In this document: piece by piece, positions 1 through 64,000 of the stretch
How the letters are laid out: the number at the start of each line of letters is the position of its first letter
How positions within the stretch are numbered: position 1 is the stretch's first letter
From: Roseivirga misakiensis
GTDB lineage: Bacteria; Bacteroidota; Bacteroidia; Cytophagales; Cyclobacteriaceae
Reading direction: 5' to 3'
DNA: 64,000 bases
Assembly: GCF_001747105.1 (NCBI RefSeq)
Contig: NZ_MDGQ01000002.1
Location: 1 to 64,000, forward strand
Translations under genes and position numbers: made by a program
The notes under the pieces: model-generated
Told to the model about the DNA's origin: nothing
Seen by the model: the letters and a program-made list of their open reading frames with translations, nothing else
Database searches by the model: none

Positions 1-96
1 GCAGATTTCAACTTAGATGGAGAGATTAATGCGGTAGACCGCAACGATTTTCAACAAAAGAACACCGGCAAAACCAGACAAGTACCAACCACCTAG
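1..96 (+). CDS. C-terminal end of a secreted dockerin-like protein (5' partial)
   Basis: The reading frame is open from base 1 and gives 31 residues before a TAG stop. They contain one EF-hand-like calcium loop (DFNLDGEINAVD) and the tail KTRQVPTT. Both are nearly the same as the ends of the two complete secreted proteins at 4591-6081 and 8528-10483. The rest of the gene lies outside the window. By analogy it would carry a signal peptide, a variable N-terminal domain and a conserved C-terminal module. It is followed after 4 bases by a helix-turn-helix gene, as in the second copy. Confidence 0.8.
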   Translation, partial: ADFNLDGEINAVDRNDFQQKNTGKTRQVPTT

Positions 97-100
97 GGCT

Positions 101-373
101 ATGACAGTAATAGAAAGACAACTGGTTGAGCATTTGATCTCAGAGTTACAAGGTTCCACATCAAGCTGGCAAAACCAGATAAAACAAAGATATCCTAACC
201 TGACGGCCTACGACCTCCGGCTATGCACCTACCTGAAGACCAACCTATCGACCAAGGAGATCGCCACCATCCTCAACATCACCCCAGATAGTGTCAAGAA
301 GGCCAAACATCGGTTAAGGAAGAAGCTCAAGATGTATCCCAATCATACCTGGGGGGTATTCTTATCAGACTAA
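101..373 (+). CDS. Stand-alone LuxR-type helix-turn-helix protein, cassette 1
   Basis: This 90-residue protein is little more than a DNA-binding domain. Residues about 35-80 (NLTAYDLRLCTYL, then LSTKEIATILNITPDSV and KKAKHRLRKKL) match a LuxR/GerE-type helix-turn-helix. It is related to the C-terminal domains of the TPR regulators nearby. There is no receiver, signal peptide or membrane segment, so it should be cytoplasmic. It starts 4 bases after the dockerin-like gene, which implies co-expression with an exported protein. It overlaps the convergent TPR regulator by 4 bases at its 3' end. The target genes are unknown; autoregulation of the cassette is a guess. Confidence 0.85.
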   Translation: MTVIERQLVEHLISELQGSTSSWQNQIKQRYPNLTAYDLRLCTYLKTNLSTKEIATILNITPDSVKKAKHRLRKKLKMYPNHTWGVFLSD

Positions 374-2379
374 AGCTCATTCAAGCCTTGCAAATACTTG
401 ATTAGGTTTTGCTCCTTTTCAAGACCTAATTTCTGCCTTAATCTATACCTAGCGGTAGTAGCACTGCTCGCCTCAATACCGAGAAAGGAAGCTATTTCCT
501 TCGTGCTAAAGTTAAGATTGACTAGCGCACAGATTTGTTCCTCTCTCGGGCTCAAGGATGGATGAAGATCTCTGAGGTTTTTATAAAAATTGGGATTGGT
601 TTCTTCAAACTGTATAGTAAATAGTTCCAGCTTCTTTTCAGAGTTGATTCCCTCTTTTGCTAGTCTGATAAGTTTGGATAAGTCAGTGTTTCTAGAAGTC
701 TGGATAATTTTCGTTTCTGTCAGCAACGAATCCAAAACCTGGTTTTTACGAGCGTCCTGTAAGGCTTTGGTCGTGAGCTGTCTATTCTTTTGTATTAACT
801 CATCTTGAAGTTTTTCTGATTCTAATTCTTTAAGTTTCCGCGATGACTTGAGTTTTCTAACACTCAGCACCGCGATCAGCACCATAATCATGGCAATTGA
901 TCCAAATGCAATTGTCAGTAGCTCATTTCTGGACTTTTTCTCTTCAATTTCTATAGTTAGCAATTCGATCTCGCCTTCTCTTTTTTCTATTTCAGCTTGC
1001 TTATTCGCAGTTTCGATCTCAGATCCTAATCGAATTAAATCACCTCTTTTTTCTAAGTTTCTAAGACTATCTCTCAGATTGTTACTTCTTTCTAAAGCAT
1101 CTAAAGCATTAGTTAATTCACCTATCTCACGATAGTACAAGTACTTCATGTATGATACCTCGGCACGCTGCTTTGGTCCCAAGACCATACTTGCTAACGA
1201 ATCAGCTTTAACCAAATAATCGAGGGTCTCCATATGTTTTCCTTCTAAGTTTTTGAGCTTTACTCTCAAAAGAAGGTTGCTGAATTTTGGGAAGTTTCTT
1301 TCATTAATTAGGGCAAGACTATCCGATATATTCAAGTAAAAAAGGGATGAATCTATATCATTTTTCTCTAACCAAAGCTTAGATAGGTTATTGGTTATAC
1401 TGGATATGTTTGCTGCCTTTAAACCTAAACTCTTCCCTCTATTGTATGCAGCGTTTGCAATGACAATAGCATTATCGAAATCCTTTTTTTGGTTGTATGC
1501 CCGAATTAACTCTAATTCTACTTTTATCGTTCTTGTTGGATTCCCTAATTGTTTTTCTTCTTCATAAACAGGTAAAAGTCGATTTATTGCTAGATCAGCG
1601 TTGTCAATCGCCGAATAGACTCTAGCAATACCTAATTGACTGTCTATTTCTACTGGTCTATAGTCCATTGCTGTGGCTATTTCGAAAGCTTTTTTATGCG
1701 CATCTAAGGCTTTAGGATAGTCATAAATATCAAAATATGCGCTCGCCATATTATTACTAATCACTGCTGTAAAGCCAGGCAATTGAATTCTTTCCATAGT
1801 TTTAAGCGCTTTGTCCCAATAGAAAAAAGCCGAATCATAAAGTAGATCATCATGAAAAAAACTAGCTCGATTTATATTCAGCCGTGCATTAAAGTAATCT
1901 GAATATTCATTGGTTTTTGGAGCTAATTCATAGCCCATTTTGAAATATTCATCTGCTAGTTTTGAATCTCCTTTTTCCCTAGTTGCTACGATTAATTCAA
2001 TTAAGATTAACATTGAACGTACAGTGTCTCCTGAAACTAAGGCTTCTTCAAAAGCACCTTGATATGCGTTTATCGCTCGATCAATCTCTCCTTTAAAAGT
2101 ATATGCTGCTGCCAAAGACTGTTTACTATTTAAAATGCCAAAAGAGAACTTCAGTTTCTCAGAGAGTTCAATGCTCCTTTCTAGGTAGAGTACCGCAGAA
2201 TCTAGGTCTACCCTGAGATAGAAACTACCCAGACGTGACAAAACTCGAGCCCCAGCTGTATCCTCTTTGATATGTGGAAGTTGACTTAGTAAGGTATCAA
2301 TGTTTTGTCTTCGTGTTTGTTGTGCTTGAGAGAAAACGCCTATCAATAAGAATAAGAGAACTATAATATGTTTTTTCAT
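370..2379 (-). CDS. Membrane-anchored TPR regulator with C-terminal LuxR-type HTH (TPR1)
   Basis: The 669-residue protein begins with a signal peptide (MKKHIIVLLFLLIGVFSQAQ). TPR-like helical repeats follow to about residue 430, then a charged coiled coil, one TM helix near 487-507, a second coiled coil and a helix-turn-helix (SPREEQICALVNLNFSTKEI) at about 605-660. The expected topology is TPRs in the periplasm and the DNA-binding domain in the cytoplasm, so it may act as a one-component transmembrane regulator. It lies 47 bases downstream of a close paralogue and is probably cotranscribed with it. A segment of about 277 bp is almost identical between the two genes. The ligand and targets are unknown. 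Confidence 0.85.
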   Translation of the reverse strand: MKKHIIVLLFLLIGVFSQAQQTRRQNIDTLLSQLPHIKEDTAGARVLSRLGSFYLRVDLDSAVLYLERSIELSEKLKFSFGILNSKQSLAAAYTFKGEIDRAINAYQGAFEEALVSGDTVRSMLILIELIVATREKGDSKLADEYFKMGYELAPKTNEYSDYFNARLNINRASFFHDDLLYDSAFFYWDKALKTMERIQLPGFTAVISNNMASAYFDIYDYPKALDAHKKAFEIATAMDYRPVEIDSQLGIARVYSAIDNADLAINRLLPVYEEEKQLGNPTRTIKVELELIRAYNQKKDFDNAIVIANAAYNRGKSLGLKAANISSITNNLSKLWLEKNDIDSSLFYLNISDSLALINERNFPKFSNLLLRVKLKNLEGKHMETLDYLVKADSLASMVLGPKQRAEVSYMKYLYYREIGELTNALDALERSNNLRDSLRNLEKRGDLIRLGSEIETANKQAEIEKREGEIELLTIEIEEKKSRNELLTIAFGSIAMIMVLIAVLSVRKLKSSRKLKELESEKLQDELIQKNRQLTTKALQDARKNQVLDSLLTETKIIQTSRNTDLSKLIRLAKEGINSEKKLELFTIQFEETNPNFYKNLRDLHPSLSPREEQICALVNLNFSTKEIASFLGIEASSATTARYRLRQKLGLEKEQNLIKYLQGLNEL
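561..837. repeat. Near-identical block shared by TPR1 and TPR2 genes (copy A)
   Basis: This segment matches 2618-2894 with about 7 mismatches in 277 bases (offset 2057), by eye. It encodes the cytoplasmic coiled-coil linker. Flanking parts of the two genes are clearly more diverged, so a recent gene-conversion tract or strong local constraint is likely. Confidence 0.85.
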
Positions 2380-2426
2380 CTTACTGCTGAATAGTATAAA
2401 CTCTTGATGGTTGGTGAAATAGAATC

Positions 2427-4451
2427 CTATAACTGATTCAAGCCTTGCAAATACTTGGTCAGGTTTTGCTCCTTTTCAAGACCCAATTTCTGTCTTAATC
2501 GATACCTCGCAGTGGTGGCGCTACCAGCCTCTATTCCAAGAAATGATGCGATTTCTTTTGTGCTAAAATTCAGATTTACCAACGCACAAATTTGTTCTTC
2601 TCTTGGACTTAAGGAAGGATGAAGATCTCTAAGGTTTTTATAAAAATTGGGATTGGTTTCTTCAAACTGTAGAGTAAATAGTTCCAGCTTTTTTTCAGAG
2701 TTGATTCCCTCTTTTGCTAGTCTGATAAGTTTGGATAAGTCAGTGTTCTTAGAAGTCTGGATATTTTTCGTTTCTGTCAGCAACGAATCCAAAACCTGGT
2801 TTTTACGAGCGTCCTGTAAGGCTTTGGTCGTGAGCTGTCTATTCTTTTGTATTAACTCATCTTGAAGTTTTTCTGATTCCAATTCTTTAAGTTTTCGAGC
2901 AGATTTTAACTTTCTAACTCTTAGAATAACCATCAATATGGCGATGACTGCTGTGCATATTAAGACGATGGTAACCTGAGCGTTTTTAGACCTTCTCTCG
3001 TCAATTTCCATTGTCAACGTCTCAATCTCACTTTCCCTTTTTTTGATTTGTGCTTGCTTGTTAGCTGTTTCTATTTCTGATCCTAACCGAATTAGGTCAC
3101 CTCTTTTTTCCAGGTTTTTAAGACTATCTCTAAGATTATTACTTTTTTCCAGTGCCTCCAAAGCACTTGTCAAATCACCTACTTCTCTGTAGTACAAATA
3201 TTGCATATAGGATACCTCTGCACGCTGTTTTGGTCCTAAAACGTTACGAGCCAGTGAGTCGGCCTTTTCTAGGTATGCAAAAGTTTCACTATGCTTTCCA
3301 GATAAGTTTTTATGCTTTGTTCTGAGAATGAGGTTTCTAAATTTTGAATAGTCTTTCTCGTAAAGATTCGCAATACTGTCCGATACATTTAAGTAAAACA
3401 GAGAAGAGTCAAGTTGATTAAGTTTAAGCATAATATCAGCCACTGTGTTGGCAGACCTCGATACATTGCCATCTTTGGCTCCAATTTTGAAAGCTCGCGT
3501 ATAGGCCGACTTGGCATATATTAGAGCATTTTCATAGTCTTCTTTCTGGTAGTATGCATTAGCTAATTCCATTTCGACAGGTAACATTCTAAATGGATGC
3601 CCGTATTGTTTTTGCTCCTCATAAACTGGAATCAATGTTTCAATAGCCAAGTCAGCATTATCTATAGCAGCGTATACTCTGGCGATTCCTCTCTGTGCTT
3701 CTAGTTCAACCGGCCTGTAGTCAATCGCTGTGGCCAATTCTAGAGCTTCTTTATTTGCTTTAAGGGCATTAGGGTAGTCGTACAGGGCAAAATAAGCCGT
3801 TGCCATATCATTGGTGATAATGGCTCCATAAGCCCTGAAATTAATTTTCATCATGTAGTCCCGTGCTCTCTCCCAATAGAAAAATGCGGAATCATATTTT
3901 GCATAAGAATAGTAGAGTTTTGCATGTGTGATATCATAGAGAGAGATAAAATATGAGCTATCAGAATCTACCTTTGGAGCAAGAGCATAGCCCTCTCGGA
4001 GAATAGTCTTCGTTTTGAGTGAGTCCCCTTTTCTGTTCACATTTACCATTAAATCATTCAGTACATAAAGAGCCCCATAAAAGTTTTCGGTTGTGAGGGC
4101 TTCTTGATAAGTTTCTTCATAGATGGCTATGGCTTTATCAAGGTCACCAATGTATCCGTATGTCGTTCCTAGCCCCTTCTTAGTAGCTACAATATTTTCT
4201 GAGTACTCGAGTTTCTCTGATAGTGCTAAGCTCTTATTAAAAAAGAATAAGGCCGAATCAAGGTTTACGTCAATGTAGCGGGCACCTAGTAAGTATAAGA
4301 TTTGTGCACCAGCTTCGTCTTCTTTTAGGGTTGGTAGTTTCTGTAAGAGCGTATCAATTTTAATTCTCCGAGTTTCCTGAGCATGGGCGTTGGAGGTCAC
4401 TAGAATAATAAGCCCAGCTATTAAAAGTGCTAATGCAGTCTTTTTTGTCAT
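2427..4451 (-). CDS. Membrane-anchored TPR regulator with C-terminal LuxR-type HTH (TPR2)
   Basis: At 674 residues this is the paralogue of the gene downstream and has the same architecture: signal peptide ending ...NAHAQ, TPR array, TM helix near 495-513, coiled coil, and an HTH with the motif NFSTKEIASFLGIEAGSA. The TPR halves have diverged more than the coiled-coil and linker region, which is nearly identical at DNA level. It is probably the first gene of a two-gene minus-strand unit. It is divergent from the secreted protein at 4591, with 139 bases between the two starts. That layout fits a regulator controlling its neighbour, but the sequence does not prove it. Confidence 0.85.
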   Translation of the reverse strand: MTKKTALALLIAGLIILVTSNAHAQETRRIKIDTLLQKLPTLKEDEAGAQILYLLGARYIDVNLDSALFFFNKSLALSEKLEYSENIVATKKGLGTTYGYIGDLDKAIAIYEETYQEALTTENFYGALYVLNDLMVNVNRKGDSLKTKTILREGYALAPKVDSDSSYFISLYDITHAKLYYSYAKYDSAFFYWERARDYMMKINFRAYGAIITNDMATAYFALYDYPNALKANKEALELATAIDYRPVELEAQRGIARVYAAIDNADLAIETLIPVYEEQKQYGHPFRMLPVEMELANAYYQKEDYENALIYAKSAYTRAFKIGAKDGNVSRSANTVADIMLKLNQLDSSLFYLNVSDSIANLYEKDYSKFRNLILRTKHKNLSGKHSETFAYLEKADSLARNVLGPKQRAEVSYMQYLYYREVGDLTSALEALEKSNNLRDSLKNLEKRGDLIRLGSEIETANKQAQIKKRESEIETLTMEIDERRSKNAQVTIVLICTAVIAILMVILRVRKLKSARKLKELESEKLQDELIQKNRQLTTKALQDARKNQVLDSLLTETKNIQTSKNTDLSKLIRLAKEGINSEKKLELFTLQFEETNPNFYKNLRDLHPSLSPREEQICALVNLNFSTKEIASFLGIEAGSATTARYRLRQKLGLEKEQNLTKYLQGLNQL
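2618..2894. repeat. Near-identical block shared by TPR1 and TPR2 genes (copy B)
   Basis: This is the partner of the block at 561-837, in the same orientation and the same position of the coding frame. Confidence 0.85.
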
Positions 4452-4590
4452 GATGTGAAATTATAGAAAACAACATATTGTCTATATAAAATGTGTCCCC
4501 TTGTTTGCCATGTTCATTTCATGTCTATATGAATTTCAAGGGATTTGATACGCTAAAATACTTATTGCAGTAGTTCAAATTCTGTGATAT

Positions 4591-6081
4591 ATGCATCGAA
4601 AGTTATTGATTTTCAAAAGATTACTAGTGCCGTTCTTTTTTTCATTCCTATGTGTTCCTCTTTTGTATGCACAAGGCCTTTCTAAAGGAGATTTAGTCGT
4701 TGTGGGTTTTAATGGAGATGCTGATCCGGATGAAATCGCCTTATTGGCACTAGCAGATATTAGTACTTCGGAGACCTTTTACCTTACCGATTATCCTGTT
4801 ACCAGTACTGGAGGGTTCACACTAGATGTCTCGAATGGAACGAATGGATCATTGGGTATAACTCCGACTTCAACCATTACCGCAGGCACTATTTTCACAA
4901 TCTCAATTGCTAGTGGCACCGCTTCAGTTTCAGTATCGGGAGCGTCAGTATCGACAACAATTACAGGGTGGACGAGTACGAGCTCTGCTGCTCCTTCAGG
5001 TAATGCAGGTGATGCTTGGCATCTATTTCAAGGATCTGGACTGACAAGCCCAACTAATTTTATATTTGCTTTTGCAAATACTTCACCTCATAATTCTGTT
5101 TGGAATCCACTTTCGTCAGGAGGCTTTGCTAGTACAGAATCTTACTTGGGTAATGGCCTTACCAATGGGGTAAATGCGATTGATATCGGTGGCTCTAATC
5201 ATACAGATAACCTTTACTACTCCGGTTCATTTGCATCGGGTACTGCCGCGGATATTCTGGCCAGAGTAGTGAATACAGGTAATTATACAGGTGACAATTC
5301 CACTACTTTTGACATTACTGTAGATGGATCTAGTGTTTTTAATGGGGGAGGGGTAACTAGCAATCCCGGTTTTACCATTTCTGGAGGAGCGCCAACCTCC
5401 CTTGCTGTAGCATCAACAGTATTCCTAGAAGGGGCCTATAACGGTACCAACCTAAACACAACAATCAACAGCCAAATCCCTGACCAACAACCCTACAATG
5501 GTGTAAACAGTCACTCCCAAAGTACAACAGGGACGAGTATCCCATCAGGAGCAGTAGACTGGGTATTAGTAGAGCTAAGAGAAGCAGGCACAGCAGCAGG
5601 AGCAGTAAATAGCACGAGGAAGGGATCAACGGCAGGCTTTCTGATGAATGACGGAACGATCAAGGCAACAGATGGCACCAGCAACCTAACGATCAACCTA
5701 ACGGGTAATACAGGCACAGCTTACTATGTAGTGGTCTACCACCGGAACCACCTACCGATCATGTCAGCCAATGCGATAGACGGTTCAGGAGGAACGCTAA
5801 CAATAGACTTCACCAGCAACTCAGCGAACACCTACCAGACGACGACCGCCCTAGCAAGCCTAACCAATAACAAGTTTGGGATGCCATCAGGAGATGTGAA
5901 TCAGGATGGTAGTATCAACAGCACAGACCTGAGCACATGGCGCACCAACAACGGAGCAGCCTATAGCTACTCAGGCAACGGCAGTGCCGACTTTAACCTA
6001 GATGGAGAGATCAATGCGGTAGATCGCAATGATTTCCAACAGAAGAATACAAGTAAGACCAGACAAGTACCAACCACCTAG
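4591..6081 (+). CDS. Secreted protein with dockerin-like C-terminus, cassette 2
   Basis: The 496-residue protein has a hydrophobic N-terminal export signal (to about residue 28, ending LLYAQ). Next comes a beta-rich domain resembling the 'DxxALLALADI...YLTD' modules of Bacteroidota and cyanobacterial surface proteins (about 30-255). A conserved module (about 275-430, motifs VFLEGAYNGTNL and DWVLVELREAG) follows. Two EF-hand-like loops (DVNQDGSINSTD and DFNLDGEINAVD, about 435-485) resemble a dockerin, and the protein ends KTRQVPTT. I see no classical T9SS sorting domain and no cohesin partner in the window. An HTH gene follows after 4 bases. A surface or extracellular role is likely; the binding partner is unknown. 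Confidence 0.8.
   Translation: MHRKLLIFKRLLVPFFFSFLCVPLLYAQGLSKGDLVVVGFNGDADPDEIALLALADISTSETFYLTDYPVTSTGGFTLDVSNGTNGSLGITPTSTITAGTIFTISIASGTASVSVSGASVSTTITGWTSTSSAAPSGNAGDAWHLFQGSGLTSPTNFIFAFANTSPHNSVWNPLSSGGFASTESYLGNGLTNGVNAIDIGGSNHTDNLYYSGSFASGTAADILARVVNTGNYTGDNSTTFDITVDGSSVFNGGGVTSNPGFTISGGAPTSLAVASTVFLEGAYNGTNLNTTINSQIPDQQPYNGVNSHSQSTTGTSIPSGAVDWVLVELREAGTAAGAVNSTRKGSTAGFLMNDGTIKATDGTSNLTINLTGNTGTAYYVVVYHRNHLPIMSANAIDGSGGTLTIDFTSNSANTYQTTTALASLTNNKFGMPSGDVNQDGSINSTDLSTWRTNNGAAYSYSGNGSADFNLDGEINAVDRNDFQQKNTSKTRQVPTT
5416..6080. repeat. Conserved 3' module of dockerin-like genes (copy in cassette 2)
   Basis: This block is highly similar at DNA level to 9815-10473. Long exact or near-exact runs occur around the FTSNSANTYQTTTAL and FGMPSGDVNQDG coding parts. 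Its last 96 bases also match bases 1-96 at the window's left edge. Upstream of 5416 the genes share fold-level similarity at most, so the border is sharp. Confidence 0.8.
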
Positions 6082-6085
6082 GGCT

Positions 6086-6361
6086 ATGACAGTAATAGAA
6101 AGACAACTGGTTGAGCATTTGATCACAGAGTTACAAGGTTCCACATCAAGCTGGCAAAACCAGATAAAACAAAGATATCCTCACCTGACAGCCTATGACT
6201 TGAGGCTATGTACCTACTTAAAGGCCAACCTATCGACCAAAGAAATAGCTACGCTACTGAACATCACGCCCGACAGTGTGAAGAAGGCCAAACATCGCTT
6301 AAGAAAAAAAATCATCATGAGACCAGAAGACTCATGGGGTGACTTCCTTTTCAGGTACTAA
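6086..6361 (+). CDS. Stand-alone LuxR-type helix-turn-helix protein, cassette 2
   Basis: I chose the ATG 4 bases after the upstream stop (MTVIERQLVEHL), giving 91 residues. A longer in-frame extension would only read through the dockerin gene in another frame. The first 35 codons are almost the same DNA as cassette 1. Identity then falls in the HTH codons, with mostly synonymous changes, and the last residues differ. The domain (LSTKEIATLLNITPDSVKKA) is that of LuxR/GerE regulators, without any sensory part. Tight linkage to an exported protein gene is the unusual point. Confidence 0.85.
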   Translation: MTVIERQLVEHLITELQGSTSSWQNQIKQRYPHLTAYDLRLCTYLKANLSTKEIATLLNITPDSVKKAKHRLRKKIIMRPEDSWGDFLFRY

Positions 6362-6505
6362 TCCTTTTTTGCCACAATAGAGCCCCATTTATTCAATGAA
6401 TAAGAAAACTACTCAATTACCTGATGATAGAATTTAACTTAATCAGGACGATGACTTGTGTCCCGTATCATTCTTTGATTTAAGATAGGTCTACATGATT
6501 TGACG

Positions 6506-6562
6506 CTGTCAGGGGGACAGGTCTTGCTCTATTTTTACTTCAAGTTTATATATTGGGGGACA
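6506..6562. promoter_or_regulatory. Leader of TPR3 with GGGGACA elements
   Basis: An inverted repeat CTGTC-AGGGG-GACAG lies at 6506-6520, and a second GGGGGACA at 6555-6562 just ahead of the gene at 6582. Related TGTCCC/TGTCCCC sequences occur at 6459-6464 and at 4494-4500 in the divergent promoter region upstream. The recurrence next to HTH-regulator genes suggests an operator; no binding protein can be assigned. Confidence 0.25.
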
Positions 6563-6581
6563 TAGTTTAAGTAAATCCTTA

Positions 6582-8303
6582 ATGAAAGGTTGTTTAACCG
6601 TATTCCTTTTCCTGTTTGTATTCATAAACAGTCAAGCGCAGATAAATGTCGATAGTTTAGAGTTGGTTATAGAGAAACGACCTGGTACAAGTCGGGTCGT
6701 TTTCTTAAATGAAACAGCTACTAAATTATTCAATCAAGATCCGCTGCTCTCCGAAAAATATGCTAATCGCGCACTTTCGCTTGCCAAAAGACTGGATTAT
6801 AAAGAAGGTCAAGTCGAAGCTTTAACCGTATTAGGAGCCCTCTGTAATATTAGGTTTCAACTGTCCGAAGGCAGAGAACTCTTGAGTCAGGCTTTGGCTC
6901 TGGCCGAAGAAATATCCTATGATAAAGGAATAAGTTCTGCTAACTATAGTTTAGGTTCTAATTATATGAAATCTGGATTTTATGAACTAGCAATAGAATG
7001 CTTCATCAAAGGTTTAGAGGACGCAAAGAAGAAGAAAGACTTCTCCCGAGAAATGCAAAATTTATTGGATTTAGGGATAGCAAAAACGGTAATAGGGGAG
7101 TTTGATACGGCTGAAAAGTATTTCAAAGAGGGTATTGACAGGATAAAGTCAAAAAATTCCTCTTCGAAGCCGATACATTTTATGGGTAGCCTGGGCAATC
7201 TGGAAATGGCCAGAGGTAACTACGGTTTAGCAGAGAATTATTGGTTAGAAGCGTTGAATTACATCAAACAAAGCAAAGCGGAAAGGCTATTGATTAACTG
7301 TTGGATACAACTTGGCACGATCTATTCAAAGCTTAGCTCCGAAAAACTTGCTATACAATACCTTGACAGTGCTCAAGTATTAAGTTCTGAATTAGGTTTA
7401 GTCAGCGAGAGGTTGAATATCATGCGAAGTAAGGCTAGAGTTTATCTGGATTATGGAAATATAGATAATGGTATTAAAGTTTTGGATAGTGCGATCGCTT
7501 TGAAATCGGGGTATCGGGAGGACCCTAGGTTTAAAATGGGACTCTATTCGTTGAAGGCAGATTTTAATGAAAGAATAGGGAATTATCAGGAAGCGTTTAA
7601 TGCCTACAAGATTTTCACTAACATAAAAGATAGTCTATTATTTACACAAAACTATGAGAAGATAGCCGAGGTAAATGCCAAATATGAGTTCGATCAACTT
7701 AAGAGTGAGGCTGAGGCCGAAGCACAGCTAAACGAAATAAACCAGTTAAGGATTAACCAACGAAATCTGGTGATTTTAGTCCTCTGTATTCTCTTTATGG
7801 TGAGCATATTAATCTTTCTTTGGAATAAAAAGAGGCTTGAAAATCGACTTTTACTAACCCAAAAAGAGCAAGAAATCCTTGAAAGAGAGTCTGCTTTAAA
7901 AAACCATGAAATAAAGGATCAAGGAAAACGCATATTAGATTATAAAGAAAAGCTAGAACAAGCCGAACAACAGGCAGTTAAAGAGGGCCAAGAAGATAAA
8001 CTAGTTGATTTTTTGAGGACAAGTAGTATGCATGCTGTGGATTGGGTAGCCTTTAGAATTGCATTCGATGAAAAATTTCCTTCTTTCTTTAACGCACTCG
8101 AAGAACACGTGCTCACTGTAAATGAAGAACGTCTTTGTAGTTTGATTAAACTTGGGCTAGTTACAAGGGAAATTGCAGAACTACTGGCCATAAGTCCAAA
8201 TAGTGTCATCAAAGCTAAGTCTAGACTAAACAAAAAGATGAAACTCACCAACAAACAGCATTTAGATACCTATCTAAAAGAAGTCGACTTAGCCATAAAA
8301 TAG
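6582..8303 (+). CDS. Membrane-anchored TPR regulator with C-terminal LuxR-type HTH (TPR3)
   Basis: The 573-residue protein has a signal peptide (to about residue 20, ...INSQAQ), TPR repeats to about 380, a TM helix near 397-417 (LVILVLCILFMVSILIFLW) and a long charged coiled coil. A helix-turn-helix follows at about 505-560 (ERLCSLIKLGLVTREIAELL). It shares the architecture of TPR1 and TPR2 but is shorter and well diverged. It sits between cassette 2 and cassette 3 on the same strand, with about 220 bases of leader before it and a similar gap after it, so it probably has its own promoter. It is likely a periplasm-sensing transcription factor; its ligand is unknown. Confidence 0.85.
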   Translation: MKGCLTVFLFLFVFINSQAQINVDSLELVIEKRPGTSRVVFLNETATKLFNQDPLLSEKYANRALSLAKRLDYKEGQVEALTVLGALCNIRFQLSEGRELLSQALALAEEISYDKGISSANYSLGSNYMKSGFYELAIECFIKGLEDAKKKKDFSREMQNLLDLGIAKTVIGEFDTAEKYFKEGIDRIKSKNSSSKPIHFMGSLGNLEMARGNYGLAENYWLEALNYIKQSKAERLLINCWIQLGTIYSKLSSEKLAIQYLDSAQVLSSELGLVSERLNIMRSKARVYLDYGNIDNGIKVLDSAIALKSGYREDPRFKMGLYSLKADFNERIGNYQEAFNAYKIFTNIKDSLLFTQNYEKIAEVNAKYEFDQLKSEAEAEAQLNEINQLRINQRNLVILVLCILFMVSILIFLWNKKRLENRLLLTQKEQEILERESALKNHEIKDQGKRILDYKEKLEQAEQQAVKEGQEDKLVDFLRTSSMHAVDWVAFRIAFDEKFPSFFNALEEHVLTVNEERLCSLIKLGLVTREIAELLAISPNSVIKAKSRLNKKMKLTNKQHLDTYLKEVDLAIK

Positions 8304-8320
8304 CTCGATTTAGCCTTTTT

Positions 8321-8365
8321 ATTGAAATGTCATGGTTTTTCATGGCTTATGTGATTGAAATGTCA
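8321..8365. promoter_or_regulatory. Paired 12-bp direct repeat upstream of cassette 3
   Basis: ATTGAAATGTCA occurs exactly at 8321-8332 and again at 8354-8365, 33 bp apart, about three helical turns. The pair lies between TPR3 and the secreted-protein gene of cassette 3. The spacing fits a dimeric or cooperative operator; this is inference only. Confidence 0.3.
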
Positions 8366-8527
8366 CACCTAAACTCACTCTACCCAGTAGATCATCAAAT
8401 AGATTAGTCAAATAGAAAAGAATACTTGCCGTAGAGGATTCGATAGTTTTTGTGGACATGCTATTTGAGCGGCTGATTGTGATTTCTAAAAGCGAATCGG
8501 GAGTATTCATTTCTATTTAATTGATTG

Positions 8528-10483
8528 ATGATGATTCGAAATAAGAAATGGATTTTAGGCTTTGGACTCTACTTAGTGGGGTCACTTAGTTTGTTTAGTC
8601 AAACCGATTCTAATGATAATTCTTCCAGTCAGGGCATCAGACTTAACGAGGTAGAGGTTGCTTTCTCGTCTGATGCCCTTTATGTCTCTCCAGTGAGTGA
8701 ATTTAATATTGTTTCTGATCCAGAAGAGAAAGAGATATCTGGCACAATTTTGTCAGCAAGAGATATCTGTGTTTTTGAGCTCGGTGCGGATATTACGGAT
8801 CAATTTCAGTTCATCACATTTGTAGATATTGCTGAAAATACTGTCATATATTTTTCGGCGGTAGGAGTTAATGCTTCGGGAGTATTTCAAGCTGGGAATA
8901 CAAGCTCCAGCGATGGTACTTTTGCTTATACGGTTCCTGCTGGGGGGTTAAGTGCAGGAGACATTGTAAAATGGGTTTTGGGTGCGAATTCCCCAAACTT
9001 TTCCGTATATACTGATAATATTAGTACGAGAACAGCTGAGACTAACCTTAGTTCAGGAGGGGAAAGCATTATCGTTTTTCAAAAAAGAAACGCACCACTT
9101 GGAGGTGCTAATGCTTTATCAGATCCAACGTTCATATCTATAACTTATACAGGTTCTACACAATTTGGAGGTGATCCTTCCGATACTAATGACACACATC
9201 TACCTTCTGGATTACAGACTTCTACTCCGGTCAGTGCAATGGCATTTGGTGTAGGCCCAAATCCTAGTGACGAGTATGATAATGTTATTTACAATGGAGG
9301 TTTTACATTCAATAGTGTCGATGAAGCTAAGGATGCTTTTTTTAATACCAGTAACTATCTGCCAAGTCAACTTAATAATTCATCAACTTACATAACTGCC
9401 AAAAACAATGTGCCCTCAAGAATTACATTGGCTGTGGCTGACACCGACCCTCCCACCTTCGACGTAACTCCCTCAGTGAGTTCAGTGACGAGTTCAGGTT
9501 TTATGGTAGGAGCCAGCATTGATGAAAGAGGAGATATTTACTATGTAGTAGTAGCAGATGGAGCAACAGCTCCTACATCAGTCAATGTAATCGCTGGTCA
9601 GGCCAACGGAGGAGGTTCGCCTATCGCTTCAGGCAATGGTCAAGGGCTAACAGATCCCTTTACCCTGTTTTCAGCAGTAACAGGCCTTACTGCTGGTACA
9701 GCCTATGATGTTTATGTAGTGGCTAGAGATGACGAAGGTACACCCAATGTACAATCATCTCCAATTAAAGTAGATGTGACTACCCTAGCTCCAAGTTCAT
9801 TACAAATAGCAGCCACAGTATTCCTAGAAGGCGCTTATAATGGCACCAACCTAAACACTGCAATCAATAGTAGCATCCCTGCCCAACAGCCTTATAATGG
9901 AGTCAATAGCCATAGCCAAACAACCAATGTAAGTATACCTGCTAATGCAGTAGACTGGGTGTTGGTAGAACTAAGAGAAGCAGGCACGGCGGCTACAGCG
10001 ACAAACGGAACAAGAAAGGGCTCAACAGCTGGTTTTTTGATGAATGATGGGACGATCAAAGCGACAGATGGTACCAGCAACCCAACGATCAACCTAACAG
10101 GAAACACAGGGACAGACTACTATGTGGTGGTCTACCATAGAAACCACCTACCGATCATGTCAGCCGCTGCGATAGATGGTTCAGGAGGCACACTGACCAT
10201 AGACTTCACCAGCAACTCAGCGAACACCTACCAGACGACGACCGCCCTGGCAAGCCTAACCAACAACAAGTTTGGGATGCCATCAGGAGATGTGAATCAA
10301 GATGGCAGTATCAACAGCACCGACCTGAGTACTTGGCAAACTAATAATGGTGCTGTTTACAGCTACTCGGGAAGTGGCATAGCAGACTTCAACCTAGATG
10401 GAGAGATCAATGCCGTCGACCGCAATGACTTCCAACAAAAGAATACCAGCAAAACGCGACAAGTACCAACAAGCACTTTATGA
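8528..10483 (+). CDS. Secreted protein with FN3-like and dockerin-like domains, cassette 3
   Basis: I chose an ATG at 8528, since the earlier in-frame codon is a TTG; this gives 651 residues. It has a signal peptide (ending SLSLFSQ), then a beta domain of the 'FVDIAENTVIYFSA' type (about 60-290). A fibronectin-III-like segment absent from cassette 2 follows (about 305-425, DPPTFDVTPSVSSVTSSGF). The shared module (VFLEGAYNGTNL, DWVLVELREAG) and two dockerin-like loops (DVNQDGSINSTD, DFNLDGEINAVD) end the protein. The stop codon overlaps the next HTH gene's start as ATGA. It is probably a cell-surface or released protein with Ca-binding repeats. Confidence 0.8.
   Translation: MMIRNKKWILGFGLYLVGSLSLFSQTDSNDNSSSQGIRLNEVEVAFSSDALYVSPVSEFNIVSDPEEKEISGTILSARDICVFELGADITDQFQFITFVDIAENTVIYFSAVGVNASGVFQAGNTSSSDGTFAYTVPAGGLSAGDIVKWVLGANSPNFSVYTDNISTRTAETNLSSGGESIIVFQKRNAPLGGANALSDPTFISITYTGSTQFGGDPSDTNDTHLPSGLQTSTPVSAMAFGVGPNPSDEYDNVIYNGGFTFNSVDEAKDAFFNTSNYLPSQLNNSSTYITAKNNVPSRITLAVADTDPPTFDVTPSVSSVTSSGFMVGASIDERGDIYYVVVADGATAPTSVNVIAGQANGGGSPIASGNGQGLTDPFTLFSAVTGLTAGTAYDVYVVARDDEGTPNVQSSPIKVDVTTLAPSSLQIAATVFLEGAYNGTNLNTAINSSIPAQQPYNGVNSHSQTTNVSIPANAVDWVLVELREAGTAATATNGTRKGSTAGFLMNDGTIKATDGTSNPTINLTGNTGTDYYVVVYHRNHLPIMSAAAIDGSGGTLTIDFTSNSANTYQTTTALASLTNNKFGMPSGDVNQDGSINSTDLSTWQTNNGAVYSYSGSGIADFNLDGEINAVDRNDFQQKNTSKTRQVPTSTL
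9815..10473. repeat. Conserved 3' module of dockerin-like genes (copy in cassette 3)
   Basis: This is the partner of 5416-6080 in direct orientation. It starts at the same codon (acagtattcctagaagg) and ends within the KTRQVPT codons. Differences are mainly synonymous. Confidence 0.8.
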
Positions 10484-10758
10484 CAGTTCAAGAAAGAAAT
10501 ATGGTGAATAACTTAGTTTTAGAGCTTCATGGAAAATACACCACATTGCGCCAGAAGCTATCATCTAAATATGCAGCACTGACGGAATATGACCTGCGAT
10601 TATGTATAATGCTTAAAGCAAATATTCCCACAAAGGATATCGCTCTTCTATTAAACATTACACCGGATAGCGTTAAAAAAGCAAAGCATCGGCTAAGGAG
10701 AAAAATGAAAATGCATCCGAGGCTTTCCTGGCATGAGTTTTTGGATTCTATTAACTGA
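10480..10758 (+). CDS. Stand-alone LuxR-type helix-turn-helix protein, cassette 3
   Basis: The start overlaps the stop of the dockerin-like gene in an ATGA arrangement, a classic sign of translational coupling. The 92-residue protein carries the same HTH (IPTKDIALLLNITPDSVKKA) as cassettes 1 and 2. Its N-terminus (MTVQERNMVNNLVLELHGKY) is much more diverged in DNA, so this copy has not been homogenised with the other two. It has no sensor or receiver domain. It is probably a cytoplasmic transcription factor; targets are unknown. Confidence 0.85.
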   Translation: MTVQERNMVNNLVLELHGKYTTLRQKLSSKYAALTEYDLRLCIMLKANIPTKDIALLLNITPDSVKKAKHRLRRKMKMHPRLSWHEFLDSIN

Positions 10759-10763
10759 CCCAA

Positions 10764-11337
10764 AATTCCATGAATGTTTGTAATTGTTTTTAATCAAGAA
10801 TAAGTATTTAAATAATTATTTTAATACGACTTGATTAAAAATTAAATACAGAAATTAAGCTTCATGTTGTATTTCATAATTTTGAATTCCTATATTTATT
10901 TCGTTATTACAAAGATACAGTAATACGAGTAACAACAATTATGTGGTAAAGTAGACTGTTTTACCGGCTGGCGCCAAGTTGTGAAACTCTAGGATCATCG
11001 ATTGATGAGCAAGAGTTGAAAACAATTACCAAAGGGCCAGTGAAAAGCTTAGAGATTCTTTCAAGGTTATTTTTAATTCATTCCGCTAGGAGTCAAAGCG
11101 CTGTTTTATCCAGTATACAGGGTAGCAAAGCTATACTTAGATCGGTTGAATTTCATTTAGAACCCTATTACCTCAAGCGCACTTTTGCGAGGAGTCTATT
11201 CTTCTTTCGTGCTTCACTTCCTACCGAGTTAAAGTCATTACCATCAGGAGAACTTTCTAAAATGAGCCTAATAGCCATTGATGAACCATTGTTTTTTGAA
11301 GGAAATGGACGAAGTACGAATTATAAAGAATTGCAAA
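10764..11337. other. Gene-poor, AT-rich spacer with a possible decayed ORF
   Basis: The first part is AT-rich and contains a perfect 12-bp inverted repeat. A small hairpin (GGTAAA...TTTACC) lies near 10945-10965. From 10950 to 11360 one plus-strand frame stays open but has no ATG, only a TTG at 11016. Its product resembles no family I know, so it may be a relic. I see no convincing gene here. Confidence 0.5.
10787..10841 (+). terminator. AT-rich inverted repeat downstream of cassette 3
   Basis: TTTTTAATCAAG (10787-10798) and CTTGATTAAAAA (10830-10841) are perfect reverse complements around a 31-base AT-rich loop that can itself pair. It lies 29 bases after the last cassette gene, so termination of that transcript is the likeliest role. 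The long loop makes this uncertain. Confidence 0.4.
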
Positions 11338-11865
11338 ATGACTCCAATTACAGAAGATAAATCTGAAAAGAGATTTACAAACATCTGGGGTTTTGCCTAT
11401 CAAGATAATACCTCTCTTTCCTATCAAATCCGTCGAATATGGCGGCCACTTTTTGAGTTGATTGGCTTAGAAACAAACCTCACTATTCAGCTCAATAATC
11501 TAGTAGACTTCAAAATTGAAACAGGCCGGTTCGGCTCCCGATTGATAATCCAAACACATCTGCATAAGTCTAATAAAAAGATTAACCCGATCGAATCTAA
11601 CCCGATTTGGCTTCCAGATGAGAAATTTCTTAATGCTCTGACTGATAAGTTTGAGTACATGATCGAATTAAATAAGCAAGGAAAAAATATCGCACTAATC
11701 TGTGTTAATCCTTCAAGTATCAGCGAATTCTACGAGGCTAGAGACTCAAAACTGGAGAAGTCAAAGGTTTCAGAATTTGCAAGTTATAAATCTTCAAAAC
11801 AGCATAAGAGAGCATTCGAACTCTCTATAAAAAGTGAAAAGAAACTGAATGAAATGTTTAGGTAG
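11338..11865 (+). CDS. Hypothetical protein
   Basis: I do not recognise this protein. From the ATG at 11338 it has 175 residues (MTPITEDKSEKRFTNIWGF...); the frame is open further upstream from TTG and ATG codons at 11278 and 11305, so the start is uncertain. There is no signal peptide or TM helix. The C-terminal third is lysine- and serine-rich. It lies alone between the accessory array and tpiA. The uninterrupted frame and ordinary composition support a real gene, but nothing indicates its function. Confidence 0.5.
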   Translation: MTPITEDKSEKRFTNIWGFAYQDNTSLSYQIRRIWRPLFELIGLETNLTIQLNNLVDFKIETGRFGSRLIIQTHLHKSNKKINPIESNPIWLPDEKFLNALTDKFEYMIELNKQGKNIALICVNPSSISEFYEARDSKLEKSKVSEFASYKSSKQHKRAFELSIKSEKKLNEMFR

Positions 11866-11966
11866 TTCGAACATGTGAATCGTCAATTCAAAGAATTGAT
11901 TTGCAAATTTCCGGGAGACGCCTGGTTTAAGCAAGAGTAATTGTTAGGGTTACTGGTTTCACATTT

Positions 11967-12058
11967 ACAAGCAAGAAGGTCTTCGGAGAGGAACATATAG
12001 ATCTTCACTTGTCGGTCGAATTCGATTTAGAACCCCACAGAGATGTGGGGTTTTATTT
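11967..12058 (+). ncRNA. Candidate structured RNA ending at a strong terminator
   Basis: Bases 11967-12012 can fold into an imperfect stem (ACAAG...AGAAG...TCT against AGA...CTTC...CTTGT). A perfect palindrome TCGAATTCGA follows at 12016-12025, then a Rho-independent terminator. No promoter is clear and no known RNA family is recognised. It could also just be the 3' UTR of the gene ending at 11865. Confidence 0.3.
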
Positions 12059-12060
12059 TT
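12031..12060 (+). terminator. Strong Rho-independent terminator
   Basis: A perfect 9-bp stem, AACCCCACA and TGTGGGGTT, encloses the tetraloop GAGA and is followed by a T-rich run. It isolates tpiA from upstream transcription. Confidence 0.9.
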
Positions 12061-12155
12061 TACATGATTCATAGTCTAGTGACGACCAACAGAATGGAAT
12101 GCAATCGAAGTTCTAATTTTCTTGATTCTGTAAGCGTTAGTCTTTTGAACTCAAT

Positions 12156-12163
12156 TATATTTG
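12156..12163 (+). promoter_or_regulatory. Candidate -7 box for tpiA-prmA
   Basis: TATATTTG fits the Bacteroidota -7 consensus TAnnTTTG exactly and lies 19 bases before the tpiA ATG. I see no good -33 TTG at the usual spacing, so confidence is limited. Confidence 0.35.
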
Positions 12164-12182
12164 AGCATAACTCAAAGCAATC

Positions 12183-12944
12183 ATGAGAAAGAAGATAATC
12201 GCTGGAAACTGGAAAATGAATAAGAACCTAGAGGAAGGCCTTGCGCTAGCTTCTGAGGTAGTGAACATCGCAAAGGATGAAGCACCGAACGATGTCACAA
12301 TTGTAATGTGTACACCAGCTATTCATTTGTCGCAAGTAAGTGCTATGACCGCCGATTCTGCCAATGTATTTGTAGGCGCTCAAAATATGAGTGAACATGA
12401 ATCAGGTGCTTATACAGGCGATCTAGCAGCAGATATGATCACTTCTACAGGTGCATCTTATGTTATTATCGGTCACAGTGAAAGAAGAGAGTATCATTTT
12501 GAGACAAACGAGCAATTAGCAGCTCGAGTAAAACTTGCCCTTGCAAAAGGATTAACGCCACTATTCTGCTGTGGTGAATCGCTTGAAGTTCGTGAAGCAG
12601 GAAATCACGTTGAATTCGTGACTAATCAGTTGAAGGAGAGCCTATATGACTTTGGGGCTGAAGATTTAAAGAAAGTTGTTATTGCTTATGAACCAATCTG
12701 GGCTATCGGTACAGGAGTAACCGCAAGCGCTGAACAAGCGCAAGATATGCACAAGAGTATCAGAGCTTCCTTGGCTTCAAACTATTCAGATGCCGTTGCT
12801 GCCGAAATCTCTATCCTTTATGGAGGAAGTATGAAGCCAACTAACGCGCAAGAACTACTCGGTCAACCAGATGTAGATGGAGGCCTGATTGGCGGGGCAT
12901 CTCTAAAATCTAGAGACTTCATTGATATCACTAAATCCTACTAA
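12183..12944 (+). CDS. tpiA: Triosephosphate isomerase
   Basis: This enzyme interconverts dihydroxyacetone phosphate and glyceraldehyde 3-phosphate in glycolysis and gluconeogenesis in the cytoplasm. At 253 residues it has the usual length. Signature motifs are present: GNWKMN near the start (catalytic Lys11), IIGHSERR (catalytic His near 97), AYEPIWAIGTG (catalytic Glu near 167), and the phosphate-binding LYGGSMKPTNA and GGLIGGASL. Its stop overlaps the next start by one base (TAATG), so it is cotranscribed with prmA. Confidence 0.98.
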   Translation: MRKKIIAGNWKMNKNLEEGLALASEVVNIAKDEAPNDVTIVMCTPAIHLSQVSAMTADSANVFVGAQNMSEHESGAYTGDLAADMITSTGASYVIIGHSERREYHFETNEQLAARVKLALAKGLTPLFCCGESLEVREAGNHVEFVTNQLKESLYDFGAEDLKKVVIAYEPIWAIGTGVTASAEQAQDMHKSIRASLASNYSDAVAAEISILYGGSMKPTNAQELLGQPDVDGGLIGGASLKSRDFIDITKSY

Positions 12945-13777
12945 TGGATTTTATCCAAATTAATGTTCAATGCGATGCCCCATTCGGCGAAATACTCACT
13001 GCCGAAATGGGTGAACTGGGGTTTACGTCTTTCGTTGAGACCGAACTTGGATTTGAAGCCTATATAGAAGAAGAGGAATTCAGTCACCCTGCAGTTCAAA
13101 CACTTTTCAACAATTACCGAAAGCAAACCAGAATTTGGTATGAGTTGAAAAAGATTCCCAAGGTGAACTGGAATGAAGAATGGGAGAAAAATTACGACCC
13201 CATAAACGTAGATGACAAAATTTATGTGAGAGCTACTTTTCATGAGTCAAAACCAGCGTTTGACTATGAAATTGTAATTAACCCCAAAATGTCGTTCGGA
13301 ACAGGCCATCATGAGACTACTCATCAGATGCTGGCCCTCCAATATGATATTGATCACAAAGACAAAAGCCTGATCGATATTGGATCAGGAACCGGTATTT
13401 TGGCCATTATGGGAGCAAAACTCGGTGCCAAAAGTGTAGCTGCCACCGATGTAGACGAGTGGTGCATTGAGAATTCGCAAGATAATTTTGACTTAAATGA
13501 AGTCAAGCCTGAATTCATTAAAAAGGGTACAATTCATCAGCTTGCATTAACAGAAACATACGATATAGTACTCGCGAATATCAACACGAACGTGCTGCTA
13601 GAAGAAATCCCAGAGTATGTGAAAATACTCAATTCAAAAGGCCATCTTTTCTTGAGTGGATTTTATGAAACAGACCTCCCGCAAGTAAATGCGTTAGTCT
13701 TGGAACACGGTTTAGTAGAAGTTAAGCATACCACTCGGAAAAATTGGGTGGCGATAGTCTATCAGAAAGTCTCTTAA
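12944..13777 (+). CDS. prmA: Ribosomal protein L11 methyltransferase
   Basis: This cytoplasmic SAM-dependent enzyme methylates ribosomal protein L11. The 277-residue sequence has the N-terminal substrate-recognition half, then MSFGTGHHETT, the SAM-binding glycine motif DIGSGTGILAI (about 140-150), and the ANINTNVL motif of the family. The ATG at 12944 overlaps the tpiA stop by one base, so translation is likely coupled. Confidence 0.95.
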   Translation: MDFIQINVQCDAPFGEILTAEMGELGFTSFVETELGFEAYIEEEEFSHPAVQTLFNNYRKQTRIWYELKKIPKVNWNEEWEKNYDPINVDDKIYVRATFHESKPAFDYEIVINPKMSFGTGHHETTHQMLALQYDIDHKDKSLIDIGSGTGILAIMGAKLGAKSVAATDVDEWCIENSQDNFDLNEVKPEFIKKGTIHQLALTETYDIVLANINTNVLLEEIPEYVKILNSKGHLFLSGFYETDLPQVNALVLEHGLVEVKHTTRKNWVAIVYQKVS

Positions 13778-13838
13778 CTTTTCACTATTCTCCCCATTTC
13801 TTCGTTCATTTATTAAGTCAAGGAAGATTTCATCTGAT

Positions 13839-16800
13839 ATGCTTACTGGTCAAAAGTTCATCTTCGGGATATTCGTACTCTTTTTTTTGTGTGGTTCTCT
13901 CCATTCACAAGACACCCCCTCAGCCCCTGTTGAATTAACGCCAAACGTAAAGGCAATCTTAAAAGATAACGATGTTGCTGACTTTGCCCCAGAATATAAA
14001 TTCTTTATAGAAAACTACCGACAAGGCCGTTTTTCACCAGAGGTGAAAGAAGATTTCAAGATCAGTCTTCTCAAATTAGAGGCTATGAGAATTCGGGTTC
14101 GCTACGATCTGCGTGACCTTTTTGAAGCCATTCAATTTGCCAAAGAGAAACACAAGTTTGATGGAGAGCAAATGAAGAACCTATCCCACGCGATCAGAGG
14201 GGCGTCGGAGCAATTTAATCGGGTGAAATTTTTAGCTTATCTCAAAACGCTCCATGGCTTTATGAAAGATACAGCCATATATACCGATCGCTACCAATCT
14301 GTATACTTTAGAAATGCTACTTATCAGGTATTACTCAATGAAGATGGTACGCAGAACGACGAGGTCTTGGTTGTAAAATCAAGTTCGAATCTGACCGTCG
14401 AAGAGGCCTTAGCAAGGTCAAAAGCAGGGTATAAAGCGCCTGAGCCAAAACCAAGAGACCCAATGACAGAAGAGTTGCCCGAGCAATTCAAAGAGTTTGG
14501 CCAAGTAATTCACCTAATAAAAGGAGATTTGGTATTGGCAAGCACTACGGATACCGCCGTAATTGAAGGAACATCAGGATATTTCAGGTTCGACAAAAAT
14601 GTCTTTATCGGCCAAGATGGACTCGTTGATTGGTCTGATTTAGGTATGCCGCAGAGCGAGATGAAGGTGCGACTTAGAAACTATGAGTTAGCAGTAAACC
14701 AACGGTCGTTCAAGTTTGAAGACGTTCTATTTAATCAACCTGCCAAAATAGAGAGTCCAATCGGTGGAGAATTATACCTAAACATTCGTCCGTCAAGAAA
14801 CGAAAGAGGAACCTACCCGAGATTCGTTTCTTATAATGCAAATACACCAATTAAAGGGCTAGGATCAGAAAAAATAACATTCAAAGGAGGTATAAATTAC
14901 GAAGGGCTTGATTTCTATTCTCGATCACTTTATGAGGAAACAGCCGTTATTACGGGTACAATTGACGGAGTTAAGCGTTTTACAGCACGCAGTAAGGACT
15001 TCACTTTTAACAATAATGATTCTACAGTTTCTTCAAAAGATGCTGAGCTGACTATATATCATATGTCGGACTCCGTATATCATCCAGCAGTAGAATTTGA
15101 CTACGACTATGAGAAAGATCTACTACAACTTGAAACGAGTGTAAAAGGCTACAAAACTACCCCGTTCAGGTCTTCATATTACAACATGGATATCTCCGGT
15201 GACGCGTTAAGTTGGGACCTCAACTCCGACTCCCTCAACTTTGCGATTAACTCCGCTCGTGCCGATGTTCCTTTGATGCTTGAGTCGAAAGACTTTTATA
15301 GCAATGCAAAGTTTGAGGACTTAGCCCAAATATTCAATTTCCACCCCTTACTGATGGCGGTAAATATGGCCGAAAATGCTAAGGGAGATGTTTTTTATAC
15401 CAGCCAAATGGCTCGCGATAAGAACTTGGACGAATCACTTGTGAAAAAGACCATGGAATTGTTGATGTCACGAGGTATGGTCAAATTCGATCGGCTTACG
15501 GGTAGAGTAGAAGTACTCGAAAAAGGCTATCACTATGCAGCGGCAGGTAGAAAAGACCCCAATTACGACGATATTCTAATTCCTTCGATTATTGATAATG
15601 CACCGAACGCCACCATGAGTTTCAAAGATTCTGTTTTAACAGTAAGAGGCGTTCAGCGGTTCGTAGTTAGCGATTCCTTAGATGTTCTTATTGCACCTGA
15701 AGACGGAGTAATGCGTGTTTTGAAAAACAGAGATATTGAGTTTAACGGATCACTAAATGCTGGAAACTTCCAATTCAACGGAACCAATTTTAGGTTTAGA
15801 TATGACAGTTTTTTAGTGAATATGGAAAAGATTGATTCCATTAAACTACAAGTGATTAATGAAAGAGGCCAGCGAGAAGAATTGAGCAATAAACTAGTTG
15901 GAACATCAGGGAAGATTTTAATTAATGAACCTGATAATAAATCCGCTTTCAGATCACTACCCGAATATCCCATCTTTTCATCAACCAAAAGTGCCAACGT
16001 GTATTTTGGTAAAAAGGACGTTCTAAAAGGAGCCTACGACAGTACCGTTTACTTTGATGTACCGCCATTTGTTTTGGACAGTGTAGCCGACGCAGACCCC
16101 TCCAAATACGCCTTCCAAGGAACCTTCTATTCAGGTGGAATTTTACCCGTATTCGAGGAGAGCTTAAAACTTATGAAGGATAAGAGTTTTGGTTTTCAGC
16201 ATGCTATCCCAGATAGTGGTTATAACCTCTACAGCCAAGGGGCGCGACTTTATGGAGATCTGAAGATGGATGAAAACGGATTGTCTACACCAGGAAATAT
16301 AGAGTATTTGACGGGTACATTTACCCAAGAACGAGCCACCCTATTCTTAGATTCCTTAGTAGCACCAAAAGGTATTAAGGCGACCCTTACAAGAGGTATT
16401 GTTGATACCGTTTCCTTTCCGTCCATGAGTTTGGAGGCTTATGATATGAACTTCTTGGCTAAGCGCGATAGTATGGTCTTAAAAAACCTGGAATTCAAGA
16501 AACCTTTCCAAATATTTGACAATCAGGCCCAGCTGAGGGGGGAAATGGTCTTAAGAAAAGTAGGCCTATTTGGTGCAGGCGAAATGGAAATTAATGGTGC
16601 GAAACTTACATCAGACTCTATTTCATTTAACGCAGATTCATTTAAATCTAGGCACACGGAATTCACCTTGGCGGCCCCAAATACCCGCAAACCCATATTG
16701 ACGACTAGTAACTCCAATGTAAATTTTGATGTTGACAATGCCCTAGCGACAATTGAACCGGGAATTGCCGGAGAAGCATCTTTAGAATTTCCGTTTGCAC

Positions 16801-18524
16801 AATTTAAAACCTCTATACCAACGGCACTTTGGGATGTAAATCAGAAGTCCGTGACCATGACTAAACCTGAAAGTGTACCCATCGAACAATCGTTCTTTTA
16901 CTCGACAAATAAACGACTCGATTCATTGGCCTTTAGTGCTACGGCTGGCTTCTACGATATTGAGAAGAAGGAATTAAATGTAAAGGGAATCCCATTCATT
17001 AAAGTAGCCGATGCCAAAATTACGCCACAGGGAAATGAATTAACGATATTAGAAAATTCGCGAATTGAAAAGCTCGAAAACGCAGTTATCCTAATTGATA
17101 CAGCCAATGCCTACCACAGGATATTCAATGCAGAAGTAGAAATTCTATCGAGAACTCAGTTTAGAGGCCAAGGAACTTACGAGTTAGTCAATGCCCAAGC
17201 CGATACTTTTTCAATACAATTCGATCAGTTTCAGTTTGTAGAAAATGATGAGGTCCATGGCCCTCACACAAAATCTTCGGGGAGAGTTTTAGCTTCGCAA
17301 GAAGTAGTGATTTCTCCAGGGTTTATATATGAAGGAGAGCTTACCATGTATGCCTACAAAAAAGCGCTCGAACTAAATGGAGCCGTTAAACTAGATCTTC
17401 AGAAATTATCGGAGCGAAATGTTTGGATAGAACACGCGTCAAATGACGATGTAGAAGAAGTTGTTATTCCATTCGATCAAGCCGTAACACGTGAAGGGTC
17501 GCCATTAAATGCTGGGTTGCATTTCGATAGCCGTAGAAATCCATATATGTCATTTATCACTGAAAAACGTGATCCTGCTGACGATGACTTTTTTGTACCA
17601 AGAGGAGGTAACCTATTTTATGACAATGATCGAGGAGCATATAAAATCGAAAATCCTGCAAAGTCTCAAAACCCAGAGCTAAACTATGCTGGCAGCATGT
17701 TTTCGTATCAAGAAAGTACCCAAGATGTAACTTTTGAAGGTCGACTAAACTTTCTAGCGGGCCCAAAAGGCACGAATGTGCAAGCTTCAGGTAAGGGAGA
17801 CGGAAACTTAGAATCGATGGAATTTGATCTGGATGCTATGTTTGTGCTCTCTTTTGGGTTGCCAGTGGAAGGTCTGGCAGCCATTGGCCAAAACTTAACG
17901 GATATGGCAGAGAACTTAGGGGTTACGAGAGCTTTATCAGATCGATCGGAGCTTATTTACCGAGTTGCTGAGTTTATCGGAGATGATGCCACCCGTGAAT
18001 GGGACGAAAGCTATGGCACAGTTCCAATTCCTTTGGCTACAGCTTCGCCAAACGGAGAGTTGATCAAAGACCTTGTGATTTCCAATGTGCACATGAAATG
18101 GTCTAAACAAACCAATTCCTTTTACAGCGAAGGACCGATTGGTGTCTCCAATGTCTCGAATATCGATTTGAATATGGAACTGCAAGGATTTATAGAAGTT
18201 CGCAAAACTAGAGAGGGCGACATCATTACCATTTTACTTCAAATGACCGATGGAACTTGGTATTTCTTTAATTATGATGGTTTTAGCTTTACCTCGTTCT
18301 CTTCAAATGAGATTTATAATGCCACGGTACTGAATACAAATAAAGGTAAAACTCAAATTGGGTCGTTTAAAGTATCGTTAGGTAGTATACCTCAAATCAG
18401 TAATTGGGCGAGAGATTTCCGAAAACTATACTATGGGATTGATGAGCCTTACAAATTGCTCATGTCCACAGAGTCTAGTCAAACGCTCAAGAAGAAAAAA
18501 GCCGTTACAGGCGATGGCTTTTAG
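13839..18524 (+). CDS. Very large exported protein of unknown function
   Basis: I recognise no named family over this 1561-residue protein. It starts with a signal peptide (MLTGQKFIFGIFVLFFLCGSLHSQ). A helical region follows to about 140, then a very long beta-rich region with many short strands of alternating hydrophobic residues. Such regions recall OstA/LptA-like or AsmA-like periplasmic beta-solenoids, but that is an impression. Near residues 535-570 a short helical segment (MELLMSRGMVKFDRLTGRVE) looks like a winged-helix insert. There is no T9SS domain. It stands 61 bases after prmA. An envelope structural or transport role is plausible. Confidence 0.8.
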   Translation: MLTGQKFIFGIFVLFFLCGSLHSQDTPSAPVELTPNVKAILKDNDVADFAPEYKFFIENYRQGRFSPEVKEDFKISLLKLEAMRIRVRYDLRDLFEAIQFAKEKHKFDGEQMKNLSHAIRGASEQFNRVKFLAYLKTLHGFMKDTAIYTDRYQSVYFRNATYQVLLNEDGTQNDEVLVVKSSSNLTVEEALARSKAGYKAPEPKPRDPMTEELPEQFKEFGQVIHLIKGDLVLASTTDTAVIEGTSGYFRFDKNVFIGQDGLVDWSDLGMPQSEMKVRLRNYELAVNQRSFKFEDVLFNQPAKIESPIGGELYLNIRPSRNERGTYPRFVSYNANTPIKGLGSEKITFKGGINYEGLDFYSRSLYEETAVITGTIDGVKRFTARSKDFTFNNNDSTVSSKDAELTIYHMSDSVYHPAVEFDYDYEKDLLQLETSVKGYKTTPFRSSYYNMDISGDALSWDLNSDSLNFAINSARADVPLMLESKDFYSNAKFEDLAQIFNFHPLLMAVNMAENAKGDVFYTSQMARDKNLDESLVKKTMELLMSRGMVKFDRLTGRVEVLEKGYHYAAAGRKDPNYDDILIPSIIDNAPNATMSFKDSVLTVRGVQRFVVSDSLDVLIAPEDGVMRVLKNRDIEFNGSLNAGNFQFNGTNFRFRYDSFLVNMEKIDSIKLQVINERGQREELSNKLVGTSGKILINEPDNKSAFRSLPEYPIFSSTKSANVYFGKKDVLKGAYDSTVYFDVPPFVLDSVADADPSKYAFQGTFYSGGILPVFEESLKLMKDKSFGFQHAIPDSGYNLYSQGARLYGDLKMDENGLSTPGNIEYLTGTFTQERATLFLDSLVAPKGIKATLTRGIVDTVSFPSMSLEAYDMNFLAKRDSMVLKNLEFKKPFQIFDNQAQLRGEMVLRKVGLFGAGEMEINGAKLTSDSISFNADSFKSRHTEFTLAAPNTRKPILTTSNSNVNFDVDNALATIEPGIAGEASLEFPFAQFKTSIPTALWDVNQKSVTMTKPESVPIEQSFFYSTNKRLDSLAFSATAGFYDIEKKELNVKGIPFIKVADAKITPQGNELTILENSRIEKLENAVILIDTANAYHRIFNAEVEILSRTQFRGQGTYELVNAQADTFSIQFDQFQFVENDEVHGPHTKSSGRVLASQEVVISPGFIYEGELTMYAYKKALELNGAVKLDLQKLSERNVWIEHASNDDVEEVVIPFDQAVTREGSPLNAGLHFDSRRNPYMSFITEKRDPADDDFFVPRGGNLFYDNDRGAYKIENPAKSQNPELNYAGSMFSYQESTQDVTFEGRLNFLAGPKGTNVQASGKGDGNLESMEFDLDAMFVLSFGLPVEGLAAIGQNLTDMAENLGVTRALSDRSELIYRVAEFIGDDATREWDESYGTVPIPLATASPNGELIKDLVISNVHMKWSKQTNSFYSEGPIGVSNVSNIDLNMELQGFIEVRKTREGDIITILLQMTDGTWYFFNYDGFSFTSFSSNEIYNATVLNTNKGKTQIGSFKVSLGSIPQISNWARDFRKLYYGIDEPYKLLMSTESSQTLKKKKAVTGDGF

Positions 18525-18609
18525 CCCTACTACTACCGCCAATTGATTATCCGTAAAGGCATTCGCACTTTGGCAGTTTTTCAAGTAAATTGCTTCAAAA
18601 TCTAAATGC

Positions 18610-19998
18610 ATGACGGCGATCAATAACTATATAGAATCCAACAAAGACCGATTTTTAAACGAACTATTAGACCTCTTGAGAATACCATCAGTTTCTGCTG
18701 ACAGTAAATTCAAGGACGATGTTCGGAAAGCCGCTACATTTATTCAAGAGAAATTAATCTCTGCTGGTGCGGATAAGGCAGAAATCTGCGAAACTGCTGG
18801 CCACCCGATCGTCTACGGAGAGAAAATGGTTAGTGAAGATGCACCGACGGTTTTGGTATATGGGCATTATGACGTCCAACCTGCCGATCCCTATGAATTA
18901 TGGGACTCGCCACCGTTTGAACCCGTAATCAAAGAGACAGAATTACACCCGGATGGTGCCATTTTCGCACGTGGTGCTTGCGACGACAAAGGCCAGATGT
19001 ACATGCACATCAAAGCCTTTGAGACCATGATGGCTACCGGTGCTTTGACTTGTAATATTAAATTCATCATTGAGGGAGAAGAAGAAGTTGGTTCGGATAA
19101 CTTGGGTATTTTCTTAGAAGAGAATAAGGAAATGGTCAAGGCCGATATAGTCTTAGTTTCTGATACAGGAATAATTGCAAACGATGTTCCGTCGATTACT
19201 GTCGGACTAAGGGGCCTAAGTTATGTAGAAGTAGAAGTAACGGGTCCAAATAGAGATTTACACTCAGGGCTTTATGGTGGAGCTGTACCTAATCCGATCA
19301 ATATTTTAGCTGAAATGATCGCTTCCCTCAAGGATGATAACCAAAGGATCAACATTTTAGGGTTCTACAACGATGTAGTAGAGCTCTCAGCTGAAGAACG
19401 CGCGGCCATGGCAAAAGCACCTTTTAAGCTAAGCGAGTTTAAAGACTCAATTGGTCTTAGTGACATAGAAGGGGAAACTGGATACAATACCATGGAACGC
19501 GCTTCTATTAGACCGACTCTCGATGTCAACGGTATTTGGGGAGGCTACACTGGAGAAGGCGCCAAAACGGTGATCGCTTCAAAAGCATATGCGAAAATAT
19601 CTATGCGTTTGGTACCGAACCAAGATCCTGATAAAATCACTAAACTATTCGAAGAGCACTTTAAATCGATCGCGCCAGAGTCAGTCAGCGTGAAAGTGAC
19701 TCCGCACCACGGAGGTCAGCCGGCTGTAACACCAACAGATTCTGTAGCTTACCAGGCCGCGGCCAAAGCAATGGAAACCACATTTGGCAAGGAGCCTATT
19801 CCTTTTAGGGGTGGAGGCAGTATCCCGATTGTGGCGCTTTTTGAACAAATTTTGGGATCGAAAACCGTGCTCATGGGATTCGGTTTAGACTCAGATGCCA
19901 TTCATTCGCCAAATGAGCATTATGGATTGTTTAACTACTTCAAAGGAATAGAGACGATCCCACTCTTTTTTCAAAACTTTGCAGACATGCAGGACTAG
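18610..19998 (+). CDS. M20 family dipeptidase (CNDP/DUG1-like)
   Basis: This zinc-dependent aminoacyl dipeptidase has 462 residues. The motifs of the M20A/CNDP group are clear: metal ligand segment VYGHYDVQPADP (about 78-90), the bridging Asp region ARGACDDKGQM, the catalytic glutamates IEGEEEVGSDN, the dimerisation-domain motif DLHSGLYGG, RGGGSIPIV, and the last metal ligand in HSPNEH. No signal peptide is seen, so it is probably cytoplasmic and acts in peptide turnover. It stands alone, 85 bases after the large exported protein. Confidence 0.92.
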   Translation: MTAINNYIESNKDRFLNELLDLLRIPSVSADSKFKDDVRKAATFIQEKLISAGADKAEICETAGHPIVYGEKMVSEDAPTVLVYGHYDVQPADPYELWDSPPFEPVIKETELHPDGAIFARGACDDKGQMYMHIKAFETMMATGALTCNIKFIIEGEEEVGSDNLGIFLEENKEMVKADIVLVSDTGIIANDVPSITVGLRGLSYVEVEVTGPNRDLHSGLYGGAVPNPINILAEMIASLKDDNQRINILGFYNDVVELSAEERAAMAKAPFKLSEFKDSIGLSDIEGETGYNTMERASIRPTLDVNGIWGGYTGEGAKTVIASKAYAKISMRLVPNQDPDKITKLFEEHFKSIAPESVSVKVTPHHGGQPAVTPTDSVAYQAAAKAMETTFGKEPIPFRGGGSIPIVALFEQILGSKTVLMGFGLDSDAIHSPNEHYGLFNYFKGIETIPLFFQNFADMQD

Positions 19999-20052
19999 GT
20001 TGAATTTCATTAAAATGGATTGAATCTTAACCAAGAAGAATGCGTTCATAAA

Positions 20053-22506
20053 ATGGCCATGAAAAAATACCTCTTTTTACTCATCTTAGTATTTATAAGC
20101 ATAGATAGCTTTAGTCAGTTTAAACAGACTACTGAATGGACCTTCGATGCAAATAAAAAGCAGGTAAGTGTTGGTGACGAAATTGAGCTAATTTTCAAGG
20201 TTAAAATAATCGATGACTGGTACCTCTATTCAAGTGACCTTGAAGAGGATGTCGGGCCGATGCCGACCGAGATTACCTTTGAAGAAAGTGAGTCTTTTGA
20301 AATTATAGGTGATCTAATCCCCATCAAAGCCAAGAAAAAGTACGACGATATTTGGAAGGCAGATGTCACCTATTTTACGGGAGAAGGTGAGTTCAGACAG
20401 CGGATTAAAGTTCTTAAAAAAGACCTAGATATTGCTGGAGAGCTTTCTTTTCAAACCTGTACCGACGTCAATGGCCTATGTATCCCAGGTTACCAAGACG
20501 TCGATTTTTCATTTATCAGCGTGGTCGAAAAGCAGCGCGCCCCTAAACCGATCCAATTAGGTCAGCGCATAGACAAAAGGACAAAATGGTTTTACAGCGC
20601 CAGTCAAGAAACCGTTAAAGCTGGAGATGAAATAGACCTCATATTAGATGTGGAAATTGTTGATGATTGGTACTTATACTCCAGTGATATCGAAGAAGGT
20701 GTTGGGCCAATCCCAACGACTATTGAGTTTGAAGAGAACGGTACATTTGAGGTAATCGGCGATTTGATTCCTATAAATCCAAAGAAGAAATATGAGGAGG
20801 CATGGCAAGCAGAGATCACTTATTTCACGGGAAAAGGACAATTTCGGCAACGTATTAAAGTCTTGAGTGATGATTTGAATATAGCAGGTGAGATTTCCTT
20901 TCAGACCTGTTCAGATGTAACAAAACTATGTGTTCAGGGTGATGATACGCTTGATTTTAGCTTCTTAAAAACTGCTGGCGGCAATAGCACTTCTTCAGAA
21001 ACCACTATTTCCGCTTCGGAAGACTACAGCGAACTATTGAACGCCGATAGCGGCAGCTCGCTTTGGGGGTTTTTTATAGGCGCTTTCCTTTTTGGATTAG
21101 CCGCACTGCTCACCCCATGTGTTTTCCCAATGATACCAATGACAGTTGCGTTTTTTACCAACAACTCACAATCAAAAGGGCAGGCAAAAATTAAAGCATT
21201 GAGTTATGGCCTTTCAATTATTGCCATATACATACTGATCGGTTTAGTATTTACAAGTTTTTTCGGAGTAGGCCTAGCCAATGATCTAGCGACAGGGGCC
21301 ATCGCGAACATTATCTTCTTCTTGGTTTTTGTCATTTTTGCCATTTCATTTTTTGGTTATTTTGAAATCAATCTGCCGACAGGTTTTATCAATAAAATGG
21401 ATAAAAAGGCAGAAAAAGGAGGTTTTCTAGGTGTCTTTTTTATGGCATTTACGCTGGTATTGGTGTCATTTTCTTGTACGGGTCCCATTGTAGGAACGGT
21501 CTTGATTCAGTCCTTTCAAGGAGAAGTGATCAAACCAGTCGTAGGGATGCTAGGCTTTTCTTCAGCCTTTGCCATACCATTTACAATTTTTGCCTTTTTC
21601 CCAGGTATGCTAAAGGACCTACCTAAGTCGGGTGGCTGGCTAAACTCGGTAAAAGTGGTTTTAGGATTTATAGAACTAGGCCTAGGCTTCAAGTTTTTAA
21701 GCGTGGCCGATCAAGCTTACCATTGGGGTTTGTTAGATCGAGAAGTTTACATAGCCATATGGTTTGTGCTGGCCGTACTGTTGGCGCTGTATCTATTGGG
21801 AGTGATCAGCTTTCCGCACGATAGTAAAGAAAGACGATTGAAGCCAGTCGCACTGGTGGTAGCCGCTTATAGCATTGCCTTTTCAGTATACCTGTTCCAA
21901 GGATTTGGAAATGCCCCATTAAATGCCCTAGCAGGATATTTACCGCCAGAGAAAAGTACGGATTTCTCATTTCAAGAAGCCTTAGGACTGGCAGAGTTTG
22001 AAGGTAAAGTGGATGTAGCACCCAAAGGATTTAAAGGAGAAGTGAAATATGCCGACTTTCTTGAGTTGCCGCATGGCCTTAAAGGATTTTTCGATTACGA
22101 CCAGGCGATCGCTTTTGCCAAATCTGTAAAAAAGCCGCTTTTCATAGATTTCACGGGCCACGGCTGTGTGAATTGTAGAAAAATGGAGCAGAATGTATGG
22201 TCGGATCAAGAAGTATTAAAAAGGCTCAAAGAAGATTTCGTGGTCGTGGCGATCTATGTGGATGACAAGACCAAACTTCCCGAAAACGAATGGTATACCT
22301 CTACTTTCGACAATAAAGTCAAAAAAACGATCGGTAAGCAGAATTTCGATTTCCAGATCGTTCGATTTAACGGAAATGCTCAGCCCTATTACGTATTACT
22401 CGATAATGATGAGCAACCGCTCGTCTCCCCCTTATCCTATGACCCAGACGTCGATAATTTCATCAATTTCTTAGACGAGGCGAAAGCCGAATTTGCGAAA
22501 CGATAA
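20053..22506 (+). CDS. DsbD-type thiol:disulfide interchange protein with duplicated N-terminal domain
   Basis: This inner-membrane protein would pass electrons from the cytoplasm to periplasmic thiols. I chose the ATG at 20053 (817 residues); an upstream TTG is less likely because a signal peptide (MKKYLFLLILVFISIDSFSQ) begins just after this ATG. Two copies of the periplasmic DsbD alpha-like domain follow (about 20-150 and 170-300), each with DDWYLYSSD and SFQTC. Then comes the TM reductase domain with cysteines in LLTPCVFPM and VSFSCTGPIVG, and a C-terminal thioredoxin-like domain with GHGCVNCRKM. It lies 11 bases upstream of a copper ATPase, so the two are probably cotranscribed. The doubled N-terminal domain is unusual. 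Confidence 0.92.
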   Translation: MAMKKYLFLLILVFISIDSFSQFKQTTEWTFDANKKQVSVGDEIELIFKVKIIDDWYLYSSDLEEDVGPMPTEITFEESESFEIIGDLIPIKAKKKYDDIWKADVTYFTGEGEFRQRIKVLKKDLDIAGELSFQTCTDVNGLCIPGYQDVDFSFISVVEKQRAPKPIQLGQRIDKRTKWFYSASQETVKAGDEIDLILDVEIVDDWYLYSSDIEEGVGPIPTTIEFEENGTFEVIGDLIPINPKKKYEEAWQAEITYFTGKGQFRQRIKVLSDDLNIAGEISFQTCSDVTKLCVQGDDTLDFSFLKTAGGNSTSSETTISASEDYSELLNADSGSSLWGFFIGAFLFGLAALLTPCVFPMIPMTVAFFTNNSQSKGQAKIKALSYGLSIIAIYILIGLVFTSFFGVGLANDLATGAIANIIFFLVFVIFAISFFGYFEINLPTGFINKMDKKAEKGGFLGVFFMAFTLVLVSFSCTGPIVGTVLIQSFQGEVIKPVVGMLGFSSAFAIPFTIFAFFPGMLKDLPKSGGWLNSVKVVLGFIELGLGFKFLSVADQAYHWGLLDREVYIAIWFVLAVLLALYLLGVISFPHDSKERRLKPVALVVAAYSIAFSVYLFQGFGNAPLNALAGYLPPEKSTDFSFQEALGLAEFEGKVDVAPKGFKGEVKYADFLELPHGLKGFFDYDQAIAFAKSVKKPLFIDFTGHGCVNCRKMEQNVWSDQEVLKRLKEDFVVVAIYVDDKTKLPENEWYTSTFDNKVKKTIGKQNFDFQIVRFNGNAQPYYVLLDNDEQPLVSPLSYDPDVDNFINFLDEAKAEFAKR

Positions 22507-22517
22507 GCTACCGGTAT

Positions 22518-24713
22518 ATGAATGAAACGACCAATTCATATACACTCCCTGTTCAAGGTATGACCTGCGCCGCATGTGCGAGCACAGTTGAGAAAGCCAT
22601 TAACAAAGAAGAAGGTGTTCAATCTGCCCATGTGAACTACGCAACGCATGCTGTACATCTTGAGCTTTCGGACAACACAAAACTTTCCAAGGTCAGAAAA
22701 GCCGTAAAAAAAGCAGGTTATGACCTAATTTTAGATCAAGAAAACGGAGCCAATGACCAAAATCAAGAACTCCGAAAGCTCAAAGCAGATCTACTTATCG
22801 CCCTACCGCTAACGATCGTCATAGTAGTGCTTTCTATGTTTGTTGGCGATTTTCAATTCAAAGAATTTCTACTTCTTGGCCTGACAATCCCTGTTTTATT
22901 TTGGTCAGGCATAAGGTTTTATAAAAGCGCTTTTCGGCAATTAATCAGAATTCACGCGAATATGGATACACTCATTGCCTCAGGGACAGGGGCGGCTTTT
23001 GTATTCAGTCTCGTCACCACGTTTTTCCCCAGCTGGATCGCTTCTCAAGGAGTTGTGCCGCATGTTTATTATGAATCAGCTGCTGTTATTATTGCATTTA
23101 TCCTATTAGGTAAGTTTTTGGAGGAAAAAGCTAAACGAAAAACGAGTGATGCCATAGAAAGCCTGTATAAGCTCAAGGTAAATCATGTGGTGAGAGTAAA
23201 CAATGGCGCAACTGAAACCATTAATTTGGAAGAAGTAGTACTGGGGGACACGCTTTTAGTGAAAGCAGGCGAACGTTTTCCTGTCGATGGTGTGATTGTG
23301 GAAGGTACTACCACAGTAGATGAAAGCATGCTTACTGGAGAGTCCATTCCTTTGGAAAGAGGAGCTGGTGATGAAGTTAAAGCGGGTACGATTAACCACA
23401 CAGGTTTGGTACAAATGACTGCCGAACGCCTTGGTGCGGATACAGTTTTGGGTCAGATTATTAAACTTGTATCTGACGCAATGGGAACGAAAGCACCAGC
23501 GCAGCAACTTGCCGATAAGATAGCCTCGGTTTTCGTACCGATCGTTTTGCTGTTGGCTGTTGGGACATTTTGTGTTTGGTATTTTTTAGTCCCAGAAACC
23601 TCCGTTGGTTTGGCTTTTGTAAACACTTTTAACGTGCTGATCATTGCCTGTCCGTGTGCCTTGGGTTTAGCAACTCCTACAGCCATTATGGTAGGCATAG
23701 GTAAGGCTGCACGGCAAGGGATTCTGATAAAAAGTGCTTTAGCCCTAGAGAAAGCACAGAAAATGACACGGCTGTTTTTGGATAAGACCGGGACGGTTTC
23801 GAAAGGAAACCTTGAAGTAACTTCCGCTAAAACCTATTTCAATGAGGAACAGTCATTAGAAATACTCAGCATTTTAAATGGTCTTGAATCAAGCTCATCG
23901 CACCCAATGGCATTGACCATAGTCAATCATTTAAGTGAAAACTATCAGCTTTTTCCATTTATGATGAAAGCTGTGGAGACACTACCGGGTATAGGGTTAA
24001 AAACCACTTTAGACGGTAAAGAGTATACTGTTTCTGGCGCTAAAAATATTGATAGCGATTTAACCAAGCCACAGTTGCAGGATTTGAACCAAATGAAAGA
24101 GAGAGGCTTAAGCATTGTTTTATTTTGGGAGAATAAGACGCTGTTGGCCATGTTTGGTTTGAAAGACAACGTAAAATCTACTGCGCCGAGTTTTATAGAA
24201 GCCTTAAAAAGAAAAGGCATTAAAACTGAGATTCTTTCGGGCGATCATGAAGCGGCAGTGGCGGCAGTGGCACATGAAACGGGTGTCGATTCCTATCATG
24301 CACGATTATTGCCTCAAGATAAGGCACACTTGGTTTCTGCCTCAAAGCAAAAGGAAGTGACAGGTTTTGCGGGTGATGGAATAAATGACGCGCCAGCACT
24401 TGCCGAAGCAGATTTAAGTATCGCCATGGGTACTGGAACCGATGTGGCCATGCAAAGTGCGGATGTAACATTGATTCGCGGAGACCTCTCTAAAATTCTC
24501 ACACTGATCAATATTTCTAGGAAAACGGTCAGAACGATGAATCAAAACCTTTTTTGGGCATTTATATACAACCTAATTGCAATTCCTATTGCTGCAGGGG
24601 TACTTATACCAATCAACGGTTTCACGCTAAACCCAATGCTTGCTGGGGCGGCCATGGCCTTCTCTTCGTTAAGTGTAGTGCTGAATAGTTTAAGGCTAAA
24701 AGCTGCTAAATAG
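22518..24713 (+). CDS. copA: Copper-exporting P1B-type ATPase
   Basis: This heavy-metal pump has 731 residues. One N-terminal HMA domain carries the copper motif GMTCAACAS. A set of TM helices, the TGES actuator motif, the CPC metal site (IACPCALGLATPTA), the phosphorylation motif DKTGT, the HP motif (SSSHPMAL) and the hinge GDGINDAPAL all follow in the usual order. The CPC motif and N-terminal CxxC point to Cu(I). It follows the DsbD-type gene after 11 bases, a pairing that fits thiol and copper homeostasis of cytochrome assembly. Confidence 0.93.
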   Translation: MNETTNSYTLPVQGMTCAACASTVEKAINKEEGVQSAHVNYATHAVHLELSDNTKLSKVRKAVKKAGYDLILDQENGANDQNQELRKLKADLLIALPLTIVIVVLSMFVGDFQFKEFLLLGLTIPVLFWSGIRFYKSAFRQLIRIHANMDTLIASGTGAAFVFSLVTTFFPSWIASQGVVPHVYYESAAVIIAFILLGKFLEEKAKRKTSDAIESLYKLKVNHVVRVNNGATETINLEEVVLGDTLLVKAGERFPVDGVIVEGTTTVDESMLTGESIPLERGAGDEVKAGTINHTGLVQMTAERLGADTVLGQIIKLVSDAMGTKAPAQQLADKIASVFVPIVLLLAVGTFCVWYFLVPETSVGLAFVNTFNVLIIACPCALGLATPTAIMVGIGKAARQGILIKSALALEKAQKMTRLFLDKTGTVSKGNLEVTSAKTYFNEEQSLEILSILNGLESSSSHPMALTIVNHLSENYQLFPFMMKAVETLPGIGLKTTLDGKEYTVSGAKNIDSDLTKPQLQDLNQMKERGLSIVLFWENKTLLAMFGLKDNVKSTAPSFIEALKRKGIKTEILSGDHEAAVAAVAHETGVDSYHARLLPQDKAHLVSASKQKEVTGFAGDGINDAPALAEADLSIAMGTGTDVAMQSADVTLIRGDLSKILTLINISRKTVRTMNQNLFWAFIYNLIAIPIAAGVLIPINGFTLNPMLAGAAMAFSSLSVVLNSLRLKAAK

Positions 24714-24785
24714 TGGGATAAAGCTTTTTTTGAATGTTTTACACCTTAAAAATGTTATTTTCGCGTTAAGGCAAAAAAGTTATTC

Positions 24786-26075
24786 ATGAACAAACGTTTG
24801 GTCGCTATTATCGGAGTTGCTCTGATTGCCACTTTCACCCTAGTATACATACTCACTCCTTCCTCATCAAACTTTGAGGATAGCGAGGTTTTTCCTGAGG
24901 AAACCCTGGTGGAAGAAGCAGCTGAAGGCGAACCATTATTCAAGTATGGCATCCCAGTCGATTTGTTTAAAACCCAAGAGGGGAGAATAAAGCGAAATCA
25001 GACATTTGCAGATATTCTTCTTCCATACAACATTAGTCGACAGGATATCTTTAACATGGACAAGATTTCGCGAGATGTATTCAGCGTCAGAAATCTGGTG
25101 ACTAACAAAAAATACACGGTTTTCTACACCGATGATTCTTTCAAAAAAGCCTCCTATTTTGTTTATGAACCCAACGATTTAGAATATGTCGTTTACCAGC
25201 TTACGGACTCGTTAGGCGTATTTAGAGAGTTACGCGAAATAGAAATAAGAGAACGAACTATGGCTGGTGTGATCAGTCAAACATTAGATCACTCTATCCG
25301 AGCCGAGGGAGGCTCTCCTGCTTTAGTTAACGCGATGGCTGATATTTTTGGCTGGCAAATAGACCCAAGAACGCTCCGAAAGGGGGATTGGTTTAAGATT
25401 ATCTACGAGGACAGAATAGTCGATGGAAAGTCAGTTGGAATAGGTAAAATCATCAGTGCTCAGTTCAATCATATCAAAAATGATTACATGGCCTATGGTT
25501 ATGATATGGGTGATGGCCTAGAGTATTTTGATGAAGCCGGTGAAAGCGTTCAAAAGGCGTTCTTAAGATATCCAGTAGAGTTTTCTAGAATTTCTTCACG
25601 TTATAACCCAGCCAGATACCTAAAGATGTACGGAAGAGTAAAACCGCATTTAGGTACCGACTTCGCAGCCAGTAAAAATACACCAATAAAAGCCGCTGCT
25701 GATGGCGTGATTGTGGCCAGAGGCTTCACTCGGCCTAACGGAAACTATATTAAGATTAAACACAACGGCACTTACACTACAGGTTATTTGCACATGAACC
25801 GCTTTGGCAAGTTTAAGCTTGGTCAGCGGGTTAGAAAAGGACAAACAATTGGTTATGTAGGTAGTACAGGAAGTAGTACGGGTAACCATTTATGCTTCCG
25901 TTTTTGGAAAAGAGGAAAGCAAGTAGACTTCTTAAAAGAGAAACTACCTGCTGAAAAACCTTTACCAACTGATGAGTTGGTGCGCTTTAGTGCACTGATG
26001 AGTTTGATGGACAAAAGACTTGAGGATATACCAAATACTTGGTCCGATAAGTCTGTAAGCGCAAGCAATCGGTAA
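24786..26075 (+). CDS. M23 family peptidoglycan endopeptidase-like protein
   Basis: The 429-residue protein has an N-terminal membrane anchor (about 5-22), then an OapA/MepM-like middle domain (about 60-260) with segments typical of murein DD-endopeptidases. The LytM domain lies at about 280-385. The metal motif HLGTDFAASKNTPI and the histidine in GYLHMNRFG are present. The usual last motif HxH reads NHLCFRF, so the second histidine is a cysteine. Bacteroidota homologues often show this, and zinc could still bind. It probably remodels peptidoglycan in the periplasm. Confidence 0.9.
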   Translation: MNKRLVAIIGVALIATFTLVYILTPSSSNFEDSEVFPEETLVEEAAEGEPLFKYGIPVDLFKTQEGRIKRNQTFADILLPYNISRQDIFNMDKISRDVFSVRNLVTNKKYTVFYTDDSFKKASYFVYEPNDLEYVVYQLTDSLGVFRELREIEIRERTMAGVISQTLDHSIRAEGGSPALVNAMADIFGWQIDPRTLRKGDWFKIIYEDRIVDGKSVGIGKIISAQFNHIKNDYMAYGYDMGDGLEYFDEAGESVQKAFLRYPVEFSRISSRYNPARYLKMYGRVKPHLGTDFAASKNTPIKAAADGVIVARGFTRPNGNYIKIKHNGTYTTGYLHMNRFGKFKLGQRVRKGQTIGYVGSTGSSTGNHLCFRFWKRGKQVDFLKEKLPAEKPLPTDELVRFSALMSLMDKRLEDIPNTWSDKSVSASNR

Positions 26076-26134
26076 TTTTTTATAAAAGCTTATTAAGCGG
26101 AAGAAACCGTTATTTTTCACTTCCCTTTTCCAAT

Positions 26135-28444
26135 ATGAAGACGCTAGCTTCTATAGGATTAATGTTGTTGACCGTCACTATGTCAGCACAGCGTGTTGGG
26201 CTGGTATTGAGTGGTGGTGGAGCCAAAGGGAGTGCCCATATCGGAGTGATAAAGGCCCTCGAGGAAAATGAAATACCTATAGATTATATAGTTGGAACCT
26301 CGATGGGTGCCGTAGTTGGTGCGCTCTACGCCGCAGGTTTTAGTCCAGAAGAAATGGAGGCTATTGTCCGTAGTCCAGAATTTCAGCACTGGATGAATGG
26401 AACATCTACCGAGAAGTATCAATATAATTACACAAAGGCTGAGGACAACGCCTCATGGCTAAGCTTGGATTTGATCATAGACGAAAAGTCTAGAGCTAGT
26501 TTCAATACGCCTTTGGCCAATGACTTGATTATCAATTTCGTGTTGAATGAGTATTTAACACAAGCAGCTCAGCAGGCGAAGTTTGATTTTGATAGCCTCT
26601 TCATACCATTTAAATCCGTAACAGCCGATGTTTTTACCCAAAAGGCAGTCGCCCTAGACTCTGGCTCATTGATGCAAGCCGTAAGAGCTTCCATGGCTGT
26701 TCCTTTCTTCTACAGGCCTATAAAGTACAATAACCAATACCTCTTTGATGGTGGTATCTATAATAATTTCCCAGTAGATATCATGTTAGATGAGTATAAA
26801 CCAGATATGATTATTGGTTCTAATGTGGCCACTAAAAAGGATAAGTCTTATCCATATGATACGGATGAAGAAGTTATTAATAATGCACTCTTATTCATGT
26901 TTTTAGATCGCTCGGACCCTGAAGAATTAAGAGATCAAGATGTCTATATAGAGCCTAATGTAGAGAGTTATACTGCGCTGGATTTCGATAAGGCAGGAAC
27001 ATTAGTTGATATCGGATATGAGGCTACTCAAAATAAAATAGCACAGCTTAAACAGAAGGTCAGTAGGGTTATGAGTAAATCTACGGTCAACTCCAGAAGG
27101 AAAGCCTTAAAGCAGTCCTTTTTACCAATGGAGTTTGGGGCACTTGAACTACACGGTTTTGATAATGAGCAGAAAAAATTTGTTCGTAGGTTAATCAATT
27201 TTGAAGAGGGTAAAAAGGACCTGGCTTACGTTCGAAAGTCCTATTTTCAACTGGTATCCGAGCCGTATTTTAAAAATGTATACCCAAGTTTTTCTTTTGA
27301 TAAAGTAGCGGGCCATTTTGTCTTTGGGTTATACCTGAAACCAACGGCCAAAAATGCTTTGACTTTGGATTTTGGCGGAAACATAGCCACAAGACAAGTC
27401 AGCGTATTACAACTAGGAGCTAAACTGAACTCGTTTAAGAGAAAGCTAAATACCTATAAGTTGAGACTTTCGACGGGTAGGTTTTATGAGGCAGTCAATT
27501 TTGGAACAAGGTTCAATATGAACCCAAAGAATAGATTGTTTCTAGAGCCTAGTTTTACATTCAATCATTGGGACTATTTCAACACTGGCGATGTCCTCGA
27601 TAAAGATGTGGAGCCAATTGTAGTGAATCGTATTGATAGGAGCATTGGTTCTACATTAGGCATTGGTACAGGAAGTAGAAGCGTAATTACTTTAAACACC
27701 AGATTTATAAGAAATACCGATGAGTATGGAAATACTAATGTTGTTTCTTCCAACGATGTGCTAGATAAATTGGATTTAACTTCATTCGTTACCGAAGTAG
27801 CTTATGAACGAAACAGTCTCAATAAAAAGCAGTTTCCCTCTTCCGGTACACGTTTCTATGCTTCGGCTAAGTATTTTAATGGGTCATTAAACTACAGCCC
27901 AGGGACTACATCAATAATTTTCAATCCAAACGCACCAACTGAACTATCGAGAAATGCGAATTGGCTAGCACTTGACGTTGGCTTTGATGAATATTTTGAA
28001 GTAAGCAAGACATACACTTTCGGTTGGATGTTCAATGCACAGTACTCCACATTTGATAGGCTCTATAATTACAGAGGGAGTCAAATGTATCTACCAGTTT
28101 TTGAGCCATTATTTGATTCTAAAACCTACTTTTTGGAAAATTATCGTGCTCCAGGATTTTTAGGGGCAGGAATAAGGCAAATATGGAGACCGAAAAGATC
28201 ACTAGAGATGAGGCTAGAACTCTATGCCTATAGCCCATTTGAACAAATACTTGAAGGACCAAATCAAGAGGCGCTAGTAAAAACAGGATTCGATTCAATA
28301 TCATTTTTGGGAATGGCGGCGTTGGTTTATAACACCTTACCAGGGCCGATAAGTCTAAGGCTGAACTACATAGAACAGAATAATGTGCCTTTTGGTCTGA
28401 TGTTATCGTTCGGTTATCTTATCTTTGAGCGTAAATCTCACTAA
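26135..28444 (+). CDS. Patatin-like phospholipase with outer-membrane beta-barrel
   Basis: The 769-residue protein begins with a signal peptide (to about 18, ...TVTMSAQ). A patatin domain follows at about 20-215, with oxyanion motif LSGGGAKGSAH, nucleophile motif GTSMG and the catalytic DGG. The second half looks like a POTRA-like linker and a BamA-type beta-barrel, with many alternating aromatic strands to the end. This is the architecture of PlpD-like type V autotransporting lipases. It would sit in the outer membrane with the lipase exposed or released. It is preceded by the M23 gene on the same strand, with 59 bases between them. Confidence 0.92.
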   Translation: MKTLASIGLMLLTVTMSAQRVGLVLSGGGAKGSAHIGVIKALEENEIPIDYIVGTSMGAVVGALYAAGFSPEEMEAIVRSPEFQHWMNGTSTEKYQYNYTKAEDNASWLSLDLIIDEKSRASFNTPLANDLIINFVLNEYLTQAAQQAKFDFDSLFIPFKSVTADVFTQKAVALDSGSLMQAVRASMAVPFFYRPIKYNNQYLFDGGIYNNFPVDIMLDEYKPDMIIGSNVATKKDKSYPYDTDEEVINNALLFMFLDRSDPEELRDQDVYIEPNVESYTALDFDKAGTLVDIGYEATQNKIAQLKQKVSRVMSKSTVNSRRKALKQSFLPMEFGALELHGFDNEQKKFVRRLINFEEGKKDLAYVRKSYFQLVSEPYFKNVYPSFSFDKVAGHFVFGLYLKPTAKNALTLDFGGNIATRQVSVLQLGAKLNSFKRKLNTYKLRLSTGRFYEAVNFGTRFNMNPKNRLFLEPSFTFNHWDYFNTGDVLDKDVEPIVVNRIDRSIGSTLGIGTGSRSVITLNTRFIRNTDEYGNTNVVSSNDVLDKLDLTSFVTEVAYERNSLNKKQFPSSGTRFYASAKYFNGSLNYSPGTTSIIFNPNAPTELSRNANWLALDVGFDEYFEVSKTYTFGWMFNAQYSTFDRLYNYRGSQMYLPVFEPLFDSKTYFLENYRAPGFLGAGIRQIWRPKRSLEMRLELYAYSPFEQILEGPNQEALVKTGFDSISFLGMAALVYNTLPGPISLRLNYIEQNNVPFGLMLSFGYLIFERKSH

Positions 28445-28528
28445 TTGGATTAGATTACCTAGACTATAAGTTTAATTTAGCAAGGAGATTAAGGCTTCTT
28501 GCCATACGTTTAAGTACTCTCTTCATTG

Positions 28529-30754
28529 ATGAAGCATATATTCAGACTACTCATTTTCAGTGCAGTAATTCAAACTGCAATGGCACAGACAACCGTTCAA
28601 TGGGCAACACGGGTGGTAGAGGCGTCATCAGAATTTACGGAACTAGAGCATTCAGCTCGACAAGCCCTTTTGAAACCTAATATTCTACCAAGTGGCGGTG
28701 ATAACCCAAATGCTTGGAGGCCATATAAGCCAAATACGCAAGAGTTCATTAAGGTAGAATTCGATCTGCCGATGCCAATTGAACAAATAGCTATCGGTGA
28801 AACCTACAATCCTGGAGCTATCTCAAAAGTCTATGCTTACGATCCAGATGGTAATGAGTATTTGGTTTTTGAACAAGACCCAGGTCCGATTCGGGAGCTT
28901 TGGCGAATGTTTAGAATATTCATCGATGAGACAGATTATAACGTCAAAGAACTCAAAATCGTCATAGAAGGCGCTGCAGTAGATGGTTTTTCGGATATCG
29001 ATTGTATAGGAGTCTCCAATGGAAAAGAACCTATTCAGGCTAAAATTAACTTAATGCCTGATATCAATACCAAGCTTCAAGTTTATCGCTTAAACGACTT
29101 GATTAACAGTGACAAGCGAGAAATTAAACCACTCCTTACAAGAGATGGAAAAACACTTTATTATAGCCGTCGTGGTCATGAAGGTAACGTTGGAGGCCTT
29201 GATGATCTTGAAGATATCTGGTATTCAGATTTTGATAACATTACACAAGATTGGTCGCTCGGACTAAACATTGGTGAACCACTCAATAACCTTGATCCTA
29301 ACTTCATCAGTGGGTTTTTACAAGAAGACGAGGAGTACATAGTTTTAGGAAACGAGTACCTATCTGGTCGAATGAATTACGGAATTTCTAAAAGCCGAAG
29401 ACTTAACAAAACAACTTGGACATATCCACAAAACATGCGGATATACAATGATTTGAATGTCCATGAGAACGTAAACTTTGGTATAACTACAGATAGTGAA
29501 GTGCTGATAATTTCCGAGGAAGGAAGAGGCACCGAAGGGCAAAGAGATTTGTATGTAAGTTTCCTACAAAGAGATGGTTTATGGACCGAACCGATCAGTA
29601 TGGGACCAATTATTAATACAGCTGGTGAGGAAGAAGGCCCTTTCTTAATGCCGGATAAAAAGACACTTATATTCTCTTCTAACGGGCATAGTGGCTATGG
29701 TAGAAAAGACTTGTTTATGACCCGTCGTTTAGATAACTCTTGGAAGAGTTGGACCGAGCCAGAGAACTTGGGTCCGGTGATTAATTCAGAAGAAGATGAT
29801 ATGTTCCTCTTCTTGCCAAAAGATGGTTCTTTTGGGTACTTCTGTCGCGAAGTAGAAGGTAACGACTTAGATATTCACTCTTTAACGCTTCCATTGGTAA
29901 CAAGACAACTGAGGCTTGTTACGCTTTGCGGAAAAATTACTGACCCCGACAACGGCGATGCGCTGGATTCCGAAGTTGTATTTTCTAGACTCAGAGATGG
30001 AGTTGAGGTAGGTCGTGTAAGAACAGATGCCAATGGTAACTACTGTATTGAATTACCAGCAGATGAAATCTATAGTTACAAAGCGGTAATTCCAGGCTTT
30101 ATTCCAGTAGGGTCAACGATCGACTTATTAGATATTTCCGACCTGAACGTATACGCTGTCAACCTCGATAGACTTGATATTGATAGTACACGATTAGATC
30201 TTGGACAACCAATCGAGGTACCAGAAGATGTTATCAAAGCTGTCGCTATTACCCTAGCGCTGCCTGAATTAAAAAGAGATACTTTCGAAATTCTCAATGC
30301 TCAACGGCGCGAACTTGGATTACCAGATTTAAGTCCAAATGCTGTAATCAGTGGAGTTCAGCTACCTCAGTTGCCAATATCACCACAAATTGTCAAAGCG
30401 GTTCCTGGGCAATCCTTTATCATTAAAAATGTATTCTTTGATTTCGATCTGGCCGTGCTGAAACCCGAATCCTGGATTGAAATACGCAATCTGGCGGAGT
30501 TTATGAATGATTATCCGAATGCGATTGTGGAACTTTCAGGACATACTGATGCCTATGGAACGGATGATTATAACATAAGGCTTTCGAAACGAAGAGTGGA
30601 AGCAGTGAAAGGAGCGATGGCCTCTTTGGGTATTAGTTCTGAAAGATTACGATTTGTGTGGTACGGTGAAAAGTATCCGATTGCTACTAATTACACAAGG
30701 GCAGGGCGGGCCTTAAATCGACGGGTAGAGTTTCAAATATTGGAGCTGGACTAG
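28529..30754 (+). CDS. OmpA-family protein with PD40-type propeller
   Basis: I start at the ATG just after a TTG, giving 741 residues. A signal peptide (to about 20) is followed by a beta-sandwich resembling discoidin/F5-8 domains (about 22-165). WD40/PD40-like repeats (about 190-450, 'KKTLIFSSNGHSGYGRKDL') and a carboxypeptidase-regulatory-like domain (about 465-540) come next. A C-terminal OmpA domain (about 625-741) has the peptidoglycan-binding motif LSGHTDAYGTDDYN and RRVEF. It resembles the T9SS/gliding protein PorE in having propeller plus OmpA, but lacks TPRs. It probably links the outer membrane to the cell wall. Confidence 0.88.
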   Translation: MKHIFRLLIFSAVIQTAMAQTTVQWATRVVEASSEFTELEHSARQALLKPNILPSGGDNPNAWRPYKPNTQEFIKVEFDLPMPIEQIAIGETYNPGAISKVYAYDPDGNEYLVFEQDPGPIRELWRMFRIFIDETDYNVKELKIVIEGAAVDGFSDIDCIGVSNGKEPIQAKINLMPDINTKLQVYRLNDLINSDKREIKPLLTRDGKTLYYSRRGHEGNVGGLDDLEDIWYSDFDNITQDWSLGLNIGEPLNNLDPNFISGFLQEDEEYIVLGNEYLSGRMNYGISKSRRLNKTTWTYPQNMRIYNDLNVHENVNFGITTDSEVLIISEEGRGTEGQRDLYVSFLQRDGLWTEPISMGPIINTAGEEEGPFLMPDKKTLIFSSNGHSGYGRKDLFMTRRLDNSWKSWTEPENLGPVINSEEDDMFLFLPKDGSFGYFCREVEGNDLDIHSLTLPLVTRQLRLVTLCGKITDPDNGDALDSEVVFSRLRDGVEVGRVRTDANGNYCIELPADEIYSYKAVIPGFIPVGSTIDLLDISDLNVYAVNLDRLDIDSTRLDLGQPIEVPEDVIKAVAITLALPELKRDTFEILNAQRRELGLPDLSPNAVISGVQLPQLPISPQIVKAVPGQSFIIKNVFFDFDLAVLKPESWIEIRNLAEFMNDYPNAIVELSGHTDAYGTDDYNIRLSKRRVEAVKGAMASLGISSERLRFVWYGEKYPIATNYTRAGRALNRRVEFQILELD

Positions 30755-30760
30755 CGGAGC

Positions 30761-31636
30761 TTACTTTGTTTGGCTAATTTTCTGCTTTTTTACTCGTGTG
30801 ATGTATTGTTTTAGGTACTTGTTTTTAAGCTCCTCTTTAATCTGATCGTATTTCAATATTTTATTGATAACTAATTGCATAAGCTTCTCATTTCTTTTTG
30901 ATGGGTAGCGCTCATAGGCTGCTGAGATCATCTCCATCGACTTTACATATTCTTCTTGAATGTAGTAGCGAACCGACTCGTTAAAGTATTGGAGTCCCGC
31001 TAATTCTTGAAGGTTGATCTTAACATGTCCTTCAAATAAGTCCCACTCATCTACACTTCCTTCGCCTACAGTGGTTAACATTGGTAGCTTACGTGGATCA
31101 AAGCCAATTTGTTCCATGCTCTGTGCCAATTCCTTGCTTATGCTTTTTAGCCCGCTTTCAGGATCAGTAGATTCGACGATTAGGTCTTGCCCATTCAGCT
31201 TCATTTTTATGAACACATGGTTTGGTAGTTCTATTATCTCATAATCATAATTGAAGTGTGATAAAACAAGCGCATAAATGGCGGTTCCAGTAAGGCAACC
31301 AAAGTTTCCGGTTGCCATGGTCTCAGACATGGTAGCTTGCTTACTATAATTGATAAGAAGCTTTTTGTGCACTCTGTAGAAAATTGACCTTAAAAAAGCC
31401 TTCTCTGATCTTTTCCGTCCCCGAATAACTTCAAGTTTACGGATCAAATCATCATATACTTCAAAATCATTGACTGATTTGAGGCCTTTTTCTTGGGTTT
31501 CGTCAGAGATAATGAACCGACTAATTGGGTGTGAATTTGGGTTTATATCAAGGGCGGGTACATTTTCATTCTGCCCGAAACATAACGTTTCTAGGCCGAT
31601 CAAAAACACTGTTAATATGGTAATTCTTCCCTTCAT
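30761..31636 (-). CDS. Transglutaminase-like exported protein
   Basis: The ATG at 31636 gives 291 residues with a signal peptide (MKGRITILTVFLIGLETLCFGQ). The core shows a Cys-His-Asp pattern of the transglutaminase-like fold: GNFGCLTGTAIYA (about 112-124), PNHVFIKM, and VESTDPESG. Spacing is compact, as in bacterial transglutaminase-like proteases. It is convergent with the OmpA gene (6-base gap) and divergent from the PepSY gene. Repeats that look like response-regulator sites fill the shared upstream region. The substrate is unknown. Confidence 0.75.
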   Translation of the reverse strand: MKGRITILTVFLIGLETLCFGQNENVPALDINPNSHPISRFIISDETQEKGLKSVNDFEVYDDLIRKLEVIRGRKRSEKAFLRSIFYRVHKKLLINYSKQATMSETMATGNFGCLTGTAIYALVLSHFNYDYEIIELPNHVFIKMKLNGQDLIVESTDPESGLKSISKELAQSMEQIGFDPRKLPMLTTVGEGSVDEWDLFEGHVKINLQELAGLQYFNESVRYYIQEEYVKSMEMISAAYERYPSKRNEKLMQLVINKILKYDQIKEELKNKYLKQYITRVKKQKISQTK

Positions 31637-31682
31637 CAAGTCTTCACAAACTGTCTTTTATAGCTATCCTATAAAGCCAACA

Positions 31683-31710
31683 TAACATTAAGTTAACATT
31701 AAGATAACAT
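31683..31710. promoter_or_regulatory. Three TAACATT direct repeats with 11-bp period
   Basis: TAACAT occurs at 31683, 31694 and 31705, each within a (T)TAACATTAA context, so successive copies lie on the same DNA face. This pattern is typical for OmpR/PhoB/PhoP-family response regulators. It lies upstream of both the minus-strand transglutaminase-like gene and the plus-strand PepSY gene. Confidence 0.5.
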
Positions 31711-31775
31711 TAAAGCAAATATGTCAAGTGATTAATACCTAAAACAGCTCTATAAACGATTTATATGTGTGTAGA

Positions 31776-31795
31776 TAACATTATGTTAACATTAA
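31776..31795. promoter_or_regulatory. Second pair of TAACATT repeats, 11 bp apart
   Basis: The 20-base element at 31776-31795 differs from 31683-31702 at only one position. It holds TAACA at 31776 and 31787 and the palindrome ATGTTAACAT. It lies about 55 bases before the PepSY start, a usual activator position. Confidence 0.5.
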
Positions 31796-31849
31796 ACTTA
31801 GACTTGCGCCAAAATGCTTTTTTGTACTTATTGCGCACTGATTCAGAAT

Positions 31850-32386
31850 ATGAGCACGAGAACAATTGCGAAGTCGATAAGAGGGTATAGAAAGATTCAT
31901 CGTTATCTAGGCTTAGGTATTGCTTTACTCTTGGTCATTAGTGCTATTACTGGTATTCTTTTGGCTTGGAAGAAAGATGTCGACTTACTTCAGCCGCCAA
32001 CCCAAAAGGGAGCGCAATTAGCGATTGCCGACTATCAGCCAGTTGAGGAACTCGCAAATGTGGCGCTAGCCGCAGTAGACTCGTTGAATTTAAGTGCCGA
32101 TAATCTAGACCGGATTGAGTATCGCCCCACTAAAGGCATCGCTAAGGTAATTTTCGATACAGGGAGTTGGGAGGTACAGGTAGATGCTACTTCGCTCAAG
32201 GTTTTATCAGTTGCCAAGAGACACTCTGATTGGATTGAAAGTCTGCATGATGGGTCAATCGTCTCTGATTTCTTCAAACTCCTGTCCATGAATGTACTCG
32301 GAATTGGCCTACTTTTTCTGATTGTAACGGGATTTTGGCTCTGGTGGGGACCTAAGAAGATTCGCGGCCTTAAGAAAAATTCCTAG
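31850..32386 (+). CDS. PepSY-associated TM helix protein
   Basis: I prefer the ATG at 31850 (MSTRTIAKSIRGYRKIHRYL), giving 178 residues; an earlier in-frame ATG at 31814 adds only a short tail. There are two TM helices, near 23-43 (LGIALLLVISAITGILLAW) and 148-168 (LGIGLLFLIVTGFWLWW). A PepSY-like periplasmic domain with HDGSIVSDF lies between them. This is the short form of the family found with iron-reductase and TonB systems in Bacteroidota. The substrate is unknown. The phased repeats upstream suggest response-regulator control. Confidence 0.82.
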   Translation: MSTRTIAKSIRGYRKIHRYLGLGIALLLVISAITGILLAWKKDVDLLQPPTQKGAQLAIADYQPVEELANVALAAVDSLNLSADNLDRIEYRPTKGIAKVIFDTGSWEVQVDATSLKVLSVAKRHSDWIESLHDGSIVSDFFKLLSMNVLGIGLLFLIVTGFWLWWGPKKIRGLKKNS

Positions 32387-32471
32387 TATTAAATCTTCTT
32401 GAAGAATGCCTTGTTATGCGCATAGCCTTCTATAAATTCCTAAATTCGATTAAGCACAATACAGGAGGTTG

Positions 32472-35400
32472 ATGAAAAAGGTTGGCAAAGCATTATTAAT
32501 CATATTCGGCGTACTTATACTCGCTATTATTCTTATACCAATTTTTTTTAAGGATAAAATCAAAGAATTGGTCATTAGTGAATTTGAAAAAAGCACCGAA
32601 GCAGAGCTTTACTTCGGGGATGTGAGCTTGGATTTGTTCAGGAACTTTCCAGATTTCACTTTGGGGCTTTCTGACATGGGAATCACAGGGAAAGGCGTTT
32701 TTGAAGGAGATACGCTTTTAAGTGTTTCTAATTTGAGCGCTTCGATCGATTTGCAAGAGGTTTTATTTGGCAGCAGAATTAACCTAAAGTCCATTGAAAT
32801 GGTTAAGCCTGATATCACGATCATTACGCTGCTCGATGGCACAGCCAATTACGATATCGCTAAAGAAGGTGAGCCTTCGGTAGCGGCAGAGCCATCCGAT
32901 GAAGAAGCTTCAGAAGTTACTTTCGGAATAAAATCTTTCAGTATAGAAGAGGGAGAATTTGTCTATTACGATCAAACGATCGGGTTCTTTACGCAACTAG
33001 GGGATATAAATGTCGAGGGGTCAGGTGATTTTGCCGCAGATATATTCGATCTCGTCACAAAAGGAGACTTAAACCTGATTGATCTAAACTACGAAGGGAC
33101 GGATTATGTAACTGATAAGTCAGTGGATATTGACGCAACACTATCAATGGACCTGACGAATTCTAAGTACACCTTTAAGGAGAATGAAATCTCAATCAAT
33201 TCATTTCCGTTGGTCGTCGATGGCTTTTTTGCCCTTTTGGACGATGGTTTTGGCATGGATTTGAAATTTAATGCGCCTAGGTCGGAGTTCAAGCAGTTGC
33301 TTTCTTTGATACCAGGTGTTTATAGCGATTCTTTTAAAGACCTTAAGTCAGAAGGTACCTTAACATTCGACGGGAATGTTACTGGCACATACAACGAAAG
33401 TACGATGCCCGCTTTCGGCTTGAATCTAGCGGTGAATAACGGAATGTTTCAATATCCCGATCTACCAGATGCAGTCAGCAATGTTCAAATGCGACTTAAT
33501 GTTGAGAACAAGACCGGAATTATTGAAGAAACTCGAGTCGACCTAAGTCAAATGCATCTTGAAATGGGGTCTAACCCAGTTGACGCGAAGCTACTAATTG
33601 AAAACCTGAAGGACTACCGCTTAAACGCTGATATGAAAGGGAAACTCAACTTAAACGAGTTAATGAATTACTTCCCGATGGAGGGCTATGACTTGAACGG
33701 TACGCTGGATATTCAGGCACAAGCTGAAGGCGTTTATGATAGCCTGAGGAACCTTATTCCAAGGCTCAATGTGGCTATAGATTTGAAAGACGGCTATATC
33801 AAAACACCTGATCTACCATCGCCAATCGAGGACTTTTTGGTAAAAACAAAAATAACCAACCAGAGTGGACAGCTAAAAGATACCAAGGTCATCGTTGACA
33901 ATATATCCATGCAGCTCGATGGGCAACCATTTCAATCCAACATGACACTTGAGAACCCAGATAACTTAGCATGGGATGTTAAAATGCAAGGAAATCTTGA
34001 TTTGGATAAGCTAATGAAACTCTATCCGATGGAAGGGATGCAGTTAAAAGGCCAAATTACCACAGCGCTTTCTAGTAAGGGAAAAATGAGTGACCTAGAG
34101 GCGCATCGCTATAATAGAATCCCTACAAAAGGATCCTTGACCCTAGAGAACTTTGATTATCAAGGAGATGGAATAGACCAACCGATTACAATTTCCAAGG
34201 CAGAAGCAAAGTTTACTAACGAACAGATAGAACTCTCTGAATATAGCGGAACCGCTGGTTCAACACGCTACAATATGACGGGTAAATTGACAAATTATTT
34301 AGGCTTTGCTTTGAAAGATGAAGTTTTAGAGGGCGCGTTGTCTGTAACCGCAGATCAATTGGCGATCAGTGAGTGGATGATCAGCGAAGAGGAAGAAGGG
34401 ACTTCGGTATCGGAAGCTGGCGATGAGCAACCAATGGAGGTAGTAAGAATACCTGAGAATGTTCAATTCAATCTACAGACGTCAGTAGGGAAAGTTACCT
34501 ATAACAGTCTAGAGATGAATAATATGAAGGGTCAGGTTGTTGTAAGTAAAGGAAAAATAAACCTGAAAGGCGCTGGCTTCAATGCCATGAATGGTCGCGT
34601 AGATGTAAATGGAGAATACGATAGCAAACCAGATCAACCGACGTTTGATTTTAAATTCGGAGCGAAGCAAATCTCAATTCCATCCTCATTTCAAGCCTTG
34701 GATATGGTACAAAAAATGGCACCAGTAGCTGAAAAAATGACAGGACAGTTTACATCTAATTTCAGCTTAAAAGGAATATTGGGAGCGGATATGATGCCTG
34801 ATTATACATCATTGACTGGTGGTGGTTTGATACAAATTTTGGAAGCAAGCCTGGGTGGTAATTCAGACTTACTATCAGGTCTATCATCGGTGACCAAGTT
34901 GGCCAAAGTTGGTACGGCTACTTTAGATAAAATCAAAATGACTGCTGAAATTAAAGAAGGTAGGTTGTTCATTAAGCCATTTGATGTGAAGCTTGGAGAT
35001 TATCAGACGCAAGTTTCAGGAAGTACAGGAATAGACGGGTCTATCGATTACATTTTGAAAATGGATGTACCCGCTGGTAAAGTAGGAGGACAGCTAAACT
35101 CACTTGTTTCATCCTTTACGGGAGGGCAGAGTATTGTCGGTGAAAATATCACGTTGAACATAGGGATGGGCGGTGTTTTTTCAAAACCTGAATTTTCTCT
35201 AAGAAGTGTAAGTTCAGAAGAAGGAAAGAGTGTGACTGGAGCTGTCACAGGTCTTGTATCTGATAAAGTGGATGAAAAGAAAGAGGAGGCAAAAGCCTTG
35301 GTTGATAATAAAGTGAATGCTGCAAAAGACACTGCACAACAAGTCATTGAAGCTCAGAAAGATTCCTTAAAACTAAAAGCTGATGCCTTGTTAAAGGCTC

Positions 35401-35543
35401 AAAAAGATTCTATTTCAGCGCTTGCAGCTGAAAAATTGGGGCTTAATAAAGACAGCACGGACAAAAAATTAGAGGAGGTTAAAAATAAAGCTAAAGGAGC
35501 ACTGAAAGGATTGCTTAAAAAGAAGAAGAAAAAGGATAACTAA
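32472..35543 (+). CDS. AsmA-like envelope protein
   Basis: The ATG at 32472 gives 1023 residues. An N-terminal TM anchor (about 5-26) is followed by a long AsmA/TamB-type repeated beta-groove region (motifs FRNFPDFTLGLSD, GTANYDI). Such proteins are thought to bridge inner and outer membrane for lipid transport or assembly. The C-terminus ends in an amphipathic, lysine-rich coiled-coil tail (about 925-1023) finishing KKKKKKDN. An AGGAGG lies just before the start, with only 3 bases of spacing. A decayed copy of the tail coding sequence is found at 38880-38987. Confidence 0.9.
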   Translation: MKKVGKALLIIFGVLILAIILIPIFFKDKIKELVISEFEKSTEAELYFGDVSLDLFRNFPDFTLGLSDMGITGKGVFEGDTLLSVSNLSASIDLQEVLFGSRINLKSIEMVKPDITIITLLDGTANYDIAKEGEPSVAAEPSDEEASEVTFGIKSFSIEEGEFVYYDQTIGFFTQLGDINVEGSGDFAADIFDLVTKGDLNLIDLNYEGTDYVTDKSVDIDATLSMDLTNSKYTFKENEISINSFPLVVDGFFALLDDGFGMDLKFNAPRSEFKQLLSLIPGVYSDSFKDLKSEGTLTFDGNVTGTYNESTMPAFGLNLAVNNGMFQYPDLPDAVSNVQMRLNVENKTGIIEETRVDLSQMHLEMGSNPVDAKLLIENLKDYRLNADMKGKLNLNELMNYFPMEGYDLNGTLDIQAQAEGVYDSLRNLIPRLNVAIDLKDGYIKTPDLPSPIEDFLVKTKITNQSGQLKDTKVIVDNISMQLDGQPFQSNMTLENPDNLAWDVKMQGNLDLDKLMKLYPMEGMQLKGQITTALSSKGKMSDLEAHRYNRIPTKGSLTLENFDYQGDGIDQPITISKAEAKFTNEQIELSEYSGTAGSTRYNMTGKLTNYLGFALKDEVLEGALSVTADQLAISEWMISEEEEGTSVSEAGDEQPMEVVRIPENVQFNLQTSVGKVTYNSLEMNNMKGQVVVSKGKINLKGAGFNAMNGRVDVNGEYDSKPDQPTFDFKFGAKQISIPSSFQALDMVQKMAPVAEKMTGQFTSNFSLKGILGADMMPDYTSLTGGGLIQILEASLGGNSDLLSGLSSVTKLAKVGTATLDKIKMTAEIKEGRLFIKPFDVKLGDYQTQVSGSTGIDGSIDYILKMDVPAGKVGGQLNSLVSSFTGGQSIVGENITLNIGMGGVFSKPEFSLRSVSSEEGKSVTGAVTGLVSDKVDEKKEEAKALVDNKVNAAKDTAQQVIEAQKDSLKLKADALLKAQKDSISALAAEKLGLNKDSTDKKLEEVKNKAKGALKGLLKKKKKKDN

Positions 35544-35551
35544 CCAAAGAG

Positions 35552-36673
35552 TTAATCTATTGAATCCTTTACACACCGAAAACCATATTTGATGATGTCC
35601 TTCAGCACGGACCGCTCTTGAACTAAGAGTGTTTCGGTGATTTTTGTGTATTCAGAGGCCAACGAGTGAAAAGCGGTAGTCTGAATATACCTTTCGCCAT
35701 TAAGTATAATTGGGGTAGCCAAAAACTCAGAAACATTACCATATAGATTCTGTATTCCTTGACGGTTTGCTGGTGACGTACTAACATTTTTTAATATACC
35801 CGTGGAAAATTTTCTATGCCAGCCATCTTTTTTTGAATTCTGAGCGCTCGCTATCCACTGTTCTAGGGTTGGAAGTTTCATATTGGCCCATTTTGCGTAA
35901 GATTTAGCGTCCATCCACGTAATATTTATCACAGGAAAATCCATTTCCGCCTCACTCCTAAGCTCACCGAATTCGTCATGTCGCCAATTAATACCGGATT
36001 TTTCTACTAATCGAAATTTCCGTTCCCATCCTTGAAATCGCTTCTTTTTTGCTTTCTTAAACGGCTCTTGTTTTATAGTCTTGAATCTTGTTAAGTATTT
36101 ATTAGTAGCATTTTGTAATTCTATGACCGACACTTTTAAGTCTTGTGCTTCAACTTCTGTGATATAATCTGTCTCTCTAATAAACTCTCTAAATTGTCTA
36201 ACCGTAACCTCATTCTTCTGAATTAGAAATCCTTTTACCTGTCTAGCTGTCCCATTAATATTGATAGAAGTTTTTTCAACTTGAATGAGCACTTTTTGAA
36301 TATATGGTTCGGAAAATACCACAACGACGGCCCCAAGTTCACGAGTATGCTCATCAAGTTGAATAAGGTTTTTACCAAAAAAGTCTATTGAATCAGAACG
36401 GATTATTTTTGATTTATAGCTAACATGGGATAATAATAAATTAGAGTTGGCTAGAGTTAAACTGTCAAATGGTAGCAGCGCTATTCCTTGGTCATCGGTT
36501 ATTGCCTTAAGCCTGAGCTTTACTAAATCGCTGCCCTTAGGAAAAATGCTAATGTGTGCTCCACTAATCGGGGTACTGGTTGATTGATTAACTACTTTTA
36601 GCAGTATGTCCTGGCTGTGGATTAAGCTCACATTGCAGAGAATGAATAGTAAAGGAATGAATATTTTTTTCAT
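35552..36673 (-). CDS. SUMF1/formylglycine-generating-enzyme-like exported protein
   Basis: The 373-residue protein has a signal peptide (MKKIFIPLLFILCNVSLIHSQ) and a carboxypeptidase-regulatory-like beta domain (about 22-120). A sulfatase-modifying-factor domain follows (about 150-370), with VRQFREFI, NITWMDAKSYAKWANMKLPT and the family hallmark YGNVSEF, ending KYGFRCV. The cysteine pair that does catalysis in true FGEs is not visible; only the final cysteine is. It may be a binding relative, as GldJ/GldK are in gliding. It overlaps the upstream thioredoxin-like gene by 4 bases. Confidence 0.82.
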   Translation of the reverse strand: MKKIFIPLLFILCNVSLIHSQDILLKVVNQSTSTPISGAHISIFPKGSDLVKLRLKAITDDQGIALLPFDSLTLANSNLLLSHVSYKSKIIRSDSIDFFGKNLIQLDEHTRELGAVVVVFSEPYIQKVLIQVEKTSININGTARQVKGFLIQKNEVTVRQFREFIRETDYITEVEAQDLKVSVIELQNATNKYLTRFKTIKQEPFKKAKKKRFQGWERKFRLVEKSGINWRHDEFGELRSEAEMDFPVINITWMDAKSYAKWANMKLPTLEQWIASAQNSKKDGWHRKFSTGILKNVSTSPANRQGIQNLYGNVSEFLATPIILNGERYIQTTAFHSLASEYTKITETLLVQERSVLKDIIKYGFRCVKDSID

Positions 36674-37209
36674 TTAGACCGCTTAAATTTCTTGGCAATT
36701 GATCTTAGATATAAGTCACTGAATTTAGTGGTAAAGAGGGTAGGCTGATATAAGAAATGGGCTGATGCCTGGTCTGTCTTTAAATAGAAAAAGGTAGGTT
36801 GGTCAAATAGGCTATCCTCTATTTCTATGACCTTGCCAGCGTATGGAATGATAACTATTCCGTCAAGGTTAAAGCGATAAATAAATGATCGTAAAAGTCT
36901 TGAATCTTTAAAGTTTGAGACTAAAATTATATCTGTTTTAAGAAATAGCTTTTCTTTGATTATCTGACTCAGTACCTGCATATTTTTAGATATACAATCC
37001 AGACAATGGCTGTCTGAGAAAGCAAAAACTAGTTTGTTTCCTTCAATATTATTTTTCTGAACGAGTCCCGCGTTTACAGGTACTCCATCTAGAGTAATGA
37101 ACTGATTTAAATGATATTCCAGGTTGGCCAACTCCTCATTAACCGCACTGTCATTTGAACAGCTTAGAAATAAAAAAAAGACAATTAGGAGGTTGAGTTT
37201 GACTTTCAA
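36670..37209 (-). CDS. Thioredoxin-like CxxC lipoprotein
   Basis: The 179-residue protein begins with a lipoprotein signal (LIVFFLFLSCSNDS, lipobox cysteine about 17). The body looks like a thioredoxin/TlpA fold with FAFSDSHCLDCISKN, a CxxC redox pair. The start is TTG at 37209, whose TTGA overlaps the stop of the propeller gene, so translation is coupled. It also overlaps the next gene by 4 bases. Likely a periplasmic thiol protein tethered to a membrane. A role in handling the cysteines of the small exported protein at the head of the operon is my inference. Confidence 0.75.
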   Translation of the reverse strand: MKVKLNLLIVFFLFLSCSNDSAVNEELANLEYHLNQFITLDGVPVNAGLVQKNNIEGNKLVFAFSDSHCLDCISKNMQVLSQIIKEKLFLKTDIILVSNFKDSRLLRSFIYRFNLDGIVIIPYAGKVIEIEDSLFDQPTFFYLKTDQASAHFLYQPTLFTTKFSDLYLRSIAKKFKRSK

Positions 37210-38423
37210 TGGAAACTTAATTTCATGATTATTGGATTAGATGATTCAGTAATTGTACTCAGGAGATTTTGAAGTTCACTCTCGTTTTCATTGATTTTGT
37301 CTCCGTACTTTTCGAAAACATCTAAGAGTTCTTGAGGGTCTAGAAAAGCTAATAATGTATCGTCTTTCGTACCGACCACATTTATAGGCAGTAGTAGTTC
37401 TACACCTATATCGAAAACTATATTTTTAATAACTAGACTTGACTGGCTAGCTTTATTTTGAAGAAAATAATATTGATCGGCTCCATACTTAAAACTAAGG
37501 AATAGGCTTGTCTCATTATTAAAGAGGTTATCCATATGATAACAGAGTCGTTCATTCTGAGCTTTGATGAGGAAACCTTCAATTGAACCGAAGTACTTTT
37601 TAAGCAAATCTTTTGGTACTCCGAATTCACCAAAGTCAATCTTTAGGTCATTCTCCAATTTGCCCGTACTAGGGTCTACACTCACTATATTAGTTTGACC
37701 ATAGGAGAGGGCAGATGTGGTTGAATTTGTGATAGAAATGGGTGAATTCGGCTCAAACCAGAACTGTTCGTAAAACTTATTTGGCTTATGTGTTTTGGAT
37801 ATTACGTTGAGACTTAAATCGGTTGTAAAAAGGTCATTACAAAATGTATCATTACATTGATTCGAAGTGGAAAAGATTAGGTGTTCTGAAGGTAGGTAAT
37901 CGATGAAATCTGCGATTAGGGTCGATTTCGTTTTAGCTAAGAATTTCCCTTGAAGGTCGTACTTCAAAATGGATAGATAACTATTAGCATTGTCGAGCAT
38001 CCAGACTTGTTCAATGCCCTTGATTGTGGCTATGGTAAAATCGTTTATATCTCCGTAATCAGTAGGTCCGTCACCCTCATTACCTATTTTCCTGACGTAA
38101 GCGCCGTTTTCATTAAAAACATATAACCCATTGGTATAATCCTTATCAAGAACATAATAGTGTCCATTTTTAAACAGGACTTTATCAATTGAACCAATAA
38201 AGCCATTCTTATTGTCTAGCGCTAGGAAGTTGACTGCTTTGAAAACTTGGCTGATTTGATAATTCGAGGCTAAGCTTGGGTCAATCTTAATTATTTGATT
38301 GTAGGAGTTTTCGGTCTCATGACTATTATGACAGGATGTAACTATTTGAATTACCGAAAAGATCAATGCAGCGAATGCTAAATCATAAAGACTTTTTTTC
38401 GTGAAAGGTGCCTGTCTCTTCAT
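37206..38423 (-). CDS. 6-bladed beta-propeller protein
   Basis: The 405-residue protein has a hydrophobic N-terminal segment ending in VTSCHNS, probably a lipobox (cysteine about 31). It then shows repeated blade motifs such as GSIDKVLFKNGHYYVLD, GLYVFNENGAYVRKIGNEG and EQVWMLDNANSYLSILKYD. This matches the Bacteroidota 6-bladed propeller family often found with small exported peptides. It is an envelope protein of unknown binding partner. It lies 69 bases after the small peptide gene and overlaps the thioredoxin-like gene by 4 bases. Confidence 0.8.
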   Translation of the reverse strand: MKRQAPFTKKSLYDLAFAALIFSVIQIVTSCHNSHETENSYNQIIKIDPSLASNYQISQVFKAVNFLALDNKNGFIGSIDKVLFKNGHYYVLDKDYTNGLYVFNENGAYVRKIGNEGDGPTDYGDINDFTIATIKGIEQVWMLDNANSYLSILKYDLQGKFLAKTKSTLIADFIDYLPSEHLIFSTSNQCNDTFCNDLFTTDLSLNVISKTHKPNKFYEQFWFEPNSPISITNSTTSALSYGQTNIVSVDPSTGKLENDLKIDFGEFGVPKDLLKKYFGSIEGFLIKAQNERLCYHMDNLFNNETSLFLSFKYGADQYYFLQNKASQSSLVIKNIVFDIGVELLLPINVVGTKDDTLLAFLDPQELLDVFEKYGDKINENESELQNLLSTITESSNPIIMKLSFH

Positions 38424-38492
38424 GAATCTCGAAGTTGTATTTTCTTATTAAGAGAGTTGACAACATAAAGTGTTGCCAACTCTTGATCATTT

Positions 38493-38768
38493 CTACAGAT
38501 ATTTTTTAGGACATGACTTGCGGTTTCTACTCTTGCAATACCTTACCACCCCTGAGATATTTGTTGATGTACCAATAGAAGCTGATCCACCTTGTTCATT
38601 TTCATCTATTTGGACATTGACTTCTACCTTTTTTGTTCCATTCTCTTTTGTTTTCAGCTTATATCCTTGGACTTGCTCTTCATCGTTGCTTTGATAAGCT
38701 TGAATACTTGTAAATGCAAAGGCTGTTAATACCAGTGCAATTGACAATAGTGTTATTTTTTTCTTCAT
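38493..38768 (-). CDS. Small exported cysteine-containing protein (possible peptide precursor)
   Basis: This 91-residue protein has a clear signal peptide (MKKKITLLSIALVLTAFAFT, cleavage near ...IQA). A charged middle part (about 25-60) follows, then a glycine/serine stretch and a basic tail with two cysteines, RYCKSRNRKSCPKKYL. It resembles in layout the short NVEALA-type exported proteins that precede beta-propeller genes in Bacteroidota, though no NVEALA motif is seen. It is the first gene of the operon and has a good promoter. Whether it is processed to a peptide is unknown. Confidence 0.7.
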   Translation of the reverse strand: MKKKITLLSIALVLTAFAFTSIQAYQSNDEEQVQGYKLKTKENGTKKVEVNVQIDENEQGGSASIGTSTNISGVVRYCKSRNRKSCPKKYL

Positions 38769-38799
38769 GACAATTTATTTAGTATATGATTTATGTTTA

Positions 38800-38829
38800 T
38801 AAATATAATAACTAAAAATAGTGAAACAA
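38800..38829 (-). promoter_or_regulatory. Bacteroidota-type promoter for the exported-peptide operon
   Basis: Read on the minus strand there is TTG (38829-38827), a 19-base spacer and TATATTTA (38807-38800), close to the consensus TTTG-N19-TAnnTTTG. It lies 31 bases before the start codon at 38768. Confidence 0.5.
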
Positions 38830-38879
38830 TTAATAATAAATAAAATATAAATATTAAACACGTTACGATCATACACATT

Positions 38880-38987
38880 GAAGTTGTCACAAGTCTTGTA
38901 TCTGAGAAGGTGGAAGAAACAGAAGGAGTGGTTATAGCCTTAATTAATCATAAGGAGGATACTGTAAATGGCAATCTGCCTAAGTGA
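38880..38987 (+). pseudogene. Relic of the AsmA-like C-terminal tail
   Basis: The frame reads VTSLVSEKVEETEG then VVIALINHKEDTVN before a TGA. This aligns with VTGLVSDKVDEKKEEAKALV DNKVNAAKDT near residues 920-950 of the AsmA-like protein ending at 35543. The DNA is also alike (gtcacaagtcttgtatctga against gtcacaggtcttgtatctga). There is no start codon, and the similarity stops on both sides. It is therefore a degenerate partial duplicate, in the same orientation, on the far side of the minus-strand operon. Confidence 0.75.
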
Positions 38988-39092
38988 TCTATTTGATTAT
39001 CTAGTTTCTTAACACTACCAACAATTTATTAATGTTTTCTTAAGCTATCTTTTGAGGCTTTAGTCTGTGTTTTCTCCTAGCCTTGTAGTGTG

Positions 39093-39305
39093 ATGAAGAG
39101 CGAACACTTACAATCGGATTTGTCTACTGACAGCATTCAAATGTCTCGATTATCAATTGATCAAGCCATCAAACTGCGAAACGCTATTAATTCGAATAAT
39201 TTAGGTCCAACAACGCCTTTTGGATCGGCTAGTGGAGTTTTTGAGCATGACCAAATCGATTTTTGGATGGATTTTGGCCCGATTGAAAACAATACTGAGA
39301 TTTAA
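39093..39305 (+). CDS. Small hypothetical protein
   Basis: From the ATG at 39093 the frame gives 70 residues (MKSEHLQSDLSTDSIQMSRL...). It has no signal peptide or TM helix, a mildly acidic composition, and a distinctive tail (TPFGSASGVFEHDQIDFWMD). Its 3' end overlaps convergent purE by 4 bases. I do not recognise it. Its frame is clean and fills the space exactly, so it may be a real small gene, but a spurious ORF cannot be excluded. Confidence 0.45.
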   Translation: MKSEHLQSDLSTDSIQMSRLSIDQAIKLRNAINSNNLGPTTPFGSASGVFEHDQIDFWMDFGPIENNTEI

Positions 39306-39808
39306 GCTTTCCAGCCTTTTTGAGCAACCTCATCGATGCTCAGTTCAACCTTATCTTTTAGTGAGGTTTTGTATTCTTGAAGGTGATGCGCTACACTGTC
39401 ATCTGAGGTTCCAACGATTTGGGCAGCTAGAATTCCAGCGTTTTTGGCACCGTCTAATGCTACAGTTGCGACAGGTACACCGCCGGGCATTTGTAGTATA
39501 GATAATACAGAATCCCAGCCATCAATCGAGTTACTCGATTTTACGGGTACTCCTATAACAGGTAGAGTGGTAAGGGATGCAACCATTCCTGGTAAATGAG
39601 CCGCTCCGCCAGCACCTGCAATAATTGCTTTGAGTCCTTTGGCTTTTGCGCCTTTAGCATAATCAAACATCCTATCGGGAGTTCTATGGGCTGAAACGAT
39701 AGTCAATTCAAATTCAACACCTAATTCTTCTAAAACTAATGCCGCCTCACGCATAACACGCAAGTCAGATTGGCTTCCCATAATGATTCCTACGACTGGT
39801 TGACTCAT
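39302..39808 (-). CDS. purE: N5-carboxyaminoimidazole ribonucleotide mutase
   Basis: The 168-residue protein is a class I PurE, converting N5-CAIR to CAIR in purine synthesis. Motifs present are IMGSQSDLRVM near the start (active-site Ser-Asp), SAHRTPDRM (catalytic His) and AGAGGAAHLPGMVAS. It overlaps purK by 4 bases, so the two steps are translated together in the cytoplasm. Confidence 0.97.
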   Translation of the reverse strand: MSQPVVGIIMGSQSDLRVMREAALVLEELGVEFELTIVSAHRTPDRMFDYAKGAKAKGLKAIIAGAGGAAHLPGMVASLTTLPVIGVPVKSSNSIDGWDSVLSILQMPGGVPVATVALDGAKNAGILAAQIVGTSDDSVAHHLQEYKTSLKDKVELSIDEVAQKGWKA

Positions 39809-40941
39809 GCTTTTACTTTAAGTTGTGCTTTTACGAAGTTAACTTTTTCTCTTAATCGTTCCTTATCCGTATCGGTAATGGTAATGTGGCCCATTTTGCG
39901 AAATGGTTTAGTTAGTTTTTTACCATAAAGATGAACATGAACACCAGAAGTAGCTAAAACTTCATCCATACCTTCATACTTCGCTTCGCCTGTATATCCG
40001 TCTTCTCCAAGGACATTAAGCATTGCCGATGGGCTTACATTTTCGGTATTCCCCAATGGCCAATTTAAAATAGCCCTTAAATGCTGTTCAAATTGTGATG
40101 TTACATTCCCTTCAATGGATTGATGCCCACTATTATGCGTTCTTGGGGCTATTTCATTTACCAATAAAGTACCCTCTTTGGTTAAGAACATCTCTATGGC
40201 CAGAAGGCCCACCATCTCTAGTTTTTGAATTAGATCTTTGGCTAATGCTTGTGCCTCGTCTTCTACCTTGCTATCAATTTCGGCCGGAGAAAATAAGTAC
40301 TCCACTAGGTTTTTCTCAGGGTGAAATACCATCTCAACGGTTGGGAAAGTCTGAATATCTCCCTTTTCGTTTCTAGCTACGATCACAGAAATCTCTTTAT
40401 CAAAATCTACCAGGTCTTCAATGAAACCTGGTGCGTCGAAAGCCTTACTTAAATCATCCGCCTTTCTGATAACTTGTACTCCTCTGCCGTCATATCCGCC
40501 TGTAGCCAGTTTATTCACGAAAGGTAAAGAAGCCTCATTTTTTGCTACATCTTCTCGATTATTGACAACCGTGAAGTCAGCGGTAGGAATACCATTGGCT
40601 TTGTAAAATTCCTTTTGATGTAGCTTATTTTGAATAAGCTCTATAATAGCGGGTTGAGGGTAAACCTTTTTGCCTTCGGCTTCGAGTTGTTTGAGCGCTT
40701 TCGTATTTACATTTTCGATTTCGATCGTGATCAATTCTTTATCCTTACCAAAGGCATAAACAGTGTCGTAATCAGTCAATGACCCTTTCTGAAAAGTCGT
40801 CCCAATGTTTTTGCAAGGGGCATTTTCATCAGGGTCGATCACATGAATATCTAAGTTGAAATCGATGGCAGATTGGATCATCATTCGGCCAAGTTGACCA
40901 CCTCCAAGTACACCAATTTTTAGGTTAGGATTAAAGGACAT
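39805..40941 (-). CDS. purK: N5-carboxyaminoimidazole ribonucleotide synthase
   Basis: This ATP-grasp enzyme (378 residues) makes N5-CAIR from AIR, bicarbonate and ATP. It shows the N-terminal GVLGGGQLGRMM, the ATP-grasp core with LATGGYDGRGVQVI, and the late motif NEIAPRTHNSGHQSIEG. It is upstream of and overlaps purE. Its ATG lies about 50 bases from the MutS-like gene's stop, so the three minus-strand genes may be cotranscribed. Confidence 0.97.
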   Translation of the reverse strand: MSFNPNLKIGVLGGGQLGRMMIQSAIDFNLDIHVIDPDENAPCKNIGTTFQKGSLTDYDTVYAFGKDKELITIEIENVNTKALKQLEAEGKKVYPQPAIIELIQNKLHQKEFYKANGIPTADFTVVNNREDVAKNEASLPFVNKLATGGYDGRGVQVIRKADDLSKAFDAPGFIEDLVDFDKEISVIVARNEKGDIQTFPTVEMVFHPEKNLVEYLFSPAEIDSKVEDEAQALAKDLIQKLEMVGLLAIEMFLTKEGTLLVNEIAPRTHNSGHQSIEGNVTSQFEQHLRAILNWPLGNTENVSPSAMLNVLGEDGYTGEAKYEGMDEVLATSGVHVHLYGKKLTKPFRKMGHITITDTDKERLREKVNFVKAQLKVKA

Positions 40942-40992
40942 AAAGCGTTGCTGTGAAAATTCAAAGTTAGTTAAATAAACTAAAATTGGGAC

Positions 40993-42792
40993 TTACTCAG
41001 GTATGTCTATTCCCATCTTTTGCATCAGCTTCGTCGCGTTAAAACTCTTACAGATTCCAGGAGTCAGTTTGTAGTCGAATTTGATTTCATCGCCTGTAAT
41101 TTCGCTGTTAAAACTATAGTTTTTAACACCATTCAATTCGTTAGTAATGTTGCCCAGTTCTATGTCATGTGTGGACACAAACCCAAAGGCATACGATGCA
41201 TTGAGCTGTTTAATCAAAGCAAGAGCTCCTTTATGACGATCCTTTGAATTGGTTCCTTTTAAGACCTCATCAATCATAAATAGGATTGGAGTTTCATTGT
41301 CAATAGATGCCAATAGCTGTTTTAACCTTTTAAGCTCGGCATAAAATGAGGATACGTTTTCTTCTAGATCGTCTTGACTGCGCATGCTGGTGAAAACATT
41401 CAACGGACTCACAGTCATTTTTGCAGCACAAACTGGTGCTCCCATTAGGCCTAAAATACAGTTGACACCCACCGTTCTAAGGAAAGTACTCTTGCCACTC
41501 ATATTTGATCCGGTGATCAAGCAAATACCACCTTCACCATGAAACTCAAAGTTGTTGGTCACTCGGCTTTCTGATTTGATCAGCGGGTGTCCCAAACTTT
41601 CTGCTTCAATATCAAAGTGGTTGGTACTGATTGTTGGGAACTTGAAATCTGGGTTGGAATAGGCAAAACCGGCAATACTTGCAAGAGCATCGATCTCCGA
41701 TATTGTTTCAAACCATGTCTTGATATCAGCGCTGTTTTCGTTTTTCCAATTGGCAATTTTTATGTACCAGAAGATATCCAAGAGCAAAAGGATGTCTAAT
41801 ACAATATAAAAGACATTGACGCGATTCTGAAGATTGTCCAGAATCATAGTAAGACTCTTAATCGTTTGAGAAGCACTAGTCTTATCGTTTAAGATGGTCT
41901 TTTTTAAGTGGGTCAATCTCGGGCTTGAGAATTCGGTGCTTTCAATCATTTGGATTTGGTACCTCATGGCATTCAAAGATTTGTACCCCTCTTCAGTTCG
42001 CTGAGTAACATCTCTAACTTTACTAAAAACACCGCCGAGGATAATTAGATTAAAAAAGCCGATAAGAACGGGTATGCCAGATTGCAAGGTGCCCATTGTA
42101 CTCAAGGCAATAGTGGTAATCATGGCCAAAGGCAACACAGCCAACAAAACTTTGTAAAGACCTATGTTTTTTATGGAAGTATCCTCTTTCAGCCAGTCTA
42201 ATAATGGTTGATGATCAATATCCGTATCAGCGTTAGCTTTGCCATAAGCTTCAAAATTTTGTCTAAAGTCGAGGTTTGGCGCTAATTCTTCTACGCTCTG
42301 TTGTCTGTCTCTTATTTCTTCGACTGACGCACCATAACCGAGCCATTTGGCCAAGGTCTTTTCACCTAAAAAGGTAGATGTCCTATTAATAAGTTGGAAC
42401 AAAGAGTGTTTACCAAAAACATCAAGGTCTTCATGATAAGGGTGCGAAACATTATAATACTTCTTGCCATCTTCAAACCCTTTCAAATCATTGTCCATCC
42501 GTTTTATTTCGTTGGTATTGATCTGCTCTTGAGCTTGTGCTAGCTTTAAATCGAACCTTACCGTGGAGTGCTTTTTTAAAAGTAAAACGTAAGCGACCAA
42601 CGCAACTACAATTATCGCCAGCATGGAGGCACCATCTTTATTATCGGCAGAAACAATGATACCAATTGTGGCGCCAACAAAAATGAGTACGCGTACCCAA
42701 GAAAGAGTTGTGTATTGACTTTTTAGTTTTCCAGCAGATTCAGAGAACTGAGATTGGCGTGATTTATAGTTTTTGTAGATAGCTTCTTTCAA
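40993..42792 (-). CDS. Membrane-associated MutS-like ATPase
   Basis: The 599-residue protein is read from a TTG start, since no upstream ATG is in frame. Two TM helices lie near 33-70 and two more near 210-255. A MutS core/lever helical region follows, then a MutS ATPase domain (about 415-599) with Walker A TGSNMSGKST, SMRSQDDLEENVSSFYAELK, Walker B PILFMIDEVLKGTNSKD and STHD. The mismatch-recognition domain is missing. Such proteins are widespread in Bacteroidota and are not the mismatch-repair MutS. Function is unknown. Confidence 0.85.
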   Translation of the reverse strand: MKEAIYKNYKSRQSQFSESAGKLKSQYTTLSWVRVLIFVGATIGIIVSADNKDGASMLAIIVVALVAYVLLLKKHSTVRFDLKLAQAQEQINTNEIKRMDNDLKGFEDGKKYYNVSHPYHEDLDVFGKHSLFQLINRTSTFLGEKTLAKWLGYGASVEEIRDRQQSVEELAPNLDFRQNFEAYGKANADTDIDHQPLLDWLKEDTSIKNIGLYKVLLAVLPLAMITTIALSTMGTLQSGIPVLIGFFNLIILGGVFSKVRDVTQRTEEGYKSLNAMRYQIQMIESTEFSSPRLTHLKKTILNDKTSASQTIKSLTMILDNLQNRVNVFYIVLDILLLLDIFWYIKIANWKNENSADIKTWFETISEIDALASIAGFAYSNPDFKFPTISTNHFDIEAESLGHPLIKSESRVTNNFEFHGEGGICLITGSNMSGKSTFLRTVGVNCILGLMGAPVCAAKMTVSPLNVFTSMRSQDDLEENVSSFYAELKRLKQLLASIDNETPILFMIDEVLKGTNSKDRHKGALALIKQLNASYAFGFVSTHDIELGNITNELNGVKNYSFNSEITGDEIKFDYKLTPGICKSFNATKLMQKMGIDIPE

Positions 42793-42927
42793 GGCGTCGA
42801 GAGTTAAATCCGATTTAACGTAATTATTGAATAAGGGATTTCAAAAAGTCTGCTAAACTAGTGAATTGCCATATTCTTTCTATTTAGAAATTCTTTATAT
42901 CTTCAAAGCTTACTGAACAGATTATCT

Positions 42928-43500
42928 GTGGCTATTGAAGAAAGTGAGTTGCTCGAAGCCTTTTCGAAAGGCGATGAAGCAGCTTTTGAAAAGTTATTCT
43001 CGGAATATTACGAACCGGCCTGTCGGTACGTGATTCGCATTATTCGCGACCGTGATACGACGGAAGAGATCGTCCAAGCCACGTTTGTCAATCTTTGGGA
43101 GAAAAGAGAACTCATTCGATCCGATATAAGCTTTAAATCCTATGTTTTTCGGGCGGCTTACAATACAGCCTTGAATTACATCAAACATCGTAAAGTCGTT
43201 TCCACATTTGTGGCCAGAAAACAAGAGCGAATTGTAGAGATTCAAAGAGAATTTGTCAGTCATCAACCCGATTTTGAACTGCAAAACCGAATTAAAGAGG
43301 CCTTGAGCGATCTACCACCTCAATGTCAAAGGGTATTTCGGTTAAGTAGGGAAGAAGGGTTAAAGTATCATGAAATAGCTGAAGAGCTAGGTATATCAAA
43401 AAAAACCGTTGAAGTGCATATGGGCAAGGCCCTCAAGTTGTTGAGAGCCAGTTTAAAGGACTATCTAGCCTTTTTTCTGCCGATTATCACATTGATGTAG
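42928..43500 (+). CDS. ECF RNA polymerase sigma factor
   Basis: This 190-residue sigma-70 factor of the Bacteroidota ECF group starts at GTG. Region 2 (about 20-90, YYEPACRYVIRIIRDRDTTEEIVQ... then NLWEKRELI) and region 4 (about 130-180, LPPQCQRVFRLSREEGLKYH and IAEELGISKKTVEVHM) are clear. It is followed after 50 bases by a FecR-type anti-sigma factor, so cell-surface signalling control is likely. The signal and regulon are unknown. Confidence 0.92.
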   Translation: MAIEESELLEAFSKGDEAAFEKLFSEYYEPACRYVIRIIRDRDTTEEIVQATFVNLWEKRELIRSDISFKSYVFRAAYNTALNYIKHRKVVSTFVARKQERIVEIQREFVSHQPDFELQNRIKEALSDLPPQCQRVFRLSREEGLKYHEIAEELGISKKTVEVHMGKALKLLRASLKDYLAFFLPIITLM

Positions 43501-43550
43501 GGGTTATGATAGGCTTGGTTGTTAAGTTTGAGAATAGAAAAAAGTAGAAG

Positions 43551-44558
43551 ATGGAAAAGCTGATGGCCAAGTATTTGGCTAATGAGTTAAGTGAGAAAAA
43601 GCGTTCAGAGTTCGAATTGCAACTCGTTGAAGATGAGCAATTAAGAAATGAGTTTGAAGATTATTTGAACTTATGGCACGATTCTGACGGCGCCGATTTG
43701 CAATCGTTTGATGCAGATCAGGCTTGGAAGAGTATGTCTATTTCAAAAGCACCGCTTCAGAAAACGGTGCAGCTAGAAAGCAAACCGAAGTATACCTTAT
43801 TAAAAATAGCAGCCACTTTATTACTGTTATTGGCGGCAGGTTATTTCTTATCGGATACCGTTAAAGAAACATTCTCAAACGAAAGCACTATCAAGACGCT
43901 GAGCGAGATTAGTACTGGCGCAGAAACAAAAGAATTCGAATTACCAGATGGATCTTCAATTAGGCTGAACGCCAATTCGAAATTAACCTATGCGCAAGGT
44001 TTTGGAGATTCACATAGAAGTTTAATATTGGTTGGTGGTGCTAACTTTGATGTTGAACGAAACGAGAGCTTACCCTTTATTATTAGTGCTGAAACCAGTG
44101 AGGTGGAGGTATTAGGAACTAGCTTTGATGTAAATGCTTACCCTGGAAAAGATATCCAATTGAACGTGACTGAAGGCCAAGTTCGCTTTTCATCTAATAC
44201 GGTAAAAGATCAGAATGGTCTTGTGAAGGCTGGTGAGCGTGCCCAATTGTCTAGTGATGGTACAAGCTTAGAGCAGAGCCAAATGACCGATAGCAATTAT
44301 GCTGCTTGGTGGACAAGGAAATTATTATTCCAAGAAACTAGTTTCAAGGAAGTTGTAGAAGCTTTAGAAAATACCTATTGGGTTGATATCGAGTTTAGTG
44401 AGGCGCTGAAAGGCTGTAAATTGACCTCGACTATCGACAATGAGCCAATGAACACTGCCTTTGAAATCATCAAGGCCTCTCTTCCTGAGAGTCAAATAAA
44501 TGTCGTTCGTACCAAAGAAAACAAGATAAAATTAGAAGGAAAGGCATGTGCTAATTAA
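43551..44558 (+). CDS. FecR-family anti-sigma factor
   Basis: The 335-residue protein has a short cytoplasmic N-terminus that would hold the sigma factor and one TM helix (about 83-101, LLKIAATLLLLLAAGYFL). A periplasmic FecR domain (about 120-225, EFELPDGSSIRLNANSKLTY) and a C-terminal DUF4974-type domain (about 260-330) follow. It lies between the sigma factor and an STN-domain protein, 8 bases before the latter. In known FecIR systems a TonB receptor's signalling domain touches this protein. Confidence 0.92.
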   Translation: MEKLMAKYLANELSEKKRSEFELQLVEDEQLRNEFEDYLNLWHDSDGADLQSFDADQAWKSMSISKAPLQKTVQLESKPKYTLLKIAATLLLLLAAGYFLSDTVKETFSNESTIKTLSEISTGAETKEFELPDGSSIRLNANSKLTYAQGFGDSHRSLILVGGANFDVERNESLPFIISAETSEVEVLGTSFDVNAYPGKDIQLNVTEGQVRFSSNTVKDQNGLVKAGERAQLSSDGTSLEQSQMTDSNYAAWWTRKLLFQETSFKEVVEALENTYWVDIEFSEALKGCKLTSTIDNEPMNTAFEIIKASLPESQINVVRTKENKIKLEGKACAN

Positions 44559-44566
44559 ATTGGTAC

Positions 44567-46039
44567 ATGCTCAGGAAATTTCTGGTTTCCATTTTATTCC
44601 TATCATCTATTCAGGTAATTGCTCAAGAGTCAGGGCAATCGTCACTAGACAGCCGTCTGACGGTACAGTTCAATAGTGTTTCTATACCGAGTGCACTGCG
44701 TCAGATAGAAAGGCTGAGCGACGTCAAGTTTTCCTATAACAGTAATATTATTCCAAGAGATATCAGATTCGATCGTGCTTTCATAGATAAGTCAGTGCGC
44801 GAAATCTTGGAAGAACTTTTATCTACTGCCAACTTGTACTATCGCGAACTTGGCAGCACGGTAATTATTCTTAAGCGCGTCTACAGCAAACGAAAAATTT
44901 CAGGCAGAGTCATAGATAAAGACAGTCAGGCGCCCTTGCCTTATGCGAGTGTTTTTATTGAACGAAGTACTCTCGGCGTAGCCACAGATTTGAAAGGAGA
45001 GTTTGAGATTGAAAACATACCTGATATAGGATTTAATCTTGTCATTTCTTATGTAGGCTACAAGCCCAAATCAATCCCGTTTAACTATAAACAGCGAGTC
45101 GACAATGTCAATTTTGTGATTAAGCTGGAAATAGATCCAGTTGCACTTGAAAGTATTCAAGTAGTGAGTAAATCTAGAAAGCGGACTACTTACGAAGAGA
45201 GAAATCTTCTCAGAAGGTTTAAAACAGCTTTTTTAGGCCGATCAGATAATGCGAAAAAGTGTAAAATCATTAACCCAGAAGTTCTCCACTTTGAGGTGTT
45301 GGATTCACTCGGGAATTATAAAGTAACTGCCGACGACATTGTCTTTATCGAAAACCGAGCCTTGGGCTATCGAGTTGGTTATTTGTTGGAAGAGTTTAGG
45401 TTTGAGAACGGACTTAAAGTGAATATTGGTAGTGCCAAGTTCGAAGAGTTAGAAGCGCGATCGCGAAAACGATATAACAAATGGGAAACTGCCAGACGCA
45501 AAGCCTATAACGGCTCAGTTCAGCACTTTTTAAATGCTATGATTAATGGCAATCCTCAAGAAGAGGGTTTCAGTGTAAACTTAGTCCAGTATGATTCTGT
45601 GGCATCCGAATTTACAACTCCGCTAAATCCTCCACCGCTAAATGAAATTATAGAACTCCGAAAAACAGATAAGGACTACCTTTTTACGCTACATGCGGAA
45701 TCTGATGTGGAGGTTACATACCAAGGAGAATATGAATCTAGCGCGTACAAGAAACTTTATAGAAGTACTTCAAGAAGTGGGAACTATAAGTATACCGATC
45801 GGAAAATAAGATCTTCCATAGCACTGACTAACTCGCAAAGCCTTTCGAGTTATCAAACCATTGGTCTTGACGCGAATGAGATTGAGATATTCCAAAAATC
45901 GATCATCTTCTTTGTCAATAAAGACACACCAATCGTGTTTCCAGGCCAATTTACAAAACCGCGAGATGTGCTATTCAGTGGCTGGTGGAGATGGGGAGCC
46001 TTTTCGGATTTTCTTCCTTTAAATTATCGCCCCGACTAG
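44567..46039 (+). CDS. Exported STN and carboxypeptidase-regulatory domain protein, no TonB barrel
   Basis: The 490-residue protein has a signal peptide (to about 19), then an STN signalling domain (about 30-100, LTVQFNSVSIPSALRQIERL). A carboxypeptidase-regulatory-like domain follows (about 105-200, SGRVIDKDSQAPLPYASVFI). The rest (about 200-490) is of unknown fold. A normal partner of an ECF sigma/FecR pair is a SusC receptor with plug and barrel, but here the protein ends without them. It may act as a signalling-only or adaptor protein. Its stop overlaps that of convergent feoB by 4 bases. Confidence 0.82.
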   Translation: MLRKFLVSILFLSSIQVIAQESGQSSLDSRLTVQFNSVSIPSALRQIERLSDVKFSYNSNIIPRDIRFDRAFIDKSVREILEELLSTANLYYRELGSTVIILKRVYSKRKISGRVIDKDSQAPLPYASVFIERSTLGVATDLKGEFEIENIPDIGFNLVISYVGYKPKSIPFNYKQRVDNVNFVIKLEIDPVALESIQVVSKSRKRTTYEERNLLRRFKTAFLGRSDNAKKCKIINPEVLHFEVLDSLGNYKVTADDIVFIENRALGYRVGYLLEEFRFENGLKVNIGSAKFEELEARSRKRYNKWETARRKAYNGSVQHFLNAMINGNPQEEGFSVNLVQYDSVASEFTTPLNPPPLNEIIELRKTDKDYLFTLHAESDVEVTYQGEYESSAYKKLYRSTSRSGNYKYTDRKIRSSIALTNSQSLSSYQTIGLDANEIEIFQKSIIFFVNKDTPIVFPGQFTKPRDVLFSGWWRWGAFSDFLPLNYRPD

Positions 46040-48150
46040 GAAAAAATATTGTATACCGCCAAGGCTGACAAATAGGCTACTGCAGTCATATAAGCCACCT
46101 GAATTAAAGGCCATTTCCAACCTTTGGTTTCTCGATACACTACAGCAATGGTACTCATGCATTGCATAGCAAAGGCATAGAAAACCATCAGCGAAAAACC
46201 GAGCGCCATCGTGTACATTGGTTTCCCAGTTTTAGGGTTAATCTCCTTGCTTAGCTTTTCAGTAATGGTCAATTGGTCCTCTTCATCGGCACCGATGCTA
46301 TAAATAGTTGAGATAGTACCGACAAATACCTCTCTTGCAGCAAATGAGGTGATGAGCGAAATGCCTATTTTCCAATCATAACCAAGAGGAGCGATTACAG
46401 GCTCAATAAGTTTACCAAAGGAACCAGCCATGGAGTGCTCTAGTTTGTAAGCATTCAGTTTGGTTTCGAATTCCTGTTCTGAAGTATCATTCGGCAACTC
46501 AAGTCTCACGTATTCTTCTGCATTATTAAACTTGTCGCCAAATCCATAAGACGCCAACACCCATAAAAGAATAGAAATAGCGATAATTACTTTTCCCGCC
46601 TCGAATACAAAAGTCTTAGACTTTTCAAAAATGGTTAGACCAACATTCTTCCATTTTGGCACTTTATAGCCTGGCAGTTCCATTATGAAATAGCCTTTAT
46701 GCTTGGTCTTAAGGATTAATTTCATGCCCCAGGCAGAAATTAAGGCTGCAAAAAAGCCTAGTAAATAAAGCGCAGTCAGTACTAGCCCTTTCATGTTGAA
46801 AATACCGAGTACGGTTTCATCGGGTACAACCAGTGCAATTAAGAGCGTATATACTGGTAGCCTTGCCGAGCAGCTCATAAAAGGCGTCACGAAAATGGTG
46901 ATGAGCCTGTCTTTCCAGCTTTCTATATTTCGTGTGGCCATAATAGCAGGAATAGCACAGGCCATGCCTGAAACTAGTGGAACGACGCTTTTACCACTGA
47001 GGCCGAAATTCCTCATGAGCCTATCCATTAGGAATACAGCTCTGGACATATATCCCGATTCTTCCAGCAGGGATATGAAACCGAATAAAAGTGCAATTTG
47101 AGGGATAAATACAAGTACTCCAGCGAGCCCCGCTATAATTCCATCTGTCAATAGATCATTTAAAACTCCTGACGGAAGACTGGTTTTTACAAGCTCACTT
47201 AGACTCCCCAAACTAGCTTCAATCCAATCCATCGGTGTATCTCCCCATGAGAAAATAGCTTGGAAAATGAGCATCAGGATTGCCAGAAAAATTACGTAGC
47301 CAAATACCTTATGAGTCGTAATTCTATCTATTCTTTGGGATAAAGTGGCGCGTTTGCTCGGCTCGGATTTCTTGATATTTCTGTCGACTATATCAGAAAT
47401 TAGCGCATATCGATCGAGTGTTTCTTGGGACTGAGTCGGCAAGTCATAGAAACCATTTTCACGCTTAACGTCCTCTATTTTTGCCTTATTCTCTTCGCTT
47501 AAAAACTTTAGTCGTACATTTTGTTGGGCAAATTGATAAGCTCGGTAGTCATCTGCGATATCAAATTCAGCCTTTATGGCATCAATGGTATTCTCGGCCA
47601 GGGGTCGAACATCGTAAAATGGGCGCTTTGGTTTTACCAAGGATTGTGTGATTACATCCTTTAAAGTGTCAATGCCATCGCCAGAATGAGAATTAGTAGG
47701 TACTATTTTTACACCAAGGTCGATAGAAAGGCCACGTAGATCGATTTTTAGTGCCCTTCTTTCCGCCACATCCATCATATTCAATACAAGAATGATAGGA
47801 ATATTCAAGTCTCGAATCTGTGTGAATAAAAGTAAGTTTCTTTTGAGGTTAGAGGCGTCTGCTACAATGATGATTAGGTCAGGGTGTTGCGCATGATCGG
47901 TATCTAATAGGATTTCTTGTACTACCTGTTCATCCAAGGTTTTTGGATAAATACTGTAGGTGCCTGGTAAGTCAACTAATTCAGATCGTTCGCCATTTGG
48001 TAAGTTCAAACGGCCCGACTTTTTGTCTACTGTAACTCCTGGGAAATTTCCGGTACGCTGCTTTAGGCCAGTGAGCAAATTGAAAAGTGTAGTCTTACCT
48101 GAATTTGGGTTTCCAACTAAAGCTATTTTCAAATCGCCCTTGGTCGACAT
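46036..48150 (-). CDS. feoB: Ferrous iron transporter FeoB
   Basis: This inner-membrane Fe(II) permease has 704 residues, which is typical. The cytoplasmic N-terminal G domain shows GNPNSGKTTLFNLLTG (G1), the DLPGTYS G3 motif and LNMMD (G4). TM helices with two Gate motifs follow (about 290-700, SGMACAIPAIMATR and FAAREVFVGT). It follows feoA after one base, giving a two-gene feoAB operon. Iron regulation is likely, but I saw no clear Fur box. Confidence 0.97.
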   Translation of the reverse strand: MSTKGDLKIALVGNPNSGKTTLFNLLTGLKQRTGNFPGVTVDKKSGRLNLPNGERSELVDLPGTYSIYPKTLDEQVVQEILLDTDHAQHPDLIIIVADASNLKRNLLLFTQIRDLNIPIILVLNMMDVAERRALKIDLRGLSIDLGVKIVPTNSHSGDGIDTLKDVITQSLVKPKRPFYDVRPLAENTIDAIKAEFDIADDYRAYQFAQQNVRLKFLSEENKAKIEDVKRENGFYDLPTQSQETLDRYALISDIVDRNIKKSEPSKRATLSQRIDRITTHKVFGYVIFLAILMLIFQAIFSWGDTPMDWIEASLGSLSELVKTSLPSGVLNDLLTDGIIAGLAGVLVFIPQIALLFGFISLLEESGYMSRAVFLMDRLMRNFGLSGKSVVPLVSGMACAIPAIMATRNIESWKDRLITIFVTPFMSCSARLPVYTLLIALVVPDETVLGIFNMKGLVLTALYLLGFFAALISAWGMKLILKTKHKGYFIMELPGYKVPKWKNVGLTIFEKSKTFVFEAGKVIIAISILLWVLASYGFGDKFNNAEEYVRLELPNDTSEQEFETKLNAYKLEHSMAGSFGKLIEPVIAPLGYDWKIGISLITSFAAREVFVGTISTIYSIGADEEDQLTITEKLSKEINPKTGKPMYTMALGFSLMVFYAFAMQCMSTIAVVYRETKGWKWPLIQVAYMTAVAYLSALAVYNIFS

Positions 48151-48151
48151 A

Positions 48152-48376
48152 TTACATTTCTTCTAACAGTATACAAGAAGCCTCACTTTTTCGAAGAGAA
48201 AGCTTATAACCAGCTACTTCGATGGCAATAGGGTCGCCTAGAGGTGCTATTAATTCTAAAGAGATTTCTGCGCCTGGTAAACAGCCCATTTCCATAAGTT
48301 TTACTGACAAGGTTTCGTCCGTAAACCCTTTAATGGTTCCCTTTTCTTGGATTTTGAGATGCGTCAGGTTTCGCAA
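48152..48376 (-). CDS. feoA: FeoA iron transport accessory protein
   Basis: This 74-residue SH3-like protein starts at TTG, and no ATG is in frame upstream. The central motif LMEMGCLPGAEISLE and the ending matching VAGYKLSLRKSEASCI fit FeoA. It is needed for FeoB function in the cytoplasm and is the first gene of the operon, one base ahead of feoB. Confidence 0.93.
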   Translation of the reverse strand: MRNLTHLKIQEKGTIKGFTDETLSVKLMEMGCLPGAEISLELIAPLGDPIAIEVAGYKLSLRKSEASCILLEEM

Positions 48377-48445
48377 TTCTTATTTAGATTAATTATAAAG
48401 AGGCGCAATTTAGTCGTCAGAATCTGCTTTACAAAGGGTTGAGAC

Positions 48446-49771
48446 TTATTTGTCAGGTTCTAAAATCCAATCTGCATGTTTTAAAGACTGCCATTTGACT
48501 TTGGATAAGTCAACGGAGCTATCGACCAGTTGAAATTTGGGTTGATTATTAAGTTTGGCGTAACCCTCTGCTCTCACTTCAACATCACCAAAACCTTCCT
48601 TTTTGTACTTTTTATCAAGGTATTGGGCAAACTGCCAGACCAAGTCTGGTTTGCCAGGCAAAGCTGCTGCCTGTTTTCTGGTAAGGAAATCTCTCGGTTT
48701 TACTACCCAAGTAGAATCTTGGGAAGTGATATTATAATTGAGTCTACCAGACTTGTAGCGCAACATCATTCGCCAGGCTAGTCTATGACCCTCTTCAGTG
48801 TAAAAGACATCCCCTTTATACAAATGATGACGAAGTGGTAAATAAATTTGAAAGCTGAAATAAGCTAACATTAATAAACAGGTGGCCAAACTTCTTGCCC
48901 CAAGGTTCGGTAGGGGAAGGGCATCGTAGTTTACGACAGGTTTATTTTTGAAGAATATCCGCCTAATGGTTTCTTGTTCAAAGAAGAATACACTCAATCC
49001 GATCATTAAATAGGGGAAAATGCCTATTTGGAATACTACTGAGTTAAAAAGATGGAAAATCAGTGAAATGATAAAGGCCGGCATTCTAGTTTTCTTAAAA
49101 AGTAGAAAATAGATTATCAGCCCGTCGAAAGCGATGCCCCCATAGACGACCATTTTTTGAAGCCACTCTTGAGTGAGCGCGCTGCCAATGAGCCAGTAGT
49201 TGGATTTTCCCGCGAAGTTCATCGCTATAAACTCACCTGAAACCCAGCCCGGATAGAACTTGTGCATGGCCGCAAATGTGTAGACAATCCACATTTGCAA
49301 AATGAAAATATTGATACACCACCTGGGGCAGGTAGTAGAAACTACCGAATTCTTTCGCCTGGCATCTAATGAGGCATAAGCATGCGCAGGAACTATCAGC
49401 ATGAATACGCACAGTAAGATCAGGAAGTAGTAATGATTGTTGTAAGATGTTTTTTGCATCCAATACACACAGGTCCATAGTATAGTGAACATAGCCAGTG
49501 AGGCACGATAGTAAAAGCCCAACATTACACCAATACCACATAGAGCCATTACACCGAAATAGATGTACATGCTGTAGTTATCGTCTGGAGGTTGAAGCCA
49601 GTTGAAGCCAATAAGTGTAAATGTAAATTCAGGCTCTATTAAAACGCGGCGTACCCAACCCGTGAGGATAGCACCGAAAGTTTCGGCGAATAATAAAAAC
49701 CCAAAAACAATCCTAAATAGAATTAAGGGGGCATTATCTACTGGTTGAAACTGCTTTTTTAGCCAGATCAC
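48446..49771 (-). CDS. HTTM / vitamin K-dependent gamma-carboxylase-like membrane protein
   Basis: The 441-residue protein from GTG has several TM helices in its first 300 residues and a soluble tail (about 320-441). The layout and motifs (ILFRIVFGFLLFAETF, YSMYIYFGVMALCG, AMHKFYPGWVSGEF) match the HTTM family to which vitamin K-dependent gamma-carboxylase belongs. Bacterial members are mostly uncharacterised; carboxylase activity is not shown here. It sits between feoA and a small unknown gene, with 69 bases to feoA. Confidence 0.82.
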   Translation of the reverse strand: MIWLKKQFQPVDNAPLILFRIVFGFLLFAETFGAILTGWVRRVLIEPEFTFTLIGFNWLQPPDDNYSMYIYFGVMALCGIGVMLGFYYRASLAMFTILWTCVYWMQKTSYNNHYYFLILLCVFMLIVPAHAYASLDARRKNSVVSTTCPRWCINIFILQMWIVYTFAAMHKFYPGWVSGEFIAMNFAGKSNYWLIGSALTQEWLQKMVVYGGIAFDGLIIYFLLFKKTRMPAFIISLIFHLFNSVVFQIGIFPYLMIGLSVFFFEQETIRRIFFKNKPVVNYDALPLPNLGARSLATCLLMLAYFSFQIYLPLRHHLYKGDVFYTEEGHRLAWRMMLRYKSGRLNYNITSQDSTWVVKPRDFLTRKQAAALPGKPDLVWQFAQYLDKKYKKEGFGDVEVRAEGYAKLNNQPKFQLVDSSVDLSKVKWQSLKHADWILEPDK

Positions 49772-49817
49772 TAAGTGTGTAATTGAATTTTATGATCTAA
49801 TTTAATGTTATAAGCGC

Positions 49818-49979
49818 ATGACAAACAAGAAAAAAAAGGCAATTCGACCAACTGATAAGTCTAAAGGGAAGGTAAAAGAGCCTACCAAGACGACCGAGAA
49901 TGAAGAAATAGACGCCTTTGATTTTGGTGGCTTTCCAAGTGATGTAGATCTGAAAAAGAACCTCGGGTGTGGTGGTTGA
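49818..49979 (+). CDS. Small conserved-looking protein with GCGG tail
   Basis: This 53-residue protein is too short for a standard ORF list. It is very lysine-rich at the start (MTNKKKKAIRPTDKSKGKVK), then acidic, and ends in DAFDFGGFPSDVDLKKNLGC and GG. The phrase 'DLKKNLGCG' at the C-terminus recalls small Bacteroidota proteins I have seen near cell-wall genes. No function is known. It ends one base before convergent murF-alr, and an antisense ORF in the same interval is probably spurious. Confidence 0.65.
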   Translation: MTNKKKKAIRPTDKSKGKVKEPTKTTENEEIDAFDFGGFPSDVDLKKNLGCGG

Positions 49980-52430
49980 TTACTCCGTGTAGAATACACG
50001 CTTAACACGATTGCTCACGTTGGTCAAGATTTCATAAGGAATTGTTCCAGCCCAATCTGCGAGTTGACTAACCGATGGGTTTTCACCAAAAACAACTACT
50101 TCATCCCCAACATTTGCATTCAAGCCAGTTACATCGACCATTGACATATCCATACAGATATTACCTACCGTCTTAGCCTTCTGCCCCTGTATGACCACAA
50201 ATGCATTTCCATTACCAAATACGCGTAAATAGCCATCGGCATAGCCAATAGCAATTGTTGCGATTTTCATGTCCTTTTTGGCAACACCACTTCTTCCGTA
50301 GCCTATCGTTTCACCAGATTTTACATACCTAATTTGTGAGATTACAGTTTTAAGATAGGCCGTATTTTGAAGATCGCCATCCTTTAGGTGGCTTACTTCT
50401 ATCCCATGCAAGCCGATTCCGAGCCTAACCATATCTTCTTGAAATGAATTATGACGCACAATACCGCCAGAATTTAGGATATGCCTTATCGGTTTATAAG
50501 CCAATGCATCCTCTATTTTTTGTGCACCAGACCTAAATTTATCGACCTGATCTTTTGTGAAATCACTATGTTCCAATTCTTCAGAAGCAGCTAAGTGTGT
50601 GAAAACACTTTTTACTTTGATTGACTTATTCGAAGTGATATAATCAATGAGCTGATCTAAGTCCTCTGGATTAAAACCGAGTCGGTTCATGCCAGTATTC
50701 AAAATCAAATGTGCCTGAAGCTCTCTATCGGCCAAGGCATAGGCTTCGGTAAACGATTTAAGTTGTTCTAGACTGAAAATTTCAGGCTCCAGATTAAATC
50801 GCATTAAGTTAAACGGATCGTCATCCGAGGCATTCATAACCATAATGGGTAACGTAACTCCGTTTTTCCGTAGCGCGACACCTTCATCCGCGTAGGCCAC
50901 CGCTAGGTAGTCGACTTTATGAAATTCCAGCATCTTGCTTACTTCTTCACTGCCAGAACCATAGGCTAGTGCTTTCACCACCACCATTATCTTAGTATCT
51001 GGCTTTAATAGACTTCTGTAGAAATTTAAATTATGAGTAATAGCGTCCAGATTCACTTCCAAGACCGTTTTATGACCTTTTTCGGCGAGTAGTTTCGATA
51101 CCTTTTCCAGGGCAAATTGTCTGGCACCTTTGATCAGGACCAATTCATTTTGGAATTGGTGTATTTCATCCGACTGTAAAAAGCTTTCGGTATTGGTGTA
51201 AAAGGTAGCAGGCAGATCAAAGACCTGTTTATGCTGAGATAGTTGTGGCCCTATACCGATTAATCGATTGACATTCTTTTGAAGGAGCAGTTGATTGAGT
51301 TCAGTATAAAAGGTTTTCGAATGTTTATTCTGTATGAAATCCGAAAGAATGATCGTCTTGTTGCTTACATGCTTTTGCTGATCCATAAAGTCCAGCGCTT
51401 TGTGTAACCCAGCCACATCGTTATTATAAGTGTCGTCGATCAAATAGGAACGGTTAATTCCTTTTTTGAGCTCTAACCTCATTTTGATCGGTTGAATTCT
51501 ATCGATCCCTTCTTGAATATCTTGAGTCTTGACTCCTAACACTAGGGATGTAATGATGCAATGGACAATATTTTCAAGTGATGCTTTGTCCTTTAAGTTC
51601 ACACTAAAAGTATATTGTTCTGTCCCTTTTCTGATCGCTAAATGGTGCCCCTCTTTCAATTCTACATTATAAACTCCTTTGCCATTAAACGACCATCCAA
51701 TCTTTTCACCTATAAATGATTCATTGATTTGACGAGCAATGAGCTCGTGGTCCATACAAAAAACGAGCGCTTCGCTATCCTTGAAAAGCTTCAGTTTTTC
51801 TGAAACTTTCTGGTTTTGAGAATCAAAAAACTCTTCGTGAGCTGTTCCAATGTTTGTAAATATGCCGATGGTTGGGGATATGATGCTCGCCAACTTTTCC
51901 ATTTCTCCAGGCTGGGATATACCAGCTTCAAAAATGCCCATATTAAATTCTGGACCAATTGGCCAAACTGAAAGAGGTACTCCAATTTGAGAATTATAGC
52001 TTTTTGGGCTCTTTAAGACAGAGAAACGAGTTGATAAAATATCATAAAGCCATTCTTTAATGATTGTTTTACCATTGCTCCCAGTAATACCGATTACCGG
52101 GCTGATAAATCTTTTTCTCTTTACCGTGGCCAAAGTCTGCAGTGCCTTGACACTAGTAGTCACTTTTATAATGTTGATATTTTCGACGGCCTCAACATCT
52201 TCCTCAACAATGAAATTTTTAACGCCTTTCTTAATGAGTTCAGGAATAAAGTCATGCCCATTGTGGTTTTGTCCTCTAAATGCTATAAACAAGTCATAGG
52301 CGCCATATTCATTCACTCTACTATCAATTGAAATATGATCAATCTCGACGATCGGGCCATGAGATAAAAATCGACCACCAGTAGATTCTGCTATGTGCTG
52401 TATGTTCAATTTAGAAGAGTTTAACCCCAT
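49980..52430 (-). CDS. MurF-Alr fusion: D-Ala-D-Ala-adding enzyme and alanine racemase
   Basis: This 816-residue bifunctional cytoplasmic protein joins two steps of peptidoglycan synthesis. The MurF half (about 1-445) has the ATP motif GITGSNGKTIIKEW and adds D-Ala-D-Ala to UDP-MurNAc-tripeptide. The Alr half (about 455-816) has the PLP lysine segment MVVVKALAYGSGS, the GYADGY motif and GNICMDMSMVDV, and makes D-alanine. This fusion is common in Bacteroidota. The start overlaps csaA by 20 bases. Confidence 0.95.
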   Translation of the reverse strand: MGLNSSKLNIQHIAESTGGRFLSHGPIVEIDHISIDSRVNEYGAYDLFIAFRGQNHNGHDFIPELIKKGVKNFIVEEDVEAVENINIIKVTTSVKALQTLATVKRKRFISPVIGITGSNGKTIIKEWLYDILSTRFSVLKSPKSYNSQIGVPLSVWPIGPEFNMGIFEAGISQPGEMEKLASIISPTIGIFTNIGTAHEEFFDSQNQKVSEKLKLFKDSEALVFCMDHELIARQINESFIGEKIGWSFNGKGVYNVELKEGHHLAIRKGTEQYTFSVNLKDKASLENIVHCIITSLVLGVKTQDIQEGIDRIQPIKMRLELKKGINRSYLIDDTYNNDVAGLHKALDFMDQQKHVSNKTIILSDFIQNKHSKTFYTELNQLLLQKNVNRLIGIGPQLSQHKQVFDLPATFYTNTESFLQSDEIHQFQNELVLIKGARQFALEKVSKLLAEKGHKTVLEVNLDAITHNLNFYRSLLKPDTKIMVVVKALAYGSGSEEVSKMLEFHKVDYLAVAYADEGVALRKNGVTLPIMVMNASDDDPFNLMRFNLEPEIFSLEQLKSFTEAYALADRELQAHLILNTGMNRLGFNPEDLDQLIDYITSNKSIKVKSVFTHLAASEELEHSDFTKDQVDKFRSGAQKIEDALAYKPIRHILNSGGIVRHNSFQEDMVRLGIGLHGIEVSHLKDGDLQNTAYLKTVISQIRYVKSGETIGYGRSGVAKKDMKIATIAIGYADGYLRVFGNGNAFVVIQGQKAKTVGNICMDMSMVDVTGLNANVGDEVVVFGENPSVSQLADWAGTIPYEILTNVSNRVKRVFYTE

Positions 52431-52752
52431 TAGGAACTTTTGTATCAGGAGTGCAAAGTACTACTTGTCCATCTGAATTCGGAAATCCAGTAACCAATAC
52501 TTCAGACATGATTTTTCCGATTTGTTTGGGGGGGAAGTTCGTGATGCAAACGACTTGCTTCCCTAAAAGATCTTCTGGTTGATAAAGTGCTGTGATTTGA
52601 GCACTAGACTTTTTTACCCCCAACTTTTCACCAAGATCCACATGTAATATGTAGGCAGGATTCCTAGCTTCGGCATACGTTTCAGCCTTTATGATTGTCC
52701 CTACTCTTATCGAAACTTTCTCGAAATCTTTCCAGTCAATGAGGCCCGTCAT
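52411..52752 (-). CDS. csaA: tRNA-binding domain protein CsaA
   Basis: The 113-residue protein is a single OB-fold tRNA-binding domain, with the motifs VSIRVGTIIKAETYAEAR and KQVVCITNFPPKQIGKIMSE. It matches CsaA, a proposed export chaperone that resembles the C-terminal domain of MetRS. It is upstream of murF-alr and overlaps it by 20 bases. Confidence 0.92.
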   Translation of the reverse strand: MTGLIDWKDFEKVSIRVGTIIKAETYAEARNPAYILHVDLGEKLGVKKSSAQITALYQPEDLLGKQVVCITNFPPKQIGKIMSEVLVTGFPNSDGQVVLCTPDTKVPNGVKLF

Positions 52753-52858
52753 ATGGTTTTGTAAATTAAAATTGACCTAATAAGAAACCTTTTTTTGCTC
52801 CTGCCGTAAGGCTAGTTACAAAATTTTGTTATTTTTATGGCCCTTTACTGAGTAAAGT

Positions 52859-53242
52859 ATGTTGAAAAAGGTCTCTATATACGTAGCTAGTTCACTCCTT
52901 GGAATGTGTTTTTTGAGCGTTAACGCTCAAGCACAAGAGGAAGGTGGAGTAGAAGAAAGAGTGGTGCCGATAGTCGTAAATAATGACTCATCGACCGTAG
53001 AATCAACAATGGAAGACGGAAAAGTGGAAATGACGCCGACTTCTGAGGAGATTAAAGCACCAAAAAACGAAACACTTTCAACTATCCCAATTAAAATCAA
53101 TACCGTTCCCGCCAAACCATCTGCAACACCGGTTGACAGCGATAAGACGAAAGTCAAAGAAGGAAAATCCGATATTTCTTTCAATATCTTTTATTTACTC
53201 TTCTACAAATTCAAGCAAGTCGATATTACCGACTCCTTTTGA
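52859..53242 (+). CDS. Hypothetical exported protein
   Basis: I do not recognise this 127-residue protein. It has a signal peptide (MLKKVSIYVASSLLGMCFLS, cleavage near ...NAQAQ), then a low-complexity Ser/Thr/Pro/Glu-rich region (about 28-105) that is probably unstructured. A short hydrophobic-aromatic tail (SFNIFYLLFYKFKQVD) ends it and could insert in or attach to a membrane. It lies 65 bases before the TonB receptor on the same strand and may be linked to it. Confidence 0.6.
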   Translation: MLKKVSIYVASSLLGMCFLSVNAQAQEEGGVEERVVPIVVNNDSSTVESTMEDGKVEMTPTSEEIKAPKNETLSTIPIKINTVPAKPSATPVDSDKTKVKEGKSDISFNIFYLLFYKFKQVDITDSF

Positions 53243-53271
53243 GTCTTTTCAATACCGTTTAAATTTATAGT

Positions 53272-53306
53272 TTGCAATGATGTTGCAAAAACATCTATTA
53301 TTGCAA
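53272..53306 (+). promoter_or_regulatory. Triple TTGCAA element upstream of TonB receptor
   Basis: The palindrome TTGCAA occurs at 53272-53277, 53283-53288 and 53301-53306, just before the ATG at 53308. Spacings are 11 and 18 bases. This looks like an operator for a dimeric repressor, perhaps a metal regulator, but no protein can be named. Confidence 0.35.
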
Positions 53307-53307
53307 A

Positions 53308-55680
53308 ATGTTAGGACGCATTCTCACATTCTTTTTAACCTTTTTGCTATTGGGCTTTGTGTCTAGTGGTCAAAAGTATTGTGACTATGAGATTTCAGGG
53401 GTAGTTCTTTCCAGCGAAAATGGAGAGCCTGTGCCTCTGGCCACAGTAGAGATTATTGAAGGCAGCTCAAAACAAACCTTAGTCAATGAGATAGACGGAA
53501 CTTTTGAAGTCCCGAAAGTATGTGCTCAGAATATTTCGATAATCGTCCGATTTGTAGGGTTCCAGAAATTTGAAAAGACCTACAAACTAAAAAAAGGAAA
53601 TAATAAGATTGAAGTTCGCTTGGCTGTAGATGTTAAGAACTTGGGCGACGTAACAGTTGAAGAAGAAAAGGTCGAAGAAATAGCCACACTAAAAGTCTCC
53701 GAATTAGATGCAGCAGCCTTGGATAGAACGGCAGGAGTTTCCTTGGGAGAGGCTTTAACTAACATCAGTGGTGTAAATATGTTGCAGACAGGCCCTACCA
53801 TTGCTAAACCTGTAATTCATGGGCTTCACAGTAACAGGATTTTAATTCTTAATAATGGTATCAGGCAAGAAGGTCAGCAGTGGGGCCAAGAGCACGCACC
53901 AGAAATTGATCCTTTTGTAGCGAATAACTTGAGTTTAATAAAAGGTGCAGCAGCTGTAAAATATGGTCCAGATGCGATCGGTGGTGTTATTCTAGTGAAT
54001 CCTTCAGAATTGCCTAGAGAAGCCTCTTTTGCTGGAAAGATCAATGCTGTAGGTGCTTCGAACAGCCGTTTATATGCGACTTCTGTTTTGCTAGAAGGTG
54101 GCATTTCAGGACTTGATGGTTTTGGGTGGCGCGTTCAAGGCACGTTTAAAAAGTCTGGAGATGCGAGAGCGGCAGATTATAGGCTCACAAATACAGGCTC
54201 TGAGGAACGCAACTTTTCTGTTGGTTTGGGGTATCACAAAGAAGATCGTGGTTTTGAAGTCTTTTATAGCAGTTTCAATACGGAACTTGGCGTTTTAAGA
54301 AGCGCCCACATTGGTAATCTCACGGATTTGGCGAGGGCAATTGCGAGTGATAGGCCACTATTTATTGAAGACTTCAGTTATGATATCAATAACCCTTTCC
54401 AAGATGTAACCCACCAGCTTTTCAAAGCTAATGGTCATATTGGAGCCTTTTCTGTTCAGTACGGCTTTCAGAGCAATATCAGGAAAGAATTTGATGTCAG
54501 AAGAGCAGGTCGTTCTGAAATACCTGCTTTATCATTGAGTCTTAATACCCATACTTTTGATGTTGATTTGGACATGCCTGCAAAGGGAGATTGGAAGTGG
54601 GATGTGGGAGCGTCATTTATGTACCAAAGTAATGTCAATGATTCTGAAACAGGAATCAGGCCTTTAATCCCTAATTTCAATAATACCACCGCTGGGGCAC
54701 ATGTGATTAGTAGGTACATTCAGCCGAGATATGAACTTGAAATAGGAGCACGGTATGACTTTAAACACTATTTGATTAAAAGGTTTGATAGGAATAATGT
54801 ATTGCAAAAGCCAGAGTTCGATTTTAACAATTTAACGGGTTCTGCAGGTGCTATTTTCTTTTTAAACAATTCATGGACGATCAGGTCCAATATTGGAACT
54901 GCATGGCGCGCTCCACATGTAAATGAGCTTTACAGTGAAGGATTACATCATGGTGCGGCTGCGCTCGAAGAAGGGAATGATCAGTTGGTTTCTGAAAAAT
55001 CGATCAAATGGATTACCAGTTTAGAACGGCAAACAAGCAATATGAACCTGAGTATTTCGGGTTATTATAACCTAATCGATGACTATATATTCTTGAGACC
55101 AGAGAGCGTGGAGTTAACGATTAGAGGCGCATTTCCAGTATTCAGATATAGACAGACGGATGCATTACTTTATGGATTGGATGTGGATTTAGACTATGAT
55201 TTTTCGGAGCGTTTGAGTACCAATACAAGATTGTCACTTATTCGGGCCGAAGACCGTAGCCTGAGTAGTCCCCTGATTAATATTCCAACCAGTCAACTAG
55301 AGAGCTCGCTCTCCTATCACTTTAGTGAAGGGAAACTGCAAAAGCCATACATTTCTTTTGGCTTTACGGCAGTCTCAGAGCAGCGAAATGCCCCAAGAGT
55401 CATATCCATCGATGACGTATTAGAAGCCAATAGGAATGACGTGGATTTATTTGCCAACGACCCTAGTATTTTCGACTTCACTGCACCTCCGAGTGGCTAT
55501 ATCAATTTTGGGTTAAGTGGTGGCTTTGATTGGCCGATAAGTAATGATCACGTGTTGAACGTATTCATGTCGGTTGACAATCTTTTTAACAACAGCTATC
55601 GCGATTACTTAAATAGATTTCGGTATTACGCGGATGATTTGGGAAGAAATATAAGCTTGAAACTGAGCTATACTTTTTAG
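53308..55680 (+). CDS. TonB-dependent outer-membrane receptor
   Basis: The 790-residue protein has a signal peptide (to about 22) and a carboxypeptidase-regulatory-like domain (about 30-110, SGVVLSSENGEPVPLATVEI). A plug domain (about 135-250) and a long beta-barrel follow, with the last strand ending NISLKLSYTF. The plug motif VIHGLHSNRILILNNGIRQE, and the GQQWGQEHAPEIDPF that follows, resembles ZnuD-like zinc/heme receptors. Zinc uptake is therefore a reasonable but unproven guess. It is preceded by a small exported protein and a TTGCAA triplet. Confidence 0.9.
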   Translation: MLGRILTFFLTFLLLGFVSSGQKYCDYEISGVVLSSENGEPVPLATVEIIEGSSKQTLVNEIDGTFEVPKVCAQNISIIVRFVGFQKFEKTYKLKKGNNKIEVRLAVDVKNLGDVTVEEEKVEEIATLKVSELDAAALDRTAGVSLGEALTNISGVNMLQTGPTIAKPVIHGLHSNRILILNNGIRQEGQQWGQEHAPEIDPFVANNLSLIKGAAAVKYGPDAIGGVILVNPSELPREASFAGKINAVGASNSRLYATSVLLEGGISGLDGFGWRVQGTFKKSGDARAADYRLTNTGSEERNFSVGLGYHKEDRGFEVFYSSFNTELGVLRSAHIGNLTDLARAIASDRPLFIEDFSYDINNPFQDVTHQLFKANGHIGAFSVQYGFQSNIRKEFDVRRAGRSEIPALSLSLNTHTFDVDLDMPAKGDWKWDVGASFMYQSNVNDSETGIRPLIPNFNNTTAGAHVISRYIQPRYELEIGARYDFKHYLIKRFDRNNVLQKPEFDFNNLTGSAGAIFFLNNSWTIRSNIGTAWRAPHVNELYSEGLHHGAAALEEGNDQLVSEKSIKWITSLERQTSNMNLSISGYYNLIDDYIFLRPESVELTIRGAFPVFRYRQTDALLYGLDVDLDYDFSERLSTNTRLSLIRAEDRSLSSPLINIPTSQLESSLSYHFSEGKLQKPYISFGFTAVSEQRNAPRVISIDDVLEANRNDVDLFANDPSIFDFTAPPSGYINFGLSGGFDWPISNDHVLNVFMSVDNLFNNSYRDYLNRFRYYADDLGRNISLKLSYTF

Positions 55681-55686
55681 GAGCCT

Positions 55687-56409
55687 CTACTTCATTAAGC
55701 CTTCGATGTCTTTCAAGCTTAGGTTACCTTCATAGTAAGCTCGACCAAAGATTACACCTTTAACACCGATATCTTCTAGTCTCTTAATATCATCGACGGA
55801 TCTTACCCCGCCGCTAGCTAGGAAATCGACATTTGGAAATTTCTTTACTAAACCCTCGTACATCTCGAAGTTTGGTCCTTCTTGAATTCCATCTTTTTCA
55901 ACATCAGAGCTCTTTACATACTTAATGCCTCTCATGTAGAAGAAGTCAATATGCTCCTCTAGATCGATATTGGTATTTTTCTGCCATCCTCGTATGGCAA
56001 TTTTTCCGTTTTTGGCATCTGCACCGAGCGTGATTTTTTCACGACCATAAGACATCATCCAAGAGGAAAAGAGTTCTTTTTTATCGATAGCTATAGAAGC
56101 GGCAGTGATAGAAGTCGCTCCGTATTCATAAGCTTTGCTAATGTCACCATCAGTAGAAATACCCCCACTAAAATCGATTTTTAGATTAGTATAACCCGCA
56201 ATTGCTTCTAGAATGTGATAGTTTATGGGGCTACCTTTTCTAGCGCCGTCTAAGTCGATAATATGAATCTTTTGAATACCATACTCTTCAAACTGACGGG
56301 CAATATCAACTGGGCTATCTTTATAGACTTTTTCGCTTGAATAGTCTCCTTGCTTAAGTCTAGTAAGTTTACCGTTGATAATTGAAATTGAAGGTATAAT
56401 CTGAATCAT
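55687..56409 (-). CDS. HisA-like TIM-barrel isomerase (orphan, changed catalytic position)
   Basis: I start at the ATG at 56409 (MIQIIPSISIINGKLTRLKQ), giving 240 residues. Over its whole length it resembles HisA, with KLTRLKQGDYS, HIIDLDGARKG, FSGGISTDGD, GADAKNGKIAIRGW, the YVKSSDVEKDG stretch and ASGGVRSVDD. However, the first strand reads IIPSISIING where typical HisA has IPAIDLIDG, so the catalytic Asp near position 8 is replaced by Ser. No other his genes are nearby. It may have lost or changed its activity; similar orphans seem to occur in other Cytophagales. Confidence 0.75.
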   Translation of the reverse strand: MIQIIPSISIINGKLTRLKQGDYSSEKVYKDSPVDIARQFEEYGIQKIHIIDLDGARKGSPINYHILEAIAGYTNLKIDFSGGISTDGDISKAYEYGATSITAASIAIDKKELFSSWMMSYGREKITLGADAKNGKIAIRGWQKNTNIDLEEHIDFFYMRGIKYVKSSDVEKDGIQEGPNFEMYEGLVKKFPNVDFLASGGVRSVDDIKRLEDIGVKGVIFGRAYYEGNLSLKDIEGLMK

Positions 56410-56483
56410 ATTTTTCTCCTGTACAAATCTGAAATGGGCCAAAAATAGCAATTTTTAGACCAGCGAGGGTAAAGTCTGGTTTA

Positions 56484-56524
56484 AATAATTGTTATGCGCG
56501 AAGCCTATGAACATAACGATTATT
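56484..56524. terminator. Inverted repeat between response regulator and HisA-like gene
   Basis: AATAATTGTTATG (56484-56496) and CATAACGATTATT (56512-56524) pair at 12 of 13 positions, with the thirteenth a G-U wobble on the plus strand. It is 33 bases downstream of the response-regulator stop on the minus strand. The T run is weak, so terminator or regulatory site are both possible. Confidence 0.35.
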
Positions 56525-56556
56525 CAGGAGATTTCCAAGGCAAATCTTAGACTAGC

Positions 56557-57261
56557 TCAAGATGCTTCGGCATCTGTGATCAACTTAAAGCCAGAACCGT
56601 GTAATGTCATGATTTGTACGGAAGGGTCCACCTTTAAATGCTTTCTAAGCTTGGCAATATAAACGTCCATACTTCTGGCGTTAAAGTAACTATCGTCTCT
56701 CCAGATTAGCTTTAAGGCTACCGATCGGTCTAACGGCTGATTCATATGCAAGCAAAGCAGCCTTAAGAGTTCAGACTCCTTTGAGGTCAACTTCGTTTGG
56801 TTATCACCTTCACTCAGTATTTGTTTGTCATAGTCGAAATGGAAACGTCCAAAATCGAAAGACTTCTGATCTGAAATCTGCGGATTCTTTTCTGCTGTTC
56901 GTCGTAAAATAGCTTGGATTCTCAGTAGAAGTTCCTCCATGCTGAAGGGCTTTGTAATGTAGTCGTCGGCACCAATTTTAAAACCTTCCACCGTATCTTC
57001 CTTCATCGATTTTGCGGTCAAGAATATGATCGGCGTTACAGAATCATTTTTTCTAATCTCTTTGGCCATGGAAAAGCCGTCTTTCTTCGGCAACATCACA
57101 TCAAATAGGCACAAATCGTAAGATTCTCTTTTAAAGGCATTAAGCCCTTCCTCTCCATCTCTGCAGAGCTTTGTTTCATACCCTTTCAGGGTGAGGTATT
57201 CATTTAAAATTTGACCCAAATTTAGGTCGTCTTCTACGAGTAAGAGTTTGAAACTAGCCAT
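56557..57261 (-). CDS. OmpR-family response regulator
   Basis: The ATG at 57261 (MASFKLLLVEDD) gives 234 residues; a longer frame would run into the kinase gene. The receiver domain (about 1-120) has the acidic pair VEDD, the phospho-acceptor in CLFDVMLPKKDGFS, the conserved FLTAKS and KPFSMEE. A winged-helix DNA-binding domain follows (about 140-232, LTSKESELLRLLCLHMNQPL, RSMDVYIAKLRKHL). It overlaps the kinase stop by 8 bases. It is a good candidate to bind the phased TTAAC repeats upstream of the divergent T9SS cargo gene. Confidence 0.95.
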   Translation of the reverse strand: MASFKLLLVEDDLNLGQILNEYLTLKGYETKLCRDGEEGLNAFKRESYDLCLFDVMLPKKDGFSMAKEIRKNDSVTPIIFLTAKSMKEDTVEGFKIGADDYITKPFSMEELLLRIQAILRRTAEKNPQISDQKSFDFGRFHFDYDKQILSEGDNQTKLTSKESELLRLLCLHMNQPLDRSVALKLIWRDDSYFNARSMDVYIAKLRKHLKVDPSVQIMTLHGSGFKLITDAEAS

Positions 57262-58831
57262 GGTTAAAAGGTAAATATATTTTGAATGTGCTTCCTTTTC
57301 CGAGTTCACTTTTTACGTTAACGGACCCTTCGTGCATATCAACGATGTTTTTAACGTAGGATAAGCCGAGGCCGAAACCTTTTACATCGTGAACATTTCC
57401 AGTAGAAACTCGGTAGAACTTTTCGAAAATCTTCTCGATGGCCTCTTTAGACATGCCAATACCCTTGTCCGTTATTTTAAGAATTATACCAGACGAAATG
57501 TTGTCTGTTCTTATGTGGATATTTGGCGCCTCTGGGGAATATTTATTTGCGTTATCAAGTAAATTGTAAATGATATTTGTGAGGTGGACAGGGTCTGCTT
57601 CTAATACAGAATTCGTTGCATGAAGCTGACTGGTAATTTCTCCGCCTCGCTTTTTCACAAGGATATCGATATTGACCAAGGCCTTTTCTATAATGCCATG
57701 AATATCTATTTCCTCAAACTTTAGTTTAAAGTCCTTCTTATCTAAACTCGCAATCTGTAATACCTTTTCTACCTGCATACCCAGTCTTTTGTTCTCATCC
57801 CTGATGACTTGGACATAGCGATCGACAATAGAAGGATTACTTTTTAAGTCGTCGTCTTGCAGCGCCTCGGTGGCCAATGAAACAGTGGCTATAGGCGTTT
57901 TAAATTCGTGAGTCATGTTATTCACGAAGTCATTTTTAATCTCAGATATCTTCTTTTGCTTTAGGATAACCATAATAGCGTAACCAAAACAGCCAATGAC
58001 TAGAATGAGTAAAAGGCCAGAAGCTGAAAGTGGAATAATGGCTTTATTCATCAAATATCTTTTCTGCTTTGGGAAATCAATCGCAAGAAAAAACTCCTTA
58101 TCAATTAAATCCATTGGGAAGAGATTCACTTTCAAATCCGAAGTTTTAATACGCTCACGATCACTCTCTTGGTTTGCGTTAAGAAGCTTTAGCTCATTCG
58201 AAGGCGCATGAAGAATTCCATAGTTGTAAGGAATATTGACACCGTGGTTCTCTAGACTTTGATCGATCAGTGTATCAAGTTTGACGGGGTCTATTCTGGT
58301 GAAAAGTTGTTCGCTACCAGCTAAATGATTGGCCCATCTGCGTTTCAACATGTTGAGTTGTTGTTCCATTTGGCGGCGCTGTTGCCTTGGGTCAATACCT
58401 CGGTTTGCATAGTTATTTGGCATGGCTTTCGAGAAGGCCTCGAAATCTATCTCCATTAAAACTTGTCCTGTTCGTTCGTCGAATTGAACACTGAAAAATG
58501 CCTGCAAAAACTCTTCTGGTGGAGGCATAGGCGTGGCAGAAATAGTTTCGGGATTGTTGACGTCCGACGCATTCCTGAGTGAGTCTCTAAAAATCGGTGG
58601 GCCAGCGGGCTCAAGAGGTGGTCTTACGCCCATATTGTTCTCTAAAAAACTAATGCCTTGTTGTATAGCTAGTTCTTGGGTTACGTCATTGAGCGCTTCG
58701 TTTACACTCTGATTAAAGCGTTCTTTATTCACTTTAGTGACCTCCCTAATCCAATAATACTGGAACCCTACTAAGCCCAGAAGGGCAAAGCTAAGTAAGC
58801 CAATTAACCATCGGATTCGTACACGAGTCAT
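57254..58831 (-). CDS. Sensor histidine kinase
   Basis: The first ATG is at 58831 (MTRVRIRWLIGLL), giving 525 residues. TM1 lies near 8-26 and TM2 near 270-292, with a periplasmic sensor domain between. The HisKA motif is NNMTHEFKTPIATVSLATEA, with the phosphorylated His near 313. The HATPase domain (about 400-525) shows NLLDNANKYSPEAP, DKGIGM and FGLGLSYV. It is cotranscribed with the OmpR-family regulator. Its signal is unknown; the divergent cargo gene suggests an envelope cue. Confidence 0.95.
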   Translation of the reverse strand: MTRVRIRWLIGLLSFALLGLVGFQYYWIREVTKVNKERFNQSVNEALNDVTQELAIQQGISFLENNMGVRPPLEPAGPPIFRDSLRNASDVNNPETISATPMPPPEEFLQAFFSVQFDERTGQVLMEIDFEAFSKAMPNNYANRGIDPRQQRRQMEQQLNMLKRRWANHLAGSEQLFTRIDPVKLDTLIDQSLENHGVNIPYNYGILHAPSNELKLLNANQESDRERIKTSDLKVNLFPMDLIDKEFFLAIDFPKQKRYLMNKAIIPLSASGLLLILVIGCFGYAIMVILKQKKISEIKNDFVNNMTHEFKTPIATVSLATEALQDDDLKSNPSIVDRYVQVIRDENKRLGMQVEKVLQIASLDKKDFKLKFEEIDIHGIIEKALVNIDILVKKRGGEITSQLHATNSVLEADPVHLTNIIYNLLDNANKYSPEAPNIHIRTDNISSGIILKITDKGIGMSKEAIEKIFEKFYRVSTGNVHDVKGFGLGLSYVKNIVDMHEGSVNVKSELGKGSTFKIYLPFNHG

Positions 58832-58869
58832 ACCCAAAAGTACTCTAATTATTGCCCTACAGTATTAGG

Positions 58870-58905
58870 TTAACAATAATTAACATCGTTTAACCGTCCT
58901 TTAAC
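58870..58905 (+). promoter_or_regulatory. Four phased TTAAC direct repeats
   Basis: TTAAC occurs at 58870, 58880, 58890 and 58901, at 10, 10 and 11 base spacing. The second and fourth are part of the 12-base direct repeat TTAACATCGTTT. This is the layout of tandem sites for OmpR/PhoP-family regulators. It lies between the two-component genes (minus) and the T9SS cargo gene (plus). Confidence 0.6.
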
Positions 58906-58962
58906 ATCGTTTTGCATTTGATACAAGTACTTTTATATCAAGTCATTAACGATTATGCATTT

Positions 58963-59973
58963 ATGAATTATTTAAGACAACAAAAATTAAAATTTGCGGC
59001 CCTTGCGCTGCTGATTTTGTTTGTAGGGTTTGGTCAAACTGTACAAGCACAAACGGAAAATAGAAGTGAAAGTCAATCGGTATCAATTTCAACGACCGAG
59101 GATGGAAAAGTGAAGCTGAAAGTCATCAAAAAAGTAGGCAACGATGAGACGACATTTGAGAAAACTTATGACTCTCACGAGGAAATGAAGAATGATCCAG
59201 ATTTGGAAAAGTATGGCATTGATCTGAGTTCCTCACTCTCTTTTGGAAGCGGAAACGTTTCACCTAGGATTTTTTTACATAACGGACCTGGTAAGAGTTT
59301 TTGGGATCATGACGATGATTTCGATATCGACTCTTTGAGAAGTAGTCTTAGAGGAATGATGAAGGGTTTCGGTCCTAATGTCTTCTCATTCGGTTTTGAT
59401 GATGACGACTTCATGGACATGGATTCTCTGGTTCAACGTTTCAGTTTCGGAAATAATAACGGGCGCTTCTTCTTCAATGATGACGAAGTTTTCGATATGG
59501 ATTCCTTGAGAGACGTACTTAAAGATCGCTTTAAAGGGATGAATTTTAACTTTGATTTCGATTTCGACCATGAGGAGGATGGCGCTTTCCGAACTTGGAG
59601 GTATAATGGTGATTACGACGACGATGACGTGAAAGTGATTTCTAGAATCAAGGTCTTTGTAAGATCAGCGAATGAAAAAGATAAAGAAACAGCTGGAACG
59701 GAAGAAATGGAAAGCCTTGAGCTTAGAGATATCAATTTCTACCCCAACCCGAGCGATGGCCGTTTTGATGTAGAACTTGAGACAGGCAGCGATTCTGAAA
59801 TTAGAGTAGTGATCATTGATCCAAACGGAGGAGAGGTTTATAACCGTAATGGTAAACCTAGAGATGGGCGATACGATTTCCGAGTTGATTTAAGCGGTGA
59901 GGAGCCTGGCATATACATTATGAAGGTAGTCCAGAACAATAAAGCATTGACAAAAAGAGTAATTATCGAATAA
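58963..59973 (+). CDS. T9SS cargo protein with Asp-rich DxDSL repeats
   Basis: I prefer the ATG at 58963 (MNYLRQQKLKFAALALL), giving 336 residues with a signal peptide ending TVQAQ. The middle (about 105-225) is very Asp/Phe-rich and holds three related units, DDFDIDSLRSSLRGM, DDDFMDMDSLVQRF and DEVFDMDSLRDVLKDRF. A C-terminal T9SS type A sorting domain follows (about 258-336, NFYPNPSDGRFDVE ending ALTKRVIIE). It would be exported and attached to or released from the surface. Metal or Ca binding by the acidic units is a guess. It is probably controlled by the adjacent two-component system. Confidence 0.85.
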   Translation: MNYLRQQKLKFAALALLILFVGFGQTVQAQTENRSESQSVSISTTEDGKVKLKVIKKVGNDETTFEKTYDSHEEMKNDPDLEKYGIDLSSSLSFGSGNVSPRIFLHNGPGKSFWDHDDDFDIDSLRSSLRGMMKGFGPNVFSFGFDDDDFMDMDSLVQRFSFGNNNGRFFFNDDEVFDMDSLRDVLKDRFKGMNFNFDFDFDHEEDGAFRTWRYNGDYDDDDVKVISRIKVFVRSANEKDKETAGTEEMESLELRDINFYPNPSDGRFDVELETGSDSEIRVVIIDPNGGEVYNRNGKPRDGRYDFRVDLSGEEPGIYIMKVVQNNKALTKRVIIE

Positions 59974-59998
59974 AGTAACGCTTTCAATTTGTTTAGCT

Positions 59999-60028
59999 AG
60001 AGGAAGTCAGAAAAGCTTCCTCTTTTTT
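59999..60028 (+). terminator. Rho-independent terminator after T9SS cargo gene
   Basis: AGAGGAAG (59999-60006) pairs perfectly with CTTCCTCT (60016-60023), followed by a run of Ts. It separates the T9SS cargo gene from lysA. Confidence 0.88.
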
Positions 60029-60041
60029 GTTTTTAAGCCCT

Positions 60042-60049
60042 TATATTTG
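60042..60049 (+). promoter_or_regulatory. Candidate -7 box for lysA
   Basis: TATATTTG fits TAnnTTTG exactly and lies just after the upstream terminator, 18 bases before the lysA ATG. A -33 TTTG is present but only 12 bases upstream, so the spacing is not ideal. Confidence 0.4.
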
Positions 60050-60067
60050 CCGCTCAATTTATTGATC

Positions 60068-61300
60068 ATGTTACTTAAAAACGACAGATACAATGTACAG
60101 GGTGTAGATTTGGTCGACTTGGCCGAGGCTCACGGTACACCGCTTTACGTTTATGATGCGGACAAGATAAAAGCACAGTTCGATCGCCTCAATAACGCCT
60201 TTGGTGACGTAAAGTTGAGAGTTAAGTATGCTTGTAAATCTTTGACTAATCTGTCGATACTTAAGCTTTTGAGGAGCTATGGTTCTGAGTTGGACTGTGT
60301 GTCTATTCAAGAGGTTCAACTAGGATTGATGGCTGGTTTTGAACCAGCACAAATTCTTTATACCCCCAATTGTGTTTCTTTCGAAGAGATCAAGGAAGCA
60401 GTTGAGATTGGTGTTATGATCAATCTGGATAATATTTCTATTCTTGAGCAGTTTGGGCACGAATATCATGGATCTGTACCGGTTTGTATTCGACTAAATC
60501 CGCATATAATGGCGGGGGGCAACAAGAAAATATCAACTGGTCATGCCGATTCGAAATTTGGAATTTCCATTTATCAAATGGCTCATATTCTTCGTGTCGT
60601 TAAAACTTACGATTTGAATGTTGTGGGGCTTCACATGCACACTGGTTCGGATATTCTTGACGCAGAGGTTTTTCTTCGGGCTTCTGAGATACTTTTTGAC
60701 ACTGCAAAAAATTTCGAAAATCTTCAGTTCATAGATTTTGGTTCAGGCTTTAAAGTGGCCTACAAGACGGGTGATATTACTACCGATATTGAGGACTTAG
60801 GTAACAAGCTTGCCGAATCTTTTAAAAGTTTTTGTGCTGACTATGGTCGAGATTTAGAAATGTGGTTTGAGCCTGGAAAATATATTGTCAGTGAGGCTGG
60901 GCTGTTTCTAGTAAAAACGAATGTGGTGAAAACTACCCCAGCTACGGTTTTTGTAGGCGTGGATTCTGGTATGAATCATCTGATCAGACCCATGATGTAT
61001 GATTCTTACCATGAGATTGTTAATATCTCAAATGCATCGGATACGAAGCGTGTTTACACGATTGTGGGTTACATATGCGAGACAGATACTTTCGGGTTGG
61101 ATCGTAAACTTGATGAAGTGAAAGCAGGTGATATTTTAGCCTTTAAAAATGCCGGAGCGTACTCCTTTAGCATGGCTTCTAATTATAATTCTAGATTGAG
61201 ACCAGCAGAAGTTTTAATACTTAATGGCGAAGCTCATCTGATTAGAAAACGGGAGGTATTCGAAGATTTGGTTAGAAACCAGATAGAGATTGATATCTAA
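60068..61300 (+). CDS. lysA: Diaminopimelate decarboxylase
   Basis: The ATG at 60068 gives 410 residues of a fold-type III PLP enzyme that makes lysine from meso-diaminopimelate. Markers are the N-terminal HGTPLYVYDADKI, the PLP lysine segment VKYACKSLTN, HMHTGSDI, IDFGSGFKV, WFEPGKYIVSEAG, the CETDTFG cysteine motif and NAGAYSFSMASNYNSRLRP. It stands alone between a terminator and the cytochrome gene. Confidence 0.95.
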   Translation: MLLKNDRYNVQGVDLVDLAEAHGTPLYVYDADKIKAQFDRLNNAFGDVKLRVKYACKSLTNLSILKLLRSYGSELDCVSIQEVQLGLMAGFEPAQILYTPNCVSFEEIKEAVEIGVMINLDNISILEQFGHEYHGSVPVCIRLNPHIMAGGNKKISTGHADSKFGISIYQMAHILRVVKTYDLNVVGLHMHTGSDILDAEVFLRASEILFDTAKNFENLQFIDFGSGFKVAYKTGDITTDIEDLGNKLAESFKSFCADYGRDLEMWFEPGKYIVSEAGLFLVKTNVVKTTPATVFVGVDSGMNHLIRPMMYDSYHEIVNISNASDTKRVYTIVGYICETDTFGLDRKLDEVKAGDILAFKNAGAYSFSMASNYNSRLRPAEVLILNGEAHLIRKREVFEDLVRNQIEIDI

Positions 61301-61390
61301 TCTTTATTTCAAGAATTTATCTGTTTGGCATATTGCTTGTACCAATCGATAAATCAGTATTTTAGCATACAATTGAAACGCAAATAAGTT

Positions 61391-61807
61391 ATGAAAAGAT
61401 CAATTCAAATCGTTGTCCTTCTTGGAATCATGATGGCTTCATTTACTTTAAAGGAGCAAGACAACGCGCTCAAAAAGAGTATGGAGGCAGGTAAAAGTAC
61501 GTATAGCGCAGTCTGTTTAGCCTGTCATATGGATAGCGGACAAGGTATACCAACAGTATTTCCTCCATTGGCCAAGTCTGACTATCTCATGAAAGACGTT
61601 GATAGAGCTATTGAAGGGTTGATCAAAGGGCTATCAGGTGAAATTGAAGTAAATGGCACTAAATACAACCAAGTAATGCCAGCGAGCGGCCTCAATGATG
61701 AGGATATTGCCAATGTGCTCAACTACGTGATGAATTCGTGGGGAAATAAGGCTAAGTCTACACTTACAAAAGATAAAGTAGCTAAGGTAAGAGCAAGTTT
61801 GAAGTAG
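61391..61807 (+). CDS. Class I cytochrome c
   Basis: The 138-residue protein has an N-terminal signal or anchor (about 1-20) and one heme-binding motif CLACH (about 42-46). The likely axial Met is in NQVMPASGLND, near the middle of the C-terminal half. This matches small soluble or tethered periplasmic cytochromes c that carry electrons to oxidases. It lies 90 bases after lysA and 82 before the lipoprotein gene. Its redox partner is unknown. Confidence 0.9.
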   Translation: MKRSIQIVVLLGIMMASFTLKEQDNALKKSMEAGKSTYSAVCLACHMDSGQGIPTVFPPLAKSDYLMKDVDRAIEGLIKGLSGEIEVNGTKYNQVMPASGLNDEDIANVLNYVMNSWGNKAKSTLTKDKVAKVRASLK

Positions 61808-61889
61808 CTACTTCAATACTAAAAATTTTGATAGGCAGTTAATAGCTAAAGTGATGTACAGAAATACTGTAAGCTCAATTAAGTTCATC

Positions 61890-62804
61890 ATGAAAAGGAT
61901 ATTAACTGCCTTAGTCGTTTTATCACTTTGCGCCAACGGTTGCAAAGAATCTGGTCCGGACACCAACCCCCAGTCAGATGATCAAGAAGTAAGTGATTTG
62001 TTTTCTGATCGTCAGTCTTTGGGAGAAATCCAAATTTCTGATCTTGATGAAGCCTCAGGATTAGCCCATAGTCGATCCAATTCGAACTACTTATGGTCTC
62101 ACAATGATAGTGGCGGAAATCCACAGCTCTTTCTTATGGATGAAGCTGGCGCCGATATTGGGCGATTTACCATTGATGGTGCACAAAACCTAGATTGGGA
62201 GGACTTGGCAATAGGCCCAGGCCCGACACCAGGTACAGATTATTTATATGTTGGGGATATTGGTGACAATCGGGCTGTTCGGCCTGACAGAACCATTTAC
62301 AGAGTTCCCGAGCCTGATCTGAATACAGGAAGCATTCCTGCTTCGTCAACACTTTCAGGCGCAGAAACAATCAACTATGTATACGAAGACGGCCCCAGAG
62401 ATGCGGAAGCTTTGATGGTAGACCCTTCTAACAATGATCTATACATAGTCTCTAAAAGAGAAGCGAGCGTAATCCTATACGTATTGCCATTCCCACAAAA
62501 TGTTGCTCAAATGGATACGGCTGAAAGGGTTACCGTATTGCCATTTACGCAGATTACTGCTGGTGATATTTCATTTGATGGCAATGAAGTAGTTTTGAAA
62601 AACTACCTCAATATCTATCACTGGTCTAAAACAGGTTCAGAGAGTATTAGAGAATTACTAAGTACTACCCCAGAGAGACTAAATTATACAGTCGAACCAC
62701 AAGGTGAGGCTATCGCATGGCACACCAATGGAAATCAATTTTATACGATCAGTGAATTGGCCAATAACCAACCTGTAGTACTTTATCGGTATACCAGAAA
62801 CTAA
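61890..62804 (+). CDS. Lipoprotein, probable beta-propeller
   Basis: I choose the ATG at 61890 (MKRILTALVVLSLCANGCKE), giving 304 residues with a clear lipobox cysteine near 18. The rest has propeller-like repeats with EASGLAHSRSNSNYLWSHND, DWEDLAIGPGP, DYLYVGDIGDNRA and GDISFDGNEVVLKNY. These resemble integral beta-propeller proteins of the phytase/SdiA-regulated type. It is probably on the outer membrane, role unknown. Its stop overlaps the convergent LytTR gene by 4 bases. Confidence 0.78.
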   Translation: MKRILTALVVLSLCANGCKESGPDTNPQSDDQEVSDLFSDRQSLGEIQISDLDEASGLAHSRSNSNYLWSHNDSGGNPQLFLMDEAGADIGRFTIDGAQNLDWEDLAIGPGPTPGTDYLYVGDIGDNRAVRPDRTIYRVPEPDLNTGSIPASSTLSGAETINYVYEDGPRDAEALMVDPSNNDLYIVSKREASVILYVLPFPQNVAQMDTAERVTVLPFTQITAGDISFDGNEVVLKNYLNIYHWSKTGSESIRELLSTTPERLNYTVEPQGEAIAWHTNGNQFYTISELANNQPVVLYRYTRN

Positions 62805-63571
62805 CTAGCGCTGATGGTATTCAGAGTTGCGGTGAAGGCATTGTAATAAGACCTTCCTATAGGAATCTTCTTTTCTCCGAGATATACGAAATTAGTATCA
62901 ATAGCGGTTACCGCTTCTACTAAAACCACAAAAGACTTATGAACCCTTAAGAACCTATCCTTGGGCAGTTTGTCGGTAATCTCTTTCAAAGATTTACGGA
63001 TAGTATAATCTCTTCCATCGCTAGCATGAATGGTAATGTGATTACCATCAGCTTCTATCCAATGAAGGTCTTCGTATTTTATTTTTTCAAGTAGACTCTT
63101 CTTTTTAACAAAGATCGAATCATTGCTGTAAGTGGTCGGGTTAGCCGAGATCATACGATCCTTAGTGGAATTTCCAGCGACTCTATTTTTATTGAAAAGG
63201 GCTACTTCTATAGCTGCATAAACATCGTCTTTTGTGAAAGGCTTTACAATGAAGCCAAGCGGTTGCGTATGCTTTGCCCTATTTATAGTTTCTTTATCTG
63301 AATATGAGGTAATGTAGACAAATGGAACTTTGTATTGCTCTTTAATAATAGCCCCTAGTTCAATACCATCTTGATCCCCCTTAATTTTGACATCCAGAAG
63401 AACTAAATCTGGTCTTGAGCTTTTAATTGCTTTGATAGCTTGATTAGCGGAGTTGGCGACTTCAGTTTCGTCGTAGCCGAAAATACTTAACATTTCTTGC
63501 AGATTTTCCGCGATAAACGGCTCATCTTCGACAATCAATATCCTCGGACTTTGGCTATATGCCTGTTCCAT
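62801..63571 (-). CDS. LytTR-family response regulator
   Basis: The 256-residue protein has a receiver domain (about 8-125) with VEDEPFIAENL, the phospho-acceptor in LVLLDVKIKGDQDG, and KPFTKDD. A LytTR DNA-binding domain follows (about 150-250, WIEADGNHITIHASDGRDYT, RVHKSFVV). It is divergent from a PAS-domain protein gene 113 bases away, which may be its sensor kinase. Targets are unknown. Confidence 0.93.
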   Translation of the reverse strand: MEQAYSQSPRILIVEDEPFIAENLQEMLSIFGYDETEVANSANQAIKAIKSSRPDLVLLDVKIKGDQDGIELGAIIKEQYKVPFVYITSYSDKETINRAKHTQPLGFIVKPFTKDDVYAAIEVALFNKNRVAGNSTKDRMISANPTTYSNDSIFVKKKSLLEKIKYEDLHWIEADGNHITIHASDGRDYTIRKSLKEITDKLPKDRFLRVHKSFVVLVEAVTAIDTNFVYLGEKKIPIGRSYYNAFTATLNTISAS

Positions 63572-63683
63572 GTTAAAAACTTTATTTAGGTGAATATCTG
63601 AAATTATTATTTTAATTGGCTCAATACCATTAAAATAGTACTTTAAAAATAATCAATTTCACCCCTGAAGAGGTAATTCTGTG

Positions 63684-64000
63684 ATGGAAAACATTTTTAG
63701 AGATACATTAAACGATTTTGCGGATGCAAAGATTAGAGAGGTCGATCTCTCTTCCGTGATCTCTAATTTGACAGAGACCGTTTGGTCCATCAACCTTACC
63801 TCTGAGCCATATGAAATCATCTATCATAATGATCCTTTGGCGCAACACGGTAATAAAGAGAAACTTGAAGCACCTCCAAAAACTATTGAAGAATGGCAGC
63901 AACTCATTCATCCAGATGACAGAGATCGTGTATTAGAGGAGGTGGTTAATGCGCTCGGGACGGGCCTAGCTAGTTATTCTTATAGGGTTAAAAGAAAGGG
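63684..64000 (+). CDS. PAS-domain protein, probable sensor kinase (3' partial)
   Basis: The frame is open from ATG 63684 to the end of the window, giving about 105 residues. A PAS-like segment (SEPYEIIYHNDPLAQHGNKE) and WQQLIHPDDRDRVLEEVVNA, a common PAS end motif, followed by YSYRVKRK, are visible. The rest is outside the window. Divergence from the LytTR regulator suggests a kinase partner, but no kinase motif can be seen here. Confidence 0.75.
   Translation, partial: MENIFRDTLNDFADAKIREVDLSSVISNLTETVWSINLTSEPYEIIYHNDPLAQHGNKEKLEAPPKTIEEWQQLIHPDDRDRVLEEVVNALGTGLASYSYRVKRK

Follow-up and report, generated by a model that had tools for sequence, protein, structure and literature searches.

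Sensor-linked cassettes of dockerin-tailed exported proteins form a shuffling array in Roseivirga misakiensis and suggest a swappable surface coat

The stretch of Roseivirga misakiensis DNA analysed here (the window: contig C2 from its first base up to 64 kb) opens with genes for exported proteins ending in dockerin-like loops, each followed by a small helix-turn-helix (HTH-only) gene and interleaved with membrane regulators, which raises the question of what such an assembly does. We lean, with some reserve, towards a recombining library of sensor-controlled exported proteins that would plug into a cohesin-bearing protein. The parts are ordinary and the whole is unusual; that the cassette and its shuffling are real we regard as near-certain. 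The array features of the window are the following:

1..96, + strand: C-terminal remnant of an exported protein with a dockerin tail, truncated where the contig begins; it matches the constant tail at residues 191-221 with 97% identity
101..373, + strand: HTH-only gene, 90 aa, starting +4 bases from the preceding stop
370..2379, - strand: TPR-TM-HTH sensor-regulator, reversed relative to the array (Pfam TPR_12 E 1.6e-16, GerE E 3e-5)
2427..4451, - strand: TPR-TM-HTH sensor-regulator, reversed, paralogue of 370..2379 (TPR_12 E 2.1e-21; GerE E 4.7e-5, just under the cut-off)
4591..6081, + strand: exported protein with variable front and constant dockerin tail, signal-peptide-like start (Dockerin_1 E 3.8e-6, residues 434-479)
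5416..6078, + strand: 221-aa module, constant at the C-terminus and carrying two dockerin loops; its 13 genome matches all lie in the array or at its contig edges
6086..6361, + strand: HTH-only gene of 91 aa, counted from the start codon that agrees with its siblings, which lies at +4 bases relative to the stop before it
6582..8303, + strand: TPR-TM-HTH sensor-regulator belonging to the last cassette, with SPNSVIKAKSRL as recognition helix (TPR_12 E 1.2e-19; GerE just under the cut-off)
8304..8524, + strand: gap between sensor and exported gene with two copies of GAAATGTCA (direct reading), a putative regulatory region
8525..10483, + strand: exported protein with variable front, Fn3-like segment and constant dockerin tail (Dockerin_1 E 2.4e-5; fn3 below the cut-off)
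9815..10474, + strand: the constant module again, with its two dockerin loops; identity to the copy at 5416-6078 is 92%
10480..10758, + strand: HTH-only gene of 92 aa with which the array ends; its start lies at -4 bases relative to the stop before it

The open reading frame listed at 6029 is the HTH-only gene at 6086 taken from an upstream start, hence longer.

A preliminary description had recognised three cassettes here, one of them cut at the window edge, and all the genes it listed are present. Both complete exported proteins end in two dockerin-like loops, as it stated, and pass the Pfam Dockerin_1 cut-off; the HTH-only genes begin at 101 (+4), 6086 (+4) and 10480 (-4), within the given range of -4 to +4 bases from the stop; and three TPR-TM-HTH regulators lie among the cassettes (370-2379 and 2427-4451 on the minus strand, 6582-8303 on the plus strand). 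Its assignment of the HTH-only proteins to the LuxR type held for the HTH and needs correction for the type, as all three fall below the GerE cut-off and two of them pass Sigma70_r4_2. The system proved larger than so described, with the sensors belonging to the unit; a cohesin-type partner, the shuffling of cassettes, histidine-kinase variants and tandem repeats in two sister species all go beyond that description.

The array is spread across three contigs, and the window starts within its last part. HTH-only genes number 12 in it, and exported proteins with a dockerin tail at least 12: the 221-residue tail gave 13 matches in the whole genome, including two stubs where contigs begin, and the HTH-only protein gave 12 strong ones, all of them located at the end of C3 (first tail gene at 1,309,235, the last one running off the contig end), on the 12.9-kb contig C1 and in the first 10.8 kb of C2. 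Since the assembly breaks inside the repeated tail (C3 stops at its residue 190, C1 starts at 202 and C2 at 191), the simplest reading is a single array in the order C3, C1, C2, possibly with cassettes lost. The array's last gene is followed by tpiA (at 12183), and the insertion site was sought with ten query proteins in tpiA-holding stretches (18.0-18.7 kb) from 8 genomes of the genus. Two array genes of the window had no match near tpiA in these 8 genomes, and the first kinase and LytTR gene of the array had a match of about 30% in one of them (L232). As the left-flank genes were represented near tpiA only by paralogues (32-42%, in 3 of the 8 genomes), the ends of the insertion are not definable. 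No cassette was found beside tpiA in any of the 8, two of which carry cassettes.

Read along the strand, the unit consists of a sensor (either TPR-TM-HTH, or histidine kinase plus LytTR), an exported protein with variable front and constant dockerin tail, and an HTH-only gene. The pairing of the latter two, first described from the window, recurs in three further genomes (Roseivirga sp. FE80, Roseivirga sp. UBA6061 and Flammeovirgaceae UBA6059, all draft records) with the same cassette type, so it is not confined to R. misakiensis. The DNA examined from the four genomes holds 58 tail-bearing genes, and the next gene on the same strand is HTH-only in 45 of them (a contig edge in 6), a count biased upward because the FE80 and UBA6061 loci were retrieved via HTH-only matches. 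A tail-based search in this genome and UBA6059, which leaves out the two stubs, placed an HTH-only gene directly after 17 of 20 tail genes; of the remaining three, one lies at a contig edge, and for the other two the next gene is a small ORF or of the cohesin type. The HTH-only gene is therefore no chance neighbour. The co-occurrence of TPR regulators was likewise borne out: the gene preceding the tail gene is TPR-HTH in 36 of the 58 cases and TPR or HTH alone in two (38/58 together), LytTR in 11, each with a histidine kinase before it, and in the other nine an HTH-only gene (3), an opposite-strand gene (4), another tail gene (1) or a contig edge (1). The kinase and LytTR cassettes encode two-component systems of the LytS/LytTR kind, as read from two genes of two cassettes (His_kinase E 9.9e-22; Response_reg E 8.4e-17 with LytTR E 4.8e-14). 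Seven cassettes stand alone in their own loci. HTH-only genes (E 1e-24 or better) occur in 3 of 19 genus genomes, with 12, 16 and 19 copies (the genomes being this one, UBA6061 and FE80), and among the matches listed for a family sample of 148 genomes, two (this genome and UBA6059) have HTH-only matches better than 1e-25.

The exported proteins differ at their fronts. Pfam scans of 51 of the 58 proteins (25 of 38 families listed) recognised propellers, HYDIN/ASH-type Ig domains and Calx-beta folds; many proteins have no front-end match, and some of the propeller families bear enzyme names (SGL, Lactonase, Phytase-like, Vgb_lyase). Within the same scope, neither a glycoside hydrolase family nor a T9SS signal was found, and Dockerin_1 was detected in 44 of the 51. 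Compared with solved structures, the tail profile gave 16 matches up to E 10 (best E 1.9e-4), to cellulosomal enzymes and named dockerins, and by its sequence the tail qualifies as a putative type I dockerin with duplicated calcium loops; its AlphaFold model is poor (pLDDT 60) and a fold search with it returned no significant match. In R. misakiensis the nearest relative is a sibling for 9 of the 11 tails (86-97%, versus 67-77% to other genomes), and the two remaining are 71% and 51% identical to siblings; homogenisation is weak and mixed in FE80 and UBA6061. A silent-copy antigenic-variation array was also considered and rejected, because the cassettes are full genes with their own upstream regions (the untruncated tail genes of this genome are full ORFs with their own upstream gap, save for one that has an internal stop).

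Fronts and sensors are inherited together between genomes. Front-end similarity tracks sensor similarity (Mantel r 0.56, P 2e-4), and the best front-end and best sensor partners concord in 36 of 51 cases, versus 4.2 expected; within genomes no correlation was found (r 0.06, P 0.17). The 15 disagreements include apparent swaps, such as FE80_013_2091, which combines a front end like that of a kinase-type cassette with a TPR-HTH sensor.

The gaps between the stop of a TPR-HTH sensor and the exported gene (34 of 36 being long enough) contain direct repeats about 11 bp apart, with a z of 9.6 for the spacing of 10-11 bp; with fewer shuffles, z was 7.8 at 10-11 bp and 7.9 at 11-12 bp, versus -3.9 to 1.4 at other spacings, and comparison gaps gave 1.3 (LytTR) and 2.2 (HTH-only to sensor). 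Ten of the 34 gaps are individually significant and 12 have a GTC[CT] pair; the repeats at 8304..8524 of the window are non-significant alone (p 0.17), and their resemblance to the pre-sensor region ranks 15 of 18. The letters of the repeats covary with the sensor's recognition helix: DSV helices go with GTCCG, NSV with GTCTG and KKxIQR with CCCC, where the classes were noticed on the same data and their tests are consequently post hoc, and GTCCG also stands behind one sensor outside these classes. A class-free Mantel test of helix against repeat gave r 0.34 (P 1e-4, 554 of 561 pairs kept). In the 18 of 33 cassettes that could be used, the sites in front of a sensor are similar to the ones behind it (P 5e-5, an effect owed to six that rank first), which suggests that in some cassettes the sensors regulate their own genes. 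An exact GTCCG pair was found once genome-wide (the array site), versus 8 matches for a reversed-pattern control, hence no wider regulon was found. We reason that the sensor very probably controls the next gene via these predicted sites. The preliminary description had the TPR and HTH-only proteins competing or cooperating at shared promoters; its sensor half is supported by an adjacent sensor predicted to regulate the exported gene through helix-matched sites. For the HTH-only half the support is indirect, through the recognition helix described next, and no site for the HTH-only proteins was identified.

The HTH-only proteins are nevertheless conserved where DNA contact is expected of them: in the recognition helix (positions 62-75; 44 of 56 sequences aligned, four genomes) 10 of 14 positions are invariant and two more at least 90% conserved, and the helix, PDSVKKAKHRLRKK, is like that of the class whose sensors mostly have GTCCG sites. 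A comparison of their profile with solved structures gave no match at E 0.01. That these proteins exert cross-cassette feedback is a proposition to which we give even weight for and against. The last dozen or so residues vary among cassettes, and in all four genomes DNA identity drops from 68-69% in the body of the gene to 46-48% (random level) in its tail. Between species this tail tracks the cassette downstream (13 pairs, mean 32.1 versus a background of 12.2, P 5e-5; 7 of the 13 clearly alike) more than its own (19 pairs, mean 16.7, P 0.03), for which 3 of 19 are clearly alike, all from stand-alone loci. The constant block is therefore the stretch from the dockerin tail through the HTH-only recognition helix; it ends sharply inside the gene, and as the remainder goes along with the cassette that follows, the shuffling of arrays takes place through this block. 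The module that shuffles comprises the HTH-only tail, the sensor and the front end.

In FE80 and UBA6061 each of the 16 tandem repeats found between genes stops no more than about 25 bp from the start codon of an HTH-only gene (several different units of 7-8 bp, about 3 to 7 copies, one assembly per species), a position in the gene's 5' region like that of repeats at phase-variable loci. They precede 16 of the 36 HTH-only genes of these two species, and 20 are without. None was found between genes in 400 kb of another FE80 contig (five lie inside ORFs), nor before HTH-only genes in the array DNA of this genome (12 genes) or of UBA6059 (8 genes). Tuning of HTH-only expression by repeat length, a form of phase variation, is plausible in the two species and rather to be expected than not.

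A candidate partner came from a domain chosen as neighbour of such tails in distant Bacteroidota. It has one match in this genome, at the far end of C2 (113429-113854), in a gene that is distant from the array and runs off the contig end; the assembled part of the protein comprises one cohesin-type domain and Calx-beta repeats. By its modelled fold it is a cohesin-fold partner in the same genome, of which the sequence profile gives only a hint (E 0.075 and 0.09), and Pfam Cohesin found nothing over its cut-off here. Across 395 genomes there are 25 cohesin-type matches; 13 of them are found downstream of a tail match, at most about 400 bp away, and six of these 13 are seeds of the profile. A T9SS tail is present on the partner in 8 of 10 distant neighbours tested and on one UBA6059 protein. 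By profile comparison tail and partner domain are unrelated. A putative interaction in which the tail docks into the cohesin-type domain is probable.

We propose that the multigene system would display interchangeable proteins outside the cell. The TPR (or propeller) part of a sensor would face the periplasm and, upon a signal, the sensor would activate its own cassette via the direct repeats just behind its stop codon; in some cassettes it would bind ahead of its own gene as well. With its dockerin tail, the exported protein would then plug into the cohesin-type domain of the large protein encoded elsewhere; as one socket would serve all products, gene conversion may keep the tails alike, and fronts and sensors would diverge together. 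The HTH-only proteins, with one common recognition helix, probably bind GTCC-type repeats as a shared feedback signal, letting the expression of one cassette influence others; in two species slippage of the 7-8 bp repeats before the start codon may tune their expression, and recombination between the shared blocks would add, remove and reorder cassettes. One socket-like domain elsewhere in the genome thus suggests a swappable, sensor-controlled coat of surface proteins. A bolder version, which we think improbable as a whole, makes this coat mutually regulating: each expressed cassette would cast a vote, tuning the others through GTCC-type repeats, heptamer slippage would set the strength of that vote at random in some species, and exported proteins that lack a T9SS signal would be carried out by, or plugged into, a T9SS-exported cohesin protein. 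If true, it would amount to a programmable coat (one socket, many plugs, one sensor per plug) with the boundary of the shuffling unit inside a regulator gene.

Secreted genes beside TPR-HTH regulators are plausible for Bacteroidota, and the array could be ordinary nutrient or surface sensing by many duplicates of a pair made up of a one-component regulator and a secreted binding protein, in which the HTH-only gene is a decaying or hitchhiking TPR-HTH fragment and the dockerin loops are the calcium-binding end of a stalk. The HTH-only protein is indeed similar to the sensor C-terminus and its gene sits within the homogenised block; a decaying fragment, however, would hardly keep 10 of 14 helix positions invariant, be retained behind the tail gene in seven stand-alone loci (retrieved via HTH-only matches) or have tandem repeats targeted to its start, and the cohesin-fold partner also speaks against this account, which we judge doubtful. 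Somewhat less likely still is cell-to-cell or kin recognition, with variable fronts as signals or tags that the cognate TPR sensors read, in the same cell or in its neighbours, and that array shuffling diversifies. The co-inheritance of front and sensor, the high copy number with patchy presence (3/19 genus genomes) and the recombining structure are all in its favour, but plain linkage within one cassette also yields co-inheritance, and similar fronts do occur with different sensors.

A sensor-controlled, cellulosome-like enzyme complex for polymer degradation would account for the dockerin and cohesin modules and for the enzyme names of some propeller families, and it has a Gram-negative precedent in Ca. 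Stygibacter, whose cohesin scaffoldin carries a C-terminal surface-attachment domain (PMC8542988). It is nonetheless very improbable, given the lack of glycoside hydrolases in the families listed (25 of 38; 51/58 proteins) and a partner whose assembled part has one cohesin-type domain and Calx-beta repeats. The library of sensor-controlled plugs resembles cohesin-dockerin surface complexes in its constant dockerin-type module, shared by many different exported proteins, and in its cohesin-fold partner; it differs from a cellulosome in that the fronts (where recognised) are propellers, Ig-like or Calx-beta folds, the plug proteins nearly always have a private sensor and usually an HTH-only gene, the tails are homogenised and the cassettes recombine.

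In Clostridium thermocellum, SigI/RsgI sigma/anti-sigma pairs provide several membrane sensors that control dockerin-protein genes by the substrate outside; here, in contrast, the sensors are TPR-HTH or LytTR, one per dockerin gene, and inside a recombining cassette. With the TPR-TM-HTH regulators of the NCBIfam BT3442 and SusR families they share the TPR part, a TM helix (by eye) and a C-terminal GerE-like HTH; scores of 31-44 against the BT3442 family (NF053779; best 43.9, cut-off 940) mark them, by sequence, as distant relatives rather than members, and they differ in having helix-matched repeats and an exported target next door. The TAACTGA heptamer forms direct repeats of 7 bp that lie only a few bases from start codons, in some Bacteroidetes too (MacGregor 2015, PMC4679880); here, by comparison, there are several 7-8 bp units, and every intergenic one found precedes the same gene family. 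Among the matches listed in the open-access literature, such a cassette arrangement is described nowhere. If true, the proposal would join three usually separate themes, namely cohesin-dockerin plugging, a private sensor per surface protein, and recombining arrays. It also offers two testable tools: a code between TPR-HTH recognition helices and DNA repeats, and a sequence-divergent cohesin-type socket, not reported by Pfam Cohesin, which accompanies dockerin-tailed proteins in distant members of the phylum. Most HTH loci of other Bacteroidota that were read by eye had no clear repeats; in two of them (L073 and L075, helix PDSVNKARYRLRKK) the stop is followed by two TGTCCA copies spaced by 11 bp, and six Chryseobacterium loci carry two upstream GTGGACA copies spaced by 12 bp, both likewise noticed by eye.

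Repeats are also seen by eye beside some HTH genes of other Bacteroidota. Two loci of Flavobacteriaceae (L073 and L075) carry TGTCCA repeated at 11 bp, directly behind the stop of a HTH gene that is short and of the membrane type (helix PDSVNKARYRLRKK), and these repeats resemble the array sites of the cassettes (direct repeats ~11 bp apart, placed behind the stop codons of TPR-HTH sensors). Within Chryseobacterium (L098 and L100-L104) GTGGACA is repeated at 12 bp, 5' of a TPR-HTH-like gene whose helix, as read in L098 and L102, is DAVKKAKHRLRKK.

Distant Bacteroidota (L161, L162, L168, L169, L170 and others) repeatedly place a short T9SS-tailed protein, the front domain of which is cohesin-type, beside a protein with a dockerin tail; a Pfam scan of ten neighbours of dockerin-tailed proteins in such genomes gave no match to Cohesin.

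On C3, another contig of the R. misakiensis genome, one dockerin gene (C3:1321596-1323098, locus L010 into L011) has an in-frame TGA within its tail; the plug (i.e. the dockerin tail) is thus truncated, and this is a cassette broken in nature. In the window, a pair of TPR-HTH genes (370-4451) is oriented opposite to the remaining array; their C-terminal parts are closely alike, and the first overlaps the end of a HTH-only gene by 4 bases.

The cassettes of FE80 and UBA6061 (Roseivirga sp. genomes) hold a non-coding segment of ~60-80 bp, located between the stop of the dockerin gene and the tandem repeat, with many AGATGATAGATTTTAGAC-like words; judged by eye from the sequences, it looks to be kept across cassettes.
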